From contig NZ_SNYW01000008.1 in assembly GCF_004363235.1 (NCBI RefSeq), forward strand, positions 496,001 through 560,000: a stretch of DNA of 64,000 nucleotides, read 5' to 3'. Below are positions 1 through 64,000 of this stretch, in pieces. Numbering within the stretch: the stretch's first letter is position 1; each line of letters starts with the position of its first letter. This DNA is from Dongia mobilis. GTDB lineage: Bacteria > Pseudomonadota > Alphaproteobacteria > Dongiales > Dongiaceae. The notes beneath the pieces are model-generated. The model was not told where the DNA came from and ran no database searches. It worked only from the letters and a program-made list of their open reading frames with translations. A program made the position numbers and the translations under genes.

Positions 1-1
1 C

Positions 2-361
2 AGCATCGCCTGGACCAGGTTCGACGAGCAGGCGATTGCGGCGGAGGTGGCGAGGGGTCGGGTCGTCTTCGTCGATGTGACGGCGGAATGGTGCATCACC
101 TGCCGCGCCAACAAGGAGTTCGTCCTGCTGCGCGATCCCGTGCGCTCCGCCCTCGGTGCCGCGGACGTGACGCCGATGCTGGCCGACTGGACCAATCCCG
201 ACCCCGTCATCAGCGCCTATCTTGCCGGTTTCGGCCGTTATGGCATTCCGATGAACGTGGTCTATGGCCCCGGCGCGCCCCGCGGCATCGCCCTCCCCGA
301 ATTGCTCAGCAGCGACGCCGTGCTGGCGGCGCTGGATGCGGCGCGGCGCAGCACGGAATAA
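2..361 (+). CDS. dsbD: Protein-disulfide reductase DsbD, C-terminal thioredoxin domain (5' partial)
   Basis: The reading frame is open from the first base, so only the last ~119 codons of a longer gene are present. The fragment has the thioredoxin fold core VVFVDVTAEWCITCRANK, with a CITC redox pair, and a cis-Pro region near YGIPMNVVY. This matches the periplasmic C-terminal (gamma) domain of DsbD/ScsB proteins, which pass electrons from cytoplasmic thioredoxin through a membrane domain to periplasmic disulfide isomerases or cytochrome maturation partners. The membrane and N-terminal domains would lie to the left of the window. A stand-alone thioredoxin-like protein is possible, but the preceding residues (SIAWTRFDEQAI) look like a DsbD linker. 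Confidence 0.85.
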   Translation, partial: SIAWTRFDEQAIAAEVARGRVVFVDVTAEWCITCRANKEFVLLRDPVRSALGAADVTPMLADWTNPDPVISAYLAGFGRYGIPMNVVYGPGAPRGIALPELLSSDAVLAALDAARRSTE

Positions 362-504
362 CCGCACGGCCGGCATGGGCACGGCGGCACCTCGATACTT
401 GGCAAGGGGCGCCGGCGGGCCGTATATCTAGGCCTCACACCCCCACCGGAAGCAGAACGCCCGCCGCCCGCGATTTTGCGGCGGGTACCAGGAAAGGAAG
501 CGCG

Positions 505-987
505 ATGACCATCAAGGTTGGCGACAAGATCCCCAGTGTTTCGCTGAAGACCATGGACAAGGACGGCATGCAGACGATCAGCACCGACGACCTCTTCAAG
601 GGGAAGAAGGTGGTGCTGTTCGCATTGCCAGGCGCCTTCACGCCGACCTGCTCGGCCAAGCATCTGCCGGGCTTCGTGCAGAACGCGGCGGCGCTCAAGG
701 GCAAGGGAATCGACACCATCGCCTGCCTCTCGGTCAACGATGCCTTCGTCATGGATGCCTGGGGCAAGGCGCAGAATGTCGGCGATACCGTGTTGATGCT
801 GGCCGACGGCAATGCCGATTTCTCGAAGGCGGTCGGCCTCACCATGGACGGTACCGGCTATGGCATGGGTACCCGCGCCTGCCGCTACGCCATGGTGGTC
901 GACAACGGCGTCGTGAAGACCCTCAATGTCGAAGCGCCGGGCGCCTTCGAGGTATCGAGCGCCGAAGCCGTGCTGAAGGCACTCTGA
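505..987 (+). CDS. Peroxiredoxin, Prx5/AhpE-like (AhpC/TSA family)
   Basis: A 160-aa cytosolic thiol peroxidase that would reduce H2O2 and organic hydroperoxides. The peroxidatic site is PGAFTPTCS, with Cys49 and the conserved Pro/Thr of the PxxxTxxC motif. The RACRYAMVVDNG segment and the C-terminal half (FEVSSAEAVLKAL) fit the peroxiredoxin-5 type rather than typical 2-Cys AhpC. ATG505 is preceded by GGAAAGGAAG. A second cysteine (TRACRYAM) could act in resolving. It follows dsbD by about 140 nt, so thiol redox genes are neighbours here, although co-transcription is not shown. Confidence 0.93.
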   Translation: MTIKVGDKIPSVSLKTMDKDGMQTISTDDLFKGKKVVLFALPGAFTPTCSAKHLPGFVQNAAALKGKGIDTIACLSVNDAFVMDAWGKAQNVGDTVLMLADGNADFSKAVGLTMDGTGYGMGTRACRYAMVVDNGVVKTLNVEAPGAFEVSSAEAVLKAL

Positions 988-1061
988 CCCGAGTCATGTG
1001 AGAGATTGCGGGCGGCGGAGCGTACCGCCGCCCGTTCCGTTTTGGGGAATCGATCGCCATC

Positions 1062-2888
1062 GTGAGCGCGGACGGTACACAGCCGGGGACGAGCCTGGCC
1101 CTCGACATCCTGCGCCGGATCTACGGCCATGCCGCCTTTCGCGGACCCCAGGCGGCGATCATCGATCATGTCGTGGGTGGCGGCGATGCCCTGGTCCTGA
1201 TGCCGACCGGCGGCGGCAAATCGGTCTGCTACCAGATTCCTGCGCTGCTGCGCGATGGCGTGGGCGTCGTGGTCTCGCCGCTGATCGCCCTCATGCAGGA
1301 CCAGGTGGCCGCCCTCCAGCAGATGGGCATCGCCGCCGCCTGCCTCAACTCCGCCCTCAGCCTCGACGAGATGCGCGTGATCGAGGGGCAGATGAAGCGG
1401 GGCGAACTGAAGCTGCTCTATGTCGCCCCCGAGCGCCTGCTGACGCCCTTCTTCCTCAATCTGCTGCGGCAGGTGAAGGTGGCGCTCTTCGCCATCGACG
1501 AGGCGCATTGCGTCTCGCAATGGGGTCACGATTTCCGGCCCGAATACATCCAGCTTTCAGCGCTCCACGAGCAATTTCCCGCGGTGCCGCGCATGGCGCT
1601 CACCGCCACGGCGGACCAGGAGACGCGGGCCGAGATCCGCGAGCGTCTCGCCCTCCAGGAGGCGGCGGTCTATCTCACTTCCTTCGACCGGCCCAATATC
1701 CGCTATCGCGTTACCGAGCGCGGCGACGCAAGAAGGCAATTGTTGGAGCTGATCCAGGGAACCTGGCGGGGCGAGGCCGGCATCGTTTATTGCCAGTCGC
1801 GCAAGAAGGTCGAGGAGGTGGCGGCCTGGCTCGGCGGGCGCGGCGTCGCGGCACTGCCCTATCATGCCGGCATGGAGCAGAAGGTGCGGGCCGCCAACCA
1901 GCACCGCTTCATCACCGAGGACGGCATCGTCATGGTAGCTACCATCGCCTTCGGCATGGGAATCGACAAGCCGGATGTGCGTTTCGTGGCACATCTCGAT
2001 CTCCCCGCCTCGATCGAGGCCTATTACCAGGAAACCGGCCGTGCCGGGCGCGACGGCGCGCCGGCGGAGGCCTGGCTGGCCTTCGGGTTGCAGGACGTGG
2101 TGCTGCTGCGGCGCCGCATCGAGGAATCCGACCTCTCCGAAGCGCGCAAGGTGGTCAGCCGCCGCAAGCTCCAGGCTCTGCTCGCCTTCTGCGAGGCGAC
2201 GCAGTGCCGGCGCGTCGAATTGCTGCGCTATCTCGGCGAGGAATCGCAACCCTGCGGCAATTGCGACATCTGCCTGGAGCCGGGCGAGAGCTGGGACGCG
2301 ACAATTCCGGCGCAGAAACTGCTCTCCGCCTGCTGGCGCACGGGGCAGCGCTTCGGCGTCGCCCATCTCGTCGATGTGCTGCTGGGCAAGGCGACCGAAA
2401 AGACCGCGCGCTTCGGCCATGACCAATTGCCGGTATTCGGCATCGGCACCGAACTCGATGCCAATGGCTGGAAGAATCTCGCCCGGCAATTGCTCTCGCT
2501 GGGCTTCCTCGTTGTGCAGGACGACGAGTTCAACACGCTGGCGGTCGCGGAAAGCGCCCGTGCGCTGCTGAAGGGCGAGGTGCCGCTCACCTTGCGCCGC
2601 CCCACCGTCAGCCTCTCGCGACGCGAGCGGCGCAAGCGTGATCCGCTGCTGGCCGCGATGGGCGAGGTCGACGCAAAGCTGTTCGATGCCCTGCGCGCAC
2701 GTCGCCGCGATCTCGCCGCAGCACAGAACGTGCCGCCCTATGTCATCTTCCATGACGCGACCCTGCGCGAGATCGCCGCGCGCCGGCCGCAGAATCTGGA
2801 TTCGTTCCTCGCAATTCCCGGCATCGGCGAGCGCAAGCTGAAACGCTACGGCGCCGACTTCCTTGAAGTGCTGGCGGCCTTCGCATGA
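1062..2888 (+). CDS. recQ: ATP-dependent DNA helicase RecQ
   Basis: A 608-aa 3'-5' DNA helicase for recombination and replication-fork repair. Visible parts are Walker A MPTGGGKS (residues ~47-54), the DEAH box (146-149) followed by CVSQWGHDFRPEY, helicase motif VI QETGRAGRDG, and the RQC zinc site with cysteines around CRRVELLRYLGE and CGNCDIC. A C-terminal HRDC domain carries the FLAIPGIGERKLKRYG helix-hairpin. The start is GTG at 1062, with no ATG nearby at the family N-terminus. Its last codon overlaps the next gene by 4 nt (ATGA), so translational coupling is likely. Confidence 0.97.
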   Translation: MSADGTQPGTSLALDILRRIYGHAAFRGPQAAIIDHVVGGGDALVLMPTGGGKSVCYQIPALLRDGVGVVVSPLIALMQDQVAALQQMGIAAACLNSALSLDEMRVIEGQMKRGELKLLYVAPERLLTPFFLNLLRQVKVALFAIDEAHCVSQWGHDFRPEYIQLSALHEQFPAVPRMALTATADQETRAEIRERLALQEAAVYLTSFDRPNIRYRVTERGDARRQLLELIQGTWRGEAGIVYCQSRKKVEEVAAWLGGRGVAALPYHAGMEQKVRAANQHRFITEDGIVMVATIAFGMGIDKPDVRFVAHLDLPASIEAYYQETGRAGRDGAPAEAWLAFGLQDVVLLRRRIEESDLSEARKVVSRRKLQALLAFCEATQCRRVELLRYLGEESQPCGNCDICLEPGESWDATIPAQKLLSACWRTGQRFGVAHLVDVLLGKATEKTARFGHDQLPVFGIGTELDANGWKNLARQLLSLGFLVVQDDEFNTLAVAESARALLKGEVPLTLRRPTVSLSRRERRKRDPLLAAMGEVDAKLFDALRARRRDLAAAQNVPPYVIFHDATLREIAARRPQNLDSFLAIPGIGERKLKRYGADFLEVLAAFA

Positions 2889-3781
2889 CGTCATCGTCTT
2901 CGGATCGCGCGGCGGCGCTGGCGCTGCTGGTCTCGACCGGCTTTCTGATCGGCATCGGCTTTCCGCTCGGCAAGCTGGCGGCGCAAGCGGGCATCCCGCC
3001 GGCTGCCTGGTCCTTCGCCATTTCCGGCGGCGGCGCTCTGGTCATCCTCGGCGTCATCCTGGCGCGCCGACAGCGCATCGCCTGGGACCGGTGGCATCTG
3101 CGCTATTACCTGGTGGCGGGGTCGCTCTCCTACGTCTTTCCCAACCTCCTCATCTATGCGGCCATCCCTCGCCTCGGCGCCGGGCTGACCGCGATCTACC
3201 TCACCCTCTCGCCGATCATGACGCTGACCATCTCGATCGTCATGGGGTTGCGGCGACCCGGCTGGCTGGGTTTCGCTGGCATCGCCCTCGGCTGCGCCGG
3301 CGCCCTCACCATCATTCTCTCGAAGGGCGAGTTGGGCGGGTCGGCCGATTTCGCCTGGGCGATGGCGGCACTTCTCATTCCGCTGAGCCTTGCCGGCGGC
3401 AATGTCTATCGCACGCTGGACTGGCCGGCGGGCGGCCGGCCGCTGGGATTGGCGATGGGCAGCAATGCCGCCGCCGCCCTCTGCCTTTTCGTGGCGGCCC
3501 TGGCCTGGGACGGTGCCATGCCTTTCGCGCCGCTGCTGGCGGCACCCCTGTTGACCCTTGGCCAGATCGCCGTTTCGGCGGCGATGTTCGCGCTCTTCTT
3601 CCGGCTGCAGGTGGTGGGCGGGCCGGTTTATCTCTCGCAGATCGGCTATGTCGCGGCGGCGACCAGCCTGGTCATCGGCACGTTCCTTCTCGGCGAAAGT
3701 TACGCGTTCGTCACCTGGATGGGCGGCCTCGTCATTGTCGCCGGCGTCGTCGCAACCACGCTGGATCGCGGCCGAAAATAG
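2885..3781 (+). CDS. EamA/DMT-family membrane transporter
   Basis: A 298-aa, very hydrophobic protein with about ten predicted membrane segments arranged as two EamA repeats, as in drug/metabolite transporters (RhaT/YdcZ/PecM types). The typical GAGLTAIYLTLSPIMTL and PVYLSQIGYVAAATSLVIG segments end each repeat. The substrate cannot be read from the sequence; efflux of a small metabolite is the family norm. ATG2885 overlaps the recQ stop by 4 nt. It ends one base before the convergent MarC gene. Confidence 0.9.
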   Translation: MTSSSSDRAAALALLVSTGFLIGIGFPLGKLAAQAGIPPAAWSFAISGGGALVILGVILARRQRIAWDRWHLRYYLVAGSLSYVFPNLLIYAAIPRLGAGLTAIYLTLSPIMTLTISIVMGLRRPGWLGFAGIALGCAGALTIILSKGELGGSADFAWAMAALLIPLSLAGGNVYRTLDWPAGGRPLGLAMGSNAAAALCLFVAALAWDGAMPFAPLLAAPLLTLGQIAVSAAMFALFFRLQVVGGPVYLSQIGYVAAATSLVIGTFLLGESYAFVTWMGGLVIVAGVVATTLDRGRK

Positions 3782-3782
3782 T

Positions 3783-4442
3783 TCAATGCGGCCAGAAGGC
3801 CGGGTCGTGGATCAGATCCTGCACGCCGTTGATAACGAACTGCACGCCGATGCAGACCATCAGGAAACCCATGATGCGCGAGACCGCGGCGATGCCGTTG
3901 GCACCCAGCAACCGGTTGAGAAGGCCGGCCGCGCGCAGGCAGAACCAGATGACGATGGCGGTCACCACGATGCCGACCGAGATCACCAGATAGGTCATCG
4001 GCGTCGAAAGCTCGCCCGATTGCTGTACGCTGGTCGACATGGTGATGACCAGCGCGATGGAACCGGGGCCGGACAGTCCCGGCATGGCAAGCGGCGTGAA
4101 GGAAATGTCGAGCTTCTGCCGCGCCTCCTGGTCGGAGGAGGGATCGAGCGGCGAGTCGCGCGGAAACAGCATGCCGAAGCCCAGGAACGCCACGATCATG
4201 CCGCCGGCGATGCGCAGGCCCGGGATCGAGATGCCGAAGAGATCCATGATGAGCACGCCCGCCAGCAGGAAGGCGAGCAGGATCGCCGTCATGTAGAGGC
4301 AGGCCATGGTGATCTGCCGGTTGCGCTCGGCCACCGTCAGATTGCCGGTGATGCCGATCAGCATGCCGGCGGCGGAAATGGGGTTGATGATCGGCAGCAA
4401 GGTCGCCACCGTCCAGCCGACATAGGGAAGGAAGTCTTCCAC
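3783..4442 (-). CDS. MarC family integral membrane protein
   Basis: A 219-aa protein with six predicted membrane helices, matching the MarC/YchE/YhcE family (UPF0056). The LLPIINPISAAGMLIGIT opening and PLAMPGLSGPGSIALVIT segment are the two conserved NP/PGxxxPG-type motifs. MarC itself was once linked to multidrug resistance, but that role was withdrawn, so the function is unknown. The start is GTG at 4442. The gene converges with the DMT transporter and lies 25 nt downstream of the cupin gene on the same strand. Confidence 0.9.
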   Translation of the reverse strand: MEDFLPYVGWTVATLLPIINPISAAGMLIGITGNLTVAERNRQITMACLYMTAILLAFLLAGVLIMDLFGISIPGLRIAGGMIVAFLGFGMLFPRDSPLDPSSDQEARQKLDISFTPLAMPGLSGPGSIALVITMSTSVQQSGELSTPMTYLVISVGIVVTAIVIWFCLRAAGLLNRLLGANGIAAVSRIMGFLMVCIGVQFVINGVQDLIHDPAFWPH

Positions 4443-4466
4443 GCTGTTTTGCGCCTCTGCGCAGAT

Positions 4467-4874
4467 CTATTTCTGGAAATTCCAGTCGATGCCGAGCAGC
4501 AGGCAACCCTTCTCGGTGCGGCTGTTGTGATAGGTGCCGGCCTCGTAGACGATGTAGTCGCCGGGCTTCAGCACCGTGCCGTCGCTTTCGATGAGTTCGC
4601 CTTCCAGGATCAGGAATTCCTCGCGGAAGCGGTGCTCGTGCGCCACCGTCTGGGCGCCGGGCTGCATGCGGATGAGATAGGCGCCCTGGGCCTTCTCGCG
4701 ATCATAGGAAAGCTCGATCAGCGACATGTCCTCCTGCAGGGGCCCGTCCATGTCATAGGGTGCCATAGGCGTCGCGTAGATGTTGAGGACCGAACGGTTC
4801 TTCCCCCCGGTATGGCGCGACAAATCGCCGGGCCCCGGCACGCGCTTGGCTCGCTCGGTCGCTGGCTTTTCCAT
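4467..4874 (-). CDS. Cupin-domain protein
   Basis: A 135-aa single-domain cupin. The metal-binding motif 1 is seen in VAHEHRFREEFLILEGE and motif 2 in GDYIVYEAGTYHNS, giving the usual His/Glu/His set. The substrate and reaction are unknown; such ChrR/anti-sigma-like or sugar-binding cupins are diverse. ATG4874 was chosen because the family N-terminus begins there, and the open frame upstream merely reads through pgeF in another frame. It is the last gene of the lgt-midA-pgeF run, 20 nt after pgeF, so co-transcription is likely. Confidence 0.85.
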   Translation of the reverse strand: MEKPATERAKRVPGPGDLSRHTGGKNRSVLNIYATPMAPYDMDGPLQEDMSLIELSYDREKAQGAYLIRMQPGAQTVAHEHRFREEFLILEGELIESDGTVLKPGDYIVYEAGTYHNSRTEKGCLLLGIDWNFQK

Positions 4875-4894
4875 GACTGTGCTCCCTTGATGCT

Positions 4895-5659
4895 TCAAAT
4901 GAGGCCGATCACCGAGACCTGACGGCCGTAATCGGGTTCGCCGCGTTTGGTCTTGCGGCGGTAGGAGAAGAAATCGCTCTCGAGCGCGCAGGTGTCGTGG
5001 CCGGTCACCTCGATCTCGGCAAGGCCCAGGGCGAGGAGGCGCGATTCGATATAGCCCATGAGGTCGAATTGAAAGCGGCGGCAGGCATTCACGGTAAAGA
5101 AGCGGGCATTGCCCGGATCCTGCGCGATGAAGGGTTGCGGAAATTCGGTGCCGACCTCGTAGGACTCGCGGCCGATGCAGGGGCCAAGGCTGGCCACGAT
5201 ATTCTCGCGCCGCGCGCCAAGTCTTTCCATCGCCGCGACGGTTGCCTCGATGATGCCGCCGACGGCACCCTTCCAGCCGGCATGGCAGGCGCCGACCACC
5301 TTGGCATCCGCATCGGCGAAGAGGACGGGACCGCAATCGGCGGTGAGGATGCCGAGATTGATGCCGGGTGTCCTGGTCACCAGCCCGTCGGCCTGCGGGC
5401 GGTCGTTCTGGTCAAGCGGCTCTTCCACCACCAGCACGTTCTTGCCATGCACCTGATAGGCGGTGCTGAGCGGTGTCGCGCGGAGGCCCGCCGCCTTCAC
5501 CGCACGGGCGCGGTTCTCCAGGACGCGGTGTTTCTCGTCCTCGGTGCCGAGACCGCAATTGAGCGAATCATAGATGCCGTCGGAAACGCCGCCGCGCCTT
5601 GTCAGGAAGCCGTGGCCGATGCCGGCGAGGCGGGAGAGCGACTTGCTTTCGACAATCAT
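4895..5659 (-). CDS. pgeF: Peptidoglycan editing factor PgeF (LACC1/YfiH family)
   Basis: A 254-aa member of the YfiH/LACC1 family, once called polyphenol oxidase or multicopper laccase. PgeF removes L-Ser-containing muropeptide errors and shows purine nucleoside phosphorylase activity in some members. The catalytic zinc/His-Cys set is visible in TADCGPVLFAD and ACHAGWKGAVGGI, followed by SLGPCIGRESYEVG. ATG5659 overlaps the stop of the upstream methyltransferase by 4 nt, so it is translated from the lgt operon. Confidence 0.93.
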   Translation of the reverse strand: MIVESKSLSRLAGIGHGFLTRRGGVSDGIYDSLNCGLGTEDEKHRVLENRARAVKAAGLRATPLSTAYQVHGKNVLVVEEPLDQNDRPQADGLVTRTPGINLGILTADCGPVLFADADAKVVGACHAGWKGAVGGIIEATVAAMERLGARRENIVASLGPCIGRESYEVGTEFPQPFIAQDPGNARFFTVNACRRFQFDLMGYIESRLLALGLAEIEVTGHDTCALESDFFSYRRKTKRGEPDYGRQVSVIGLI

Positions 5660-6723
5660 AGGCCGGCCAGTTCCTGCAGATCGGGTTGGGTGACGGCAAG
5701 CACCTTGAACAGCCTGCCCATTTCATCGGGCGCAATCAAGCGGCGGCACTGGCGCTCGAGAATAGCGGCGGTCCCGGCGTCGGCCTTCGCCGCCAGCATG
5801 CTGCAGCGCATCTCGATGCCCAGCGAGCGCAGGAAATCGCCCTGGGTGAAGGGGCCGCGCGTGGCGGCACCCGCTTGCCGCGCCGCCTCGGCCAAGGCGG
5901 CGAAATCGACATGGGCCGTCAGATCCGCTTCGCCCGGTGTCTCCAGCGGGTCGTGATAGGTGTGGCGGCGCAGCGCCTGGAACGTATCGCCCAGCCCGCT
6001 CTGTGCCGGGCCGTAATCGATCAGCAGGGCGGCCCCCCCTTGCTCGCCCAGCCGCCGCGCGATCGCGTCGACGAGGGCGATCCCGGCCGGCGATACTTCG
6101 GCGATCTCGCCCGCCTTGGCCGCGTCATGGGCGGGGCGCAGCAGGGCGAGGGCAGGGCCGGGGGCGGAGAGGGCGAAGGCGAGCTTTCCGTCATGCAGCG
6201 TCACCACGCGCTCGCGCCAACCCTGCTCGGTCATGACGAATTGGTGGACCGGCAGGGCATCGAACAATTCGTTGGCGATGATGAGGGCGGGACCCTCGGG
6301 CACGGTGGCCACCGAATCATGCCAGCGGGGGTCATGGGCGGTGAGGCGTTCGGCCTGTGCCGCGCGCAGGGCTTGGTTGATCTCGACGAGGTGCAGTTGT
6401 TTTGCCTTGAGGAAATCGGGGAGCACGCGCGCGGCGCGCAGCGCGTCCTGCATCAGCGTGCCGCGGCCGGGGCCGATCTCGATGAGATGGAAGGCGGCGG
6501 GCGTACCCAGGCGCTGCCAGGTGTCGACGCACCAGAGGCCGAGGAGCTCGCCGAACATCTGCGAGACTTCCGGCGCCGTGATGAAATCGCCTTCCGCCCC
6601 CAGCGGGTCGCGCGCGCGGTAATAGCCGCCGCTGCCGGCCAGCAGGGTTTCCATATAGGCGGCGATAGTCATGCTGCCCTCGGCGGCGAGGCGCCGCTGC
6701 AGGCTTTGCATGACTTCGCTCAT
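5656..6723 (-). CDS. SAM-dependent methyltransferase, MidA/NDUFAF7 family
   Basis: A 355-aa class I methyltransferase of the DUF185/MidA family, whose mitochondrial member NDUFAF7 dimethylates an arginine of complex I subunit NDUFS2. The hallmark segment GGYYRARDPLGAEGDFITA plus PEVSQMFGELLG is near the N-terminus, followed by the SAM loop HLIEIGPGRGTLMQD and the DALPVHQF region. ATG6723 was chosen because MSEVMQSLQRRL is the family start and overlaps the lgt stop by 4 nt; the longer open frame upstream only shadows lgt. A role in complex I assembly is inferred from the family. Confidence 0.92.
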   Translation of the reverse strand: MSEVMQSLQRRLAAEGSMTIAAYMETLLAGSGGYYRARDPLGAEGDFITAPEVSQMFGELLGLWCVDTWQRLGTPAAFHLIEIGPGRGTLMQDALRAARVLPDFLKAKQLHLVEINQALRAAQAERLTAHDPRWHDSVATVPEGPALIIANELFDALPVHQFVMTEQGWRERVVTLHDGKLAFALSAPGPALALLRPAHDAAKAGEIAEVSPAGIALVDAIARRLGEQGGAALLIDYGPAQSGLGDTFQALRRHTYHDPLETPGEADLTAHVDFAALAEAARQAGAATRGPFTQGDFLRSLGIEMRCSMLAAKADAGTAAILERQCRRLIAPDEMGRLFKVLAVTQPDLQELAGL

Positions 6724-7532
6724 GCGGCCGATGTCCCGCGGTGATGGCCGCGCCAGACGAGATAGAGCCCGTAGAGGATCATCGGCGCCGAGAGCCACTG
6801 GCCCCAGGTGGTGGCGACCAGGGAATCGGTGAAGGCCTCCGGCTCGCGGAACATCTCCGAGACGACGCGCGCAATGCCATAGCCGATGAGGAAGATGCCG
6901 GAAAGTGTGCCGAGGCGTTCGCGGATGCCCTGGCGATGGGCGAAGATGGCGAGGACGAGGAAGAGCAGCAACCCTTCCGTCAGCGCCTCGTAGATCTGGC
7001 TGGGGTGGCGCGGCAGGTTGTCGACATGGGGATAGATGATCGCCCAGGGCACGTCGGTGACGCGGCCCACCAGCTCGCCGTTGATGTAGTTGGCGATGCG
7101 GCCGAGGCAGAGGCCGATCGGCGTTGCCGCCGCGGCAAGATCGGCCAGCGCGAAGAAGGGCAGGCCGACGCGCCGCGTATAGAGGATCATCGCCACGATC
7201 ACGCCGACAAGGCCGCCATGGAAGGCCATGCCGCCTTCCCAGATCTTCAGGATCTCGACCGGGTTGGAGAGGTAATAGCCCGGGTCCCACAGCAGCACAT
7301 GGCCAAGGCGTCCGCCGAGGATGATGCCGACGGTCCCCCAGGTGATCATGTCCTCGCAGTGGTTGGGCTTCACCAGGGCCGGCGGCTTCTTGCCCAGATA
7401 GACCATGTAGCGCCAGGCCAGCAGGATGCCGGCGATATAGGCGAGCGCATACCAGCGGATCTGTACGATGCCGAGATCGAGGGCGACCGGGTCGAATCCG
7501 GGATAGACGTAAAAGCCGCTGTCAGGGGTCAT
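6720..7532 (-). CDS. lgt: Prolipoprotein diacylglyceryl transferase
   Basis: A 270-aa inner-membrane enzyme that transfers diacylglycerol from phosphatidylglycerol to the lipobox cysteine of prolipoproteins, the first step of lipoprotein maturation. The Lgt signature GRIANYINGELVGR and the catalytic-region GGMAFHGGLVGVIVA are clear, with about seven membrane segments. The head YPGFDPVALDLGIVQIRWYALAYI is typical of the family. It is first in a minus-strand operon with MidA, PgeF and probably the cupin, and is divergent from the UbiK-like gene. Confidence 0.97.
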   Translation of the reverse strand: MTPDSGFYVYPGFDPVALDLGIVQIRWYALAYIAGILLAWRYMVYLGKKPPALVKPNHCEDMITWGTVGIILGGRLGHVLLWDPGYYLSNPVEILKIWEGGMAFHGGLVGVIVAMILYTRRVGLPFFALADLAAAATPIGLCLGRIANYINGELVGRVTDVPWAIIYPHVDNLPRHPSQIYEALTEGLLLFLVLAIFAHRQGIRERLGTLSGIFLIGYGIARVVSEMFREPEAFTDSLVATTWGQWLSAPMILYGLYLVWRGHHRGTSAA

Positions 7533-7626
7533 GATTCGCCTGGGATTGCCGATAAGAGGCTGTGCCGCGGTCAGAAAGCCGGCCTAGCTTGATTCTGTCC
7601 GGCTCGGTTATATAAGCCCCTGGATA

Positions 7627-7654
7627 GTCATCACAAGCTTACGGTCATCACAAG
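7627..7654 (+). repeat. 11-bp direct repeat in the lgt/ubiK intergenic region
   Basis: GTCATCACAAG occurs at 7627-7637 and again at 7644-7654, a 17-bp period, 34 nt upstream of the ubiK-like start codon. A two-site operator is possible, but no regulator can be named. The divergent promoters of lgt and the UbiK-like gene must lie within 7533-7687. Confidence 0.5.
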
Positions 7655-7687
7655 GTCAGGGACGCGCAAGGTCCCAGGAAGGGCGCC

Positions 7688-7990
7688 ATGCAAAGCGACA
7701 ATCGGATTCTCGACGACATGGCCAAGGTCGCGACCGGGGCGCTCGGCTCCCTGACCGGCCTCAAGCAGGAAATCGAGGGCAAGGTGCAGCAGCACCTGGA
7801 ACGCCTGCTGGGCCGCATGAATCTGGTGAGCCGCGAGGAGTTCGAGGCCATGAAAGCGGTTGCCCAGGAGGCCCGCGCCGAACAGATCCGCCTTGCCCGC
7901 CGTGTCGAGGCGCTGGAGGCCAGGCTGGGCGAAAAGGCGGCGGCACCGGTTCACGACGCCGCGGCAACCCCGGACAAGCCCAATCTCTGA
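7688..7990 (+). CDS. ubiK: Accessory factor UbiK family protein (BMFP/YqiC)
   Basis: A 100-aa protein with the BMFP fold: an amphipathic N-terminal helix (RILDDMAKVATGALGSL), a central EEFEAMKAVAQEAR region and a C-terminal coiled coil (RLARRVEALEARLGEK). In E. coli UbiK (YqiC) trimerises and helps the soluble ubiquinone biosynthesis complex; membrane fusogenic activity has been shown for the Brucella homologue. The location divergent from lgt is widely conserved in alphaproteobacteria. The last ~18 residues are a low-complexity Ala/Pro tail. Confidence 0.88.
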   Translation: MQSDNRILDDMAKVATGALGSLTGLKQEIEGKVQQHLERLLGRMNLVSREEFEAMKAVAQEARAEQIRLARRVEALEARLGEKAAAPVHDAAATPDKPNL

Positions 7991-8047
7991 CGCCGCTCCC
8001 GCAGGCGCGAGACAATTTTGTTAATCAATGTAAATGTTGCTTGCGCC

Positions 8048-8069
8048 AGAGTCGCAAATTTGCGACTCT
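8048..8069. promoter_or_regulatory. 22-bp perfect palindrome with a GANTC site in each arm, upstream of ybjN-like gene
   Basis: The two 11-nt arms (AGAGTCGCAAA and its exact complement) abut with no spacer. Each arm holds a GANTC site (8049-8053 and 8064-8068), the target of the cell-cycle methylase CcrM in alphaproteobacteria. AT-rich sequence with TTAA elements surrounds it (8021-8040 and 8085-8090). It lies about 140 nt upstream of the YbjN-domain gene. An operator for a dimeric regulator is the simplest reading; control by methylation is inference. Confidence 0.6.
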
Positions 8070-8210
8070 AAATCTGGTGGGAAATTAACGTTTCACATCA
8101 AGCCTTAGGGGTCGCGCACCCCCAAGCGTGGCGAACCCCGACGGCACAGTCTGGTCGATTACTGGCGGCTGGAAGAGCCCCGGCCGCCACCCGCATGGAG
8201 GGCGCTTTCG

Positions 8211-8714
8211 ATGCAGCTTACCCAAGAATCGACCCTGGCCCCGACCGCAAATCCCCTCGACATGATGGAAGAACTGGTCAACGCCAATGAGTGGCGCTAC
8301 GACCGCTCGACCGACGAGGAGATGATCGTCGAAGTAACCGGCCAGTGGTGCGAATACCGCATGTTCTTCGTCTGGCAGGAGGATCTGGGGGCAATGTACT
8401 TCTCCTGCCTCTTCGACACGAAGGTCGCCCCGGGAAAGCGCGCCCAATTCGCCGAATTGCTGGCCCATATCAACGAGCGCCTGTGGCTCGGTCATTTCGA
8501 CCTCTGCACCGAGGAAGGGGCGCCGATGTTCCGCCACACCATTTTGCTGCGCGGCACGGCGGGCGTCACCGCCGAGCAGCTCGAGGATCTGATGGAGGCG
8601 GCGATCAACGAATGCGAACGCTTCTACCCCGCCTTCCAATTCCTGCTCTGGGGCGGTAAGAAGCCGCAGGAGGCGGTCGAGGCCGCCCTGCTGGAAACGC
8701 AGGGCACGGCCTGA
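8211..8714 (+). CDS. YbjN domain-containing protein
   Basis: A 167-aa acidic soluble protein of the YbjN family (PF10722), which has a type III secretion chaperone-like fold. Visible family features are the PLDMMEELVNANEWRYDR opening, the W-containing strands GQWCEYRMFFVWQED and the LLAHINERLWLGHFDLC helix. E. coli YbjN affects motility and stress phenotypes when overproduced; a molecular role is not established. ATG8211 has GGAGGG at the right distance. It sits 48 nt before proC, with a GC-rich hairpin (8731-8754) between them. Confidence 0.88.
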   Translation: MQLTQESTLAPTANPLDMMEELVNANEWRYDRSTDEEMIVEVTGQWCEYRMFFVWQEDLGAMYFSCLFDTKVAPGKRAQFAELLAHINERLWLGHFDLCTEEGAPMFRHTILLRGTAGVTAEQLEDLMEAAINECERFYPAFQFLLWGGKKPQEAVEAALLETQGTA

Positions 8715-8762
8715 CGGGAAGGACAGGCGACCGCCCCTGAACAAGAAGGGGCGGAAGCCGAG

Positions 8763-9590
8763 ATGAGCAAACTGGAACTGCCGGGCAAACTGCTGCTGGT
8801 CGGCTGCGGCAAGATGGGTGGCGCGCTGCTGCGCGGCTGGCTGGCGCAGGGTGTGGCCGGCAGCGACGTTTTCGTGATTGACCCGGCGCCCAAGGGCCTC
8901 GACGACGTCGTGGCCCGGGGTGTCACGGTCTATACGCATTATGACGACATTCCGGACGGCCTAGGTCCGGCCCTGGTGCTTTTGGCGGTGAAGCCGCAAT
9001 TCATGGACGAGGCCCTCGAGCATCTCGAGATGATGGCCCAGCCGGGCACCACCTTCCTCTCCATCGCCGCCGGCAAGCCGGTCGAATATTTCAAGAAATC
9101 GCTCGGCATGCAGGTGCATGTGGTGCGCGCCATGCCGAATACGCCGGCCGCCGTCGGCCGCGGCATGAGCGTCATCTATCGCGATCCCGCCGTGCCGGCC
9201 AACATCCTCGACCTCTGCGGGCAGTTGCTGGCAGCAGTTGGCGAGATCGCCTGGATCGAGGACGAGGCGCTGATGCATCAGGTGACCGCCGTCTCGGGCG
9301 GCGGTCCCGCCTATACCTTCCTGCTGATCGAAGCCTTGGCCGAAGCGGGCCGCGTCGCCGGCCTTCCCGCCGATCTCGCCATGCGGCTCGCGCGCGCCAC
9401 CATCTGCGGCTCGGGCGAGCTCGCCCGGCAATCGCCCGAATCCGCTGCCGATCTCAGGCAGGCGGTGATGAGCCCCAAGGGTACCACCGAACAGGCGATC
9501 GCGGTCCTGACAGCGCCGGACGGCATCCAGCCCCTGATGAACCGCGCCATCGCGGCCGCGACGCATCGCTCGCGAGAGCTGGCCGGCTGA
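8763..9590 (+). CDS. proC: Pyrroline-5-carboxylate reductase
   Basis: A 275-aa cytosolic enzyme that reduces 1-pyrroline-5-carboxylate to L-proline with NAD(P)H, the last step of proline synthesis. The Rossmann motif is VGCGKMGGALLRGW near the N-terminus. The P5CR signature region SGGGPAYTFLLIEALAEAG and the C-terminal SPKGTTEQAIAVL, with the substrate-binding residues, are complete. Its stop codon overlaps the start of the YbaK gene by one base (TGATG), so the two are co-translated. Confidence 0.96.
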   Translation: MSKLELPGKLLLVGCGKMGGALLRGWLAQGVAGSDVFVIDPAPKGLDDVVARGVTVYTHYDDIPDGLGPALVLLAVKPQFMDEALEHLEMMAQPGTTFLSIAAGKPVEYFKKSLGMQVHVVRAMPNTPAAVGRGMSVIYRDPAVPANILDLCGQLLAAVGEIAWIEDEALMHQVTAVSGGGPAYTFLLIEALAEAGRVAGLPADLAMRLARATICGSGELARQSPESAADLRQAVMSPKGTTEQAIAVLTAPDGIQPLMNRAIAAATHRSRELAG

Positions 9591-10066
9591 TGGCAGATGG
9601 CAGTGTCGCCCGCGTCCGCGCCGCCCTCGAAGCGGCGGGTCTCGCTACCGAGATCCGGGAATTCGACGCCTCGACCCGCACCTCGGCCGATGCCGCCGCG
9701 GCGATCGGCTGCGAAATTGCCCAGATCGCCAAATCCCTGATCTTCAAGGGGGCGCAATCCGGCCGCGCCATCCTCATCGTGGCCTCGGGCGTCAACCGCG
9801 TCGACGAGGGCAGGGTGGCGCAGGCGCTGGGCGAGAAGATCGTCAAGGCCGATGCCGAATTCGTGCGCGCCGAGACTGGCTTTGCCATCGGCGGGGTCGC
9901 GCCCGTGGCCCATGCCGGGCCGGTCACGATCCTGGTCGATGCCGATCTGCTGGCCCATGCCGAGATCTGGGCGGCAGCTGGGGCGCCCAATGCCGTCTTC
10001 CGCCTGACGCCGGCGGAGCTTGTCCGTATCACCGGCGGCAAGGTCGCCGCCATTCGCAAGGACTAG
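9590..10066 (+). CDS. YbaK/EbsC-type aminoacyl-tRNA deacylase
   Basis: A 158-aa single-domain protein of the YbaK/ProX editing family, which hydrolyses mischarged aminoacyl-tRNAs (for example Cys-tRNAPro or Ala-tRNAPro). The family lysine is in IAKSLIFKG, and the FVRAETGFAIGGVAPVAH motif (GxxxGGxxP) forms the active site. Which mischarged tRNA it edits cannot be told. It is coupled to proC by a 1-nt overlap, a sensible pairing for proline metabolism. It ends convergently with the kinase gene, sharing 4 nt. Confidence 0.92.
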   Translation: MADGSVARVRAALEAAGLATEIREFDASTRTSADAAAAIGCEIAQIAKSLIFKGAQSGRAILIVASGVNRVDEGRVAQALGEKIVKADAEFVRAETGFAIGGVAPVAHAGPVTILVDADLLAHAEIWAAAGAPNAVFRLTPAELVRITGGKVAAIRKD

Positions 10067-12381
10067 GAATCGGCGCGGGGCAGGAAGACACGCACCTCGG
10101 TGCCGCGGCCGACCTCGCTCTCGATCTCGATCCGGCCCGACATGGCGCCTGCCAGCGACTTGCAGATGGCGAGGCCCAGGCCGACGCCGCCGACATCGCG
10201 CGTATAGGAATCGGATACCTGGACAAACGGCCGGAACACATCGGCGAGGCGCTCACGCGGGATGCCGCGGCCGGTGTCGCTGACCGACAGTTTCACTTCC
10301 CTATCATCGGCTGTGGCCGCCATCGTCACCGTGACCCGCCCGCCTGCCGGCGTGAATTTCAGCGCATTGGTGACCAGGTTGGAGGCGATCTGGCCGAGCG
10401 CATGCGAATCGGCGCGGGCGACCAGATCCGAGTCCAGCGCAGGGACCTCCAGTACGATGCCCCTCTGCTGTGCCAGGGCCACCAGCCCAGGGCCGATGGT
10501 GTGCCATGCTTGCGCGAATCGCAGAGGCGCGATGTCGAGGTCCTGCTTGCCGGATTCGATGCGCGACAGGTCGAGAATCGAATTGACGATGGTTAGCAAC
10601 AGGGCGCCGCTTTCGTTGATATCGACGGCGTATTGCCGGTAGCGCTCATGGGCCAGCGGGCCGAAGATCTCGCGTCGCATCAGGTCCGAAAATCCGATGA
10701 TCGCGTTGAGCGGCGTGCGCAGTTCATGACTCATCACGGCAAGGAAGCTGGACTTCGCCTTGTTGGCCGCCTCGGCATGCTCCAGCGCCAATTCACGCTC
10801 GCGCAGCAGGCGCTGCAGTTCCTCCTCGCGCGAATGCAGATCGCTCATGTCGCGGATGATCGCCGTCAGGGTGGTCTTGCCGCCGACCGAGACCTTGGAG
10901 ATGGTGATGTCGAGCGGAATGATGCGGCCATCCGCGGTGATTCCGCGGATGTCGCGCCGGTCGCCAACCGCGCGGCTCCTGCCGTCGCTGATCATGTACC
11001 GGCGCAGCAGATCCTCGTGATGGTGCCGGGCTTCTGGCGGCAGCAACTGTTCGATCGAGCGGCCCAGCAGGTCACTCGCCCTCCATCCGAAAATGCGCTC
11101 GGCCTCGCGGTTGAAGCGCGTCACCTGAAAGCGGCTGTCGAGGGTCAGAATCCCGATCGGTGCCGTATCGAGGATTGCCTTCAGCCGGCTCTCGCTCTCG
11201 GTCAGCCGCTCCGAGGCACTCTGCAATTCCACCTCGGCATCCTTCAGCCTGGAGATATCCACCATGACGCCGCGCAGCAGTCGCGACCGGTTCTCGCGCG
11301 GGATGACCGAGACGCTTTCGTGGATCCAGACCGGTCGCCCGTCCGCAGCCCGCATGCGGTAGGTGCTGTCATAGGAACGGCCGGATGCAACCGCGCGTTC
11401 GTGGGTGGCGCGGGCGAGCGGCGCGTCTTCCGGAAATAGGTGGTTTTCCCAGAACAATGGCTCGGCCATCCAGACTGCCGCCGGGTAGCCGAGGATTCGC
11501 TCGACGCTGTCGCTGATGAAGGTGACCCGTTCCTTGTCGCTTTCCGCCTCCCAGACGATACCGTCGATGGTGTCGATGATATCGCGGTAGCTCTTCTCCG
11601 ACGCCTGGTGCTGGGCTGCGATGTGCTTCTGTTCGGTCACGTCGCGCACGACGCCGACGATGCGGCGGCGGCGATCCGGCGGTTCGACGAAAGCGCGTCC
11701 GACCACGCGCAGCCAGCGCTGCTCGCCATTTGCCAGATTCTGCCGGAACTCGAGCTCGATCAAACGGTCGCTGCTGACCGCTTCCTCGAATGCGGCCGTG
11801 ACCGCGGCACGATCCGGCTCGTGGATTTCGGCGATCAGTTCGCGAAAACCCTTGCGAATCGCCTGTCGCTGCAGGTCTGCGGACGGGCCGGCATGGGGCC
11901 GGTGCTCGATCTCGCCGGAAGTCGGGTCGATTTCCCAGGAGCCCATCTCTGCCGCCGCCAGGGCGAGGCGCAGGCGCTCTTCGCTCTCGCGCATGGCAAG
12001 ATCGCTGCTGCGGCGCTCCAGCGCCATCTTGATTGTCGCATGCAGTTCCCGTTCCGAGAATGGCTTCAGCAGATAGCCATAGGGTCTGGTCGCCCGCGCC
12101 CGGTCCAGCGTCGATTCCTCGGCATAGGCAGTGAGGTAGATGACCGGCAGCATCATGTCCGGCGGGATGCGGCTGGCCGTCTCGATACCGTCGATCTCGC
12201 CTTCGATATGGATGTCCATCAGGACGATGTCGGGCCGCTTCCGGGCAATCTCGGCAAGTGCCGCCGCCCCCGAGGATACCACCACGGCGACGTCATAGCC
12301 CAGCTTCTGCAGGCGCTGGCGCAGATTGAGCGCGACGACCCCCTCGTCCTCCACGACCATGACCTTGGGCGACATGTTCAT
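10063..12381 (-). CDS. Hybrid sensor histidine kinase with N-terminal receiver domain and PAS repeats
   Basis: 772 aa, no membrane segments. A CheY-like receiver is at residues ~5-125 (phospho-acceptor Asp56 in IVLMDIHI, Lys in GYLLKPF), followed by three PAS/PAC modules (~140-250, ~270-385, ~395-510). The HisKA domain has His552 in SHELRTPLNAIIGFSDL, and the HATPase domain shows NLVTNALKFTP, DTGRGIP and GVGLGLAICKSL. The receiver-first order suggests it is controlled by phosphotransfer from another kinase, most simply the one encoded 4 nt upstream in the same operon. Signal and output partner are unknown. Confidence 0.92.
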   Translation of the reverse strand: MNMSPKVMVVEDEGVVALNLRQRLQKLGYDVAVVVSSGAAALAEIARKRPDIVLMDIHIEGEIDGIETASRIPPDMMLPVIYLTAYAEESTLDRARATRPYGYLLKPFSERELHATIKMALERRSSDLAMRESEERLRLALAAAEMGSWEIDPTSGEIEHRPHAGPSADLQRQAIRKGFRELIAEIHEPDRAAVTAAFEEAVSSDRLIELEFRQNLANGEQRWLRVVGRAFVEPPDRRRRIVGVVRDVTEQKHIAAQHQASEKSYRDIIDTIDGIVWEAESDKERVTFISDSVERILGYPAAVWMAEPLFWENHLFPEDAPLARATHERAVASGRSYDSTYRMRAADGRPVWIHESVSVIPRENRSRLLRGVMVDISRLKDAEVELQSASERLTESESRLKAILDTAPIGILTLDSRFQVTRFNREAERIFGWRASDLLGRSIEQLLPPEARHHHEDLLRRYMISDGRSRAVGDRRDIRGITADGRIIPLDITISKVSVGGKTTLTAIIRDMSDLHSREEELQRLLRERELALEHAEAANKAKSSFLAVMSHELRTPLNAIIGFSDLMRREIFGPLAHERYRQYAVDINESGALLLTIVNSILDLSRIESGKQDLDIAPLRFAQAWHTIGPGLVALAQQRGIVLEVPALDSDLVARADSHALGQIASNLVTNALKFTPAGGRVTVTMAATADDREVKLSVSDTGRGIPRERLADVFRPFVQVSDSYTRDVGGVGLGLAICKSLAGAMSGRIEIESEVGRGTEVRVFLPRADS

Positions 12382-12385
12382 GGTA

Positions 12386-13843
12386 TCACCCTACCACGAC
12401 CGGGAAGGTCAGGTCGAAGCGGGTCGGGTTGCGCCGGTTGACCGAGATTTCGCCGTGCAGCTGCCGCGCCAGCATCTGCACCAGCGTCAACCCCAGGGTC
12501 GCGCTCTTGATTTCCTGACCGTCGCGCAGGCCGATGCCGTCGTCGCTGACCGACAGGGCGACCTCGTTGTCCCCGCTGCGGCGCGAGGCGACGTCGATCC
12601 GGCCGCGCATACCGCCCGGGAAGGCGTGCTTCAACGCATTGGCGATCAGTTCGTTGACGATGAGGCCGCACGGGATCGCCTGGTTGAGCGGCAGATGGAC
12701 GTCGTCGACGGCGACGGACAGGGCGATGCGGTCCGATGCCGTGCTGTAGGAATCCATCAAAGTCGGCAGCAGGCTGTCGAGGAAATTCGCGAAATCGACC
12801 CGCGCGAAATCCTTGGACTGGTAGAGTGTCTGGTGAATGAGCGACATCGACCGGATGCGGTTCTGGCTGTCGCGCAACATGGCGATGACGGTGGGATCGT
12901 CGATCTGGCTGGATTGCAGGTCAAGCAGCGAGTGGATGATCTGGAGGTTGTTCTTTACCCGGTGGTGGACTTCCGAGAGTAGCACGTCCTTCTCGCGCAG
13001 CGCCTGGCGGATGCTTTCCTCCTTCTGCTTGCGGTCGGAGATATCGACAATGGCGGAGAGGATCATGGTGCCGTCCTCCGTCTCGATCGGGTTGAGCCCG
13101 ATCTCGACCGGGAATTCGCTGCCATCCTTCCTGAGGCCGAAGAGGTCGCGGCCCTCACCCATCGGACGCGAAGCCGGCGCCGCAAAGAAGCCGTGGCGCA
13201 AAGCGGGGTGCTGCGAGCGGAACCGCTCCGGCACCAGGATCTCGATCGACTGGCCCAGTAACTCCGACCGGTCATAACCGAACACGCGCTCGGCCTCGGC
13301 ATTGACCATCTCGATCCGACCCTGTTGGCTGATCATGACCATGGCATTGGGGGCTGCCTCGACCACGCGGCGGAAACGCTCGGCGGAGCGCCGGCGCTCG
13401 GTAATGTCGACGATGGCGGAGAGAATTTTCAGGCCCTGATCCGTCTCGATCGGATTGAGGCCGATCTCGACGGGAAATTCGCTGCCATCGCGGCGCATGC
13501 CGTAGAGCTCGCGGCCGGCACCCATGGGCCGCGAACGTGGATCGGTGGAGAATCCATTGCGCAGCTGCGGATGGTGTCCGCGGAACCGCGGCGGGATCAA
13601 CATTTCGACCGAGCGGCCGATGAGCTCGTCGCGGCCATAGCCGAACAGCCGTTCGGACTGGGCGTTGACCAGTTCGATACGGCCCTCGGCGTCGACCATC
13701 ACCAGGGCACTAGGCGAGGCTTCGACGATGCGGCGGAACTGCCGCTCGCTCTCGCTTACCAATGCCTCGGCGCCGGCGCGTCCCGCCGGTCCTGTCTCGC
13801 CTTCCGCAGCTTCGCCTGTTGAGTTATCGCGCTGCACCGTCAC
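12386..13843 (-). CDS. PAS-domain sensor histidine kinase, HisKA_2/HWE-like
   Basis: A 485-aa soluble kinase. Two PAS domains (residues ~30-150 and ~155-275) are near copies of each other: both contain GSEFPVEIGLNPIET and ILSAIVDI. The dimerisation/phosphoacceptor box is SEVHHRVKNNLQIIHSLL (His293/294), typical of HisKA_2 kinases, followed by a HATPase with NELIANALKHAFPGG and DDGIGL. The start is GTG13843, with GTG13837 also possible. It is 4 nt upstream of the receiver-containing kinase and likely phosphorylates it. PAS domains could bind haem, flavin or small ligands; no cofactor residue is diagnostic. Confidence 0.92.
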   Translation of the reverse strand: MTVQRDNSTGEAAEGETGPAGRAGAEALVSESERQFRRIVEASPSALVMVDAEGRIELVNAQSERLFGYGRDELIGRSVEMLIPPRFRGHHPQLRNGFSTDPRSRPMGAGRELYGMRRDGSEFPVEIGLNPIETDQGLKILSAIVDITERRRSAERFRRVVEAAPNAMVMISQQGRIEMVNAEAERVFGYDRSELLGQSIEILVPERFRSQHPALRHGFFAAPASRPMGEGRDLFGLRKDGSEFPVEIGLNPIETEDGTMILSAIVDISDRKQKEESIRQALREKDVLLSEVHHRVKNNLQIIHSLLDLQSSQIDDPTVIAMLRDSQNRIRSMSLIHQTLYQSKDFARVDFANFLDSLLPTLMDSYSTASDRIALSVAVDDVHLPLNQAIPCGLIVNELIANALKHAFPGGMRGRIDVASRRSGDNEVALSVSDDGIGLRDGQEIKSATLGLTLVQMLARQLHGEISVNRRNPTRFDLTFPVVVG

Positions 13844-14006
13844 GATTGCGACAAGCTCCTCGTGTCGACCGGTCAGCCCCCGTCCGAACTCACCCTGTAT
13901 CCCATCTCATAGAAAGTCGCCGGAACTGTCAAATGCGGGAGCCTTGCTTGGCGGCCATGGTTAGTCATCGCTGTGACAAGCTTCTTATCAGTCTGTCACA
14001 AAACCG

Positions 14007-15428
14007 CTACGGCACCGCAGGCCATACGTGAAGGCGGACAGGTTCTGTACGGCCGCGCAACAATGTCGGCCCAATATCGGTGAAGGCTGGCAGGTCCGGC
14101 GCCAGGGCACGGGCAGCGGCCAGGCAGGAATCCGAGACGGCGATGCGGCAGTCGAAATCGCGGGTCAGGCGTTCGATCCGTGCCGCCACATTGGCGGCGT
14201 CGCCGACCACGGTGAATTCGAGGCGCTGATCGACGCCGACATTGCCGACGACGGCGGGGCCGAAATGCAGGCCGATGCCAAGTGCCAGCGGGATTTCGCC
14301 GCGCTGCGCCCGCTTTTCGCACCAGCGATCCATCTCGCGATGCAGATCGATGGCACAGAGGACGGCCTGACGGGCTGCCTCGCCATGGCGGGCATCGGCA
14401 GACGCATTGCCAAGGGCGCCGAATGTCGCCATGAACCCGTCGCCGAGATATTTGTCGAGCGTGCCGCCATGGCGGAAGACGATCGCCGTGGCGCGCGCGT
14501 GGAAGCTTCGCAGCAGGGCCAGGACCCGTTCCGGTTCCAGCTTCTCCACCAATGTGGTGAACTCCCGAATATCCGCGAACATGACGGCGACGTGGCGTAC
14601 CTGTGGCCGGCCGAAATCGGCAGCACCCGATCTGCCGGCCTGCGCCGCCAGCATCGCATCGGCGACATCGGGCGAGACATAGCGGCTGAGATCGGCGCGC
14701 GCGACTTCGGCCCTCACACGCCGCAGCAGCAGGCTGCGGGCGCGCCAGACCGATGCCGCCAGCAGGCCGGTGGCGATGGCAGTGAGGACGTTCTGGGTCA
14801 GCAGCGTCGTGATGCCGACATAGCGCGGGTCGAGGATCACCGCGAGGACCTCGGCCGGGGTCAGGTTTTCCGTCGATTCCTCGAAACGCACCGTGTCGGG
14901 AAGGTGGTAGAGGATGAACACGCCAGCCGACCAGACGGCGATGATGCAGAGGCCGGTCCAGATGACGTGGCCGGGGCGATAGGACAGGGCCGAGCCGATC
15001 AGCAGCAGGATCAAATAGAGGAACTCGACGAAGCGGATGCGCATCTGCACCGGCCAGTCGAAGGCAATGCGGTCCGGCGGCTGCATCATGATCGCCGCGG
15101 TGATCAGCACGACGTCGAACAGAATGAAGACGAGCCGCAACCGGTCGGCGTGACGCCAGCCTCGCGTCAAATGCGGCACCAGGCCCAGCAGGAAGAAGAG
15201 GCCGACCAGCGCGAGATAGTAGAAGACCCGTGGCGCGTCGACGATGAACGGCAGCCAGGCGGCAACAACAATCACGGCGATCGATCGCGCCGCAAAGGCG
15301 AAGGCCAATCCGGCCTGCTCCTCGGCGGCAATGGCGGCGGCGAGGCGTGTGTCGCCGGCGGTGCGGCTGGAAAACAGCTGCCGCCAACCGAAATGGGTCT
15401 GGTCTTGAACTCGCGATCGTCCCTTCAT
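14007..15428 (-). CDS. Membrane-bound class III adenylate/guanylate cyclase
   Basis: About 473 aa: an N-terminal region with six hydrophobic segments, a short coiled linker (LLLRRVRAEVARADLSRYVSPDVADAM) and a C-terminal class III cyclase domain. The domain shows MFADIREFT with the metal Asp, HGGTLDKYLGDGFMATFG with the second metal Asp and Lys, and FTVVGDAANVAARIERL with the transition-state Asn/Arg. The purine-selecting Lys and Asp suggest ATP, hence cAMP, but this is inference. ATG15428 is preferred because AGG precedes it; an in-frame ATG at 15539 would add 37 residues. Confidence 0.88.
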   Translation of the reverse strand: MKGRSRVQDQTHFGWRQLFSSRTAGDTRLAAAIAAEEQAGLAFAFAARSIAVIVVAAWLPFIVDAPRVFYYLALVGLFFLLGLVPHLTRGWRHADRLRLVFILFDVVLITAAIMMQPPDRIAFDWPVQMRIRFVEFLYLILLLIGSALSYRPGHVIWTGLCIIAVWSAGVFILYHLPDTVRFEESTENLTPAEVLAVILDPRYVGITTLLTQNVLTAIATGLLAASVWRARSLLLRRVRAEVARADLSRYVSPDVADAMLAAQAGRSGAADFGRPQVRHVAVMFADIREFTTLVEKLEPERVLALLRSFHARATAIVFRHGGTLDKYLGDGFMATFGALGNASADARHGEAARQAVLCAIDLHREMDRWCEKRAQRGEIPLALGIGLHFGPAVVGNVGVDQRLEFTVVGDAANVAARIERLTRDFDCRIAVSDSCLAAARALAPDLPAFTDIGPTLLRGRTEPVRLHVWPAVP

Positions 15429-15731
15429 TTGTGCCTGGCTTCTTCCTTCCCCGGAGTTCTTCCTGCCCGTGACCACTTCCCGCCACTGTCCGGCTGGCGG
15501 CGTGATCCGCCGCCGGCCGGCCCAGACTTGATACGTCATTGCCCGGTCGTGGTGCTGCAGGATTACGGCAAAAACTTGTCCCGGCTGGATTGCAGGCGTC
15601 GCCCGGGTGCCGGGCGACCTGCCCTATTCTCGATATGTCTTGCCTAAAACTATGGATAGTCTGGAATCCTGTCCGTAAGAAACCTAATTTCTTAGCCTGT
15701 TCCCCCAGATCGACGAAATGAGGTCAGCCAG

Positions 15732-16718
15732 ATGGCAAATGCGACCGCCACCCATTCTGCCCCGACCCGGCCGACGCCCGCGGGTTCCCGCCAGCGCCGC
15801 ATGGTGGCGCTGATTTCGTACCTCGCGCCCAATCCTGGCATGTCGCCGGCCCCGCTGGAGGGCGTCAAATACCTGCACGCCAACCGGCCACTGCCGCGCA
15901 GCCCGGTCTTCTACGAGCCCAGCATCTGCATCCTGGCCCAGGGCCGCAAGCGCGGCTATCTCGGCGACGAGACTTTCGTCTATGACGCCCAGCAATACCT
16001 GGTTCTTTCCGTGCCGCTGCCGTTCGAGGTCGAGACCGAGGCGAGCGAGGCGGAACCGCTGCTGGGCCTGGCGCTCAATGTCGATCTCGCGGTCCTCGCC
16101 GAGATGCTGATGGCGATCGACCAGGCAGGGCATCACATGCCGGCGGCACCCAAGGGCATCTTCGCGACGCCGCTGGACGATGCGCTGGGTGATGCGGTGC
16201 TGCGCCTGCTCGAAATCCTGGCCGGGCCGGAAATCGAACGGCGGCTGCTCGGCCCGGGCATCCTGCGCGAGATCTATTACCGCGTGCTTACCGGTGCGCA
16301 GGGCGGGGCGCTGCGCGCGGCCCTTGCCCATCACAGCCAGTTCGGCAAGGTGGCTAAGGCGCTGCGCCGCATCCATCAGGAATTCGACGGCGATCTCGAT
16401 GTCGCGGCCCTCGCCTCGGAGGCGGGCATGAGCCCGGCGGCGTTCCATGCCCATTTCAAGGCGGTGACGCAGACCTCGCCGATCCAGTACCTGAAGACCA
16501 CGCGCCTGCACCGGGCTCGCCTCATCATGGTGCAGGAGGGGGCGAATGCGGCGGTGGCGGCGGTGCGGGTTGGCTATGAAAGCCCGTCTCAGTTCAGCCG
16601 CGAGTTCAAACGCCTGTTCGGCCGTTCGCCGGTCGAGGAGGCGCGCTTCATGAAGAACCTGCTGGCGGTGCCGCCGGTCATGCGCCGGACCGACCAGGCC
16701 TTTCCGACGGCACCCTGA
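15732..16718 (+). CDS. AraC family transcriptional regulator (AraC_N type)
   Basis: 328 aa. The N-terminal half is the AraC_N ligand-binding domain (PF06719: FYEPSICILAQGRKRGYLGDETF, and YLVLSVPLPFEVET). The C-terminal half has two helix-turn-helix motifs: LDVAALASEAGMSPAAFHAHFK, then NAAVAAVRVGYESPSQFSREFKRLFGRSP. Members usually activate a nearby oxidoreductase or efflux gene; no such gene is adjacent here, so the target is unknown. It is divergent from the cyclase and convergent with corA, 7 nt away. Confidence 0.93.
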   Translation: MANATATHSAPTRPTPAGSRQRRMVALISYLAPNPGMSPAPLEGVKYLHANRPLPRSPVFYEPSICILAQGRKRGYLGDETFVYDAQQYLVLSVPLPFEVETEASEAEPLLGLALNVDLAVLAEMLMAIDQAGHHMPAAPKGIFATPLDDALGDAVLRLLEILAGPEIERRLLGPGILREIYYRVLTGAQGGALRAALAHHSQFGKVAKALRRIHQEFDGDLDVAALASEAGMSPAAFHAHFKAVTQTSPIQYLKTTRLHRARLIMVQEGANAAVAAVRVGYESPSQFSREFKRLFGRSPVEEARFMKNLLAVPPVMRRTDQAFPTAP

Positions 16719-16725
16719 GCGCAGC

Positions 16726-17805
16726 CTAGAGCCAGCCGCGCCGCCGGAAGTACCAGAAGGGCAGCACTGCCGACAGCACCATCAGCGCAATCGCGAAGGG
16801 ATAGCCGAATCTCCAGCCCAGCTCCGGCATGAACTCGAAGTTCATGCCGTAGATGCTGGCGATCAGGGTTGGCGGCAGAAAGGCGACTGCCGCCACGGTG
16901 AAGATCTTGATGATAGCGTTCTGCTCGATATTGATCAGGCCCAGCGTCGCATCGAGCAGGAAATTGACCTTCCCGCCCAGGAAATTGGCATGGTCCGTGA
17001 TCGAGGCGATGTCGCGGGTGAGCGTCTTCAGGCGCAGCTTGGTATCCTTCTTGAGATCGGCCTGGGCCGTCAGGAACAGGGTCAGGCGCGAGAGGCCCAG
17101 CAGCGAATCCCGCGCCTTGGTGCCGATGTCGCCGCAGCGCGCGACGCGAAACAGCACGTTCTGCAGGTCGGCGCCGGAATGCCGTGTTTCTGCCCCGCGG
17201 CGTTTTTTTCCGGTCTGGCGCGCGGGTGCGCGGAACACATCGCGCGAGACGCGTTCCATATCCGCGGCGGCAAGTTCCAGGATGTCGGCAAGGCGGTCGG
17301 CGATGCCTTCCAGGATGCCGAGCAGGATCATCTGCGGCGTTGCCGCGATGGCCGGGTCACGCTCGGCGCGCCGGCTGAAGGCGGCGAAGGGCAGCGGATC
17401 GATGAAGCGCACGGTGATCAGGCGATCCGGCAGCAGCACGAAGGTCGCGGCGCCGCTCTCCGGCACGTCGGTTGCCGCCCGGTGCAGGACCGGCGTCGTC
17501 ATGAACAGGGCCCCGTGATCGGCATAGAGCCGGCTCGATGCCTCGATCTCGTGCATCTCCTCGCGGGTCGGAATCTCGATCGCAAAGACGCGCTCGATGG
17601 CGGCGATCTCGGCAGCGCTGGGCGAGGTCAGGTCGATCCACACTGCGTCGGCGGGCATGCTGGCGATCGCATCGGCGCCCTCGGCGGCCACATGGCTCGG
17701 CAATTGCTCGGCCGGGGCGCGGGCATCGCGGGCGGCGAGGTTGGGCGTGCCGGATACGACGGTTTTTTCGAAGGTCTGGCCGCTATGGCGATAGGCGGTG
17801 ATCAT
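16726..17805 (-). CDS. corA: CorA family divalent metal transporter
   Basis: A 359-aa protein with a long cytoplasmic N-terminal domain and two C-terminal membrane helices. The selectivity motif YGMNFEFMPEL follows the first helix (AVAFLPPTLIASI), as in pentameric Mg2+/Co2+ channels of the CorA family. The domain before it (RLKTLTRDIASITDHANFLGGKVNFLLDATLGLI) is the long stalk helix. The N-terminus shows the VWIDLTSPSAAEIAAIE opening of the family. Mg2+ uptake is expected, although CorA proteins can also export Zn2+ (ZntB), which the GMN motif does not exclude. Confidence 0.94.
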   Translation of the reverse strand: MITAYRHSGQTFEKTVVSGTPNLAARDARAPAEQLPSHVAAEGADAIASMPADAVWIDLTSPSAAEIAAIERVFAIEIPTREEMHEIEASSRLYADHGALFMTTPVLHRAATDVPESGAATFVLLPDRLITVRFIDPLPFAAFSRRAERDPAIAATPQMILLGILEGIADRLADILELAAADMERVSRDVFRAPARQTGKKRRGAETRHSGADLQNVLFRVARCGDIGTKARDSLLGLSRLTLFLTAQADLKKDTKLRLKTLTRDIASITDHANFLGGKVNFLLDATLGLINIEQNAIIKIFTVAAVAFLPPTLIASIYGMNFEFMPELGWRFGYPFAIALMVLSAVLPFWYFRRRGWL

Positions 17806-18170
17806 GCTCGGTCCCCGTTGCTCGCGATCTCAAGTTGGGTGGTGCAATGGCTTGAGGCGGAACCGGGGGCGCGCAGGCCCTACCGGCTCAGGACGGCCCG
17901 CACACGGCGGCCGTCGCTGCTACTACTCGGCGGTTCGCACAGGGTGTGACGAAAATATGTCATGGTGCAATCGCGGGATCTGGAGGTGGCCAGCATAGGT
18001 TAACGGGGGCTTCTTTGAACCCTTTGCCGCCCCGAGTCAATCTGCCCGGTCGGCCCCGGCCTGCGCGGGTGAAAACGGCCGGCGGATATGCTTGTTCGCG
18101 GCGGCGCAGCCCCTATATCATTGCGATTGCAGCTCGGGTCGAAAGAACCACCGCGCGGGAGGGCAAGCCC
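17806..18170. other. 365-bp intergenic region without a recognised gene
   Basis: This gap separates corA (minus) and the TetR gene (plus). No open frame with a credible ribosome-binding site and no RNA gene or long palindrome was seen. It must contain both divergent promoters. A TTG-containing frame runs through part of it into the TetR gene but lacks coding character. Confidence 0.5.
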
Positions 18171-18896
18171 ATGGCCAAGGCCGCCAGGAAACCAGCCTCG
18201 AAAGGCCCCAGGAGCCGGGCCAAGTCGGAAAGCCGGCCCGGCCGTCGTGCCAATGCACGCTCAGGCGGCCGGTCTGCCGCCGCGCCGGCCGAGGCGCTGC
18301 AGGATGCCCTGCTTGATCTTTGCGCCAAGAACGGCTGGTGCGACCTTTCCCTGGCCGACATTGCCGAGGCGGCCGGGCTCGACCTCGCCACTGCCCATGC
18401 GATCTATGCCAGCAAGGCGGATCTGCTGGTCGGCCTGACCCGGGCAACCGATGCCGCCATCCTCGCTTCGCTGACGGGCGATCCGCTCGAGGGGACGCCG
18501 CGCGACCGCCTGTTCGACCTGCTGATGCGGCGCTTCGACCGCCTGCAGGCGCACCGCGCCGGTTATCTGACCCTGTTGCACGAATTGCCGCAGACGCCAT
18601 TGGAGGCGGCGGCACTCGCCTGCCAGATGCGGCGTTCGCTGCGCCTCATGCTGGAATCGGCGGGGATCAGCGCCGCCGGCCTGAAGGGCGCGTTGCGTCT
18701 CAACGGCCTCCTGGCGATTCATCTTGCCGCCCTGCGCGTCTGGGCCGGTGATGACAGCGCCGACCTGGCCCGAACCATGGCCGAGATCGACCGGCGCCTC
18801 GGTCAGGCCGAGCGCCTCGACGAGGTGGTGCGGGGTGGCCTCAAGCGAGCCCGCGCGATGCGCCAGGAATTCCGGACGGCCAAGGCGGCGGAATAG
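18171..18896 (+). CDS. TetR family transcriptional regulator
   Basis: 241 aa. A basic, Lys/Arg/Ala-rich N-terminal tail (residues 1-40) precedes the TetR helix-turn-helix: LQDALLDLCAKNGWCDLSL, ADIAEAAGLDLATAHAIYAS, KADLLVGLTR. The C-terminal ligand domain ends in LRVWAGDDSADLARTMAEIDRRL, a form common in alphaproteobacterial regulators. ATG18171 is chosen because AGGGCAAGCCC precedes it and the HTH lies at a normal distance. The DNA-binding helix (DLATAHAIY) is unusual in lacking the common YYHF ending. Target and ligand are unknown. Confidence 0.88.
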   Translation: MAKAARKPASKGPRSRAKSESRPGRRANARSGGRSAAAPAEALQDALLDLCAKNGWCDLSLADIAEAAGLDLATAHAIYASKADLLVGLTRATDAAILASLTGDPLEGTPRDRLFDLLMRRFDRLQAHRAGYLTLLHELPQTPLEAAALACQMRRSLRLMLESAGISAAGLKGALRLNGLLAIHLAALRVWAGDDSADLARTMAEIDRRLGQAERLDEVVRGGLKRARAMRQEFRTAKAAE

Positions 18897-18976
18897 CGGA
18901 ACGGGCCAGTTGCGGCCTGGCTGCAATGGATCGGGGGCGCGAGGCGGGAACCTGCGCCTGACCCTTTCCTTCGGGC

Positions 18977-19660
18977 CTACACGACCTTGACGGTGAAGCC
19001 CTGCAGCCCCTCGATGCGGACCTCCATCCGGTCGCCCCGCGACACCGGGCCGACACCCGCGGGGGTGCCCGACAGGATGACGTCGCCCGCTGCCAGTTCG
19101 AAATACTCCGACAGATAGGCGATCATCTCCGGCACCTTCCAGATCATCTGGTTGATGTCACCCTGCTGCCGGACCTCGCCATTGACCGTGAGTTCGATCC
19201 GCCCGCGCTCGAGATGCCCGACCTTAGCCGCGGCATGCAGGAGACCGATCGGGCCGGAGCGTTCGAACGCCTTGCTGATCTCCCAGGGGCGCGCCAGCCT
19301 CTTGGCTTCGTTCTGCAGATCGCGCCGAGTCATGTCGAGCGCCGGGGCATAGCCCCAGACGTGCTCCAGGGCCCTGTCGACCGGAATGTTGACGCCGCCT
19401 GACCCAAGCGCCACGGCCAGTTCCACCTCGTGATGCACGTCGCCGGAATGCGGCGGATAGGGAAATTCGCCAGAGGCATCGAGATTGTTCGGGTTCTTCT
19501 GGAAGAAAAACGGCGGTTCCCGATCCGGGTCGCCACCCATCTCCACGGCATGGGCGGCGTAATTCCGACCAATGCAATAAACCCGGCGAACCGGGAACTT
19601 CCCGCCACCCCCGACCGGGATGGCGGCAACTGGTGGCGGCGAAACAACAAAATCGGTCAT
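18977..19660 (-). CDS. Fumarylacetoacetate hydrolase family protein (FAHD1-like), copy 1
   Basis: A 227-aa enzyme of the FAH family, which cleaves acylpyruvates, fumarylpyruvate or decarboxylates oxaloacetate using Mg2+. Diagnostic pieces are VYCIGRNYAAHAVEMG, PPFFFQKNPNNL, the metal-ligand segment DVHHEVELAVALGSGG and LSGTPAGVGPVSRGD. ATG19660 has AAAGG upstream and matches the family N-terminus. It is divergent from a GntR gene with an AATCAAT palindrome between them, and is paralogous to the FAH gene at 24079 at the other end of the ABC transporter cluster. Confidence 0.92.
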   Translation of the reverse strand: MTDFVVSPPPVAAIPVGGGGKFPVRRVYCIGRNYAAHAVEMGGDPDREPPFFFQKNPNNLDASGEFPYPPHSGDVHHEVELAVALGSGGVNIPVDRALEHVWGYAPALDMTRRDLQNEAKRLARPWEISKAFERSGPIGLLHAAAKVGHLERGRIELTVNGEVRQQGDINQMIWKVPEMIAYLSEYFELAAGDVILSGTPAGVGPVSRGDRMEVRIEGLQGFTVKVV

Positions 19661-19727
19661 TGGAAAACCTTTCGATCCGGCGAAATTACCTGTTGTGGTA
19701 TGCCAGCGAGACGCTAAGATCAACATC

Positions 19728-19776
19728 AATCAATTCGGATGTAGATCAGTTTTGAAAATCAATTCAGATTGATTTT
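19728..19776. promoter_or_regulatory. Candidate GntR operator: AATCAAT palindrome plus repeated half-site
   Basis: A 9-bp perfect inverted repeat (AAAATCAAT, TCAG spacer, ATTGATTTT) spans 19755-19776. The 13-mer AATCAATTCRGAT occurs twice, at 19728 and 19757. The site is between the divergent FAH gene and the GntR gene (start 19815), where a FadR-type GntR regulator usually binds to control itself and its neighbour. The assignment to this regulator is by position only. Confidence 0.6.
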
Positions 19777-19814
19777 GGGATTTGAGGGGAAAGGCAGCAA
19801 CAGGTGACGCTGGC

Positions 19815-20525
19815 ATGCTGATGAGACGAGAATCGCTGGAAGACGTGGAAGCCGTGTCTCGGCTGCGGGCCTATGTCGCCGAAAAGGGGCTGAAGCCGGG
19901 CGCCAGGCTGCCGGCGGAGCGCGAACTGACCGACCAGCTCGGCATGACCCGCAACACGTTGCGCAAGGCACTGGAATCGCTGGAGCGCGAAGGGGCGATC
20001 TGGCGCCATGTCGGCAAGGGCACCTTCATCTCCGCCCAGAGCGACGCCCCCGAACCGACCGGCGCCTTGCTCGGCGGCAATCTCCTGAACCGGATCAGCC
20101 AGCAGATTACGCCGTTCCGCATGATGCGCGCGCGCTTCACGATCGAACCCGCGCTTGCCAAGGAGGCGGCGATCAATGCGTCCAGCGGTGCCATCGGCAA
20201 CATGATGGCCGCAATCGAGCGCATGCGCGCCGCGACAAGCTGGCAGGCCTATGAAATCCAGGACGACAACTTCCACCGGGCCATCGCCGAGGCCAGCGAC
20301 AATCTGCTGCTGCTGACCCTGTTCGACCAGCTCAACCAGGTCCGCCGCGCGGTGGCATGGGGCAATGTCACGCGCCAGAGCGTGAAGCCGCCGGCGGATC
20401 ATTCCAGCTTCCTGGAGCATGAAGGCATTGCCGCGGCGATCGGCGCACGCGACCCGCGTGCCGCCTATGAGGCGATGAGCAATCACCTGCATTCGGTGTC
20501 GAAGCGCCTGTTCGGTGGCGGCTGA
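19815..20525 (+). CDS. GntR family transcriptional regulator (FCD/FadR type)
   Basis: 236 aa. The N-terminal winged helix is clear in LRAYVAEKGLKPGARLPAER, ELTDQLGMTRNTLRKALESLE and REGAIWRHVGKGTFI. The C-terminal part is an all-helical FCD-like ligand domain (residues ~90-230) with histidines in NFHRAIAEAS, DHSSFLEHEGI and MSNHLHSVSK placed as FCD metal ligands. ATG19815 is chosen because AGGTGA lies 7 nt upstream. It probably represses the adjacent FAH gene and the downstream ABC transporter cluster in response to a carboxylate; this is inferred from the family and location. Confidence 0.9.
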   Translation: MLMRRESLEDVEAVSRLRAYVAEKGLKPGARLPAERELTDQLGMTRNTLRKALESLEREGAIWRHVGKGTFISAQSDAPEPTGALLGGNLLNRISQQITPFRMMRARFTIEPALAKEAAINASSGAIGNMMAAIERMRAATSWQAYEIQDDNFHRAIAEASDNLLLLTLFDQLNQVRRAVAWGNVTRQSVKPPADHSSFLEHEGIAAAIGARDPRAAYEAMSNHLHSVSKRLFGGG

Positions 20526-20650
20526 GGCGCCGCCGGCAGGTCCCGCCGGGCGAGGTGCCAGGGGATACAGGGGCGCAAGGCCGAATTCGCGCAATGTCGA
20601 ATTCGTTGGTTGAACAAGAAAATGCACAAGCAGTCCATTGGGAGGATGAC

Positions 20651-21625
20651 ATGAAACACCTGTTGAAGAGAGTGATGAGTTTCGCCAGCGTGACCGCGCT
20701 GGCGACCGGCCTGATGATGTCAGCGGCGCAGGCCGAGACGCTCAAGATCGCCCTGGCGGAAACCCCGTCTGACGAGATGGCTGCGTTCTTCGTGGCCCTG
20801 GACCGGGCCAAGGCCAATGGCCTGGACTATGAATGGACCGCCTTTGCCGACGAGGAACTGGCCATCCAGGCGGTCCTCAGCGGCCAGATGAACATCGGCT
20901 TTGGCACGCCCTATGCCATCATGCAGCGGTCGAAGGCGCCGATCCGGATCGTGTTTCAGCTTTCCAAGCTGAAATTCTTCCCGGTCACGACCAAGAAATA
21001 CGCGACGCTGAAGGATATGAACGGCGAGCCCATCATGCTGCACTCGCGCGGTGGCGGTACCGATTCCATTGCCAACGTCATCGAGGAACGCGAGGGCATC
21101 AAGTTCGGCGAGCGGTCCTATGTGCCGGGTTCCGGCAATCGCGTCGCGGCGCTGCTGGCCGGCCAGGGCGAGGCGACCATCCTCGACATTTCCAACAAGA
21201 ACAAGATCCTCAAGGAGGCGGGCGATCGATTCCATGTCCTGCCGATGTTCGATGTCGATGCCAGCGACGAAGCCCTGTTCGCCAATCTCGACTGGATCAA
21301 GTCGAACGAAGAGCAGGTCAATATCTTCGTGAAGGCCCTGGTCAGCGTCTGGCAGGACATGTCGAAGGATCCGACCATCATCAGCCGCGAAACCAACCCG
21401 GACGGCCCCATTGGGCAGCTGCCCAAGGAGGTCCTGGACGAGTTGGACGGGTTCTATGCGGAGGCCGTCGAGGGCGGGCTTTATGACCCCAATGGCGGCG
21501 GCCGGAAGGCGGCAAAGGCGGATATGGACTGGTATACCCGCGCCGGCCAGCTCGAGGGCGACCCGGCCACCCTCAACATCGACGACTTCTGGTACTTCGC
21601 GCCGCTCGACGCTGCGTTGAAGTAG
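20651..21625 (+). CDS. ABC transporter substrate-binding protein (SsuA/TauA/NMT1-like)
   Basis: A 324-aa secreted protein. A Sec signal peptide (MKHLLKRVMSFASVTALATG, LMMSAAQA) with cleavage after AQA gives a mature periplasmic domain. The fold features LKIALAETPSDEMAAFFVALD and GQMNIGFGTPYAIM fit the NMT1/THI5/SsuA-like family that feeds TauBC/SsuBC-type permeases. ATG20651 has GGAGG immediately upstream, which rules out the longer in-frame start at 20555. It is the first gene of a four-gene importer unit. The ligand is not known. Confidence 0.92.
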   Translation: MKHLLKRVMSFASVTALATGLMMSAAQAETLKIALAETPSDEMAAFFVALDRAKANGLDYEWTAFADEELAIQAVLSGQMNIGFGTPYAIMQRSKAPIRIVFQLSKLKFFPVTTKKYATLKDMNGEPIMLHSRGGGTDSIANVIEEREGIKFGERSYVPGSGNRVAALLAGQGEATILDISNKNKILKEAGDRFHVLPMFDVDASDEALFANLDWIKSNEEQVNIFVKALVSVWQDMSKDPTIISRETNPDGPIGQLPKEVLDELDGFYAEAVEGGLYDPNGGGRKAAKADMDWYTRAGQLEGDPATLNIDDFWYFAPLDAALK

Positions 21626-21707
21626 GCAACTGGCGGCGGCCATCCGGCCCGGCGTTGGCCGGTCGCCGGATGGCCGCGGTCATTTCCGAATGGCAGGGCT
21701 TCTGCAC

Positions 21708-22469
21708 ATGAAACATCGATCACTGTTCCTCAAGCTCCTCTCTGCCCTGATCGTCTTCGGGGCATGGGAGATTGCGGGCAGAATTCCCGTCAGCTATGCA
21801 TTCCCGACCTTTCTGGAGGCGATGCAGGCCCTCCTCGCCATGACGCTGGACGGCACGATCTTCGTCGCCTATGGCGAAACCCTTAAGCCGCTGGTGGTCG
21901 GCGTCGCGATCTCGGCCGTCTTCGGCATCGGCCTCGGCCTATGGATCGGGCTGAGCGAGCGCTTCGACTGGCTGTTCTCGCCGGTCTTCATCGTCATGCA
22001 GGCGGCACCGCTGGCCGCCCTCATCCCGCTGCTGGTGATGGCCTATGGAATCGGCCTGACATCAAAGGTCTTCGTCGTCTGCATCATGGCGATGCCGGTC
22101 ATCGTCCTCAACACCAGCGGGGCGGTCCGCAATACGCCGTCATCGATGAAGGAAATGGCGACCTCGTTCCTGGCCAGCGACCGGGATGTGATCCTGAAGA
22201 TCATCATTCCCGCCGCCTCGCCGGTAATCTTTTCCGGCTTGCGGCTCGGTATTTCAGCCGGGTTCATCGGCGCGATCCTGGCCGAACTCAAGATCACGCC
22301 CACCGGAGTCGGCGACATCATCACCTACAGCCGCTCGATCGCGGACTACCCCAGCATGTATGCGGCGATCTTCTCGATCATCGCGCTGGCTGTCATCTTT
22401 CTGAACGTGCTTGAGCGAGTCGAAAACTTCTTGTTTGCAGGAAACAATCGTGGCTATGCATCAGACTAA
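21708..22469 (+). CDS. ABC transporter permease (SsuC/TauC-like), first subunit
   Basis: About 253 aa, six membrane helices, BPD_transp_1 family. The cytoplasmic EAA loop is EMATSFLASDRDVILKIIIP followed by AASPVIFSGLRLG. The start at 21708 (MKHRSLFLK) has CAGGG upstream; ATG21690 in the same frame is possible. It overlaps the ATPase gene by about 20 nt. A second, different permease gene lies downstream, so the channel is probably a heterodimer, which is less common in this transporter class. Confidence 0.9.
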   Translation: MKHRSLFLKLLSALIVFGAWEIAGRIPVSYAFPTFLEAMQALLAMTLDGTIFVAYGETLKPLVVGVAISAVFGIGLGLWIGLSERFDWLFSPVFIVMQAAPLAALIPLLVMAYGIGLTSKVFVVCIMAMPVIVLNTSGAVRNTPSSMKEMATSFLASDRDVILKIIIPAASPVIFSGLRLGISAGFIGAILAELKITPTGVGDIITYSRSIADYPSMYAAIFSIIALAVIFLNVLERVENFLFAGNNRGYASD

Positions 22470-23256
22470 CAGGTCATTCGATCATCTGCAGGAGATTGTG
22501 CCGCCAAGTGCGGTGTCCGTGCGCAATGTGTCCAAGAGATACAACGACGTCGAGGCGCTGCGCGACCTGTCGCTTGAATTCCCGCGCGGCCAGCTGACCT
22601 CTCTGCTCGGTCCGTCCGGATGCGGCAAGACCACGCTCCTGAAGATCATTGCCGGGCTGATCAAGGCCAATTCGGGCGACGTTGAGGTGAACGGCGTCAA
22701 GGTCGAGGGACCCGGTCCGGACCGTGCATTCGTGTTCCAGGATTTCGCCCTGCTGCCCTGGGCCAACGTGCTCCGCAACGTCGCCTTCGGCCTCGAGCTG
22801 CGGGGTGTTGCCAAATCCGAGCGCGAGGCCATCGCCGAGAAGTATATCAGGAATGTCGGCCTGACCGGGTTCGAGCGCAGCTATCCGCATGAATTGTCGG
22901 GCGGCATGCGCCAGCGCGTCGGCCTGGCCCGCGCCCTGGCGGTGGATGCGCAGGTGCTGCTGCTGGACGAGCCGTTCTCCGCGGTGGATGAACAGAACCG
23001 CCGCAAGTTCCAGGAGGACATGCTGGCCCTCGTGCAGAACGAAAAGAAGACCTTCATCTTCGTGACCCACTCGATCGAAGAAGCGGTCTATGTATCGGAT
23101 CAGATAGCGGTGCTCCTGCCCCGGCCGAGTCGCGTCTCGGAAGTGATCCGGCCGACCAGCTTCCGCAACAAGGATGCGGTCAACATCCGCCGCGACCCGG
23201 AATATCTGGACATCATCGACCGGATCTGGGCGTCGCTGCGCAACTACGTGGAATAG
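22450..23256 (+). CDS. ABC transporter ATP-binding protein (SsuB/TauB-like)
   Basis: A 268-aa ATPase with all motifs intact: Walker A GPSGCGKTTLLK, Q-loop VFQDFALLPW, signature LSGGMRQRVGLARAL, Walker B VLLLDEPFSAVDE and switch His in VTHSIEEAV. The start is uncertain: GTG22450 has AGGA 7 nt upstream, ATG22456 is two codons later, and both lie inside the permease gene. It energises the importer formed with the two flanking permeases and the periplasmic protein at 20651. Confidence 0.94.
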   Translation: MAMHQTNRSFDHLQEIVPPSAVSVRNVSKRYNDVEALRDLSLEFPRGQLTSLLGPSGCGKTTLLKIIAGLIKANSGDVEVNGVKVEGPGPDRAFVFQDFALLPWANVLRNVAFGLELRGVAKSEREAIAEKYIRNVGLTGFERSYPHELSGGMRQRVGLARALAVDAQVLLLDEPFSAVDEQNRRKFQEDMLALVQNEKKTFIFVTHSIEEAVYVSDQIAVLLPRPSRVSEVIRPTSFRNKDAVNIRRDPEYLDIIDRIWASLRNYVE

Positions 23257-23264
23257 AGGTCGAG

Positions 23265-24017
23265 ATGACGGTTTTCGGTCTCAGGCTGCCAGGCATGTCG
23301 TCGCTCATCCTCTGGGCGCTGCTGTGGGAGGTCGTCGGTCGCAGCGGCCTGACCTTCTTCATACCGCCGATCTCCGAGGTCTTCCTGACGCTGTTCGGCA
23401 TTATCGGGACGCCGGCTTTTACCAAGGCGCTGACCGAGACCGGCTATGCCTTCATCGGCGGTGTCGCCGCGTCGATCGTGATCGGCATCCCGGTGGGCAT
23501 CCTGATCGGCAAGAACCGGCTGCTGGACGAGATGATCCTGCCCTGGGTCAACATTTTCCTCAGCGCGCCGTTGACGGCACTGGTGCCGGTCCTGATGGTT
23601 CTCTTCGGCTTCGGCATGACGTCGATCGTCATCACGACGACACTGTTCGCGATCTGGATCATCATCCTCAACACGCGGGCGGGGGTCATGCAGATCAACC
23701 GATCCATGGTCGAGATGGCACGCAGCTTCGGCGCCAAGCCGCTGGAGGCCTTCTTCAAGATCTACTTCTGGGCGGCCCTGCCCGAAATCCTTGGCGGCGT
23801 GCGGATCGGCGTCATTCGCGCCGTGAAAGGCGTCATCATCGGCCAGCTGCTGATCTCGATCGTGGGTTTTGGTGCGCTGTTCGAGCTCTATTCCTCGAAC
23901 TTCCTTATGTCGCATTTCTGGGCCGTGCTGATCGTGCTGTTCGGCATGGCATTCTCGATCTCGGAATTCCTCGCCTATCTCGAACGTCGCGTGGCCTATT
24001 ACGCGGCCAAGCGATGA
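23265..24017 (+). CDS. ABC transporter permease (SsuC/TauC-like), second subunit
   Basis: A 250-aa protein with about six membrane helices and the EAA loop EMARSFGAKPLEAFFKIYFW. It differs clearly from the permease at 21708 and would pair with it. GAGGTCGAG lies just upstream of ATG23265, which is 8 nt after the ATPase stop. Its last codons (ERRVAYYAAKR) are echoed by a second, imperfect copy just downstream (24044-24082), so the 3' end looks duplicated. Confidence 0.92.
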   Translation: MTVFGLRLPGMSSLILWALLWEVVGRSGLTFFIPPISEVFLTLFGIIGTPAFTKALTETGYAFIGGVAASIVIGIPVGILIGKNRLLDEMILPWVNIFLSAPLTALVPVLMVLFGFGMTSIVITTTLFAIWIIILNTRAGVMQINRSMVEMARSFGAKPLEAFFKIYFWAALPEILGGVRIGVIRAVKGVIIGQLLISIVGFGALFELYSSNFLMSHFWAVLIVLFGMAFSISEFLAYLERRVAYYAAKR

Positions 24018-24082
24018 CGCTCGACAGCGAGGGAGTTTTCCGCGAACAACGCGTCGCATATTACGCAGGAGCAAGAAAATGA
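23982..24082 (+). repeat. Imperfect duplication of the permease 3' end
   Basis: The permease terminates with codons for ERRVAYYAAKR (23982-24017). A second stretch at 24044-24082 reads EQRVAYYAGARK then stop. Each copy ends in ATGA: the first ATG (24014) opens a 22-codon mini-frame that runs through the second copy, and the second ATG (24079) starts the FAH gene. This is either a tail duplication or a leftover from a rearranged permease gene. Confidence 0.6.
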
Positions 24083-24786
24083 CCGCGATGAGTTCCCAGA
24101 TCAGCTATGCGTTCCCGCCGCATGCGGTGCCGCATCTGCCGATCCGCAATTCAACCAGCGTGTTCCCGGTCCATCGCATCTATTGCGTCGGCCGGAACTA
24201 TGCCGATCACGCGATCGAGATGGGCCATGACCCCAACCGCGAGGCGCCGTTTTTCTTCCAGAAAAATCCGGACACGCTGGTGCTCTCGGGCGGCGTATTT
24301 CCCTATCCTGACAAGTCGAACGACGTGCATCACGAGCTTGAGATGGTGGTGGCGCTGAAGTCGGGCGGCAAGGACATCTCCGTGGACAAGGCGCTCGACC
24401 ATGTCTTCGGCTATGCGGTCGGCCTCGACATGACGCGCCGCGACCTCCAGGGCGAGGCAAAGAAGCTCGGCCGACCCTGGGAAGTGGGCAAGGCGTTCGA
24501 GCATTCCGCCCCCTGCAGCGAGATCGTGCCGGCCGCCGACATCGGCCACCCTGCGAAGGGTGCCGTCTGGCTGAAGGTCAACGGCGTGGAGAAGCAGAAG
24601 GGCGATCTCGACCAGCTCATCTGGAAGGTGCCGGAGATGATTGCCTATCTTTCCGGCCTGTTCGAGCTCAAGGCAGGTGATCTCATCTATTCCGGCACGC
24701 CGGCCGGCGTCGGTCCGGTCAAGAAGGGCGACCAGATGCTGGGCGGCGTTGAGGGAATCGGCGAGATCAGCATCAGGGTGGGCTGA
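24079..24786 (+). CDS. Fumarylacetoacetate hydrolase family protein (FAHD1-like), copy 2
   Basis: A 235-aa FAH-family enzyme clearly paralogous to the one at 18977: RIYCVGRNYADHAIEMG, APFFFQKNPDTL, DVHHELEMVVALKSGG, YSGTPAGVGPVKKGD. Metal-binding glutamates (HHELEMV) and the oxyanion GTPAGVG loop are present, so it should be active on an acylpyruvate or related 1,3-diketo acid. ATG24079 follows CAGGAGCAAGAAA. It is transcribed with the importer, which suggests that the imported compound is degraded to an FAH substrate. Confidence 0.93.
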   Translation: MTAMSSQISYAFPPHAVPHLPIRNSTSVFPVHRIYCVGRNYADHAIEMGHDPNREAPFFFQKNPDTLVLSGGVFPYPDKSNDVHHELEMVVALKSGGKDISVDKALDHVFGYAVGLDMTRRDLQGEAKKLGRPWEVGKAFEHSAPCSEIVPAADIGHPAKGAVWLKVNGVEKQKGDLDQLIWKVPEMIAYLSGLFELKAGDLIYSGTPAGVGPVKKGDQMLGGVEGIGEISIRVG

Positions 24787-24939
24787 CCCTGGGGGGCGGT
24801 ACCGGATCCCCGGGCGCTGCCTGGGGATCCTGCCGCACCGCCCGTCGGTTGGAAGTCAAGCGCGGACGGCCGGAGCGGCCGGCACTTGCCGGCAACATCC
24901 GATCGGGTGGATCACGCCGCGCAGATAGCAGGAAATCCA

Positions 24940-25770
24940 TTGTTCGAGACACTGAACGGCGTCGAACTCGCGGCGCTGGCGCTTTCCCTTGCCGTCGTCG
25001 GCTGCTGCTCGGGCTTTCTCGCCGGCCTGCTCGGCGTCGGCGGCGGCATCGTCATCGTGCCGGCGCTGTTCTATGTGTTCGACTTCCTCGATATCGACCA
25101 AGCGATCCGGGCGCATCTCGCCGTCGGAACATCGCTTGCCACCATCGTGCCGACCTCGATCATCTCGCTGCGCGCGCACAGGCAGCGCGATGCGGTGGAC
25201 GGCGCGCTGCTGAGATCCTGGGGGCCGATGGTGACCCTCGGCGTCGTCATCGGCGTCGTCGTCGCCGCCTTCGTCGACGGCAAGGCGCTGACCGGAATCT
25301 TCGGTCTCGTGGCACTGGCCGTCGCCCTCTACATGCTGTTCTCGCTGGAGGGTACGAGCCTCGCCGGCAGTCTGCCGCGCCAGCCCTGGCGATCGCTGCT
25401 CGCGCTGGTCATCGGTGGGATCTCGACCCTGATGGGAATTGGCGGCGGCACCCTGTCGGTGCCGATCCTCTCGCTGTTCAGCTTCCCGCTGCGCCGCGCC
25501 GTCGGCACGGCGGCCGCCATCGGCCTGATCATCGCGGTTCCGGGCACGCTGGGCTTCGTCCTCAACGGCTGGGGTGCCGAGGGTCTGCCACCGTTCTCGC
25601 TGGGCTATGTCAGCCTGGTCGGCTTCGCCGCCATCGTGCCCACTTCGGTACTCTTCGCCCCCTACGGCGCCAGGGCCGCCCACGGCATGCAGGTGGGATG
25701 GCTCCGGAAATGCTTCGCCCTGTTTCTCGGCCTCACCGGGATGAAGATGGTGATGACCCTGTTCGGCTGA
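24940..25770 (+). CDS. Sulfite exporter TauE/SafE family protein
   Basis: About 276 aa with eight or so membrane helices and two internal repeats, each beginning with a GLLGVGGGIVIVPALF or MGIGGGTLSVPILSLF motif, the hallmark of the TauE/SafE (DUF81) family. Family members export sulfite, sulfoacetate or other small organic anions. No ATG fits; TTG24940 has AGGA 6 nt upstream and gives MFETLNGVELAALALS, while TTG24886 or GTG24907 would only lengthen the N-terminus. The link to an SsuA/TauA-like importer hints at sulfonate use, but no desulfonating enzyme is nearby. Confidence 0.88.
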   Translation: MFETLNGVELAALALSLAVVGCCSGFLAGLLGVGGGIVIVPALFYVFDFLDIDQAIRAHLAVGTSLATIVPTSIISLRAHRQRDAVDGALLRSWGPMVTLGVVIGVVVAAFVDGKALTGIFGLVALAVALYMLFSLEGTSLAGSLPRQPWRSLLALVIGGISTLMGIGGGTLSVPILSLFSFPLRRAVGTAAAIGLIIAVPGTLGFVLNGWGAEGLPPFSLGYVSLVGFAAIVPTSVLFAPYGARAAHGMQVGWLRKCFALFLGLTGMKMVMTLFG

Positions 25771-25801
25771 CGGGGCGGGCAGCCCGGTTGCCCGCCCCGT
25801 C
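25769..25801 (+). terminator. Stem-loop after the TauE/SafE gene
   Basis: A 13-bp perfect GC-rich stem (GACGGGGCGGGCA and complement, 7-nt loop) begins at the stop codon of the exporter gene and sits between convergent genes. There is no clear T-run, so it may work in either direction or only stabilise the messages. Confidence 0.55.
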
Positions 25802-25812
25802 GGCGCGCCTCG

Positions 25813-27216
25813 TCAGTAACCGCCTTTCCCCGCCGGCTTCACCACCAGCCGGGTAACAACAATGTGCACAAGGCCCGAGATGACCAGCGTCGGCAGGGTC
25901 GCCGTCGTGTAGTCGTAGGGGGCATTGCTGACATAGGTGAGGGGGTTGAGAAGATAGAGATAGGTGGCACAGCCGGCGGCCATGGCCAGCAGGGCCGCCG
26001 GGTTGAAGCCGCCCCAGAAGCGATAAGCGCTGCCCGCGCCGCCCACGAACATGGCGCGGATATCGATACGACGGCCCCGGAGGAAGAAGTAATCCGCGAT
26101 CTGGATCCCGCAGAGCGGGGCGAAGGCCATGCCGATGAACGCCAGGAACGACCCGAAATTGGCGAAGAACAGTTCCGGGATGAAGAGGCCCACCAGCACC
26201 ACCGGCGCGATGGTGATAAGCAGCAGCGCCGGCCAGCGGACCCGGTCGAGGCCGGGGAAATGCCGCAGGCCGATGGCCGAGGCGTAGACGCCCGCAACCG
26301 CGGTGCCGAGATTTGCTGCCGCGACGAACAGCAACGCGACGATCCCATAGGTGGGGCCACCCACCGTGCGCAGCCATTCCGCCGGATCCGAAACCTGCAG
26401 GACCAGGATGCCGGCAATGCCGATGAGCGAGAGCAGCGGTACCGGCGCGCCCATGCCGATCATGATCGGAACCGCCGCCGTGCGCCCCTTCGGCGCCATG
26501 CGCACCATCGCGCCGATATAGGGCCACCAGGAGAGCAGCGAGACGATGCCGATCTCGACGCCGGTCGTATAGTTCCACAGGGGATCGCTGGAGGCATAGG
26601 CCGGCACTGCCGCCTCGATGTCACCCCAGCGCTGGGTCACCAGGATGTAGAGCATCCAGAAGCCGACGAAGACATGGGCCACCAGAATCTTGGCGATGCG
26701 GTCGAGCCCGCCCGAGCCCTTGAGCAGGAACAGGAAGACCAGCACGCAGGCGAGGAAAATGGTCGCCGGCACGATCACGCTGCTCTCGCCATCCGCGATG
26801 ATGCCGAGCGCGATCAGCAGCTGCGTGACGGATTTGGCAAAGAATATCAGCAGCAGGGAATTCCAGCCGACGATCGAGATCTGTTGCATGGCGGCTGGAA
26901 TGATCCAGCCCGAAGTGCCGAACTGCGGCTTCGCCGAGGCGATGGAATCGACCCCGAAGCGGATACAGATTGGCACCGCGGCCAGTGTCACGATCAGCAT
27001 GCCGATCATGGAGCCGGCGAACAGGGCGGCGAAGCCCTGGCCGAAGCCGAGATAATAGCCGACATATTCGCCGATGATGTAGCACCAGGTGGCGGCGGCG
27101 GCCGTCGCCAGGGAAATGCCGAGCTGCCAAGGACCCCAGTTGCGTTCATGTCGCAGCAGCGGCCAGGCGCTCTTGTCGGCTTCAATCTCGATCTGGGTGA
27201 ACGTCGTGTTGGTCAT
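25813..27216 (-). CDS. NCS1-family purine/cytosine permease-like transporter
   Basis: A 467-aa protein with about twelve membrane helices and the LeuT-like NCS1 pattern: WPLLRHERNWGPWQLGISL near the N-terminus, FGVDSIASAKPQFGTSGW and GWNSLLLIFFAKSV. NCS1 carriers take up nucleobases, allantoin or hydantoins with H+ or Na+. ATG27216 is chosen because it overlaps the stop of a 53-aa membrane protein gene (ATGA), rather than GTG/ATG a few codons earlier. It is followed by no catabolic gene on this strand; an aldehyde dehydrogenase lies upstream. Confidence 0.9.
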   Translation of the reverse strand: MTNTTFTQIEIEADKSAWPLLRHERNWGPWQLGISLATAAAATWCYIIGEYVGYYLGFGQGFAALFAGSMIGMLIVTLAAVPICIRFGVDSIASAKPQFGTSGWIIPAAMQQISIVGWNSLLLIFFAKSVTQLLIALGIIADGESSVIVPATIFLACVLVFLFLLKGSGGLDRIAKILVAHVFVGFWMLYILVTQRWGDIEAAVPAYASSDPLWNYTTGVEIGIVSLLSWWPYIGAMVRMAPKGRTAAVPIMIGMGAPVPLLSLIGIAGILVLQVSDPAEWLRTVGGPTYGIVALLFVAAANLGTAVAGVYASAIGLRHFPGLDRVRWPALLLITIAPVVLVGLFIPELFFANFGSFLAFIGMAFAPLCGIQIADYFFLRGRRIDIRAMFVGGAGSAYRFWGGFNPAALLAMAAGCATYLYLLNPLTYVSNAPYDYTTATLPTLVISGLVHIVVTRLVVKPAGKGGY

Positions 27217-27374
27217 GCCAGCCACCCCCAGGCCAGAGCGACCAGCGGCAGGGCCACGCCGAGGAGGGCGAGCCAGAACCAGCTCGACGCGTCGAAATCC
27301 TCCCCCTGGTTTTCGACCGATTCGAGAGCCTTGATGCGGCGCTCCAGCTCGGCCGGTATCGGTGCTGATGCCAA
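27213..27374 (-). CDS. Small membrane protein coupled to the NCS1 permease (53 aa)
   Basis: A short frame not expected from length-filtered gene calling. It starts at TTG27374, 5 nt after a strong GGGGAGG, and reads MASAPIPAELERRIKALES, then an acidic linker (VENQGEDFDASSW) and one membrane helix (FWLALLGVALPLVALAWGWLA). The stop overlaps the permease ATG by the ATGA arrangement, so the two are translationally coupled. An N-terminal amphipathic helix plus one membrane span is typical of small transporter subunits. No family is recognised; it could be an accessory or stability factor for the permease. Confidence 0.7.
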   Translation of the reverse strand: MASAPIPAELERRIKALESVENQGEDFDASSWFWLALLGVALPLVALAWGWLA

Positions 27375-27450
27375 TTGTTCCTCCCCTGTATGCGCGGCAT
27401 CTGGTTCCGGTTCAGTCGACGGCCGCGCGCCGCTGCCGGCTATCGCGGGC

Positions 27451-28956
27451 TCAGCCGCGATAAGCTTCGCTGTCCTGGTACGGGAACCACCAGAAATCCT
27501 GGTTGCTCGCCTTCGGGTCGATCATCACGAATTTCGTGTTCTGGAACTGGTTCAGTCCCTCCGGCCCCAATTGCCGACCGGTGCCAGAGAGCTTGCGCCC
27601 GCCGAATGGCAGCGCGTCGTTGTCAAGAAGCGGCGCGTTGATCCAGAGGATGCCGGATTCGACCTCCGAAACCGCACGGAAGGCTTCGTCCATGTCGAGG
27701 GTGTAGAGATTGGCCCCGAGGCCGTAGCGCGAGCGGTTGGCCAGCTCGATCGCCTGGTCGAAGTCGCGCACGCGGCAGACCGGCGCTACTGGGCCGAACG
27801 GCTCCTCGTTGAGGATTTCCATGTCCGGCGTGACCTCGGTCAGCACCGTGGGCTCGACGAACCAGCCGCGATTGAGACCCTGCGGGCGGCCGCCGCCGGT
27901 CGCGAATTTGGCGCCCTGCTGGCGCGCCTTGGCCAGCATGCCCTCGAAACGGTCGCGCTGCTTCAAGGTGGCGAGCGGGCCCATATCGACCTTCTCCAGA
28001 CCGTTGCCGATGCGCAGCTTCTTTGCTTCGGCGACCAGTTTCTCGACGAACTGGTCGTGGACCTTCTCGTGCACATAGAAGCGCTCGGCCGAGGTGCAGA
28101 CCTGACCGCAATTGAGATAGGCGGCAAAGGCCGCGCCCCTGGCCGCCATGTCGAGCGGCGCCGAGGGCATGATGATCATGGGGTCGTTGCCGGAGGCTTC
28201 GATGAGACAGGGCTTGAAATGTTCGGCGCAGGTCCTGGCCACATGCTGGCCGATGGCGACCGAGCCGGTATAGGCGACGGCGTGCGTATCCCTGCTCTCG
28301 ATCAGGCGCTGTCCGACGCGGCCGCCGCCTGTCACCACCTGCATCAGGCCGGCCGGCAGCGTCTCGAACAACTCCATAAATTTCAGCGTGGTGAGGCTGG
28401 TCTGTTCATGCGGCTTTACGATGACCGCATTGCCGGCGGCCAATGCTGCCGCGGCTTCCCAGCACAACAGCACCAGCGGGTAGTTGAACGGCAGCACGAT
28501 GACGACAGTGCCGAGGGGCTCCTTGACCGCGAAATGGAACTGGCCTGGAACCGTGGTGCCGGCGATGCGCCCGGTCTCGTGGCGGGCCAGTTCCGCGTAA
28601 TAATCGATCGCGGTGGCACACCAGGAAACCTCGTCAACCGCCTCCTTGAAGGGTTTTCCCTCCTCGCGGGTCAATGCCTCGGCATAGAGCGCCTTGTCGC
28701 GGCGGATGCGGGCGGCGATGTCGTGGAGCGTCACGGCACGGCTGCGGGAATCCTGGCGCCACCAATCCTTGCGCACCTGGTTGGCAATCGAAATCGCCTG
28801 GTCGATCTCGGCATCGGTCGTGTCGGCGATATGGCCGATCACTTCCTCGGTGGCCGGGTCGACGACCTCGATCTGGGTGGTGGCGGCACTCTTCGTCCAC
28901 GCGCCGGCGACATAGATGGTGCCGGAAAGGCGCGCAAAATCCTTGAGCGAACCCAT
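27451..28956 (-). CDS. NAD(P)-dependent aldehyde dehydrogenase
   Basis: 501 aa, ALDH superfamily. Visible sites are the cofactor region VIVLPFNYPLVLLCWE and AVIVKPHEQT, VAYTGSVAIGQ, the catalytic base Glu in CLIEASGNDPMI and the nucleophile Cys in YLNCGQVCTSAERFYV, with EEPFGPVAPVCRV near the C-terminus. The common ELGGK signature is replaced by EASGND, as in lactaldehyde/succinate-semialdehyde-like subgroups. ATG28956 has GGGGAGAG 5 nt upstream. The neighbours (NCS1 permease and XRE-cupin regulator) suggest it oxidises an aldehyde from an imported amine or nucleobase. Confidence 0.94.
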   Translation of the reverse strand: MGSLKDFARLSGTIYVAGAWTKSAATTQIEVVDPATEEVIGHIADTTDAEIDQAISIANQVRKDWWRQDSRSRAVTLHDIAARIRRDKALYAEALTREEGKPFKEAVDEVSWCATAIDYYAELARHETGRIAGTTVPGQFHFAVKEPLGTVVIVLPFNYPLVLLCWEAAAALAAGNAVIVKPHEQTSLTTLKFMELFETLPAGLMQVVTGGGRVGQRLIESRDTHAVAYTGSVAIGQHVARTCAEHFKPCLIEASGNDPMIIMPSAPLDMAARGAAFAAYLNCGQVCTSAERFYVHEKVHDQFVEKLVAEAKKLRIGNGLEKVDMGPLATLKQRDRFEGMLAKARQQGAKFATGGGRPQGLNRGWFVEPTVLTEVTPDMEILNEEPFGPVAPVCRVRDFDQAIELANRSRYGLGANLYTLDMDEAFRAVSEVESGILWINAPLLDNDALPFGGRKLSGTGRQLGPEGLNQFQNTKFVMIDPKASNQDFWWFPYQDSEAYRG

Positions 28957-28996
28957 GTTCTCTCCCCTTCTGCCTTGCCGCCCGTCCGGGCAGTGT

Positions 28997-29031
28997 TTAA
29001 ATTTTTTATAACTATGGCACGATAAATTTAC
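28997..29031. promoter_or_regulatory. AT-rich divergent promoter region with TAAATTT inverted repeat
   Basis: Between the aldehyde dehydrogenase and XRE-cupin genes the sequence turns AT-rich. TAAATTT (28998-29004) and its complement AAATTTA (29024-29030) form arms about 26 bp apart centre to centre. This is where the divergent promoters and a site for the XRE-cupin regulator would be expected; the match is short. Confidence 0.35.
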
Positions 29032-29112
29032 CGCGCAAGCGGATTCGGAGAACCGGGTTTCGCCGGCCGGCGCCGCGTGTTAGGTAGCGATCCCCCGATC
29101 GGAGATGCAATT

Positions 29113-29778
29113 TTGGCCGGAAAAGCGACCACCAGAGCACCCGCCGCCAAGGCAATTGCCGGCGACAAGGGCAAGCCGGCGAAGGCGGTCGCCAAGCTGT
29201 TGCGCTCGGCCCGCGCCGAAAGCCAGGCCTCGGCGCTGGCCGTCGGCGCGCGCCTTCGCACCGTGCGGGAGAAGGCCGGCCTGTCGCAGCGCGAACTGGC
29301 GAAGCGTGCCGGAGTCACCAACGCCACCATCTCGCTCATCGAACAGGAGAGCCACGCACCGTCGCTGGCCTCGCTCCACCGCATCCTCAACGCCATTCCG
29401 ATTTCGATGGCGGAGTTCTTCGCGCTGCCGACCTCGCACAGGAACGTCCTCTTCTACGACAAGGACGAACTTGCCTCGGTGACGCGCGGCGCCGCCGCCC
29501 TCTCGGTGCTGGGCAGCGAGCGACGCGACAAGAAGCTGCAGATGTTCTTCGAGCGCTATGCGCCGGGCGCCGGGACGGGCAACGAACTCATCTCCCATGA
29601 CGGCGAGACCGCGGCGGTCATCGTGCAGGGCGTCGTCGAGATCGAAGTCGACGGCAAGGTGCGGCGCATCGAATCAGGCGGCGGTTTCCAGTTCTTCGGC
29701 AAGCATCCCTACCGCCTCACCAATATCGGCAAGACCACCGCCATCGTCGTCTGCGCGGTGACGCCGTCGATGATCTGA
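29113..29778 (+). CDS. XRE-cupin transcriptional regulator (PuuR-like)
   Basis: About 221 aa. A basic N-terminal tail is followed by an HTH_3 domain: ARLRTVREKAGLSQRELAKR, AGVTNATISLIEQESHAPS. The C-terminal half is a cupin sensor domain (MFFERYAPGAGTG, GETAAVIVQGVVEIEV, GGGFQFFGKHPYRLTN). Proteins of this layout, such as PuuR, repress polyamine or amino acid catabolic genes and are relieved by the substrate. TTG29113 is chosen because GGAGA lies 8 nt upstream; TTG/ATG further up is possible. It is divergent from the aldehyde dehydrogenase, its likely target. Confidence 0.88.
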   Translation: MAGKATTRAPAAKAIAGDKGKPAKAVAKLLRSARAESQASALAVGARLRTVREKAGLSQRELAKRAGVTNATISLIEQESHAPSLASLHRILNAIPISMAEFFALPTSHRNVLFYDKDELASVTRGAAALSVLGSERRDKKLQMFFERYAPGAGTGNELISHDGETAAVIVQGVVEIEVDGKVRRIESGGGFQFFGKHPYRLTNIGKTTAIVVCAVTPSMI

Positions 29779-29779
29779 T

Positions 29780-30391
29780 TCAGCGCTCCGCCAGGGCCAG
29801 CTTTGCCCCCAGCGCCAGGAAGGCGGCGGCGAAGGTCCGGCGCAGCCAGGTGAGAATCCGCGGCCGCGAGATGATCTGCTTGCGGATGGCGGCGGCGAAG
29901 AGGCCGTAGCCGGCGAAGACCACGAAGGTCATGGCCATGAAGACGCCCGACAATTCCAGCATGCGCGTCAGCGCCGCCTGCTGGCCGGCGCTGACGAATT
30001 GCGGCAGGAAGGCGAAGAAGAAGATCGAGAGCTTCGGGTTGAGGATGTTGATGAGGATACCGGTCGTGATCACCTTGCGGGCCGATTGCACCGTCGGCAC
30101 CGCCTCCACCTTCAGGCTGCCGGTTTCGCGGAGTGTCATCCAGGCCATGTAGAGGAGATAGGCGACACCGAGATATTTCAGGATCTCGAAAGCGAGCGCC
30201 GAGGTATGGAGGAGTGCCGCGAGCCCGGTGATGGCCGCAGCCATATGCGGGATGATGCCGAGGGTACAGGCGAAGGCCGCCAGCAGACTCGCACGCGCGC
30301 CCCGGCCAAGGCCAGTCGCCAGGGCGTAGAGAACACCCGTGCCGGGCGAGACGACGACGATCAGGGTGGTCAGCAGGAATTCGATGCTCAA
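29780..30391 (-). CDS. LysE/RhtB family amino acid exporter
   Basis: 203 aa with about six membrane helices. The family signature VVSPGTGVLYALATGLGRGARA (split here across the first loop) and GILINILNPKLSIFFFAFLPQFV identify LysE/RhtB translocators, which export basic amino acids, homoserine or similar. TTG30391 is preferred because GGAGG lies 8 nt upstream; TTG30406 in the same frame is the alternative. It converges with the XRE-cupin gene, only one base apart. Confidence 0.9.
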   Translation of the reverse strand: MSIEFLLTTLIVVVSPGTGVLYALATGLGRGARASLLAAFACTLGIIPHMAAAITGLAALLHTSALAFEILKYLGVAYLLYMAWMTLRETGSLKVEAVPTVQSARKVITTGILINILNPKLSIFFFAFLPQFVSAGQQAALTRMLELSGVFMAMTFVVFAGYGLFAAAIRKQIISRPRILTWLRRTFAAAFLALGAKLALAER

Positions 30392-30447
30392 GGCGCGGCC
30401 CTCCAAATCCGAGACGACAGGCTAGGGCGGCGAGCGCGCCATGAAAA

Positions 30448-30475
30448 GGGCCGCCGGAGATGGTTCCGGCGGCCC
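30448..30475 (-). terminator. Rho-independent terminator of the amt operon
   Basis: An 11-bp perfect stem (GGGCCGCCGGA and complement, 6-nt loop) is followed on the minus strand by CTTTTC. It lies 26 nt after the stop of the 57-aa gene. Confidence 0.65.
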
Positions 30476-30500
30476 GCCTCGGTTCCGTGATGCTTGCGGC

Positions 30501-30674
30501 CTATTTGCCGTTCAGCTTCTTGTAGGCATAGCTCTCATGCTTGATCATGCTGACAATGCCGCCGACGCAGACGGCCGCGGCAGCGAGAACCAGCAGGATC
30601 AAAATGGTCGGGCTGTCGGCGAAGGTGAAATAGGCTTCGGCCCCTTCCCAGGTGGTGATCGGTGACGTGTTCAT
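30501..30674 (-). CDS. Small membrane protein encoded with the ammonium transporter (57 aa)
   Basis: A short frame starting at ATG30674 with AAAGGA 8 nt upstream. It has an N-terminal MNTSPITTWEGAEAYFTFA segment, one membrane helix (PTILILLVLAAAAVCVGGI) and a basic, tyrosine-containing cytosolic tail (HESYAYKKLNGK). It lies 25 nt downstream of the ammonium transporter gene and before the operon terminator, so it should be co-expressed. I do not recognise a named family. An accessory subunit of Amt or a small regulator is plausible from position only. Confidence 0.75.
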   Translation of the reverse strand: MNTSPITTWEGAEAYFTFADSPTILILLVLAAAAVCVGGIVSMIKHESYAYKKLNGK

Positions 30675-30699
30675 GTGTCGGTCCTTTCGCTGATCGGTG

Positions 30700-32049
30700 T
30701 CATTCCGCCGGCGCGGTGGCCGCGGGGGTCATGGGGGCGCCGTTCCTGGTATAGGCCGGCACGGCGCTTTCCGGATAGGCCGTGACCGGCACTTCCGCCG
30801 TGTCGAGACCGGCCAGTTCCGCCGCCTCGTTGGTCCGCAGCAGCTTCACCTTCTTTAGGATCAGCGAGCAGACATAGCCCGGAACGAAGCCCAGGAGCAG
30901 GAAGACGATCATGCTCTTGAACTGGCCCGTGAAGCTGATCTCGGGGCCCACCATGTTGGGATAGCCGGCGGCGAAGATGCCGACCGCCAGGATGCCCCAG
31001 ACACCGCCGAAGCCGTGAACCGCAACGGCTCCCACCGCGTCATCGATCCCCAGCTTCAGCAGCAGCTTGTTGGCATAGGGAATGACGAGGCCGCCCACGA
31101 AGCTGATCAGGAAGGCGAAGGCCGGGAAATAGACGTCGAGGCCCGAGGCCGAGGAGATGACGCCGACCAGTGCCCCCGACATCATCCAGAAGGGATCCCG
31201 GGTGGTGAGGTAGCAGCCGATCATGCCGCCGGCCACACCCATCAGGGTGTTGAAGGCGAAGGCCGAAAGCGTCGTCGGCGTGTTGTAGATCGTGACCCAG
31301 GTGTCGCCGGTATAGATGATGCAGCCGCCGAGGAAGCCGAAGAAGCCGAGCACGATCAGCATCAGGCCGATCAAGGACATCGGCATGTTGTGGCCCGGCA
31401 GGTCATTGACCGAACCGTCCGCGTTGAAGCGGCCGATGCGGGGGCCCAGATTGATGAGGACGCCCAGGGTGAAGAAGCCGGCGATCATATGCACGCAGCC
31501 GGCGGCACCAACGTCATGCAGGCCCCATTCGGTGTTGAGCCAGCCATCTGGATGCCAGCCCCAGGCGGCGCCCAGAATCCAGACGCCGGAGCCGAGGATG
31601 ACGGCGAGAATGGTGAAGCCGGAGAGGCGGATGCGCTCGATCACCGAGCCCGACATGATTGAGGCGGTGGTGGCGGCGAAGAGCGTGAAGGCCGCATAGA
31701 AGATGCCTGAGGCGTTGTCGGCGAGGTTGGGCCCCATGTTGAGGCTCCATGGCAGGCCTGCCTCCGAGCCTTCCGCGATCGAAAAACCGCCAGGGAAGGC
31801 AAGATAGATCCACCAGCCGAACAGGAAGAAGGTGGGGATGATGAAGGCGAAGGCGAGCAGGTTCTTGATGCCGGAGGCGAGCGCGTTCTTGGCCCGCGAG
31901 GCGCCCATTTCATAGGCGAGGAACCCGGCGTGAATGGCGATCATGAGGGCCGTACACCACCAGTAGAACACTTCCGCGTTCACGGTGGTCGCCATAGACG
32001 CGGCCTTTTCCAGGGCCTCGATCTTGGCTTGCATTTCGGTCATATCCAT
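30700..32049 (-). CDS. amt: Ammonium transporter (Amt/AmtB family)
   Basis: A 449-aa protein with about eleven membrane helices. The twin-histidine pore residues are in GAAGCVHMIAG and VAVHGFGGVWG, and the conserved ASIMSGSVIERIRL loop follows the periplasmic vestibule. An extended N-terminus (MDMTEMQAKIEALEKAASMA) carries a short amphipathic helix before the first span. The C-terminal tail is long, Ala/Pro-rich, and may differ in how a PII protein closes the channel. No glnK gene is adjacent; instead a 57-aa membrane protein follows. Confidence 0.95.
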   Translation of the reverse strand: MDMTEMQAKIEALEKAASMATTVNAEVFYWWCTALMIAIHAGFLAYEMGASRAKNALASGIKNLLAFAFIIPTFFLFGWWIYLAFPGGFSIAEGSEAGLPWSLNMGPNLADNASGIFYAAFTLFAATTASIMSGSVIERIRLSGFTILAVILGSGVWILGAAWGWHPDGWLNTEWGLHDVGAAGCVHMIAGFFTLGVLINLGPRIGRFNADGSVNDLPGHNMPMSLIGLMLIVLGFFGFLGGCIIYTGDTWVTIYNTPTTLSAFAFNTLMGVAGGMIGCYLTTRDPFWMMSGALVGVISSASGLDVYFPAFAFLISFVGGLVIPYANKLLLKLGIDDAVGAVAVHGFGGVWGILAVGIFAAGYPNMVGPEISFTGQFKSMIVFLLLGFVPGYVCSLILKKVKLLRTNEAAELAGLDTAEVPVTAYPESAVPAYTRNGAPMTPAATAPAE

Positions 32050-32272
32050 CTGTGAAGCTCTCCTGTTGAATTATTCTTCTAGGAAGCAGCGCAGCTGGGT
32101 CGTTCCTCACCGATTGTGATGTTTTGCTTTCGTTTGGGCGATTGTGGCGGCCATCCCCCGACGGCGCCGATGCGTCTCCTCTGGGTTCCCGGATCGGTGC
32201 CGGCCATGCTCCCTGAAGCCATGCCGGTCGCCGATCCCGCTTGCTGGACAAGAGAAAGCCTAGCGCGATTCT

Positions 32273-32306
32273 TGTGCATCGCAACAAAAAATTGTTGCGA
32301 TGCACA
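32273..32306. promoter_or_regulatory. 15-bp perfect inverted repeat, AAAA spacer, upstream of amt
   Basis: Arms TGTGCATCGCAACAA (32273-32287) and the exact complement (32292-32306) flank AAAA. It lies ~225 nt upstream of the amt start. It could be an operator or, as RNA on the minus strand, a hairpin with a UUUU loop. The half-site TGCATCGCAAC does not match the known NtrC motif closely. Confidence 0.6.
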
Positions 32307-32381
32307 TCTGTGCCGTAAGTCTGACCGGTTGCGCAGGCCGGGACTTCACGTGAAGTCGCCCGAGCCTGCCCAGTGAAACCC

Positions 32382-32423
32382 GGGAGATCACCATGGGGAG
32401 ATCACCATGGGGAGATCACCAAG
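32382..32423 (+). repeat. Three tandem 14-bp repeats
   Basis: The unit GGGAGATCACCATG occurs at 32382-32395 and 32396-32409, and a third copy at 32410-32423 ends in AG. It sits 24 nt past the pspF stop codon, in non-coding sequence. Confidence 0.85.
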
Positions 32424-32446
32424 GAGGAATGGCGGGCGCGGCGGCG

Positions 32447-33451
32447 CTAGGTCTCCGCGATTGCGGCGGGCGCCTGCAGACCGTGCTTCTTGAGGAGATG
32501 GCGCAACTGGTCGTAGCCGAGGCCAAGCGCCTGGGCGGTGCGGCCCTGATGCCAGCCCTGTGCCGTGAGGGCGGCCAGCAGCCATGCCTTTTCGGTGGCG
32601 GCTATTTCCGCACGGAAATCGAAGGGCAGTGACGGTGTGGCCGGTGCGGCGGCTTGGCCGGCATCCGACGGCAGTGGCCGGTAGGGCGAGGCAAAGGGAT
32701 CGAAGTCGATCCGTTCGATCGGCCCGTCGCCAGTTGCGCGATAGACGGCGCGCTCCACGACATTGCGCAATTCGCGCACATTGCCGGGCCAGGAGTAGGC
32801 GAGCAGGGCGGCCATCGCCTGCGCGCCGAAGATCGGGAGGTCGCCCCGGTCGAGCGCATGCGCCATGCCCTGCGCGAAATGCTGCGCCAGCAGCGGAATG
32901 TCGCGCGGCCGGGCCCGCAGGGGCGGCAGGGTCAGCACATCGAAGGCCAGCCGGTCGAGGAGGTCGGCGCGGAAGCTGCCGGCCGCGACCGCCGCCGGCA
33001 GATCGACATTGGTGGCGCCGATCAGGCGCACATCGACCGCGCGTGTCTCGCCCCCGCCCACGCGTTCGAACTCGCCATACTCCACCACGCGCAGGATCTG
33101 CTCCTGCACGCGCAGGCTGGCATTGGCGATCTCGTCGAGGAACAGGGTGCCGCCATGAGCCCGCTCGAAGCGGCCGATATGGCGCCGGGTTGCGCCGGTG
33201 AAGGCGCCGGCCTCGTGGCCGAACAACTCGCTTTCCAGCAGGTCCGGCGCAAGGGCGGCGCAATTCACCTTGACGAAGGGCCGGTCCCAGCGCGCCGACA
33301 GGAAGTGGAGGCGCGCTGCGATCAGTTCCTTGCCGGTGCCGCGTTCGCCGATCACCAGGGCCGGGCGGTCGAGCGGCGCCAGGGCCGAAACCTGGTCGAG
33401 CAGGGCCAGAAAGGCGGGGTCTTCCCCCAGAAGCGGTGGCAGGTCGGCCAT
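32447..33451 (-). CDS. pspF: Phage shock protein operon activator PspF
   Basis: A 334-aa sigma-54 enhancer-binding protein without an N-terminal receiver, as in PspF. The AAA+ core has Walker A GERGTGKE, the sigma-54 contact loop GAFTGAT and Walker B GGTLFLDEIANAS. The C-terminal Fis-type HTH is WHQGRTAQALGLGYDQLRHLL. It would drive the divergent psp operon from the GG-N10-GC promoter at 33571, held in check by PspA. The start codon is ATG33451, with a 16-bp palindrome directly upstream. Confidence 0.94.
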   Translation of the reverse strand: MADLPPLLGEDPAFLALLDQVSALAPLDRPALVIGERGTGKELIAARLHFLSARWDRPFVKVNCAALAPDLLESELFGHEAGAFTGATRRHIGRFERAHGGTLFLDEIANASLRVQEQILRVVEYGEFERVGGGETRAVDVRLIGATNVDLPAAVAAGSFRADLLDRLAFDVLTLPPLRARPRDIPLLAQHFAQGMAHALDRGDLPIFGAQAMAALLAYSWPGNVRELRNVVERAVYRATGDGPIERIDFDPFASPYRPLPSDAGQAAAPATPSLPFDFRAEIAATEKAWLLAALTAQGWHQGRTAQALGLGYDQLRHLLKKHGLQAPAAIAET

Positions 33452-33459
33452 GAAAAATT

Positions 33460-33494
33460 CCCATTAATCGGCGAAATATTCGCCGATTAATGGG
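33460..33494. promoter_or_regulatory. 16-bp perfect inverted repeat at the pspF start
   Basis: Arms CCCATTAATCGGCGAA (33460-33475) and its complement (33479-33494) flank ATA. The repeat begins 9 nt upstream of the pspF ATG. In RNA it would fold the pspF leader, including the only GGGA resembling a ribosome-binding site. As DNA it may be the site of PspF autoregulation, or the enhancer for the divergent psp promoter. Confidence 0.6.
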
Positions 33495-33570
33495 AGATTG
33501 GCAATGCCTGAACCCGGTCTCTTTCTGGTAATTATTTGAAATACATCAATTTACCTCCGGTCACCCAAAC

Positions 33571-33585
33571 TGGCACGGCCTCTGC
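33571..33585 (+). promoter_or_regulatory. Sigma-54 promoter of the psp operon
   Basis: TGGCACGGCCTCTGC has GG and GC exactly ten bases apart and the TGGCAC -24 element in full. It points towards the 67-aa gene and pspA. Transcription should begin about 12 nt downstream, near 33597, giving a ~40-nt leader with GGAGGAG. This agrees with the divergent PspF. Confidence 0.85.
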
Positions 33586-33636
33586 GATAAAGAGGTAGAG
33601 GCCGAGCATCAGGCTCTGCCGAACGGAGGAGAAAAA

Positions 33637-33840
33637 ATGAGTTTCCACCAGCACCATGGCAGCTATCGCACCGGCGCGGATGAGCGCGGCCGTAACGCCT
33701 ATGGCCGTCACGACCAGGGCGGCGAGCGCATCGATTTCGGCCATACGGCCCATCGCTGGCTGAACTGGGCGAAGACGCGGCCGACGGAAAGCTGGCTGTT
33801 CTTCGCAGCCGGGCTGGTGCTCGGCGGCATCGTCATGTGA
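33637..33840 (+). CDS. First gene of the psp operon, small membrane protein of unknown function (67 aa)
   Basis: A strong GGAGGAG precedes ATG33637. The hydrophilic, His/Arg/Gly-rich N-terminal part (MSFHQHHGSYRTGADERGRN) leads to one C-terminal membrane helix (SWLFFAAGLVLGGIVM). It follows the sigma-54 promoter and is 32 nt before pspA, so it is a phage-shock-induced protein. I do not recognise the family; its place suggests a membrane adaptor of the Psp response, different from PspB, PspC and PspD. Confidence 0.8.
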   Translation: MSFHQHHGSYRTGADERGRNAYGRHDQGGERIDFGHTAHRWLNWAKTRPTESWLFFAAGLVLGGIVM

Positions 33841-33872
33841 TCGCAGCAAGTTCAAGTTACGGAGAAGACGAC

Positions 33873-34538
33873 ATGGGTATCTTTTCGCGCCTCGGCGACA
33901 TCATCAATTCCAACCTCAACGCCATGCTGGACCGGGCCGAAGAGCCGGAAAAAATCGTCCGCCTGATCATCCAGGAAATGGAAGACACGTTGGTCGAGGT
34001 GCGCAGCGCCGCCGCCCGCGCCATTGCCGAGAAGAAGGAGCTTGGCCGCCGCATCGAGCAGATGGAAGCGGCCGAGGCCGATTGGCAGCGCAAGGCGGAA
34101 CTCGCCATCGAAAAGGGCCGCGAGGATCTGGCCAAGGGCGCCCTTCTGGCCAAGGCCGAGGCGGCGCAGACCATCGCGCTCATGCGCAAGGAAATGGCGC
34201 TGGTCGATGAGAGCCTCGCCAAGACCAACGAGGACCTGACGCGGCTCGATGCCAAGCTGGCCGAGGCCAAGGCCAAGCAGAAGAGCTTCGATCTGCGCCA
34301 CAGCGCGGCGCGCGACCAGTATCGCATCCGCACCCAGCTGCATGACGGCCGCATCGAGGATGCCATGGCGCGCTACGAGAAGGTGGAGCGCAAGCTCGAC
34401 CGGCTGGAGGGCGAGGTCGAGGCCTTCGAACTCGGCCGGCGCAAGAGCCTGGCCGAGGAATTCGCCGAACTCGAGGCGGAATCGGCGATCAATGCCGAAC
34501 TTGAGGCCCTTAAGGCGAAGATGGGTCGCAAGGGCTGA
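33873..34538 (+). CDS. pspA: Phage shock protein A
   Basis: A 221-aa PspA/IM30/ESCRT-III-like protein. The amphipathic membrane-sensing helix MGIFSRLGDIINSNLNAML is at the N-terminus, followed by IVRLIIQEMEDTLVEVRSAAA and long coiled coils to residue ~200. PspA binds stressed inner membrane to stop proton leakage and inhibits PspF in the absence of stress. ATG33873 is the family start; the frame extends upstream without a site. It lies between the 67-aa gene and pspB. Confidence 0.95.
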   Translation: MGIFSRLGDIINSNLNAMLDRAEEPEKIVRLIIQEMEDTLVEVRSAAARAIAEKKELGRRIEQMEAAEADWQRKAELAIEKGREDLAKGALLAKAEAAQTIALMRKEMALVDESLAKTNEDLTRLDAKLAEAKAKQKSFDLRHSAARDQYRIRTQLHDGRIEDAMARYEKVERKLDRLEGEVEAFELGRRKSLAEEFAELEAESAINAELEALKAKMGRKG

Positions 34539-34609
34539 GATGATAGACTGGCCCCAGCCCGCGGCCGCCGGCCGCCACGCTCCCACCAGCAAGCGGGGAT
34601 CATGAACGG

Positions 34610-34834
34610 ATGGAATTCGTGTTTGTCATAGGCATCCTCTTCGTCAGCATCGTCCTGCCGCTCTGGCTGCTGCTGCACTACATCACCAAATGGCGCGGTG
34701 CCCGCGGCCTCACGGCCGAGGACGAGCGCATGCTGGCCGATCTGTGGCAGAGCGCCAAGCGCATGGAAGAGCGCGTGCAGACCCTGGAAGCGATCCTCGA
34801 TGCGGAAAGCCCGCATTGGCGCAGCAAGGTATGA
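34610..34834 (+). CDS. pspB: Envelope stress response membrane protein PspB
   Basis: A 74-aa protein with one N-terminal membrane helix (FVIGILFVSIVLPLWLLLHYI) and a cytoplasmic helix with the PspB pattern EDERMLADLWQSAKRMEERVQTLEAILD. PspB partners PspC to pull PspA away from PspF upon membrane stress. It is 3 nt upstream of pspC and 71 nt after pspA. Confidence 0.92.
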   Translation: MEFVFVIGILFVSIVLPLWLLLHYITKWRGARGLTAEDERMLADLWQSAKRMEERVQTLEAILDAESPHWRSKV

Positions 34835-34837
34835 ACC

Positions 34838-35233
34838 ATGAGCTTTGAAACCTCGCCCAACCCGCATCACCTCTATCGCGACCCGGATAACGGCGTGATC
34901 CTCGGCGTCTGCGCGGGCTTCGCCGATTACTTCGGCTGGGAGCGGCGCACCCTGCGCATTGCCGTCGCCATCTCGGCGATCTTCTTCCTGCCGCAGGTGC
35001 TGGTGGTGTACGTACTGGCCGCCATCTTCATGAAGCGCAAGCCTTCGCCGGTCTACGGCACGGGCGAGGAGGCGGTGTTCTGGCGCGCCGTCTCGATGCG
35101 GCCGGCGGATACCTTCTCCAGCCTGCGCTATCGCTTCCGAACGCTCGAGGATCGGCTGGTACGGCTGGAGAAGCACGTCACCTCGAAGGAGTACAAGCTG
35201 AACCGCGATTTCCGCGATCTCGAAGGGCGCTGA
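34838..35233 (+). CDS. pspC: Envelope stress response membrane protein PspC
   Basis: A 131-aa PspC-domain protein. The domain is seen in HHLYRDPDNGVILGVCAGFA, DYFGWERRTLRIAVAISAI, and one membrane segment (IFFLPQVLVVYVLAAIFM). The C-terminal part (SSLRYRFRTLEDRLVRLEKH) is a soluble helix that would meet PspA/PspB. It closes the psp operon, followed by a terminator. Confidence 0.93.
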   Translation: MSFETSPNPHHLYRDPDNGVILGVCAGFADYFGWERRTLRIAVAISAIFFLPQVLVVYVLAAIFMKRKPSPVYGTGEEAVFWRAVSMRPADTFSSLRYRFRTLEDRLVRLEKHVTSKEYKLNRDFRDLEGR

Positions 35234-35257
35234 CCCCGGCGCCGGTTGCCCCGCCTT

Positions 35258-35294
35258 GCCCTCTCCCGATCAATGGGGGAGGGCTTTTTCTTTT
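35258..35294 (+). terminator. Rho-independent terminator of the psp operon
   Basis: A 10-bp stem with one G-U type pair (GCCCTCTCCC with GGGGGAGGGC, 7-nt loop) is followed by TTTTTCTTTT. It begins 25 nt after the pspC stop codon. Confidence 0.85.
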
Positions 35295-35305
35295 CTGGGC
35301 TCGAT

Positions 35306-36307
35306 CTAACGGGTACCGAGCGGCGTCGCCAGATGGGCGAGGCAATCGCCGCGCTCGGCCTGGCCGGGATGGCGGCGGCAGACCAGGATGCCGCCGGTGG
35401 CGAAGTGATGTGGCAGCGGCGGGCGCAGCGGCTCGTCGGGGTCGTGCAGCAGGCCGCAGAGCTGGCTAGGTGTCACGTACTCACCCAGTTCGGCCAGCGG
35501 TTCGAACAGGCCGTTGCCCGCCGCATAGACATAGTGATCGCGGCCCTTGACCTCGCATTCGGTGGCCGGTGCCGGTTCCGGTTCGTCGCGCGGCGCGATG
35601 ATGCCGAGATGCGCCATCAGCCGTTTTAGTCCCCGTTCGATCATCGCAATGCCGGCCCGCGAGACGGTACCGCCGCCGCCAAACTCGCCGCCCAGCGAGA
35701 TGACCTTCTGCCGGTTCGCTTCCGCGGTGGACAGCCTGGGATCGGGGCTGTGGCCCCAGATCTGGATATGCGGTGCGCCAAAGGCGCGCGCCGCCGCCAG
35801 CGCCTTGGCATCCAGTTCGTCATCGCCGCTGCGCCTGACCGAGACGAAGGGCAGGTAGTCGAGCGAGGAACCACCGGCATGGAGATCCTGATAGGCGTCA
35901 GCCAGCGGAAAGAGGACCGAGCTGACATAATGCGCGATCGCCTCGGTGGGCGAGCCCAGCGGATTGCCGGGAAAGGCGCGGTTGAGATTGATCCCGTCCA
36001 CCGGCGAGACGCGCAATCCTGCCCGCGCCGCCGGCGCGTTCAGCATGGGGATGACGATGAGGCGGCCGTTGAGCGCGGCCGGATCGATCTCGCGCAGCAG
36101 CCGGGTGAGCGCGATCTGCCCTTCATATTCGTCGCCATGGGTACCGGCGGTCAGCAGCAGCGTCGGCCCCTTGCCGCCGGCCACGATGCCCATGGGAATG
36201 GTGATGTTGCCATAGGCGGAGCGATGTACCGAATGCGGCAGATGGAGGTGCCCCACCTGCTTGCCGGCGCGGTCGAAATCGAGCTGGGTCCAGATCTGCG
36301 ATGACAT
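35306..36307 (-). CDS. Succinylglutamate desuccinylase/aspartoacylase family zinc hydrolase
   Basis: A 333-aa member of the AstE/AspA family of carboxypeptidase-like enzymes. Zinc ligands are in TAGTHGDEYEGQ (HxxE) and QDLHAGGSSLDY (His), with LNRAFPGN between, and the ECEVKG Glu region near the C-terminus. Family members remove N-acyl groups from amino acids or ectoine precursors (DoeB). MSSQIW (36307) is taken as start; ATG36331 in frame would add eight residues and neither has a clear ribosome-binding site. It lies downstream of a LysR gene on the same strand. Confidence 0.88.
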   Translation of the reverse strand: MSSQIWTQLDFDRAGKQVGHLHLPHSVHRSAYGNITIPMGIVAGGKGPTLLLTAGTHGDEYEGQIALTRLLREIDPAALNGRLIVIPMLNAPAARAGLRVSPVDGINLNRAFPGNPLGSPTEAIAHYVSSVLFPLADAYQDLHAGGSSLDYLPFVSVRRSGDDELDAKALAAARAFGAPHIQIWGHSPDPRLSTAEANRQKVISLGGEFGGGGTVSRAGIAMIERGLKRLMAHLGIIAPRDEPEPAPATECEVKGRDHYVYAAGNGLFEPLAELGEYVTPSQLCGLLHDPDEPLRPPLPHHFATGGILVCRRHPGQAERGDCLAHLATPLGTR

Positions 36308-36362
36308 GGGTCGGACGGTAGCGGGCGTCATCGTTGCGGCACAGAGACGGTTGAGCCTGATC

Positions 36363-37322
36363 TCATTCCGCGCCGGAATGAGCGCCGGCCTTGCCTCTCC
36401 TTGCCGGCTTCCTGCCCGCTGGCGCCGCGCGTTCCAGCGCGGCTTCGGCCAGCAGCCATTCGCGGAAGGCGACGACATTGGGCAGGCAGCGCTTCCGCTC
36501 GGCATAGACCAGGTAGTAGGATTCGACGCTCTCCATGGCGGGTTCGAACGGTACCACCAGGCTGCCGTCGGCAAGCTCCCGCGAGATCATGAAGCGCGGC
36601 ACCATGGCAATGCCGACACCGGCAACCGCCGCCTGGATGATCATTTCGAACTGCTCGAAGCGCAGGCCATGGAAGGCATTGACGTTGGGCGCCCCGGCTG
36701 CTGCCAGCCAGTCCTGCCAGGCGCGCGGCCGCGCGCGGTGGTGCAGCAGGTTGACCCGGGCCAGATCGCGCGGGCTCTTCAGGGCGCCCTTGGGCGCCAG
36801 CAAGGCAGGCGACACCGCCGGCACCACCACCTCGCCCATCAGCCAGTCGCAGATGCCGCCCGGCCATGGCTCGGCGCCGAAATAGATGGCAACGTCCAGA
36901 TTCTCCTCGACCAGGTCGAAGGGCCAGGCCCGCGCCGTGACATTGAGCGAGATGCGCGGATGACGCTCGGCGAAATCGCCGAGGCGCGGCGTCAGCCAGC
37001 GCGAGCCGAAGGTCGGCAGGGTGGCGATGTTGAGGACGCCGCCGCCGCTCTGGAAGGCCAGCGCCTCCATCGTGGCCGCTTCCATGATCTCCAGCGCCGC
37101 GCGCACGGATTTGAGATAGGCCTCGCCGGCCTCGGTCAGATTGATGCGCTGGCGCACCCGCTCGAAGAGCTGCAGTCCCAGAAAATCCTCGAGCCCGCGC
37201 ACCTGCTTGGAGACGGCCGATTGCGTCAGATTGAGTTCCTCGGCGGCGCGCGTGAAGCTGCCGTGCCGGGCCGAGGCCTCGAACACGGTGAGTGCCGGCA
37301 ATGACGGCAGGACGCGGCGCAC
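36363..37322 (-). CDS. LysR family transcriptional regulator (GcvA-like)
   Basis: 319 aa. The winged HTH is at the N-terminus: LPALTVFEASARHGSFTRAA, EELNLTQSAVSKQVRGLED. The rest is a periplasmic-binding-like effector domain (NLDVAIYFGAEPWPGG, GVGIAMVPRFMISREL), similar to GcvA. A Lys/Arg/Ala-rich tail (ERAAPAGRKPARRG) extends the C-terminus. The start is GTG37322. Its neighbours are a desuccinylase-like hydrolase (same strand) and a divergent SDR, either of which could be the target. Confidence 0.93.
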   Translation of the reverse strand: MRRVLPSLPALTVFEASARHGSFTRAAEELNLTQSAVSKQVRGLEDFLGLQLFERVRQRINLTEAGEAYLKSVRAALEIMEAATMEALAFQSGGGVLNIATLPTFGSRWLTPRLGDFAERHPRISLNVTARAWPFDLVEENLDVAIYFGAEPWPGGICDWLMGEVVVPAVSPALLAPKGALKSPRDLARVNLLHHRARPRAWQDWLAAAGAPNVNAFHGLRFEQFEMIIQAAVAGVGIAMVPRFMISRELADGSLVVPFEPAMESVESYYLVYAERKRCLPNVVAFREWLLAEAALERAAPAGRKPARRGKAGAHSGAE

Positions 37323-37570
37323 GATCCCCTCCGATTTTCGGTTTCAACCATCAGCAGCCATAGCACACCGGCACCAGCCCGCTCACCGACATTCCGCCAA
37401 ATCCAACCCCTCGTGCCCGTGCCGGCGCAATTTTGTTGATGACCTTGCCCAATTTTGGAACATTCGCACGCGCAATTGGGGCCCCATCCTGCGCGCCGCG
37501 CTGGCGGCCGCCAATACCAGTACGAATGCGCGGGCGCCGATATGGACCTGCCGGAGGAGTTGAGGACCTG

Positions 37571-38410
37571 ATGTTCAGAAGCGATCTCCTGGCCGGCAAG
37601 CGCATCCTGATCACCGGCGGCGGCACCGGGATCGGACTTTCCATCGGCCGGCGCTATCTCGCGCTCGGGGCGGAGCTTGTCATCTGCGGCCGGCGCGAGC
37701 AGGTGCTGGCCGCGGCTGCGGAGAGCCTGATGGCGGAAACCGGCGGCAAGGTCGCCTACAGAACCTGTGATGTCCGCGATGCGGCCCAGGTCGACGCGCT
37801 GCTCGACTGGGCCTGGGGCGAGAAACCCCTGGATGCGCTGCTCAACAACGCCGCCGGCAATTTCATTGCCCAGAGCGAGAATTTGAGCCCGCGCGCGGTC
37901 GATGCGGTGCTCGGCATCGTGCTGCACGGCGCGGCCTATATGACGCTTGGCTGCGGCCGGCGCTGGCTGGCCGAAGGGCGCAAGGCCAATGTGATCTCGA
38001 TCATCACCACCTATGCCTGGACCGGCTCGGCCTATGTCGTGCCCTCGGCCATGGCCAAGGCGGGTGTCATGGCCATGACCCGTTCGCTGGCAGTGGAATG
38101 GGGCGGGCGCGGCATCCGCGTGAACGCCATCGCCCCCGGCCCGTTCCCGACGGCTGGCGCCTGGGAACGCCTGGTGCCGAAGCCGGAAATGGCAGCCGCC
38201 TTCGAGGCGAAGAACCCGCTGCAGCGCGCCGGCCGGCATGAGGAACTCGCCGACCTCGCCAGCTTCCTGATGGCGGACGAGACCGCCTATATCAATGGCG
38301 AGGTCGTCACCATCGATGGCGGCGAGTGGCTGCAGGGCGCCGGCCAGTTCAATTTCATCGGCGCCATGATGTCCGAGGCCGACTGGCAGGCCTTGAAGCC
38401 CAAGAAATAG
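37571..38410 (+). CDS. SDR family oxidoreductase, 2,4-dienoyl-CoA reductase (DECR)-like
   Basis: A 279-aa short-chain dehydrogenase with nucleotide motif ITGGGTGIGLSIGRR and NNAAGNFIAQSENLSP. The usual YxxxK is missing: the catalytic segment is PSAMAKAGVMAMTRSLAVEW, with Lys but Ser-Ala in place of Tyr, followed by GIRVNAIAPGPFPTAG. Loss of Tyr and the AVEWG...RVNxxAPGP run are characteristic of peroxisomal/bacterial 2,4-dienoyl-CoA reductases, which use NADPH in unsaturated fatty acid oxidation. ATG37571 has GAGGA just upstream. It precedes the amidohydrolase by 15 nt, so they may form one unit. Confidence 0.88.
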   Translation: MFRSDLLAGKRILITGGGTGIGLSIGRRYLALGAELVICGRREQVLAAAAESLMAETGGKVAYRTCDVRDAAQVDALLDWAWGEKPLDALLNNAAGNFIAQSENLSPRAVDAVLGIVLHGAAYMTLGCGRRWLAEGRKANVISIITTYAWTGSAYVVPSAMAKAGVMAMTRSLAVEWGGRGIRVNAIAPGPFPTAGAWERLVPKPEMAAAFEAKNPLQRAGRHEELADLASFLMADETAYINGEVVTIDGGEWLQGAGQFNFIGAMMSEADWQALKPKK

Positions 38411-38425
38411 TTGGAGAGCGCAAGC

Positions 38426-39658
38426 ATGGCCGAGATCGTCTATCGCAACCTGCGCCGGATCGAGGGCGACCTGGTCGACATCCATTGCGCCGATGGCCGC
38501 ATCCGCGAAATCGCACCGGCCGGATCGCCGGCCGCGGCAAATGTCGCGGTGGTCGAGGCCGGCGACCAGTTGCTGTTGCCGGCGCTGGTCGAAAGCCATG
38601 TGCATCTGGACAAGACGCTGTGGGGCGAGCCCTACCGGCCGAATACCGCCGGTCCCAGCCTGAAGGACTACATCGCCAACGAGCGGCGGATCCTGCGCGA
38701 GGTGGCCACGCCGGTCGCGACAAGGGCGGGGGCACTGCTGGAACACTGCATCGCCCGGGGCAGCCTCTATTTCCGCTCGCATATCGATGTGGACCCCGAT
38801 ATTGGCCTCACCCATGTCGAGGCGATGCTGGACCTGCGGCAGCGCTATCGCGACCTTGTGGAGATGCAGTTCGTCGCCTTTCCGCAGACCGGGTTGCTGA
38901 CCCAGCCGGGCACGCTTGACTTGATGGATCGCGCCCTCGGCCTCGGTGTGGAGCAGGTCGGCGGGATCGACCCGGCCGGGATCGACAACGACCCAATCGG
39001 CCATCTCACCGCCATCTTCGATCTCGCCGGCAGGCATGGGGCGGGGCTCGACGTCCATCTCCACGACCGCGGCGAACTCGGCCTCTGGCAGATCGAGCGC
39101 ATCGCCGATTTCACCGCGGCGCGCGGCCTTGCCGGAAAGGTAGTGATCAGCCACGCCTATTGCCTCGGCATGTTCCCCGAAAGCCGCATCGAGAAACTGG
39201 GCCGTCGCCTCGCCGATCTCGGCATCTCGCTGATGACCACGGCGCCGGCCGATACCAGCCTGCCGCCGGTGGAGTTCCTGCGCGGTCTCGGGGTCAATAT
39301 CTGCTGCGGCTCCGACGGCATCCGCGATGCCTGGTCGCCCTTCGGCAATGGCGACATGCTGGAGCGGGCCTTCCTGCTGGCCTTCCGCTTCGACTGGGCC
39401 AAGGAGGCCGAACTGCTGGCGGCACTCGACTGCGCCACCCATGCCGGCGCCCGCGCCCTTGGCCTGAACCAATACGGCATTGCCCCCGGGAACCCCGCCG
39501 ATTTTGTCTATCTCCCGGTGGCCACCCTGGGGGACGCGCTGGGGCAGCGGCCGGCGGCGCGGCAGGTCGTCCGCCGGGGCCGCCTGGTGGCGTCTGGTGG
39601 CCGGATGCTGCAGCCCCTTCTGGCAGCCGAAGGTTCCGGCAATGCAGCGCCCCGGTGA
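38426..39658 (+). CDS. Amidohydrolase, cytosine deaminase-like
   Basis: 410 aa, metal-dependent amidohydrolase with a CodA-type barrel. Metal ligands are in LVESHVHLDKTLWGEPY, GLDVHLHDRGE, VISHAYCLGM and CCGSDGIRDAWSPFGNGDM. The ESHVHLDK and SDxxRDxWxPxGxGDML motifs match the cytosine/isoguanine deaminase subfamily. The substrate is probably an N-heterocycle, but this cannot be fixed. ATG38426 is preferred over an in-frame codon at 38411 because GGAGAG lies 8 nt upstream. Confidence 0.9.
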   Translation: MAEIVYRNLRRIEGDLVDIHCADGRIREIAPAGSPAAANVAVVEAGDQLLLPALVESHVHLDKTLWGEPYRPNTAGPSLKDYIANERRILREVATPVATRAGALLEHCIARGSLYFRSHIDVDPDIGLTHVEAMLDLRQRYRDLVEMQFVAFPQTGLLTQPGTLDLMDRALGLGVEQVGGIDPAGIDNDPIGHLTAIFDLAGRHGAGLDVHLHDRGELGLWQIERIADFTAARGLAGKVVISHAYCLGMFPESRIEKLGRRLADLGISLMTTAPADTSLPPVEFLRGLGVNICCGSDGIRDAWSPFGNGDMLERAFLLAFRFDWAKEAELLAALDCATHAGARALGLNQYGIAPGNPADFVYLPVATLGDALGQRPAARQVVRRGRLVASGGRMLQPLLAAEGSGNAAPR

Positions 39659-39719
39659 TGGACGGGCGCGGACGGGCGTTGTAGATACGCGTCCCTCGGG
39701 ACAACAGAGGAGCGGCAGC

Positions 39720-40112
39720 ATGGACCGTTTCACCGGCGGTTGCCTCTGCGGTAATGTCCGCTTCGTGGCCTCGGGGCGCCCCTACCGGGTCGGCCTCTGC
39801 CATTGCCTCGATTGCCGCAAGCATCACGGCGCCCTGTTCCACGCTTCGGCGATTTTTCCCGCGGAGGCGGTGACGGTCGAGGGCGAGACTCGTGACTATG
39901 CCGGGCGCCATTTCTGTCCCCGCTGCGGCTCCTCCGTCTTTTCGCGGAGCGGCGACGAGATCGAGGTCAATCTGGGTGCGCTCGATGCCACCGACCAGCT
40001 GCGCCCGACCTATGAACTCTGGACCATCCGGCGGGAATCCTGGCTGCCGCCCTTCCCGCTGGCGCGGCGATACCCGCGCGACCGAGACGCTACGGGCCGC
40101 ACGGAAGAGTAG
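39720..40112 (+). CDS. GFA family zinc protein (glutathione-dependent formaldehyde-activating type)
   Basis: A 130-aa Mss4-like zinc protein. Cysteines are arranged GGCLCGNVRF, CHCLDCRKHHGA and HFCPRCGSSVFS, as in Gfa and CENP-V proteins. Gfa was proposed to speed the reaction of glutathione with formaldehyde, but most paralogues have no known substrate. ATG39720 follows GAGGAGCGGC and is 61 nt after the amidohydrolase stop. A second, different GFA gene is at 54872. Confidence 0.9.
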   Translation: MDRFTGGCLCGNVRFVASGRPYRVGLCHCLDCRKHHGALFHASAIFPAEAVTVEGETRDYAGRHFCPRCGSSVFSRSGDEIEVNLGALDATDQLRPTYELWTIRRESWLPPFPLARRYPRDRDATGRTEE

Positions 40113-40222
40113 GTCTTCGGAAACCGGCTGGGGATATGCTGGAGACAGGCGGTGACACTGCGGCAAAATTGCTGCATGACCGGCATCAAGTCATTGTAAT
40201 GTAACATATTTGATCTATATTA

Positions 40223-40298
40223 TTGCGGTGCAGCAAAAAAGCACTTGAAGTCGCCGGGAATGTGCCGCATATAAGGCTCAGATTGTGCGGTGCACAAT
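40223..40298. promoter_or_regulatory. Repeated TGCGGTGCA sites upstream of the phasin gene
   Basis: The 9-mer TGCGGTGCA occurs at 40224-40232 and 40286-40294. The second lies in a perfect 7-bp inverted repeat ATTGTGC-GGT-GCACAAT (40282-40298); the first is flanked by TTGC and GCAA. PhaR, the usual repressor of phasin genes, binds TGC/GCA-rich inverted repeats in other alphaproteobacteria, so these are candidate PhaR sites ~110-185 nt before the phasin start. Confidence 0.5.
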
Positions 40299-40407
40299 GA
40301 CCGTATTCCGAAGGTCGCAGCCCGATATCGGCGTCCTGGACGCCCCAGCTGAGGACCGGAACGGCAGATTACAGCAACAGTAAATTCTGGAACCGAGGAG
40401 ACACCCC

Positions 40408-40914
40408 ATGGCGAAAGCCCAGACCACCCACGAGACCGAAACCGTCAGCTTCCCCGACTTCACCAAGGCCCCCGATTTCGCCAAGATGCAGGCCGAGTTC
40501 GGCAAGTGGTTCGGCGACTACGCCAAGGCCTTCAACGGCAAGACCGGCATGGTCGATTTCGACGCCATCTTCGCCGCCCAGCGCAAGAACTTCGAGACCC
40601 TGACCGCCGCCAACCAGGTCGCGTTCGAAGGTGTCAAGGCCGTGGCCCAGCGCCAGGCCGAGATCGCCCGCAAGGCGGTCGAGGAGTTCAGCAAGGTCGC
40701 CAAGGAATTCGCCGAGCCGGCGAGCGCCGAGGAGAAGCTGGTGAAGCAGGCCGAGATCGCCAAGGCCGGTTTCGAGCAGGTCGTTGCCAACATCCGCGAG
40801 ATCACCGACCTCGTGCAGAAGTCGAACACCGAAGTGGCCGGCCTCATCCAGGGCCGCGTTGCCGCCCAGCTCGATGAAGTGAAGGCCGCGATCACCAAGG
40901 TCGCGAAGAAGTAA
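40408..40914 (+). CDS. phaP: Phasin family protein
   Basis: A 168-aa, almost fully helical, Lys/Ala/Glu-rich protein with the phasin_2 pattern (DFAKMQAEFGKWFGDYAKAF, QRKNFETLTAANQVAFEGVK, GFEQVVANIREITDLVQ). Phasins coat polyhydroxyalkanoate granules and control their number and size. GAGGAG precedes ATG40408 by 7 nt. There is no PHA synthase gene in the window. A strong terminator follows at 40975. Confidence 0.92.
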   Translation: MAKAQTTHETETVSFPDFTKAPDFAKMQAEFGKWFGDYAKAFNGKTGMVDFDAIFAAQRKNFETLTAANQVAFEGVKAVAQRQAEIARKAVEEFSKVAKEFAEPASAEEKLVKQAEIAKAGFEQVVANIREITDLVQKSNTEVAGLIQGRVAAQLDEVKAAITKVAKK

Positions 40915-40974
40915 CCAGGTTCCCGTCTGAGTTTCGGCCGCGGTCCCCTCCTGCCGGCCGACCGGATCCTGACA

Positions 40975-41011
40975 ACCGCCCGGCATCGCCTGATGCCGGG
41001 CGGTCTTGTTT
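40975..41011 (+). terminator. Rho-independent terminator of the phasin gene
   Basis: A 13-bp perfect stem (ACCGCCCGGCATC and complement) with loop GCCT is followed by CTTGTTT. It is 60 nt downstream of the phasin stop. Confidence 0.85.
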
Positions 41012-41064
41012 CGGCCAGCATTGATATTGTTTCGGGCGGTTGCGGGCGGCCCGGCGCAACAAGA

Positions 41065-41094
41065 AAGGCCCGGGAAGTCGCCTTCCCGGGCCTT
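41065..41094 (-). terminator. Terminator of the ATP synthase F0 operon
   Basis: A 13-bp perfect stem (AAGGCCCGGGAAG and complement) with a 4-nt loop lies 23 nt past the stop of subunit b. On the minus strand it is followed by CTTGTTGC, a weak T-tract. Confidence 0.7.
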
Positions 41095-41117
41095 GTTCCT
41101 GTGGGTCGTGGCGCCGG

Positions 41118-41624
41118 TCAGTGCAGGCGCTTGTCGACATCCTTGATGGCGGCGTCGATGAGGGCGTTGCTGCGGGCATCGTCAAGCTGCCGGACGATCA
41201 GCGCCCTGGCGGCCAGGGCGGCGACATCGACCGCCTCGCGGCGCACCTCGGCGAGTGCTGCCGCCTCCGCCTGGGCGATCTTCTCGAGCGCCAGCTTCTC
41301 GCGCCGGGTGAAGGAGGCCTCCAGGGCGAGGGCGGCGTCGCGCATCTGGCGCTGGGCCACGGATTTCGCCGTCTCGACGATCTCGGCCGCCTCCTTCAAG
41401 GCGTCCTTCTGCTTGCGCTGATACTCGTTGAGCAGCGCCTGCGCCTCGTCCTTCAGCTTCTGCGCCTCGTCCAGATCCGCCTTGATCTTCATGGCGCGCT
41501 GGTCGAGCATGCCGGCGATCGCCTTCCACAGCTTCGGCCCGGCAAAGGCGAGGAAGACGAGACCGCCGACATTCACCCAGAAATGCGGGTCGGCGAACAT
41601 GCTGGCCTGATGTTCCACTTCCAT
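41118..41624 (-). CDS. atpF: ATP synthase F0 subunit b
   Basis: A 168-aa peripheral-stalk protein: one N-terminal membrane helix (DPHFWVNVGGLVFLAFAG) and a long charged helix (ALLNEYQRKQKDALKEAAEI). It pairs with b' to link F0 and F1. The start ATG41624 overlaps the b' stop by one base (TGATG); GTG41627 is in frame one codon earlier. It is the last gene of the operon. Confidence 0.94.
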   Translation of the reverse strand: MEVEHQASMFADPHFWVNVGGLVFLAFAGPKLWKAIAGMLDQRAMKIKADLDEAQKLKDEAQALLNEYQRKQKDALKEAAEIVETAKSVAQRQMRDAALALEASFTRREKLALEKIAQAEAAALAEVRREAVDVAALAARALIVRQLDDARSNALIDAAIKDVDKRLH

Positions 41625-42115
41625 CACGCACGCTCCTTCAGGGCCTGGTCGACGGCGGCACTGGCCGCGGCGGCATCGACGCCCGCACCGGTCAGCTTGC
41701 CGGCGATGCTGCCGGCGAGGTCGGCCGCGATCGCCTTCACCTGGGCCACGGCCTCGGCCTTGGTCGCCTTGATGCGGGCTTCCGCGTCCTGGGTCTGGGC
41801 GCCGAGGCGCTGGGCGAATTCTGCCTCGCGCTTGGCGGTGTCGGCAGCGATCTGGGCCTGGGCCTTGGCGATCTCGGCCTGGGCCGCGGCCTTGGCGTCG
41901 GCGATCGCCTTCTCATAGGCGGCCATCACGCCGGCGGCTTCAGCCTGGATCGCTTCGGCCTTGGCAAGATTGCCCTGGATGCGCTCGGCGCGGGCATCGA
42001 TGATCGCCGCCACCTTCGGCAGGGCGAATTTCGACATCAGCAGATAGAGCGCCACGAAGGTCAGGGCCAGCCAGACCAGCAGTTCGGAAAAGACGGATGG
42101 GTCGAATTGGGGCAT
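41624..42115 (-). CDS. atpF': ATP synthase F0 subunit b'
   Basis: A 163-aa second b-type subunit, as in photosynthetic and other alphaproteobacteria. The N-terminal membrane helix (ELLVWLALTFVALYLLMSKFALP) precedes a long Ala/Glu/Lys helix (IDARAERIQGNLAKAEAIQA). The phrase PKVAAIIDARAERI is typical of b'. It lies between subunit c and subunit b genes, 1-nt overlap with b. Confidence 0.94.
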   Translation of the reverse strand: MPQFDPSVFSELLVWLALTFVALYLLMSKFALPKVAAIIDARAERIQGNLAKAEAIQAEAAGVMAAYEKAIADAKAAAQAEIAKAQAQIAADTAKREAEFAQRLGAQTQDAEARIKATKAEAVAQVKAIAADLAGSIAGKLTGAGVDAAAASAAVDQALKERA

Positions 42116-42194
42116 GAGCCCGTCTCCCGGATGGTCGATCGGCCGGCGCCGAACGTGGCACCGGCCGCAATCACGGAATCAGCTGTTCAGGGTG

Positions 42195-42419
42195 TTAGCC
42201 GAACAGGATGATCATGGCGATGACGAAGCCGAACAGACCGGTGGCTTCGATCAGCGCGAAGGCGAGCATCGGGTTGACCTTCAGCTTCGACTGGGCTTCC
42301 GGGTTGCGGAAGGCGCCCTGCATGTAATTGCCGAAGAGGTTGCCGAGACCCACGCCAGCGCCACCGAGGGCGAGAGCGGCGATACCGGCACCGATCATCT
42401 TCGCAGCTTCGAGTTCCAT
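42195..42419 (-). CDS. atpE: ATP synthase F0 subunit c
   Basis: A 74-aa proteolipid hairpin: helix 1 GAGIAALALGGAGVGLGNL, polar loop RNPEAQSKLKVNP (RNP motif) and helix 2 LAFALIEATGLFGFVIAMII with the proton-carrying Glu in ALIEATGLF. The ion site residues suggest H+ rather than Na+ coupling. GGAT/AAAGGA precedes ATG42419. It is 61 nt downstream of atpB and 79 nt upstream of b'. Confidence 0.97.
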   Translation of the reverse strand: MELEAAKMIGAGIAALALGGAGVGLGNLFGNYMQGAFRNPEAQSKLKVNPMLAFALIEATGLFGFVIAMIILFG

Positions 42420-42480
42420 GATGAGATCCTTTCTTGGAGGTAAGTCGGGTTGCTGTTGATGGAAACAGACCGCCTCAGCC

Positions 42481-43227
42481 TCAATGCGCCAGATGGATGG
42501 CGTCGTTGAGGTAGATGCAGGTCAGGATGGCGAAAACATAGGCCTGGAGCAGCGCCACCAGGACCTCGAGGGCGAAAATCAGCGGAATGGCGGCCAGCGG
42601 AATGACACCGAAGCCGATCAGCAGGCCGTTGAGCCCGACCACGAAGCCGCCGATCACGGTCAGCATGACGTGACCCGCCACCATGTTGGCGAAAAGTCGG
42701 ACCGAGAGGCTGATCGGGCGGATGAGATAGGAAATGATCTCCAAGGGGATCATCAGCGGCATCAGCCACATCGGCGCGCCCTGCGGCACGAAATAGCTGC
42801 AGAAATGCGCGCCGTGGCGGATGAAACCGACTGCGGTGACGATGGTGATCACCAGCAAGGCGAGGGCGAAGGTAACGATGATGTGGCTGGTGACCGTGAA
42901 CACGCCGAAGAGGCCGATCAGGTTGCAGGCCAGGATGAACATGAACAGCGAGAAGACCAGCGGGAAGAACTTCCTGCCGGCCGAGCCGGTGTTCTCCTGC
43001 AACAGGTTGGCGATGAATTCGTAGAAGAACTCGACCATGCCCTGGAAGCGGCCGGGAACGATGGTGGCCTTGTTCATGCCGGCGACGATGAAGAGGGTAA
43101 TGAGGGCGACCACCACCACCATGATCAGCGAGGCGTTGGTGAAGGTTGCGTCGATGCCGAACGGATGCAGTTCCAGAAGCGGCTTGATTTCGAACTGGGC
43201 GAGCGGTGAGTGCGCGTCGGCGGCCAC
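42481..43227 (-). CDS. atpB: ATP synthase F0 subunit a
   Basis: A 248-aa membrane subunit that forms the two proton half-channels. The essential Arg is in ISLSVRLFANMVAGHVMLTV; other conserved segments are FFPLVFSLFMFILACNLIGL and LEVLVALLQAYVFAILTCIYLND. About five or six membrane helices. It stands between atpI and atpE in the usual alphaproteobacterial order; the F1 genes are not in the window. Confidence 0.96.
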   Translation of the reverse strand: MAADAHSPLAQFEIKPLLELHPFGIDATFTNASLIMVVVVALITLFIVAGMNKATIVPGRFQGMVEFFYEFIANLLQENTGSAGRKFFPLVFSLFMFILACNLIGLFGVFTVTSHIIVTFALALLVITIVTAVGFIRHGAHFCSYFVPQGAPMWLMPLMIPLEIISYLIRPISLSVRLFANMVAGHVMLTVIGGFVVGLNGLLIGFGVIPLAAIPLIFALEVLVALLQAYVFAILTCIYLNDAIHLAH

Positions 43228-43287
43228 GATGTCATCCCCGGCTGGCGCGCCCGGGCGCCCTCTGGGTCGGGCGGTCTGGGTCGGCGC

Positions 43288-43608
43288 TTATCGTTTCTCG
43301 TCTTTTTCCGCGGCTTGGCGCTCCATGGTCCGGGTCACGCGCATCACATTGAGGATGCCGCCACCCAGGCCGAGAACCATCAGGACCAGCATGAACCAGG
43401 GTCGGGTATCCAGCCATCCATCGATGAGGTACCCAAAACCCAGACCGGCCAGCAGCCCCGCCAGCAATTCGACGCTGAGGCGGAAGCCATAGCCCAGGGA
43501 CGTGCCTTCGCTGGCCAGTTCCTGGGCCCCGGTTCCCTCGATCCGCTCGCGCGCCGCCTTCAGCTTCGCCCCGAATGCATCGAGTTCTTCCGGTTGCCGT
43601 TCGGTCAT
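43288..43608 (-). CDS. atpI: AtpZ/AtpI family F0 assembly protein
   Basis: A 106-aa protein with a charged N-terminus (TERQPEELDAFGAKLKAARE) and two membrane helices (LSVELLAGLLAGLGFGYLID and PWFMLVLMVLGLGGGILNV) of the AtpI/AtpZ family. These proteins help assemble the c-ring or bring Mg2+. ATG43608 fits the family start; the frame continues upstream without coding character. It is the first gene of the F0 operon, 60 nt before atpB. Confidence 0.92.
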   Translation of the reverse strand: MTERQPEELDAFGAKLKAARERIEGTGAQELASEGTSLGYGFRLSVELLAGLLAGLGFGYLIDGWLDTRPWFMLVLMVLGLGGGILNVMRVTRTMERQAAEKDEKR

Positions 43609-43939
43609 GTCGCCGATCCTCGAGTGTCCCCCGAGCAACAAACCGCTGCCCCGTCGATCGGGAGGATCGCCGGAAGCGCGCGCAACATAGGCAAGGGGGT
43701 ATTGGCTGTCAAGGTCAATTGCCTCTATTCAAGCTATTGAAGTAAAATGAAAAAAAGTGGATGACTCAGGTGTCGCAGGCGATTTCCCTCGGCCTGTGTA
43801 AACGGGGCGTTAAGAGCCGGGTTCCCTGAACCGGAATCGCCCTCATGCGACTGACGGGGGCGACTGACCGGAACCTGGCTGGATGGCGGGCTGGCGGTCG
43901 GCGACGGGAAACAGAACAGAAGCGGAAAGGCGCTGGATC

Positions 43940-44254
43940 ATGCGAATACTGGGGGCCATGCTGCTGGCGGCCATGCTGCTGGCCGGGGGCAGCATCCTCG
44001 TGGCTCTGGCCGGTCTCCTGGTCATGCTGCTGACCGAGCCCTTCTACCCCTTCTGGCCCTTCTTCCTGCCGCTCGCCATCGGTATAGCACTCCTCGCGGC
44101 CCATCTGGCGGCCCGCATGCTGCGGCGCCTCTTCCCCGATCATCCGGAACGCCGGCGCTGGACCCGGATTGCCTGGGCGCTGATAGCCGTGGTCCTCGGC
44201 CTCGTCGCCTGGGGGGTGGGCGACCTCCTCACCGGGCCGATGCATTGGCAGTAA
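43940..44254 (+). CDS. Small membrane protein of unknown function (104 aa)
   Basis: A 104-aa protein with three predicted membrane helices (LGAMLLAAMLLAGGSILVAL, FFLPLAIGIALLAAHLAARM, IAWALIAVVLGLVAWGVGDL) and a basic loop (RRLFPDHPERRRWTR). No family is recognised. ATG43940 is taken because it begins the hydrophobic part and AAAGG lies about 11 nt upstream; a longer frame from 43883 has no site. It is a lone gene between the divergent F0 operon and the convergent smc. Confidence 0.65.
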   Translation: MRILGAMLLAAMLLAGGSILVALAGLLVMLLTEPFYPFWPFFLPLAIGIALLAAHLAARMLRRLFPDHPERRRWTRIAWALIAVVLGLVAWGVGDLLTGPMHWQ

Positions 44255-44319
44255 GCGTGCGCAGGGTCACGGGCAAGGGGATGGCCTGCCGGCGCGGACC
44301 ATGACCGAAAGGACGCCTC

Positions 44320-47300
44320 TTACGACGCTGCTTTCAACTCGCCCACTTCCTGGAGATCGACCGAGACCAGCTGCGAGACGCCGCGCTCGGCCATGGTGAC
44401 GCCGTAGAGGCGGTCCATGCGCGCCATGGTCAGGCGATGGTGGGTGATGACCAGGAAGCGCGTGCCGGAGGATTGCGCCAGTTCCTGCACCAGGTTGCAG
44501 AAGCGCTCGACATTGGCGTCATCCAGCGGCGCATCGACCTCGTCGAGGACGCAGATCGGCGCCGGGTTGACCAGGAACACCGCGAAGAGGAGGGCAAGCG
44601 CGGTGAGCGCCTGCTCGCCGCCCGAGAGCAGCGAGAGGACCTGCAGCTTCTTGCCCGGCGGGCTCGCGAAGATCTCGAGGCCGGCATCGAGCGGATCCTC
44701 GGCCTCGGTCAATTGCAGATGCGCCTTGCCGCCGCCGAAAAGCCGCGTGAAGAGCGAGGTGAAATGCCCGTTGACCAGTTCGAAGGCGGCCAGCAATCGT
44801 TCACGCCCCTCGCGATTGAGGCTGGCGATGCCCTGGCGCAGGCGCGAGACCGCGTTGATGAGGTCCGAGCGCTCGGCCTGCATCCCGGCCAGCTGCTGGT
44901 CGAGTTCGTTCGACTCGGTCTCGGCTCGCAGGTTGACCGGGCCGATATTCTCCCGCTCGCGCATCAGCTTGTGGAGCCGCTGCTCAGTTTCCTCGCGGCC
45001 CGGCAGCGCTTCCGAGGGATCGAGGTCGGCCAAGGTCAGCACTTCGTCCGGCGAGCATTCCAGCTTTTCCCGGATGCGCTCGGCCAGGGTATCGGCAGCC
45101 TCCTTCGCCTGGGCGATGGCGGCTTCGGCACGGACGCGATTCTCGCGCGCCTCGACCAGCTTCGATTCCTCGCCCTTGAGGCCGCGATCGGCTTCGGTGA
45201 GGGCCGTCTCCGCGGCGGCGAGGGCATCGGCCGCGTCGCGGCGCCTGGCCTCTGACGCCTCCAGCAGGTCCATGAGGTCGCGGCGCTGCTGCGCGATCTC
45301 CTCGGGGAGTGCGGCAAGGCGCTCGATCTCGGCCGCCAGGTGTTCGCGGCGTTCGACGAGATCGTCCAGATGGGCGCGGGCCTGTGCGGCACGGCTTTCC
45401 CAGGAACGCAATTCGTCGGCGATGGCGAGGAGGCGGCTCTGGCGCTGCTGCGCCTCGCGCTGCAGCCGGTCGAGGGCCGAGCGCGCCTCGACCAGGCGCG
45501 TCCGCCGCTCGGCCACTTCCGGGCGCAATTCGTTGATCTGCTGGCGGGCCGCTTCCAGGTCGGGCAGTTCCGCGCGCTCGCCGGCAATCTGCTCCAGGGT
45601 GGCTTCCAGTTCCGCGATATCGCCCGCGACCGCTTCCGCCTGCTCGGCGATGGCGGCGAGGCGCGATTGCATCTGTGTCGCCTTCTGTTCGGCACGGGCC
45701 GCATGGTCGCGCGCCTGGCGGGCGGCGTTATAGGCGTTCTGCAGGGTCTGCCGCTGGTTGCGCTCGCGGTCGATCAGGCCCTGGGCCTCGTCGCGGGCAT
45801 TGCCGAACAGGGCTTCGACCTCGGCCAGTTCCGCTTCGGCCGTCGCCAGGGCGCCGTCCAATTCCCGCAGGCGATTGCGCTGCTTCAGCCGGGTGGCGGC
45901 GGCGGTCTCGGTGCCGGCGGCGATGGTGAAGCCGTCCCAGCGCCACATGGCCCCGTCCTGCGAGACCAGGCGCTGACCCTGGCGGAGTTGCGGCGCCAGC
46001 GCCCGACAGGTGGCCTCGTCGGCGACCACGCCAATCTGGTTCAGGCGGCGCAGCAAGGCGGCCGAGCCAGTGACGAATTGCGCCAGTGCCGGCACGCCGC
46101 CGGGGAGGCCCGGGGCGTCGGCGAGTACCTCGCCCTCGCGCCAATGGGTCGGGGCGCCGAGATCGGTCGAGGCCTGCAGGTCGTCGCCCAATGCTGCCGC
46201 GATGGCGGTCTCGTAGCCGGGCGCCACGGTCAGGCTGTCGATCAGGGGCGGCCACATATCCTCGTCGGACGAGGCAAAGATGGCCGAGAGCGCGTCGGCC
46301 TCGGCCTTCAGCCGCGCTCTTGCATCTTGCGCCTGCTGCAGCCGGGTGCGGGCCTGCGTTTCGGCCTCGCTTGCGCTGGCGCGGGCCGCCTCGATCTCGT
46401 GGAGTGCCGCCTGGGCTTCCTCCAGCGCGGCCTCGGCTTCCGCCACGGCGGCGCGGGCAGCCTGCGTCTCGGCATCGTTCTCGATCTCGGAAGTGAGGCG
46501 CTGGCGCTCGGCATCGACTTCCTGGGCGCGGCTACCCAGGCGCTGGCGGCGCTGCTGCAATTCGTCCAGACGGCGCACCAGGCTCTGGGCGCGGGCTTCG
46601 GCCGCCGCGAAATCCTGCGTGAGGCGCGCCAGTTCCGCCTCGCTCTCGTCTACCTCGCCTTGCGCCGCTTCCACCCGGCGCTGGGTTTCCTCGCCGATGG
46701 CAGCTTCCTCGGCCGCGGTCTCCTCGATCGCGCCGCGCTCCTGCGCCAGGCGCTCGACGGCGGCGGCGGCATCGGCGGTGAAGGCGCTCTCGCGGCTCTG
46801 GTCGGCCTCGTTCTCGCGCAACTGCCGCTCGGCATCGTTGCGGGCCTGGGTGATGCGCTCCTCTTCCTTGTCGAGGGCGCCCCTGGCAATCGTCAGGCGC
46901 TGCAATTCGGCGGCCGCCTCGGCCTCGGCCTGGCGCAGGCCGGGCAGGATCGTCGCCGCCTCGGTCTGCCGCGTGGCGGCAATGGCGGCGGCGGAGGTGA
47001 GCGAGACCACCTGCGTCTCGGCCGCCATCAAGGTCTGTTCGGCATAATCCAGGCGCTGCCTGGCATCCTGCCATTGCAGGTGGAACAGGATCGCCTCGGC
47101 GCGGCGGATATGGTCCTGCAGGTTGCGATAGCGCGAGGCCTGACGCGCCTGCTTCTTGAGGGCCGCCAGCTGGCTTTCCAGCGTGATGATGACGTCGTCG
47201 AGACGGGCCAGATTGGCTTCCGCCGCTTTGAGGCGCAATTCCGCCTCGTGGCGGCGCGAATGCAGGCCGGTAATGCCGGCGGCCTCCTCCAGCAGCGAGC

Positions 47301-47784
47301 GCCGGTCGGTCGGCTTGGCGTTCACGATGGCCCCGACGCGGCCCTGGCTGACCAGTGCCGTCGAATGCGCGCCGGCCGAAATGTCGGCGAACAGCAGCTG
47401 CACGTCGCGGGCGCGGGATTCCCGGCCGTTGACCTTGTAGGTCGAGCCCTCGCCGCGATCGATCCGACGCGAGATTTCGATGTCGTCGCTGTCGTTGAAC
47501 ATGGCCGGGACGCGGCGGTCGGAATTGTCCAGCGAGAGCACGACTTCGGCGACATTGCGCGCGGGCCGGTTGCCGGTGCCGCCGAAGATGACGTCGTCCA
47601 TCTCGCCGCCGCGCATGCGCTTGGCCGAGGTCTCGCCCATCACCCAGCGCAGTGCCTCGACCAGGTTCGACTTGCCGCAGCCATTGGGGCCGACAATGCC
47701 GGTCATGCCCGCATGGATGGTGAGTTCGGTCGGCTCGACGAAGGATTTGAAGCCGGTCAGGCGAAGCTTATTGAACTGGACCAC
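44320..47784 (-). CDS. smc: Chromosome segregation protein SMC
   Basis: A 1154-aa condensin ATPase that organises and separates chromosomes with ScpA/ScpB. The N-terminal Walker A is GIVGPNGCGKSNLVEALRWV (residues ~30-49). Long coiled coils flank a hinge near residues ~510-660 (SAIFASSDEDMWPPLIDSLT). The C-terminal head shows the signature LSLLSGGEQALTALALLF and Walker B ICVLDEVDAPLDDANVERF. The start is GTG47784, with AAGG upstream. It is the third gene of a run with DUF721 and DsbA-like genes, 16 nt after the latter. Confidence 0.97.
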   Translation of the reverse strand: MVQFNKLRLTGFKSFVEPTELTIHAGMTGIVGPNGCGKSNLVEALRWVMGETSAKRMRGGEMDDVIFGGTGNRPARNVAEVVLSLDNSDRRVPAMFNDSDDIEISRRIDRGEGSTYKVNGRESRARDVQLLFADISAGAHSTALVSQGRVGAIVNAKPTDRRSLLEEAAGITGLHSRRHEAELRLKAAEANLARLDDVIITLESQLAALKKQARQASRYRNLQDHIRRAEAILFHLQWQDARQRLDYAEQTLMAAETQVVSLTSAAAIAATRQTEAATILPGLRQAEAEAAAELQRLTIARGALDKEEERITQARNDAERQLRENEADQSRESAFTADAAAAVERLAQERGAIEETAAEEAAIGEETQRRVEAAQGEVDESEAELARLTQDFAAAEARAQSLVRRLDELQQRRQRLGSRAQEVDAERQRLTSEIENDAETQAARAAVAEAEAALEEAQAALHEIEAARASASEAETQARTRLQQAQDARARLKAEADALSAIFASSDEDMWPPLIDSLTVAPGYETAIAAALGDDLQASTDLGAPTHWREGEVLADAPGLPGGVPALAQFVTGSAALLRRLNQIGVVADEATCRALAPQLRQGQRLVSQDGAMWRWDGFTIAAGTETAAATRLKQRNRLRELDGALATAEAELAEVEALFGNARDEAQGLIDRERNQRQTLQNAYNAARQARDHAARAEQKATQMQSRLAAIAEQAEAVAGDIAELEATLEQIAGERAELPDLEAARQQINELRPEVAERRTRLVEARSALDRLQREAQQRQSRLLAIADELRSWESRAAQARAHLDDLVERREHLAAEIERLAALPEEIAQQRRDLMDLLEASEARRRDAADALAAAETALTEADRGLKGEESKLVEARENRVRAEAAIAQAKEAADTLAERIREKLECSPDEVLTLADLDPSEALPGREETEQRLHKLMRERENIGPVNLRAETESNELDQQLAGMQAERSDLINAVSRLRQGIASLNREGRERLLAAFELVNGHFTSLFTRLFGGGKAHLQLTEAEDPLDAGLEIFASPPGKKLQVLSLLSGGEQALTALALLFAVFLVNPAPICVLDEVDAPLDDANVERFCNLVQELAQSSGTRFLVITHHRLTMARMDRLYGVTMAERGVSQLVSVDLQEVGELKAAS

Positions 47785-47800
47785 GGCGCGCCTTCCCCGC

Positions 47801-48469
47801 CTACTTTGCCGCGAGTTCGTCGAAGATCTTGGCGAAATCCTCGTAGGAGCGCCCGCCGCCGACGACGATGCCGTTGATCACGAAGGTGGGCGTCGAATCG
47901 ATCTTGAAGACGGCGCTCGCCTGCTCGACCGATTGCACGATCTTCCGCTTCTTCGCCTCGTCGGCAAGGCATTGCTGGAAATCCTGGCTGTTGATCCCGG
48001 CGGCGGCCGCGATGGTCGCCAGCATCATGGTCGAGTTCTCGGTCACCCAGCCGGACTGGGTCTTGAACAGCTGTTCGGTCATGCCCCAATAGGCCATGGG
48101 CGAGACGCAGTGGGCGAGAAGCGAGGCCTCGACCGCCGGGCGATTGAGCGGGAAATCGCGCATCACCAGCTTCACCTTGCCGGTATCGATGTAGTTCGTC
48201 TTGATCTCCGGCAGGATATTGGCGTGAAAGGCGGCGCAATGCGGGCAGGACAGCGAGGAATATTCGATCATCGTGACGGGGGCGTTGGCGTCGCCCAGCA
48301 CCATGTCACCTTCCTGCGCCCGGGCCAGCGGATCGTCGATCGGCGCCGGCAGCCCCTCGATCACCACGCCATCTCCGGCACCCGGCCCGAAATTGGTCCA
48401 GGCATAAAACCCGCCGACGCCGACGAGGGCCAGCACGACGATGGCGATGACGATATTGCGTGGATTCAC
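47801..48469 (-). CDS. DsbA family thiol-disulfide oxidoreductase
   Basis: A 222-aa protein with an N-terminal membrane anchor or uncleaved signal (IVIAIVVLALVGVGGFYAW) and a periplasmic DsbA-type thioredoxin domain. The redox site is SLSCPHCAAFHANILPE (CPHC) and the cis-Pro loop is STPTFVINGIVVGGG. It belongs to the BdbD/ScsC-like group that often precedes smc in alphaproteobacteria. The start is GTG48469 with CGGAGG 5 nt upstream. Confidence 0.93.
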   Translation of the reverse strand: MNPRNIVIAIVVLALVGVGGFYAWTNFGPGAGDGVVIEGLPAPIDDPLARAQEGDMVLGDANAPVTMIEYSSLSCPHCAAFHANILPEIKTNYIDTGKVKLVMRDFPLNRPAVEASLLAHCVSPMAYWGMTEQLFKTQSGWVTENSTMMLATIAAAAGINSQDFQQCLADEAKKRKIVQSVEQASAVFKIDSTPTFVINGIVVGGGRSYEDFAKIFDELAAK

Positions 48470-48668
48470 GCCGACCTCCGGGTTGCTTCGCTGCGCTCCC
48501 GCCCGCGGCAGGCGGTGCGCTTATTTCGCCGCTATTTGGCAGGATTCAGAGGGGTATGCAAGCGACCCCTCGGTGAGAAGAATGTGTCGGTCGGCCGCTT
48601 TGGCGATAAGCCTTTGGATTCCGGCGAGTCGCATCCTGTCCAGTGGAAATCGGGCGAAAATCAGTGCG

Positions 48669-49241
48669 TTAGCCGCGCAGCCGCCGCGCCGCCCCGAGTC
48701 GCTGCAGGGCGGCCCGCAACTCGGGATCGCCGACGCCCGAGAGATCCGGCGGTGCCGCACAGGTAAGGGCGGGTGCCGGTCGCCTTCGACCAACCGCGCC
48801 CGATCGCCGGTCGCCGATCTCGATGCGGATATCGCTGATGGCGGGATAGCCGAAATAGGTGGCGATCCGCGCCAGGATCTGCGGCTTCAGATGCTGCACC
48901 TCCAGGCTGGCGGCGGCGCTGGCGCGCAGGGTGAGGGTGCCGCCCGCGACATTGGCGGGCAGGGCAGGGGAAATGCCCCCGGTCTGGTCCATCGCCGCCT
49001 CCTTGCGCGGGCGCTTCAGGCGCAGCTTCACCGGCATGGCGAGGGCAGCAAGTTCCGGCCCGACAATGGCGGGCCACTGGCTGATGAGGTCGGCCTCGGC
49101 AAAGCCCCTCTTGCCGAGGGCAAGCCTGGCGAGAGCCGGCACGTTCTGGGCCAGCGCCGCAAGCCGCGCGCGGCGTGGTGCCGGCTCGGCCATCGGCACG
49201 GCTTTCGCTGCTGATTTTGCTTTTTCTTCTTTGGTGCCCAT
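48669..49241 (-). CDS. DUF721 (DciA-like) protein
   Basis: 190 aa. The conserved core is LISQWPAIVGPELAALAMPV and KLRLKRPRKEAAMDQTGG, followed by GGTLTLRASAAASLEVQHLK, the KH-like DUF721 fold found in DciA, the loader of the replicative helicase in bacteria without DnaC/DnaI. Alphaproteobacteria often carry this DUF721 gene beside mutY and dsbA-smc, as here. Whether it is the true DciA cannot be told. Confidence 0.88.
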   Translation of the reverse strand: MGTKEEKAKSAAKAVPMAEPAPRRARLAALAQNVPALARLALGKRGFAEADLISQWPAIVGPELAALAMPVKLRLKRPRKEAAMDQTGGISPALPANVAGGTLTLRASAAASLEVQHLKPQILARIATYFGYPAISDIRIEIGDRRSGAVGRRRPAPALTCAAPPDLSGVGDPELRAALQRLGAARRLRG

Positions 49242-49267
49242 GCGGGCAGACTTTAAGGTGCAGCGCC

Positions 49268-50350
49268 ATGCCGCGCAAATCGCCCGCCAAGCCGGAACCC
49301 GCCGCCCGCGTACCGGAAAACCTGCCTGATCGCCTGCTTGCCTGGTATGACCGGCATCGCCGCCTGCTACCCTGGCGCGCCGGGCCCGGCGAACGGGCCG
49401 ATCCCTATCACGTCTGGCTTTCCGAGATCATGCTGCAGCAGACCACCGTGGTGACGGTCGGTCCCTATTTCCGCGATTTCCTGGCCCGCTGGCCGCGCCT
49501 AGAGGACCTGGCGGCGGCCCCGCTCGACGATGTGCTGACCGCCTGGGCGGGGCTCGGCTATTACGCCCGCGCGCGCAACCTCAAGAAATGCGCCGAGGTC
49601 GTGGCGGCGGAACATGGCGGTGTCTTTCCGGACAGCGAGGAGGACCTGCTGGCGCTCCCCGGCATCGGTCCCTATACCGCGGCCGCCATTGCCGCCATCG
49701 CCTTCGACCGCCCGGCCACCATTCTCGATGGCAATGTCGAGCGGGTGATGGCCAGGCTCTACCGGGTTGAAGCGCCCCTGCCGAAGGCGAAGGCGGAACT
49801 GCGCGCGCTGGCCCGCCGCCATACCCCCGAATATCGCCCGGGCGATTACGCACAAGGGATCATGGATCTCGGCGCCACCATCTGCACCCCGACCAAGCCG
49901 AAATGCGCCCTCTGTCCGCTGACCGCCGATTGCGCGGCACTGAAAGCGGGGGATGCCGAGACCTATCCCCGGAAGGCAGCCAAGGCCGAGCGGCCGCAGC
50001 GCTACGGCCTCTGCTTCGCCATGATCGACCGCCAGGGGCGGATCGCCCTCGAGAAGCGGCCGGAGAAGGGTCTGCTCGGCGGCATGATGCAGGTGCCGAC
50101 CAGCGCCTGGCGCGACACGCCCTTTGCCGATGGCGAGGTGATGCCGCCCGTCGCGGCGAACTGGCGCAAGCTCGACGGCCAGGTCAGCCATGTCTTCACC
50201 CATTTCGCGCTGTCGCTGACCGTCCTTGCAGCAACGCGGGTCAAGGCGGACCCGGCCTATCGCTGGGTAGGCGTGGACGAACTGGGTAGGGTGGCGCTGC
50301 CCAGCGTCATGCGCAAGGTGGTGGATCACGTCCTCGCCAAGAGTGCCTAG
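49268..50350 (+). CDS. mutY: A/G-specific adenine glycosylase
   Basis: A 360-aa DNA repair enzyme that removes A mispaired with 8-oxoG. Catalytic Glu53 is in WLSEIMLQQTTV, the helix-hairpin-helix is LPGIGPYTAAAIAAIAFD, and the catalytic Asp is in ILDGNVERVMARL. The iron-sulfur cysteines are in CTPTKPKCALCPLTADC, and the C-terminal 8-oxoG domain ends in QVSHVFTHFALSLTV. ATG49268 is chosen from the family N-terminus. It is divergent from DUF721. Confidence 0.96.
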   Translation: MPRKSPAKPEPAARVPENLPDRLLAWYDRHRRLLPWRAGPGERADPYHVWLSEIMLQQTTVVTVGPYFRDFLARWPRLEDLAAAPLDDVLTAWAGLGYYARARNLKKCAEVVAAEHGGVFPDSEEDLLALPGIGPYTAAAIAAIAFDRPATILDGNVERVMARLYRVEAPLPKAKAELRALARRHTPEYRPGDYAQGIMDLGATICTPTKPKCALCPLTADCAALKAGDAETYPRKAAKAERPQRYGLCFAMIDRQGRIALEKRPEKGLLGGMMQVPTSAWRDTPFADGEVMPPVAANWRKLDGQVSHVFTHFALSLTVLAATRVKADPAYRWVGVDELGRVALPSVMRKVVDHVLAKSA

Positions 50351-50361
50351 CGCGAAACGCT

Positions 50362-50913
50362 CTAGCGCAGCAGGTCTCCCGGCCCGACTCCCGGCTCGCA
50401 GGCGGGGGGATAGGTCCAGTCCGCGGGAAGGTCGGCCGGCAGCGGCGCGTAGGGATCACCCTTCCGCTGGAAGGCGCGCACACTCTCCGGCCAGTGCGAT
50501 TTCACATAGGCGAAGACCTGCCAGATCTCGTTGTCGCTGAGCGTCGCGCCGAAGCCGGGCATGGGTGAGAGCGCCGAGCCGTTCTTGGTGTGGAGGAATA
50601 GCGACGCGTCGTCATGCATCCAGCTATGCCCGCCGGCATCGAGCGGCGGGGCGGCCCATGCGGCGGCACTCGCCTGGCTGCGCCAGCCGGCGCTCTGCCA
50701 GCCAGCCTGGCCCTGCAGGCGTGCGCCATGACACGCGGCGCAGTTGGCTTGATAAAGCTGCGCCCCTGCCCGCACGCCATGCGCCTCGATGGCGCGGTTT
50801 GCCAGCTGATAAAGGGCAATGAAAAGGGCGGCGGCGCCAAGTAGCACCGCCGCCCGGATTGTCACCCTGCGGAATGAAGCCGGTTGCCTGGAATGGTCAG
50901 TCGCCGCGCCCAA
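50362..50913 (-). CDS. Membrane-anchored cytochrome c
   Basis: A 183-aa protein with one N-terminal membrane anchor (TIRAAVLLGAAALFIALYQL) and one class I cytochrome c domain. The haem site is ANCAACHGARLQG and the distal Met is in LSPMPGFGATLSD. It would pass electrons in the periplasm. The start is TTG50913 with GGGAG 7 nt upstream. It is the last gene of the copper operon (DUF2946-SCO-PCuAC-cytochrome c), which suggests that it accompanies assembly or use of a copper oxidase. Confidence 0.9.
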   Translation of the reverse strand: MGAATDHSRQPASFRRVTIRAAVLLGAAALFIALYQLANRAIEAHGVRAGAQLYQANCAACHGARLQGQAGWQSAGWRSQASAAAWAAPPLDAGGHSWMHDDASLFLHTKNGSALSPMPGFGATLSDNEIWQVFAYVKSHWPESVRAFQRKGDPYAPLPADLPADWTYPPACEPGVGPGDLLR

Positions 50914-50930
50914 TCCGTCTCCCGTTCAAG

Positions 50931-51449
50931 TCAATGCGAGTGCTCTTCGCCCTCGCCGTTACCTTCGTCATGGCCCTCGTCATCCTGGTCGCCATCGTGG
51001 CTGCCCGTGCCGCCGATCGCCTCGACCACGACCTGCAGTTCGACCGGGCCGGCCTTGGCGAAGGTCAGCGTGACCGGGAAGGTATCGCCTTCCTTCAGCG
51101 GCTGCTTCAATCCCATGAACATAATGTGGAGGCCGTGCGGCTTCAATTCGACCGTGCCATGGGCCGGGATCTCGATCGGGCCGGCCGGCGCCATCACCAT
51201 GGTGCCGTTCTCGTCCGACATCCTGTGGATCTCGACCATGGCGGCGATGCCGGCCGCCGCGCCGGTCAGCGTGTCGGCATTGTCGCCGTGGTTTTCGATC
51301 CGCACATAGGCGGCACCGGCCTTGGCGCCGGCTGGGGTCGCCCTTGCCCATGCATGATGCAGCAGCAGATCGCCGTGTTTCTGTTCGTGGGCCGCGGCCG
51401 GCAGGGCCAGGGCCAGGGTGGCCAGGAGGGCGAGGATGAATTTGCGCAT
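50931..51449 (-). CDS. Copper chaperone PCu(A)C
   Basis: A 172-aa periplasmic protein with a signal peptide (KFILALLATLALALPAAAHE). The Cu(I) site of the PCuAC family is seen as VEIHRMSDENGTMVM and HGLHIMFMGLKQ (HxnM...HxM). It carries copper to the CuA centre of cytochrome oxidase. An unusual 20-residue tail rich in His, Asp and Glu (SHDGDQDDEGHDEG...) ends the protein and may bind further metal. ATG51449 has AAAGG 10 nt upstream, 6 nt past the SCO stop. Confidence 0.93.
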   Translation of the reverse strand: MRKFILALLATLALALPAAAHEQKHGDLLLHHAWARATPAGAKAGAAYVRIENHGDNADTLTGAAAGIAAMVEIHRMSDENGTMVMAPAGPIEIPAHGTVELKPHGLHIMFMGLKQPLKEGDTFPVTLTFAKAGPVELQVVVEAIGGTGSHDGDQDDEGHDEGNGEGEEHSH

Positions 51450-51454
51450 GGTGT

Positions 51455-52039
51455 TCAAGAACCTTTCTGCATGATTTCCTGCAGCCGGGCGGTCATCTCG
51501 TCGACCGGCATGGCGCCGTTCATGACGCCGGCATAGTGGAAGTCGGGATCCATCACGATGATCGCGGTGGAATGGTCCATCAGGTAGTATTCGCCCTCGC
51601 CGCTTTTCTTGTAGTAGACGCGAAAGATCCTGGCTGTCTCGGCGACCGCCTCGGGCGAGCCGGTCAGGCCGATGATCCGGGGATCGAAGGATTCGAGATA
51701 TGCCTTCATCGCCTCCGGCGTGTCGCGTTCTGGATCGATCGAGACGAAGACCGGCTGCACCATGTCCGCCGCCGGCCCCAGCTTCTGCAGCATCAGTGTG
51801 AAGGTGTTGAGGGCGGTGGGGCAGGCGTCGGGGCAGAAGGTGAAGCCGAAGAAGAAGACCGAATACTTGCCCTTGAGGGCCGCCTCGGTGACTTCCTGTC
51901 CATCGGTCCCGGTCAGCCGGAAGGGCCCGCCGACGGCCAGTGTCTCGGTCATCTTGCGGTCGTTGAGGATGTAGCTGGCGCCGATCCCGGCCGCGGCCAC
52001 GAGGGCCAGGCCGGAGACCAGCAGGACGCGCCGGTTCAT
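51455..52039 (-). CDS. SCO family copper-delivery protein
   Basis: A 194-aa thioredoxin-fold protein with an N-terminal membrane anchor (RVLLVSGLALVAAAGIGASY). Copper/redox ligands are FTFCPDACP (CxxxC) and the distant His in LMDHSTAIIVMD. SCO proteins reduce or load the CuA site of cytochrome c oxidase together with PCuAC. It lies 6 nt upstream of the PCuAC gene. Confidence 0.94.
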   Translation of the reverse strand: MNRRVLLVSGLALVAAAGIGASYILNDRKMTETLAVGGPFRLTGTDGQEVTEAALKGKYSVFFFGFTFCPDACPTALNTFTLMLQKLGPAADMVQPVFVSIDPERDTPEAMKAYLESFDPRIIGLTGSPEAVAETARIFRVYYKKSGEGEYYLMDHSTAIIVMDPDFHYAGVMNGAMPVDEMTARLQEIMQKGS

Positions 52040-52102
52040 GGGCGGAACTCCTGAATGGTTGGATTGCGGGCGCCAGCGCGCCCGGCAGCAAGCGTTGGCG
52101 AA

Positions 52103-52501
52103 TCAGGCCAGCGGCGGCGCGCGCGACGCAAACGGGCTGGCGGCAAGACCCGTGGCCAGGGAAACGGGCGCCGGCAGGTCGGCAGCGATCGACCAGCCAA
52201 GGCTGACGGCGAAGGCCAGCGGTGCCGGGCCGATTCCCTTGGCCTGGGCGACCGAGAGGCAGATCGGGCATTTCGTCTGGTGGTGGGCCGGAAGCTTGCC
52301 GCCCTCGTCCGTCCCGCCGAAATCAAGGCAGGTGGCGGCGAAGCTGGCGGCTTCCTCTGGCGTCGCCGCGGCGAAATCCATGGCGCCTGCCATGGCGGAT
52401 GGCGGCAGCACCGGGACCAGGATCTGCAGCACCAACGCGAGCAGCCCCGCCACAAGGGCGAGGGTGCGGCGGCGCGCTGCTGGGAATCCCGATTGCATCA
52501 T
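52103..52501 (-). CDS. DUF2946-like protein of the copper operon
   Basis: A 132-aa protein with an N-terminal hydrophobic segment (ALVAGLLALVLQILVPVLPP) and a short metal-binding-like motif HHQTKCPICLS, followed by a second hydrophobic stretch. This matches DUF2946, found in copper and cytochrome oxidase operons. The function is unknown. It is the first gene of the SCO-PCuAC-cytochrome c run, 63 nt before SCO. Confidence 0.78.
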   Translation of the reverse strand: MMQSGFPAARRRTLALVAGLLALVLQILVPVLPPSAMAGAMDFAAATPEEAASFAATCLDFGGTDEGGKLPAHHQTKCPICLSVAQAKGIGPAPLAFAVSLGWSIAADLPAPVSLATGLAASPFASRAPPLA

Positions 52502-52564
52502 GGCGGCACTCTACCCGCTGGCGCAATGCCGCGGCAAGGCATGGGGACCTGCGGCAAACTGGCC

Positions 52565-53119
52565 CTAGAGAGCGAACCTCTCGCTGATGATGACGGCCAC
52601 CGCCTGCGGCGACAGGGCAGCGGTATCGCTCTCGAGGTCATAACGCATGCCGCGATGGACTCGCGGGAATTGCCAGCGGGCAAGGCCCGGCATCCGGTCG
52701 GGCCGCAGCCGCTCCCGCGCCTCCAAAACGTCAAGCGGCGCATGCACGCCGACCCAATGCAGGCGGTGGCTGGAAAGCAGGCGCGCATAATCATCGCGCG
52801 CCGCCCCGGCGCCCAACAGCACGTCGTCGACGATGAGGTTGTTGCCGGCATCCGCAAGTGCCGCCACAGCCAGCCGCATGCCGGAAAGCAGCCGCTCGCA
52901 GACAACACCGGTATGAATGGCAACGGAGGGATGTCCGTCTTCCTGCAGCGTCTCGAAGACCAGGCCGTCGGGATGGTCGAAATATCCGGGCGGCAGCATG
53001 TCGAGGAAATCATCCATGGCGACATGCAGGAAGGGCTCGGCCGTGATCCCCTGCAAGGCCCCGGCGATCGAGCTCTTGCCGGCACTGCCGACGCCGTTCA
53101 ACAGGATGATGATGGACAG
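52565..53119 (-). CDS. P-loop kinase, chloramphenicol 3-O-phosphotransferase-like
   Basis: About 184 aa. The P-loop is NGVGSAGKSSIAGAL, with MDDFLDMLPPGYFDHPDG and VDDVLLGAGAARDDYARLL as in the CPT family (PF07931). These phosphorylate chloramphenicol in Streptomyces, but most relatives have unknown substrates. ATG is absent at the N-terminus: TTG53099-53101 would cut off the first beta-strand, while CTG at 53117-53119 gives LSIIILLNGVGSAGKS, the proper family start. I use 53119 for this reason. Confidence 0.72.
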   Translation of the reverse strand: MSIIILLNGVGSAGKSSIAGALQGITAEPFLHVAMDDFLDMLPPGYFDHPDGLVFETLQEDGHPSVAIHTGVVCERLLSGMRLAVAALADAGNNLIVDDVLLGAGAARDDYARLLSSHRLHWVGVHAPLDVLEARERLRPDRMPGLARWQFPRVHRGMRYDLESDTAALSPQAVAVIISERFAL

Positions 53120-53186
53120 GAGGCCCCCCTGAGAATCCGAGGCAGAATTTGATGCGGCGACTATGCGCCATGCAGGCGCAAAAGCA

Positions 53187-53216
53187 AAACGGCCGCCCTC
53201 ACCAGGGCGGCCGTTT
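53187..53216 (-). terminator. Rho-independent terminator of the rpsF-rpsR-rplI operon
   Basis: A 13-bp perfect stem (AAACGGCCGCCCT and complement, 4-nt loop) is followed on the minus strand by TTTTGCTTTTGC. It lies 24 nt past the rplI stop. Confidence 0.88.
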
Positions 53217-53240
53217 CGTCACGTCTCTCGGTCGCTGGGC

Positions 53241-53819
53241 TTAGGCTTCCGCCGCTTCCCCGCTGGTGCCCGAGGCTTCTTCCGCCTCGGCCAGCAGCTT
53301 GTCGAGATCCGGGGTCGCGTCCTCGTCGGTCTTGGCGACGAAGCCGCCGGCCTTTTCCTGGATCGCGGCTTCGTCTTCCGACTTGGCCACGTTGGCCGTC
53401 ACGGTGACGACCACTTCCGGGTGCAGGGCGACGCGCACCGGGTGCAGGCCCAGCGTCTTGATCGGCTTGTCGAGCACCACCTGGCGGCGTTCCACGGTGA
53501 AGCCGGCGGCAGTGACGCCCTCGGCGATATCGCGGGTCGAAACCGAGCCGAACAGGATGCCGGTCTCCGACGCCTGGCGGATGAGGACGATCTTCAGACC
53601 GTCGACCTTGGCCGAAACCTTCTGCGCCTCTTCCTTGAGCTTCAGGTTGTTGGCCTCGATCTGGGCGCGCTGCGCTTCGAAGCGCTTCTTGTTCTCGTCG
53701 GTGGCGCGCAGGGCCTTCTTCTGCGGCAGCAGGAAGTTGCGGGCAAAGCCCGCCTTCACGCTGACGACATCGCCGATATGGCCGAGCTTCTCGACGCGCT
53801 GGAGCAGGATGACTTCCAT
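53241..53819 (-). CDS. rplI: 50S ribosomal protein L9
   Basis: 192 aa. The N-terminal L9 domain is intact ([40 protein letters not shown]), joined by a long helix to the C-terminal rRNA-binding domain. A further ~40-residue acidic Ala/Glu tail ([20 protein letters not shown]) makes it longer than the ~150-aa E. coli protein, as usual in alphaproteobacteria. AAGGAGG precedes ATG53819. Confidence 0.97.
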
Positions 53820-53832
53820 TTTTCCGTCCTCC

Positions 53833-54138
53833 TTACTTCACCACATAGGGCAGCAGGCCCAGGAAGCGGGCGCGCTTGATCGCCTGGGCGAGCAGACGCT
53901 GCTTCTTGGTGCTCACCGCGGTGATGCGGCTCGGCACGATCTTGCCGCGTTCGGAGATGAAGCGGCCAAGCAGCTTCACGTCCTTGTAGTCGATCTTCGG
54001 CGCATTCGGGCCCGAGAAGGGGCACGACTTGCGGCGACGGAAGAAGGGACGGCGACCGCCCGCACCACCGCCCGGACGACCGCCCTCGCGGCCACCTTCG
54101 CGACCGCCCTCGCGGCCGCCACGTTCAACTTCGCTCAT
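53833..54138 (-). CDS. rpsR: 30S ribosomal protein S18
   Basis: A 101-aa protein. The conserved S18 core ([40 protein letters not shown]) begins near residue 48. The first ~30 residues are an unusual run of GGRE repeats, making it longer than the usual 75-85 aa. It binds S6 in the 30S platform. ATG54138 overlaps the rpsF stop by 4 nt. Confidence 0.96.
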
Positions 54139-54638
54139 GCCCGCTCTCCTTCACCTTCGGCAGCAACGCGTTCGCCACGGTCGCGATCGCGACCCGGACG
54201 CAGGCGATCGTCGCGATCGCCACGGCCACCCTCGCGGTCACCGCGGCCGCCGAAACGGCCACCCTCGCGGCCGCCTTCACGGTCGCCACGGCCACCACGC
54301 TCGTCGCGGTCGCGGCCCTTGGACTGCAGCATGGCGCTGGGGCCGGCCTCGAGCTCGTCGACGCGCACGGTCAGGTAGCGCAGCACGTCCTCGTTGAGGC
54401 GCATGTTGCGCTCCAGCTCGGCGATGGCGCCGGCCGGGGCATCGATGTTGAAGAGCACGAAATGGCCCTTGCGGTTCTTGTTGATGCGGTAGGTGAGGCC
54501 CTTGAGGCCCCAATATTCCTTCTTCAGCACCTGACCGCCCTGGGCGGTGACGATGCCGGTGAAGGCTTCGGCCAAGGCGTCGACCTGCTGGGCAGTGACG
54601 TCCTGGCGCGCAATAAAGACGTTCTCGTAGAACGGCAT
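54135..54638 (-). CDS. rpsF: 30S ribosomal protein S6
   Basis: A 167-aa protein. The S6 fold occupies residues 1-105 ([61 protein letters not shown]). It is followed by a ~55-residue tail of Arg/Gly/Asp/Glu repeats ([20 protein letters not shown]). E. coli S6 has an acidic tail that is poly-glutamylated by RimK; this one is mixed charge. It is first in the rpsF-rpsR-rplI operon. Confidence 0.96.
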
Positions 54639-54871
54639 TAAGCAGCTCCCTCTGGCTCTTAGCGGCCCGCCGCTGGTCTGCCGGGGATCGGCAGCGCATC
54701 AGCCGAGATGACTGGAAAACCCAATCATTTCACGGGCCTAGCCGATCCCCTCGCACCGTTCGATGACAGTGGCCCGCAAGCAGGACGGAGGGTCGGCAGG
54801 GCTATGGACGGGCGGGTTATACACAGGGTGCCCGGGCAAGACAAGGCAAGGCGCGTCTAGGACTATTAGCC

Positions 54872-55216
54872 TTAGACGCTGCGCCCGTCATAGGGGACGC
54901 GGTTCACCGAGGCAAGGTCGACGCCCTCGAGGCAACGGATGTTGACGGCAGCGGTGGCACTGCCATCCGGGCCGGTGCCGAAGCCGAAGGGGGCGCAGCC
55001 GCAGGTGGGGCAGAAATGATGGTCGATGACATGCCGGTTGAAGCGATAGGTGGCCAAGGTCGCCTCCGGCGAGGCGAGGCGCAGCTTGTCGCGCGGCACG
55101 AAGAACAGCAGATAGCCCTTGCGGCTGCAATGCGAGCAATTGCACTCGATCGCCTGGTCGAAATCGCCGTCCACGGTGAAGCGGATCGCCCCGCAATGGC
55201 AGCTTCCCTTGTGCAT
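54872..55216 (-). CDS. GFA family zinc protein
   Basis: A 114-aa Mss4-like protein with cysteines at GSCHCGAIRF, CNCSHCSRKGY and HFCPTCGCAPFG. The family includes glutathione-dependent formaldehyde-activating enzymes and many of unknown function. GGGGAGG lies 8 nt before ATG55216. It differs from the GFA protein at 39720 and lies alone between the ribosomal operon and fabD, divergent from fabD. Confidence 0.9.
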   Translation of the reverse strand: MHKGSCHCGAIRFTVDGDFDQAIECNCSHCSRKGYLLFFVPRDKLRLASPEATLATYRFNRHVIDHHFCPTCGCAPFGFGTGPDGSATAAVNIRCLEGVDLASVNRVPYDGRSV

Positions 55217-55342
55217 GGTGTTGCCTCCCCGGAATTGGCGCCAAACCAGGCCAATTCCTAGCCGCTTGACGGGGGGGTGTCACCTGCGCTCTAAGCCCCG
55301 CACTCTTCATTCCCCGCACAATTCTTTTCGGGAGGCAAAGGC

Positions 55343-56290
55343 ATGCGCGCATTCGTGTTTCCGGGGCAGGGCTCCCAGGCGGTCGGCATGGGCAAGGCTT
55401 TGGCCGAGGCCTTCGCGCCCGCCCGCCTTGTCTTCGAGGAGGTCGACGACGCCCTCGGCCAGAAGCTCAGCCATCTCATGTTCGAGGGGCCTGAAGGCGA
55501 CCTCACTTTGACCGAGAATGCGCAGCCGGCGCTGATGGCGGTCTCGATGGCCGTACTCCGCGTGCTGGAAGCCGAGGGCGGGTTCAAGATCGCCGACAAG
55601 GCGTCCTATGTGGCCGGCCACAGCCTCGGCGAGTATTCGGCCCTGGCCGCCGCCGGCGCCTTCACCCTCGCCGATACCGCGCGCCTTCTGAAACTGCGCG
55701 GCCAGGCGATGCAGAAAGCGGTGCCGGTGGGCGAGGGGGCCATGGCGGCCCTCCTCAATTTCGATCTCGCCCGCGCCGAGAAGGTGGCGGCCGCGGCTGC
55801 CGCGGAAACCAAACTGGTCTGCGCCGTCGCCAATGACAACGATCCAAGCCAGGTGGTCGTCTCCGGTGCCAAGGCGGCGGTCGAGCGCGCCGGCGCCCTG
55901 GCGCTTGAAGCCGGGGCCAAGCGTGCCGTGATGCTGCCCGTCTCCGCCCCCTTCCATTGCCCGCTGATGCAGCCCGCGGCCGATGCCATGGCCGAGGCCC
56001 TGGCGAAAACGCAGATCCACATGCCGGTGGTGCCGGTCATCGCCAATGTGACGGCGCAGCCGGTCTCGGACCCCGCCACCATCCGCGATTTGCTGGTGAA
56101 GCAGGTAACCGGCACGGTGCGCTGGCGCGAGAGCGTCGAGACCATGAAGAAGCTCAATGTAGACCGGGTCTTTGAACTCGGCGCCGGCAAGGTGCTGAGC
56201 GGCCTGGTGAAGCGCATCGACAAGGAAATCGAGGCGCAATCGGTCGGCCAGCCGGCCGATATCGAAGCCGCGCTCAAGATTCTCGTCTAA
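55343..56290 (+). CDS. fabD: Malonyl-CoA:ACP transacylase
   Basis: A 315-aa enzyme that loads malonate onto ACP. The N-terminal FPGQGSQAVGMGK, the nucleophile Ser in GHSLGEYSALAAAG and the His in VSAPFHCPLMQPA are all present. ATG55343 has GGGAGG upstream. It starts a fab cluster with fabG 12 nt downstream. Confidence 0.97.
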   Translation: MRAFVFPGQGSQAVGMGKALAEAFAPARLVFEEVDDALGQKLSHLMFEGPEGDLTLTENAQPALMAVSMAVLRVLEAEGGFKIADKASYVAGHSLGEYSALAAAGAFTLADTARLLKLRGQAMQKAVPVGEGAMAALLNFDLARAEKVAAAAAAETKLVCAVANDNDPSQVVVSGAKAAVERAGALALEAGAKRAVMLPVSAPFHCPLMQPAADAMAEALAKTQIHMPVVPVIANVTAQPVSDPATIRDLLVKQVTGTVRWRESVETMKKLNVDRVFELGAGKVLSGLVKRIDKEIEAQSVGQPADIEAALKILV

Positions 56291-56302
56291 CGGAGGCAAT
56301 CC

Positions 56303-57040
56303 ATGTTCGATCTTTCCGGCAAGACCGCGCTCGTCACGGGTGCTTCGGGTGGCATCGGCGGCGCCATCGCCCGGGCGCTGCACGGCCAGGGCGCCGTCGT
56401 GACATTGTCCGGCACGCGGCGCGAGGCGCTGGATGCGCTGGCGGCCGAGCTCAAGGAGCGGGTCCATGTGGTGACCGCCGATCTCGGCGACGCCGCCTCG
56501 ACCGAGGCGCTCGCCAAGGACGCGGAAGCCGCCATGGGCCGGCTCGACATCCTGGTCAACAATGCCGGCCTCACGCGCGACAACATCGCCATGCGCATGA
56601 AGGACGAGGAATGGCAGAAGGTGATCGACGTCAACCTGACCGCCGGCTTCCGCCTCGCCCGCGCCGCCATGCGCGGCATGATGAAGCGCCGCTTCGGCCG
56701 CATCATCGGCATCACCTCGGTGGTCGGCGTCACCGGCAATCCGGGCCAGGCCAATTACGCGGCCGCCAAGGCCGGCATGATTGGTATGACCAAGGCGCTG
56801 GCCCAGGAACTGGCCAGCCGCAGCATCACGGTGAATTGCGTGGCGCCCGGTTTCATCGCCACCGCCATGACGGACGCCCTCAACGAGGAGCAGCAGAACC
56901 AGTTGCTGCCCCGGATTCCCATGGGCCGCATGGGCACGGCCGGGGAAATCGCGGCGGCGGTGGCCTATCTCGCCAGCGACGAGGCCGCCTACATGACCGG
57001 CCAGACACTTCACGTAAATGGCGGTATGGCTATGATTTAA
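56303..57040 (+). CDS. fabG: 3-oxoacyl-ACP reductase
   Basis: A 245-aa NADPH-dependent SDR for the first reduction of fatty acid elongation. It shows VTGASGGIGGAIARAL, NNAGLTRDNIAMRM and the catalytic YAAAKAGMIGMTKALA (Tyr, Lys), with GFIATAMTD. Between fabD and acpP, as usual. CGGAGG precedes ATG56303. Confidence 0.96.
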   Translation: MFDLSGKTALVTGASGGIGGAIARALHGQGAVVTLSGTRREALDALAAELKERVHVVTADLGDAASTEALAKDAEAAMGRLDILVNNAGLTRDNIAMRMKDEEWQKVIDVNLTAGFRLARAAMRGMMKRRFGRIIGITSVVGVTGNPGQANYAAAKAGMIGMTKALAQELASRSITVNCVAPGFIATAMTDALNEEQQNQLLPRIPMGRMGTAGEIAAAVAYLASDEAAYMTGQTLHVNGGMAMI

Positions 57041-57265
57041 TTACATTTTATCACGATCAGGCAGAGCCTGGCCCGGGCTACTGGCCAAATCCCGCCGAGT
57101 TGTGATAAGTGACCGCTGAAACATCGCGGCGATTCATCGGAATCCCTGCTGAAACCGGGCGGAAAGCCGGGTTAAGCTCGCGGTTCGGATGCGTTACTTC
57201 GGGTACAGAGAGTGCAAGGAACTGCCGACCGTTTCCGGACCGGCGCAAACAAGGGAAAAATCAAG

Positions 57266-57502
57266 ATGAGCGACGTTGCTGAGCGCGTGAAGAAGATCGT
57301 CATCGAGCACCTCGGCGTGGAAGAGGCCAAGGTCACGGAAGGTGCCAATTTCATCGACGATCTGGGCGCGGACAGCCTTGATACCGTCGAACTGGTCATG
57401 GCGTTCGAAGAGGAATTCGGCTGCGAGATTCCGGACGATGCGGCCGAGAAGATCCTGACCGTCAAGGACGCCATCGACTACATCAAGTCGAAGTCGGCCT
57501 GA
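57266..57502 (+). CDS. acpP: Acyl carrier protein
   Basis: A 78-aa acidic four-helix protein. The phosphopantetheine Ser is in [20 protein letters not shown]. It carries the growing acyl chains. ATG57266 follows AAGGGAAAAATCAAG, and the in-frame codon at 57212 is too early for the family. A 225-bp gap separates it from fabG, so it probably has its own promoter; a strong terminator-like hairpin lies after it. Confidence 0.97.
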
Positions 57503-57562
57503 GCCAGTTGCCTGCCGCCTGCGGCCTGATGGCCGGCCGGCGGCGGCAGCGTTGAAGTTTTG

Positions 57563-57598
57563 CGCACGGGCCCCACATTCTGGGGCCCGTGCGATTTT
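57563..57598 (+). terminator. Terminator or attenuator between acpP and fabF
   Basis: A 13-bp perfect stem (CGCACGGGCCCCA and complement, 5-nt loop) followed by ATTTTTAG. It should end much of the acpP transcript, allowing far more acpP than fabF. Confidence 0.88.
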
Positions 57599-57667
57599 TA
57601 GGCATGTCGTCGGCACCGCACCGCGCAGCGGCGATATCGAACGGACAGCAAGAGCAGCGAGGTCAGC

Positions 57668-58930
57668 ATGCGTCGCGTCGTCGTCACCGGTATGGGCATC
57701 GTCTCACCCTTGGGGGTGGGCGTGGAGCATGTCTGGAAGCGGCTGCTCAAGGCCGAATCCGGCATCAGCGGGATCCAGTCCTTCGACGTTTCCGACCTGC
57801 CCTGCAAGATCGGCGGCCAGGTGCCGCTGGGCGACAAGGCCAGCGGCAATTACAACCCGGACGAATACGTGGCGCCGAAGGACCAGCGCAAGATGGAGCC
57901 CTTCATCGTCATGGGCATCGCCGCCGCCGACGAGGCGGTGAAGGATTCGGGCTGGCTGCCGACCCACCAGGAATCGCTCGACCGCACCGGGGTCCTCATC
58001 GGTTCGGGCATCGGCGGCCTCAACGGCATCTACGACACCTCGCTCATCCTGGCCGAAAAGGGCCCGCGCCGAGTCTCGCCCTTCTTCGTGCCCTCCTGCC
58101 TCATCAATCTTGTCTCCGGTCACGTCTCGATCCGCTTCGGCTTCCGCGGCCCCAATCATTCCGTCGTAACGGCCTGCGCAACCGGCAGCCATGCCATCGG
58201 CGATGCCGCGCGCCTGATCGCCCTCGATGACGCCGACGTGATGGTGGCGGGTGGCGCCGAGGCCACGATCGGGCGCATCGGCTATGCCGGCTTCTGTGCC
58301 GCGCGCGCCATGTCGACCGGCTTCAATGACCGCCCGACCGAGGCCTCGCGCCCTTGGGACAAGGACCGCGACGGCTTTGTCATGGGCGAAGGCGCCGGCA
58401 TGGTGGTGCTGGAGGAATACGAGCACGCCAAGAAGCGCGGCGCCAAGATCTATGCCGAGGTTGTGGGCTATGGCCTCTCCGGCGACGCCTATCACATCAC
58501 CGCCCCCTCGGAGGACGGCAATGGCGGCTTCCGCGCCATGACGGCGGCCCTCAAGCGGGCGAAGCTCAACCCCGAGGACATCGACTATATCAATGCCCAC
58601 GGCACCTCGACGCCGCTTGGCGACGAGATCGAGCTGGGTGCCGTCAAGCGCCTCTTCGGCGAGCATGCCTACAAGCTCACCATGTCCTCGACCAAATCGG
58701 CGACCGGGCATCTGCTGGGGGCGGCCGGTGCCGTCGAGGCGATCTTCTCGATCCTCTCGATCCGCGACCAGGTGGCGCCGCCGACGCTCAACCTCACCAA
58801 TCCGTCGGATGGCTGCGATATCGACCTCGCCCCGAAACAGGCAAAGCAGCGCAAGATCCGTCATGCGCTCTCCAACTCCTTCGGCTTCGGCGGCACCAAT
58901 GCCAGCGTGATCTTCGCGGCGCCGAACTGA
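57668..58930 (+). CDS. fabF: Beta-ketoacyl-ACP synthase II
   Basis: A 420-aa condensing enzyme. The catalytic triad is Cys in VTACATGSHAIGDAARLI, His in INAHGTSTPLGDE and His in SATGHLLGAAG, with the C-terminal NSFGFGGTNAS loop. It elongates acyl-ACP and helps control membrane unsaturation. It sits behind the acpP terminator and 34 nt before mltG. Confidence 0.97.
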   Translation: MRRVVVTGMGIVSPLGVGVEHVWKRLLKAESGISGIQSFDVSDLPCKIGGQVPLGDKASGNYNPDEYVAPKDQRKMEPFIVMGIAAADEAVKDSGWLPTHQESLDRTGVLIGSGIGGLNGIYDTSLILAEKGPRRVSPFFVPSCLINLVSGHVSIRFGFRGPNHSVVTACATGSHAIGDAARLIALDDADVMVAGGAEATIGRIGYAGFCAARAMSTGFNDRPTEASRPWDKDRDGFVMGEGAGMVVLEEYEHAKKRGAKIYAEVVGYGLSGDAYHITAPSEDGNGGFRAMTAALKRAKLNPEDIDYINAHGTSTPLGDEIELGAVKRLFGEHAYKLTMSSTKSATGHLLGAAGAVEAIFSILSIRDQVAPPTLNLTNPSDGCDIDLAPKQAKQRKIRHALSNSFGFGGTNASVIFAAPN

Positions 58931-58964
58931 GGCGGCGTCGAGGATTCCCGGGGCGCCCGCCGCC

Positions 58965-59966
58965 ATGTCGCTCTTCCGCAGGCTGGCAAGGCTCGCCGCC
59001 GCGCTCGTCCTTCTGGGCGCCCTCGCTGTGGGCGCCGCTGCCTATTGGTTCCAGGCGACTTTCAACGGCAACGGGCCGCTGACGGAGGAAAAGACCCTGG
59101 TGATCCCGAAGGGGAGCGGCGTTGCCGCCATCGCCGAGCTGCTGGCGGCGGAAGGCATCATCGCCGAGCCGCTGGTCTTCAAGGCGGGGGTGCGTCTCTA
59201 CGCCGACAGCCAGCCGCTGCAGGCGGGCGAATTCAGCTTCCCCGCCCATGTCTCGCCGCGTGGCGCCATGCAGGTGCTGATCGAGGGGAAATCGGTGCTG
59301 CACCGCATCACTATCGCCGAAGGCCTGACGGTGGCCGAGATCTTCGCCGTGCTGGAGGCGATGCCGCTGCTCGAAGGATCGCTGCCATCCCTGCCGCCGG
59401 AAGGCTCGCTCCTGCCCGAGACCTACTTCTTCGTGCGCGGCGACCAGCGCAGCGCCATGGTCGAGCGCATGCAGGCCAACATGCAGGCGAAGCTCGCCGA
59501 ATTATGGGAGCAGCGCGACCCCGAGTTGAAGACCATCTCGACGCCGGAGGAGGCCGTCATCCTGGCTTCGATCGTCGAAAAGGAGACCGGGGTAAAGGCC
59601 GAGCGCGCCCGCGTCGCCGCCGTCTTCCACAACCGCCTGCGGATCGGCATGCCGCTGCAATCCGACCCGACCGCGATCTATGGCATCACCGAAGGCAAGG
59701 CGCCGCTGGGCCGCGAGCTGACCACGGCCGATCTCCGCCTCGACAACGACTACAACACCTATGTCATTCCCGGCCTGCCGCCCGGACCAATCGCCAATCC
59801 TGGCGTGGCGGCGCTGCACGCGGTCTTGAATCCGATCACCTCCAAGGAACTCTATTTCGTCGCCGACGGTACCGGCGGCCACGCTTTTGCCGAGACGCTG
59901 GACGGCCACAACCGCAACGTCGCCAAATGGCGCAAGATCCAGAAGCAACGGAGCCAGTCCGAATGA
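58965..59966 (+). CDS. mltG: Endolytic murein transglycosylase MltG
   Basis: A 333-aa inner-membrane protein with one N-terminal anchor (AALVLLGALAVGAAAYWF) and a periplasmic LysM-like plus YceG catalytic domain. The catalytic Glu is in ASIVEKETGVKAERARVAAV, followed by NRLRIGMPLQSDPTAIYG and PGPIANPGVAALHAVLNP. It cuts nascent glycan strands. Its stop overlaps the next gene by 4 nt. Confidence 0.96.
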   Translation: MSLFRRLARLAAALVLLGALAVGAAAYWFQATFNGNGPLTEEKTLVIPKGSGVAAIAELLAAEGIIAEPLVFKAGVRLYADSQPLQAGEFSFPAHVSPRGAMQVLIEGKSVLHRITIAEGLTVAEIFAVLEAMPLLEGSLPSLPPEGSLLPETYFFVRGDQRSAMVERMQANMQAKLAELWEQRDPELKTISTPEEAVILASIVEKETGVKAERARVAAVFHNRLRIGMPLQSDPTAIYGITEGKAPLGRELTTADLRLDNDYNTYVIPGLPPGPIANPGVAALHAVLNPITSKELYFVADGTGGHAFAETLDGHNRNVAKWRKIQKQRSQSE

Positions 59967-60415
59967 GCGAAAAGAAAAAAACCGCAGCGGCCGGGCGCCT
60001 CGAACCCGTAACCAATGTCGGCAGGCAATGCGCCCTCTATCTGGGCCTCGTCGCTCTGCTGGCCGGTGGCGTTGCCTTTGTGGCACCGCTCGACCGTACG
60101 CCGGCCGAGGCAATGGACGACACCGTCATGCCCCTCATCGGCGATTTCATCATGCTGCCGCCGCTTGGCGCGGAGGAGGGGGCGAAGGCCACCATCGCCA
60201 CCTTCTATGTCACCGGCGACGCGGCCAGGGAGATGTGGGACGCCTTCCCGATGCAGCCGGTCGAGGATGAATGCGTCGGGCGCTGGTCGAAATACGGCAA
60301 CGGCATGGTCTGCTATGGCGACAATGGCGACGGCAGTCCGGCCGAACCGCCCTATGAATGCACCTTCGGCATCGAGTTGACGACCCAGGTCCTGACCCTC
60401 GCGCAGGATTGCTGA
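59963..60415 (+). CDS. Hypothetical protein coupled to mltG (150 aa)
   Basis: A 150-aa protein with a basic N-terminus and one membrane helix (QCALYLGLVALLAGGVAFVA), then a periplasmic domain of ~110 residues. The domain carries four cysteines (DECVGRW, MVCYGD, YECTFG, AQDC) that may form disulfides. I do not recognise a family. ATG59963 overlaps the mltG stop (ATGA), so it is made with MltG and could act with it at the cell wall; this is position-based inference. A longer frame upstream only shadows mltG. Confidence 0.75.
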   Translation: MSEKKKTAAAGRLEPVTNVGRQCALYLGLVALLAGGVAFVAPLDRTPAEAMDDTVMPLIGDFIMLPPLGAEEGAKATIATFYVTGDAAREMWDAFPMQPVEDECVGRWSKYGNGMVCYGDNGDGSPAEPPYECTFGIELTTQVLTLAQDC

Positions 60416-60451
60416 GGGCCGGCGTAACCCGTCTGAGGCGGCAATACCGCT

Positions 60452-60652
60452 CTAGGCAATGATGTCGGGGAGCAGCTTGCTCTCCAGCTTGATCATCTGG
60501 TCTTTCAGGGCCAGCTTGCGCTTCTTCAACCGCTGGATCTGCAGCTGGTTGAAAGGCGAGGCCTCTTCCATGGCACGGATCGCCTCGTCCAGGTCGCGAT
60601 GTTCCGACCGCAATTCCTCCAGCTGCACGCGCAGCTCATTCACGCCGATCAT
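60452..60652 (-). CDS. YdcH family (DUF465) protein
   Basis: A ~66-aa helical hairpin protein with the DUF465 pattern RVQLEELRSEHRDLDEAI and NQLQIQRLKKRKLALKDQMI. Family members are small coiled-coil proteins of unknown function that are very common in alphaproteobacteria. ATG60652 and ATG60655 are adjacent; GGGAGATGG lies upstream. It converges with the gene at 59963 and is divergent from the toxin gene. Confidence 0.88.
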   Translation of the reverse strand: MIGVNELRVQLEELRSEHRDLDEAIRAMEEASPFNQLQIQRLKKRKLALKDQMIKLESKLLPDIIA

Positions 60653-60813
60653 CACGTTGCGACCATCTCCCTTGCTGGCGTGAGCTGATTTTTGAGTGAT
60701 TGCCGCCAGAGAGCTAATTTTACCGCAAAGCGACCCCGCGCGCCATCAAGCTGCTGTCGCGTATGGCCGTCTCCAGTTGCGTTGCCACCCCCGCTAAACC
60801 TCATAACCAAAAT

Positions 60814-60828
60814 GTTCCCATTTTGTTC
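60814..60828. promoter_or_regulatory. LexA (SOS) box, GTTC-N7-GTTC
   Basis: GTTC (60814-60817) and GTTC (60825-60828) are separated by exactly seven bases, the alphaproteobacterial LexA recognition motif. The box abuts the -35 hexamer of the toxin promoter, so bound LexA would block RNA polymerase. DNA damage should switch on the toxin/immunity pair. Confidence 0.72.
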
Positions 60829-60857
60829 TTGACTGAAATGCGTTTACGTTTTATACA
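60829..60857 (+). promoter_or_regulatory. Sigma-70-type promoter of the toxin gene
   Basis: TTGACT (60829-60834), a 17-nt spacer and TATACA (60852-60857) make a near-consensus promoter in locally AT-rich sequence. The start codon is 28 nt downstream, with GAGAAG at 60875-60880 as ribosome-binding site. Confidence 0.72.
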
Positions 60858-60885
60858 TAATACATAATCAGTGCGAGAAGAACCG

Positions 60886-62409
60886 ATGGCAGCCACCCCC
60901 TCCGGCCGGTACCGCGCCGCCTATAACCAGGCGGTCAATCCGGAGACCTGGATGCTGGGCGAGCCGATGGATGCGGCGACGCGGGCAGCGATCGAGCTCG
61001 GGATCGCGGGCGCCACCCCGCCGCATTACCAGGGGCCGGACGGCCGGCACTATTTCCACAACGCCCGCACCCTGGAAGACGCCGCCACCCGCGCCCACCG
61101 TGCTGGCCACGTCGCCGGCAAGACCATGGATGAGATCGCGGCCGAGGCGGCAGGGCCACAGGGCATGCCGGGCACGGACGCATATGTGGCATGGCGCCTA
61201 GGCAAGGCGACGCCACCGGGCGCGGCCAACGACAATGCCGCGCCGCCCGTGGCGGCTAAGCCTGTGGCTGAAAAATCTCAGGCGGCAAATCCTGCGGTCA
61301 CAAATCCAGCGACGTCGCAACCGGCGCCGGCAGGTCCGCCGGCAGCCAACGACAATCGGCAGGCCACCCCGCGGCCGATCGGTCGGCACGCGTCGGCCGG
61401 ACCGGTGTCATCCGGCAGCGGACCTCGCATCGTCAATGGGCGCGTCGCCGGCATGGCAGAGGCAGCGACCAGGCCCGGCATCACGCTGGAGGAGTTCGCG
61501 CAGGCCGCGGACGATCATGTCCGCCTGGGTGCACTTGGCCTCACCGGCGGTTATGCGGACGATGTCTCAGCCGGCCTCAACGCCTTCTTCGACATGCTGG
61601 GCGGCGCCAATCTCGCCGAAGCCTTTGCCGCCAACCAGGCAGCGGAGCGCCAGCGCACCGCGGCTGCCCGCGAACGCCGCGGCACGATGGGTGTCATCGT
61701 CGAGGCCGCACCCACCTTCCTGCCGGGCGGCGGTGACGCCGCCGGGCTCCTGGCCGATTTCAGGGATTACCTCGAGAACGGCGACCAATGGACCGCCGAT
61801 GACTGGGCCCTCGTCGCCGCCGGCCTAACCCCCGGCATGCCCAACCGCAGAACGGTGAAGTCGGGGAAGAAGATTGTCGATGATGTTCTGGACAACCGTA
61901 GCACTCGACAAAGCCTATTGGCTCAGATTGACCAGAGCAAAGCCAACGTGCTCACTGTGTCCGAAGCCAATCGGTTAGGTGGCGAACACAAGGGACTCAT
62001 CCATATTGCGGAGGCACTTCCAAAAAACAAGCGTGCGCGCGAACATCAGTCTGGAACAGACGGCGCATTTAGCGATGTCAGAACAAAAAAATTCGCTTCA
62101 GCAGCACTACGTTTTGTAAACCCAAACAAGCGTGGCCGAAACTTCATAAAATTCGAAGTGTCCGGGGTCTCCGACGACGGAAACTTCATTGAGCTCGCCG
62201 ATGCAAAGACGAAGCTCGCAATCTGGAGTAGAGGCCCGCAGCAAACGACGCTTCGTACTCTTGAACGAACCAAGGAAGCATTAATTCAGAATCCTGGCTA
62301 CCGAGTGGTTTATGAGTTCAATGATGTAATTTCTGAACAGAAGGCAAGACGATTCATCCAGAAGCACAACTATCACCACTATGTTCGAACGAGAATGAGG
62401 AAGCGATGA
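60886..62409 (+). CDS. Putative polymorphic toxin with C-terminal nuclease-like domain
   Basis: 507 aa, no signal peptide. Residues ~1-100 are a helical N-terminal module (YRAAYNQAVNPETWMLGEPM). An Ala/Pro/Asn linker follows (~110-155; AANDN twice), then a helical middle part (~185-330; GGYADDVSAGLNAFFDMLGG, ending GLTPGMPNRRT) of the pretoxin or phage-structural type. The C-terminal ~130 residues are basic and from AT-richer DNA. They contain Asp392/Asp397, FIELADAK with Asp439-Ala-Lys441, and a KALIQNPGYRVVYEF-like strand, consistent with a PD-(D/E)XK nuclease fold. ATG60886 is set by GAGAAG. The next gene overlaps by 4 nt. Confidence 0.72.
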   Translation: MAATPSGRYRAAYNQAVNPETWMLGEPMDAATRAAIELGIAGATPPHYQGPDGRHYFHNARTLEDAATRAHRAGHVAGKTMDEIAAEAAGPQGMPGTDAYVAWRLGKATPPGAANDNAAPPVAAKPVAEKSQAANPAVTNPATSQPAPAGPPAANDNRQATPRPIGRHASAGPVSSGSGPRIVNGRVAGMAEAATRPGITLEEFAQAADDHVRLGALGLTGGYADDVSAGLNAFFDMLGGANLAEAFAANQAAERQRTAAARERRGTMGVIVEAAPTFLPGGGDAAGLLADFRDYLENGDQWTADDWALVAAGLTPGMPNRRTVKSGKKIVDDVLDNRSTRQSLLAQIDQSKANVLTVSEANRLGGEHKGLIHIAEALPKNKRAREHQSGTDGAFSDVRTKKFASAALRFVNPNKRGRNFIKFEVSGVSDDGNFIELADAKTKLAIWSRGPQQTTLRTLERTKEALIQNPGYRVVYEFNDVISEQKARRFIQKHNYHHYVRTRMRKR

Positions 62410-63113
62410 GCGGGAAAGAAGTAGATCTGTTTCTGCATTATAAAGCCCGTCACGGCGAGAGTGTTGAAACGCGCCACAAAGAGATCATTGCCGCCATGCG
62501 ATCCTTGTCAGCTCCGTTCGGTTGGGGTGAAGTGTCAAAGTTGCCTCCGGCGCCAGACTGCGGGGAAGATTTGGGCGCAGGCTTTCATATCACGCTCAAC
62601 GTACCAGGAATTGAGTCGTACGGCACATATGTCTACCGCGGAGAAACTTACAAGTATCGAGACGAGAGCACATTCGATGACAAGCTCTCGATCAGTTTTG
62701 ATTCGAGGAACAAGTTCGTCGATTACCGCTTGGTCCTAGAAACGCATTTCCCGGCGGTGATCGGTGCCTTTCATGCTTATCTGGCAAAGGCATTCTTTGA
62801 TGACTACTTTGTTCGATATGAGGACCTCAATCAGGGTGCAGTGGATCGGCTGCGCAAGACACAAACCGTCGACATAAACGGCCGCAACAACATCTTCACG
62901 CTGCATCCGGCGCAGTATTGGGATGCCGAGCTCTGTGGCAAGGCGTTGGGCTATGGACCCGACGAAGTAATCCGGCGCCTCGAAGGGAATGTACCGCTGG
63001 TGCGGCCGTTGATGAATGGGGTCTACACGGTCTTCAACGATGATCCCGACCTCAGCTTCGAGGATTTTTGCGCCTTCAACGACCGCTTCAAGCCGGTGCT
63101 GGGATTGGAGTAG
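62406..63113 (+). CDS. Putative immunity protein of the nuclease toxin
   Basis: A 235-aa acidic, soluble protein with no signal peptide and no recognised family. It opens with KEVDLFLHYKARHGESVETR and continues through strands such as GAGFHITLNVPGI and aromatic-rich helices (AFFDDYFVRYEDLNQG). ATG62406 overlaps the toxin stop codon (ATGA). An acidic cytosolic partner directly after a modular basic toxin domain is the standard layout for an immunity protein; this role is inferred. Its first half is also AT-richer than neighbouring genes, so it probably moved with the toxin tip. Confidence 0.68.
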   Translation: MSGKEVDLFLHYKARHGESVETRHKEIIAAMRSLSAPFGWGEVSKLPPAPDCGEDLGAGFHITLNVPGIESYGTYVYRGETYKYRDESTFDDKLSISFDSRNKFVDYRLVLETHFPAVIGAFHAYLAKAFFDDYFVRYEDLNQGAVDRLRKTQTVDINGRNNIFTLHPAQYWDAELCGKALGYGPDEVIRRLEGNVPLVRPLMNGVYTVFNDDPDLSFEDFCAFNDRFKPVLGLE

Positions 63114-63185
63114 CCGACCGCGGCAGGCTTGCGTCCATGGCAGCGGGCGGGCTAGAGATCGGGGTGGCAAATCGAGGACTTCCCC

Positions 63186-64000
63186 ATGGCGCACAACCCC
63201 GACATCCAGAACCTGGAGACCCGCACTTTCGATCTTGTCATCCGGGGCGGGCATGTGGCGACGCCCAACGGGCTGGAGAACCTCGATATCGGCGTTGCTG
63301 GCGGCAAGATCGTCGGGCTCGGGGTGATCCCGGCCGGGCGCGCCGGCCAGGAATTCGACGCCACGGGCCTCACCGTGCTTCCTGGCGTCATCGACACCCA
63401 GGTGCATTTCCGCGAACCCGGTCTCGAGCACAAGGAAGATCTGGCGAGCGGCACGGCCGGGGCGGCTTTGGGTGGCGTCACAGCCATCTTCGAGATGCCG
63501 AACACCAATCCCAACACGCTGGATGCCGCCGCCATCAACGACAAGCTGGCGCGGGCCCGGGGCCGCGCCTGGGTCGACCATGCCTTCTTCATGGGGGCTT
63601 CCGACGAGAACGCATCGCAGCTGGGCGAGTTGGAAAAGCTGCCGGGCTGCGCCGGTGTCAAGATCTTCATGGGTTCCTCCACCGGTTCGCTGCTGGTGGC
63701 CGATGACGAGACGCTGGAGGAGGTGCTGCGCCACGGCCGCCGCCGCGTCGCCATCCATGCCGAGGACGAGATGCGCCTGCGCGAACGCCTGGCGCTGGTG
63801 AAGGACGGGGCCGACCCCGACCAGCATCCAGTCTGGCGCGATGTCGAGACGGCGGTCCGGGCGACGACGCGCATCCTCAAGATCGCGCGCAAGGCCGGGC
63901 GGCGCATCCATGTGCTGCATGTCTCGACCGCCGACGAGATGCCGATCCTCGCTGCTCACAAGGACATTGCAACGGTCGAGGTGCTGACCCATCATCTCAC
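63186..64000 (+). CDS. pyrC: Dihydroorotase-like amidohydrolase (3' partial)
   Basis: 271 codons to the window end. The metal-binding motif DTQVHFREPGLEHKEDLASG is that of class I dihydroorotases and related hydantoinase-like enzymes. The carboxylated Lys is in GVKIFMGSSTGSL, followed by AIHAEDE and HVLHVSTADEMP. It closes dihydroorotate in pyrimidine synthesis; allantoinase is a less likely alternative. ATG63186 has GAGGA 9 nt upstream. The end of the gene is outside the window. Confidence 0.9.
   Translation, partial: MAHNPDIQNLETRTFDLVIRGGHVATPNGLENLDIGVAGGKIVGLGVIPAGRAGQEFDATGLTVLPGVIDTQVHFREPGLEHKEDLASGTAGAALGGVTAIFEMPNTNPNTLDAAAINDKLARARGRAWVDHAFFMGASDENASQLGELEKLPGCAGVKIFMGSSTGSLLVADDETLEEVLRHGRRRVAIHAEDEMRLRERLALVKDGADPDQHPVWRDVETAVRATTRILKIARKAGRRIHVLHVSTADEMPILAAHKDIATVEVLTHHL

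Follow-up and report, generated by a model that had tools for sequence, protein, structure and literature searches.

A one-helix small protein encoded upstream of a clade of NCS1 permeases is a candidate auxiliary transporter subunit

Results

Architecture of the locus

The window, i.e. the whole 64,000-nucleotide stretch of Dongia mobilis DNA analysed here, carries a small gene that runs into the start of an NCS1 permease gene (Table 1). The TTG start of its 53-codon frame (translation: MASAPIPAELERRIKALESVENQGEDFDASSWFWLALLGVALPLVALAWGWLA), the GGGGAGG Shine-Dalgarno sequence and the stop codon overlapping the permease ATG were all found as proposed in the preliminary description, on the minus strand, which that description had not named. 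The TTG start is credible because the orthologues from three genomes of the same genus begin at the same place with an ATG behind a G-rich ribosome site. The three codons for the WGW motif near the end of the protein (27222-27230, minus strand) are rich in G and may also serve as the Shine-Dalgarno sequence of the permease.

Table 1. Positions of the genes and signals in the window
Feature	Position	Strand	Remarks
Small partner gene, 53 aa	27213..27374	minus	start codon TTG 27374-27372 opens the 53-codon frame; stop TGA 27215-27213
Shine-Dalgarno sequence GGGGAGG of the small gene	27380..27386	minus	read in the sequence; spacing to TTG 5 nt
ATGA overlap of small-gene TGA and permease ATG (27216-27214)	27213..27216	minus	read in the sequence
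NCS1 permease, 467 aa, LeuT fold	25813..27216	minus	PF02133 score 61.8 bits, above the gathering score of 23.5; Mhp1 and CodB are the nearest solved folds
Aldehyde dehydrogenase (ALDH), 501 aa	27451..28956	minus	upstream gene; presumed operon ALDH - small gene - permease
Divergent XRE-cupin regulator	29077..29778	plus	best NCBIfam match PuuR, 107.8 bits, below the cut-off of 211
ABC transporter ATPase and permease (by eye), then fumarylacetoacetate-hydrolase family gene	22411-24786		
TauE/SafE family gene	24886-25770		follows the fumarylacetoacetate-hydrolase family gene

The model of the permease (pLDDT 87.8) has the LeuT fold of Mhp1 and CodB, whose entries make up its top five matches among solved structures (Foldseek TM-score 0.75-0.79 by query length, 19% identity). 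SGLT2 of the SGLT2-MAP17 entries is also among the matches, ranked below Mhp1 and CodB.

The 53-aa protein consists of an N-terminal helix with an ELERR motif, an acidic linker and, at the C-terminus, a single membrane helix that carries WGW close to its end. The AlphaFold2 model (mean pLDDT 86.7) places helices at residues 8-18 and 29-52 with the linker between them, in agreement with the two helices and linker described earlier. Across 68 members, the proteins are 48-72 aa long (median 53). The consensus of 58 small proteins reads ELERRxxxLE...QGxDFDxxxWxWLxxLGVVLPxxLLxWGW; L10 is invariant, and E11, R13, E18, W32, G39, P43 and G50 are conserved in at least 90% of them. Four divergent members (L127, L128, L230 and L231) lack the ELERR helix and keep the membrane helix alone.

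In all 68 small proteins, K and R are in excess on the N-terminal side of the membrane stretch (medians 4 vs 0), a side on which the median number of D and E is 7. Since K and R are more numerous there, an N-in/C-out topology is predicted. A head fusion of both chains would be topologically awkward because the C-terminus of the small protein would lie outside the cell and the N-terminus of the permease is expected on the inside, and this may be the reason why the two have remained separate. With starts chosen by script, the small gene and the permease gene overlap by 1 or 4 nt in 38 of the 68 loci, and in 57 the small gene terminates at −5 to +18 relative to the permease start.

Conservation and selection

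Scanning named genomes with a permease alignment yielded 58 loci (50-91% identical) which, by record title, belong to Alpha-, Beta- and Gammaproteobacteria, actinobacteria and one cyanobacterium. The preliminary description had named two tests, conservation of the frame upstream of orthologous permeases and the rate of frameshifts in homologues, and both came out in its favour: the small gene is intact in 57 of the 58 loci, and the frameshift rate is low, with a single frameshifted copy. A script detected the small ORF in 56 loci and the remaining two were read individually. At L090 the gene is present and had been missed since its longest start exceeded the length limit; at L095, from Ancylobacter, the copy is frameshifted. 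A mechanical filter demanding a small ORF with one C-terminal hydrophobic stretch and a stop codon placed −90 to +45 relative to the start was positive at 55 of the 58 related permeases; among 196 other mechanically called ORFs (220 aa or longer) from the same loci, it was positive at one. At L052, the permease frame ends after 42 codons from the chosen start, yet tblastn aligns it over its full length; this points to a frameshift or an assembly error, and the small gene is intact.

In 14 hand-picked pairs of near relatives, dN/dS was 0.04-0.43 for the small gene, every value being below 0.5, and 0.02-0.24 for the permease; the value of the small gene was the higher one in 11 pairs. These ratios indicate that the sequence of the small protein is under selection. 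A search of 61 genomes with the 53-aa protein returned six matches at E<1e-5, all directly upstream of an NCS1 gene, as is a seventh, weak match (E 0.013); no free-standing copy was found at E<1e-5 among these genomes. Both genes occur in five of the seven genomes of the genus, and the other two (G003 and G005) contain no NCS1 match and no credible small gene (best E 6.78 in G003, none in G005). It is near certain that the small ORF is a real protein-coding gene.

The designation of the gene as unannotated held in part for its relatives. The frame is unlabelled in pYKAM101 and in two plasmids with an early stop, but is labelled 'hypothetical protein' in 7 of the 10 plasmid records checked.

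Distribution among NCS1 permeases

A class sample (289 genomes, 32 NCS1 places) supplied 28 fetched genes, with G000, G001, G006 and G026 left out. A phylum sample (397 genomes, 138 NCS1 places) supplied another 92, with G000, G001 and 44 others left out, three of which (all of G305) were already in the class set. Under a strict filter, 4 of these 120 sampled NCS1 genes had a small ORF upstream (L126, L127, L128 and L204) and 3 of the 120 are real cases. These three, L126, L127 and L128, have the best profile scores among the 92 genes of the phylum sample; no small gene was detected by the strict filter among the 28 genes of the class sample. A relaxed filter was positive at 68 of 68 clade loci as compared with 10 of the 120 sampled genes, 7 of which were unrelated by eye. 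The small ORFs at L204 (strict filter) and at L111, L114, L150, L169, L187, L204 and L211 (relaxed filter) were judged by eye to encode unrelated peptides.

A tree was built from 74 of 183 permeases, after a 65% identity cut and with rows shorter than 350 aa, five in number, removed beforehand. On it, the small-gene trait requires one change: all 20 labelled rows fall on one side of a single branch with a support of 99, tree and support both coming from a quick method and L035 and L127 being long branches. With shuffled labels the mean was 17.8 changes, and none of 500 shuffles was as low as one. Labels for the plasmid members (L033-L039) and for L007 were taken from reading the upstream ORF rather than from a similarity score, and L036 was labelled positive despite its truncated copy. 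The 20-row clade holds the window permease together with the MetT-like permease L036, apart from other NCS1 proteins.

In a forward test, clade permeases were sought by profile alone in 247 and 201 further genomes. An upstream ORF with one helix was present at all 12 places found (frames read by eye); 10 of the 12 are new genes, L226 repeating L126 and L224 repeating L063, and several of them are near kin (L220-L222, L227-L229 and L230-L231). By record titles, the small gene and its permease clade occur in Pseudomonadota, Actinomycetota, a cyanobacterium and on a Bacillus plasmid; the upstream position expected for Rhodospirillales thus extends far beyond that order. As judged from these sequences, the small gene goes with the permeases of the clade and is not found upstream of other sampled NCS1 genes. 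The constant co-occurrence with the carrier expected of an auxiliary subunit of a secondary transporter is seen at 57 of 58 and 12 of 12 loci, with exceptions in KHPS1/pMET-2 and in Ancylobacter. Very likely, the small gene is the dedicated partner of one NCS1 clade. The general view that NCS1 carriers work alone, from which the preliminary description had set out, agrees with the other sampled NCS1 clades, all of which are without the small gene.

Genomic neighbourhood

Of 66 loci, 46 have an ALDH match upstream on the same strand, 7 have one in another position and 13 have none, some of the loci being cut by contig ends. Small gene and permease are still together in loci without an ALDH match (for instance L055, L058, L062 and L083), and unrelated enzymes may lie upstream, such as an amidohydrolase (L058), a luciferase-like protein (L063) or an acyl-CoA dehydrogenase (L062). 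An FAD/aminomethyltransferase enzyme resembling dimethylglycine or sarcosine dehydrogenase is matched in 33 of the 66 loci and absent from the window; its Pfam domains were checked in two loci, L079 (15-1730) and L090 (4980-7442). As the small gene persists where both types of enzyme are absent or replaced, the permease is its constant partner. The dimethylglycine/sarcosine-dehydrogenase-like neighbours hint at N-methylated amine substrates and, together with ALDH, appear to point away from nucleobases. The substrates of the clade are probably small cationic or N-methylated amines.

The small gene in MetT-like loci

MetT from Aminobacter sp. NyZ550 is described as an NCS1 transporter that carries metformin and forms a separate NCS1 clade (PMC13390362). 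L036, a MetT-like permease, is a member of the small-gene clade, and a homologue of the small protein, 63 aa long, is encoded at the MetT-like loci L218 and L223. In contrast, MetT was reported as a single protein, and the terms 'small protein' and 'hypothetical protein' do not occur in its main text (PMC13390362).

At L036, from Pseudomonas sp. KHPS1, the permease is intact and a premature stop cuts the small gene off ahead of the membrane helix. Plasmid pMET-2 (L219) is identical to it over the 751 bases compared and has the same truncated small gene, so the two truncations perhaps go back to one event. KHPS2 (L218) shows the converse, an intact small gene and a permease with an early stop. 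Both genes are intact in genome G810 (family f153; L223), whose permease is 91% identical to that of L036 and whose small protein is identical to that of KHPS2 at 54 of 63 positions. The hosts of KHPS1 and pMET-2 are metformin degraders according to the accessible part of PMC9800807. Each of KHPS2, KHPS1 and pMET-2 has one gene or the other broken, although all hosts are reported metformin degraders. Another metformin uptake route besides the MetT-like permease may exist. Among 100 genomes near G337, no MetT relatives were found at E up to 1e-40.

We mapped the published metT deletion onto L036. The left arm starts at position 2175 (exact match of a 21-base primer) and ends at about 2900, where 14 bases of the reverse primer match exactly and the full 28 bases including the joining tail are unmatched. 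The small gene of L036 (2259-2450) lies wholly within this arm, and the complementing plasmid begins at the metT ATG (PMC13390362, accessible text). By this mapping, the small gene seems to have survived the deletion, and MetT may never have been tested alone. If NyZ550 is laid out like L036, the NyZ550 derivatives used for uptake tests still carried the small gene. According to the accessible text of the same report, an uptake trial in E. coli was abandoned because its background was high. MetT-7050 and MetT-1565, two homologues introduced as synthesised metT genes, failed, for which the authors favour changes in the binding site and leave expression possible (PMC13390362).

Discussion

The small protein probably serves a distinct clade of NCS1 transporters as a dedicated auxiliary subunit with a single helix, a reading in which the mechanism is the inferred part. 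Of the dedicated small subunit proposed in the preliminary description, the tight coupling and the dedicated partnership have held (57 of 58 loci, one change on the tree, 12 of 12 places in the forward test), and physical association with the permease is what we infer as the best explanation. Through translational coupling, the two chains would reach the membrane at one site and in matched quantities. The membrane helix at the C-terminus, with W32, G39, P43 and G50, might then pack on the outer face of the scaffold helices of the permease, with the cytoplasmic ELERR helix resting on the membrane surface against its inner loops. In this way, much as MAP17 is proposed to act on SGLT2, the small protein could stabilise the fold or the insertion of the carrier and let it work at its full level.

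Some observations count against this picture. The dN/dS of the small gene exceeds that of its permease in most pairs, and the divergent members do without the ELERR helix. Mhp1 and CodB have been solved as NCS1 carriers, and CodB crystallised as a monomer as far as the accessible part of PMC9379551 describes it. A strict need of the permease for the small protein is doubtful in KHPS1/pMET-2 because the permease is intact there with the small gene cut and the hosts are reported metformin degraders; these truncated copies and the frameshifted one of Ancylobacter count against such a need.

Other explanations account for parts of the same evidence. It is unlikely that the cytoplasmic helix serves as a metabolic tether, recruiting the co-encoded ALDH or another enzyme to the carrier: the frequent upstream ALDH gene (46 of 66 loci) and the exposed N-terminal helix of the AlphaFold2 model would fit, but the small gene persists beside unrelated upstream enzymes (L058, L063 and L062), 13 of the 66 loci have no ALDH match, some of them cut by contig ends, and the N-terminal helix is just the part missing in distant members. 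An inhibitory or gating regulator, which might for example keep the carrier shut until the substrate or the proton-motive force is right, would leave the same genetics as a subunit. KHPS1 and pMET-2, which keep the permease with the small gene cut, look like cases in which losing it is tolerated or even an advantage. However, 57 of 58 loci have kept the gene, more than one would expect for a dispensable brake, and we regard such a role as quite unlikely.

Overlaps of the ATGA/TGATG type in 38 of 68 loci, together with the G-rich WGW codons of the window in the place where a permease Shine-Dalgarno sequence would be, are what one would expect of a translational leader, in which translating the small ORF opens the permease ribosome site and the peptide itself has no role. 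This is very unlikely in view of the selection on the protein sequence (dN/dS) and the conservation of L10, E11, R13, E18, W32, G39 and P43, mostly far from the permease start. Moreover, in 11 of 68 loci a gap of 10-67 nt separates the end of the small gene from the permease, and the membrane helix is encoded all the same; a GW/WG end occurs in 7 of these 11 distant genes vs 44 of 52 near ones. An independent membrane protein that merely happens to be located in the operon is hardly credible, given the single change on the NCS1 tree, the result of the forward test and the fact that every match at E<1e-5 in the 61 genomes sits beside an NCS1 gene.

Small auxiliary subunits of LeuT-fold carriers are already known. 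MetS of MetPS, the NSS methionine importer of C. glutamicum, is about 60 aa long, encoded with its LeuT-fold carrier and needed for uptake. It resembles the 53-aa protein in its small size and in being encoded with a LeuT-fold carrier, but its partner is an NSS carrier. Small membrane proteins of the DUF485, DUF997, DUF3311 and DUF4212 families are encoded beside LeuT-fold SSS symporters (YjcH-ActP, YhdT-PanF and others); most of them have two helices, unlike the one-helix protein described here. Human SGLT2 with MAP17 (PDZK1IP1) offers the likeness of a single membrane helix beside a LeuT-fold carrier, and MAP17 is proposed, in the accessible part of PMC10803289, to stabilise the fixed scaffold of SGLT2. 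It differs in that the carrier is of another family and that MAP17 contacts TM13, which is missing from a 12-helix carrier. A profile search of the PDB gave no sequence link between the small protein and MAP17, the best match (E 0.033) being an unrelated protein. The classical NCS1 proteins Mhp1 and CodB share the fold of the permease; by contrast, the other sampled NCS1 genes come without an upstream small gene.

No Pfam or NCBIfam family matched the 53-aa protein of the window. The 14 Pfam and 8 NCBIfam families matched among the 58 members (best E 0.0013) include neither MetS nor any of the four DUF families. CcmI (11 of 58 members, best E 0.0025), an antitoxin component and a YmiA-like family (one member, best E 0.0013) gave weak matches that we take as chance on short helices. 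A small NCS1 subunit was not found among the matches listed in the literature searched, whose coverage mostly leaves out subscription journals, and the accessible part of PMC7746861 describes no small transporter subunit. The one-helix family and its partnership with NCS1 carriers seem to be undescribed.

More tentatively, and with less than even confidence, the whole NCS1 subfamily might be obligate two-chain carriers for guanidino compounds or N-methylated amines such as metformin rather than for nucleobases. The subunit would be needed for activity and would have been overlooked because deletion and complementation of metT left the small gene in place and because MetT-7050 and MetT-1565 had been introduced without the small partner that belongs to each.

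If the small protein is indeed an auxiliary subunit, a transporter family so far regarded as single-chain would gain a second component, and proteins now entered as 'hypothetical' would receive a family name. Functional or structural studies of the carriers in this clade, among them the metformin transporter, ought then to include co-expression of the small gene, and the failed MetT homologues as well as the uninterpretable E. coli uptake trial of the 2026 paper would become directly testable.
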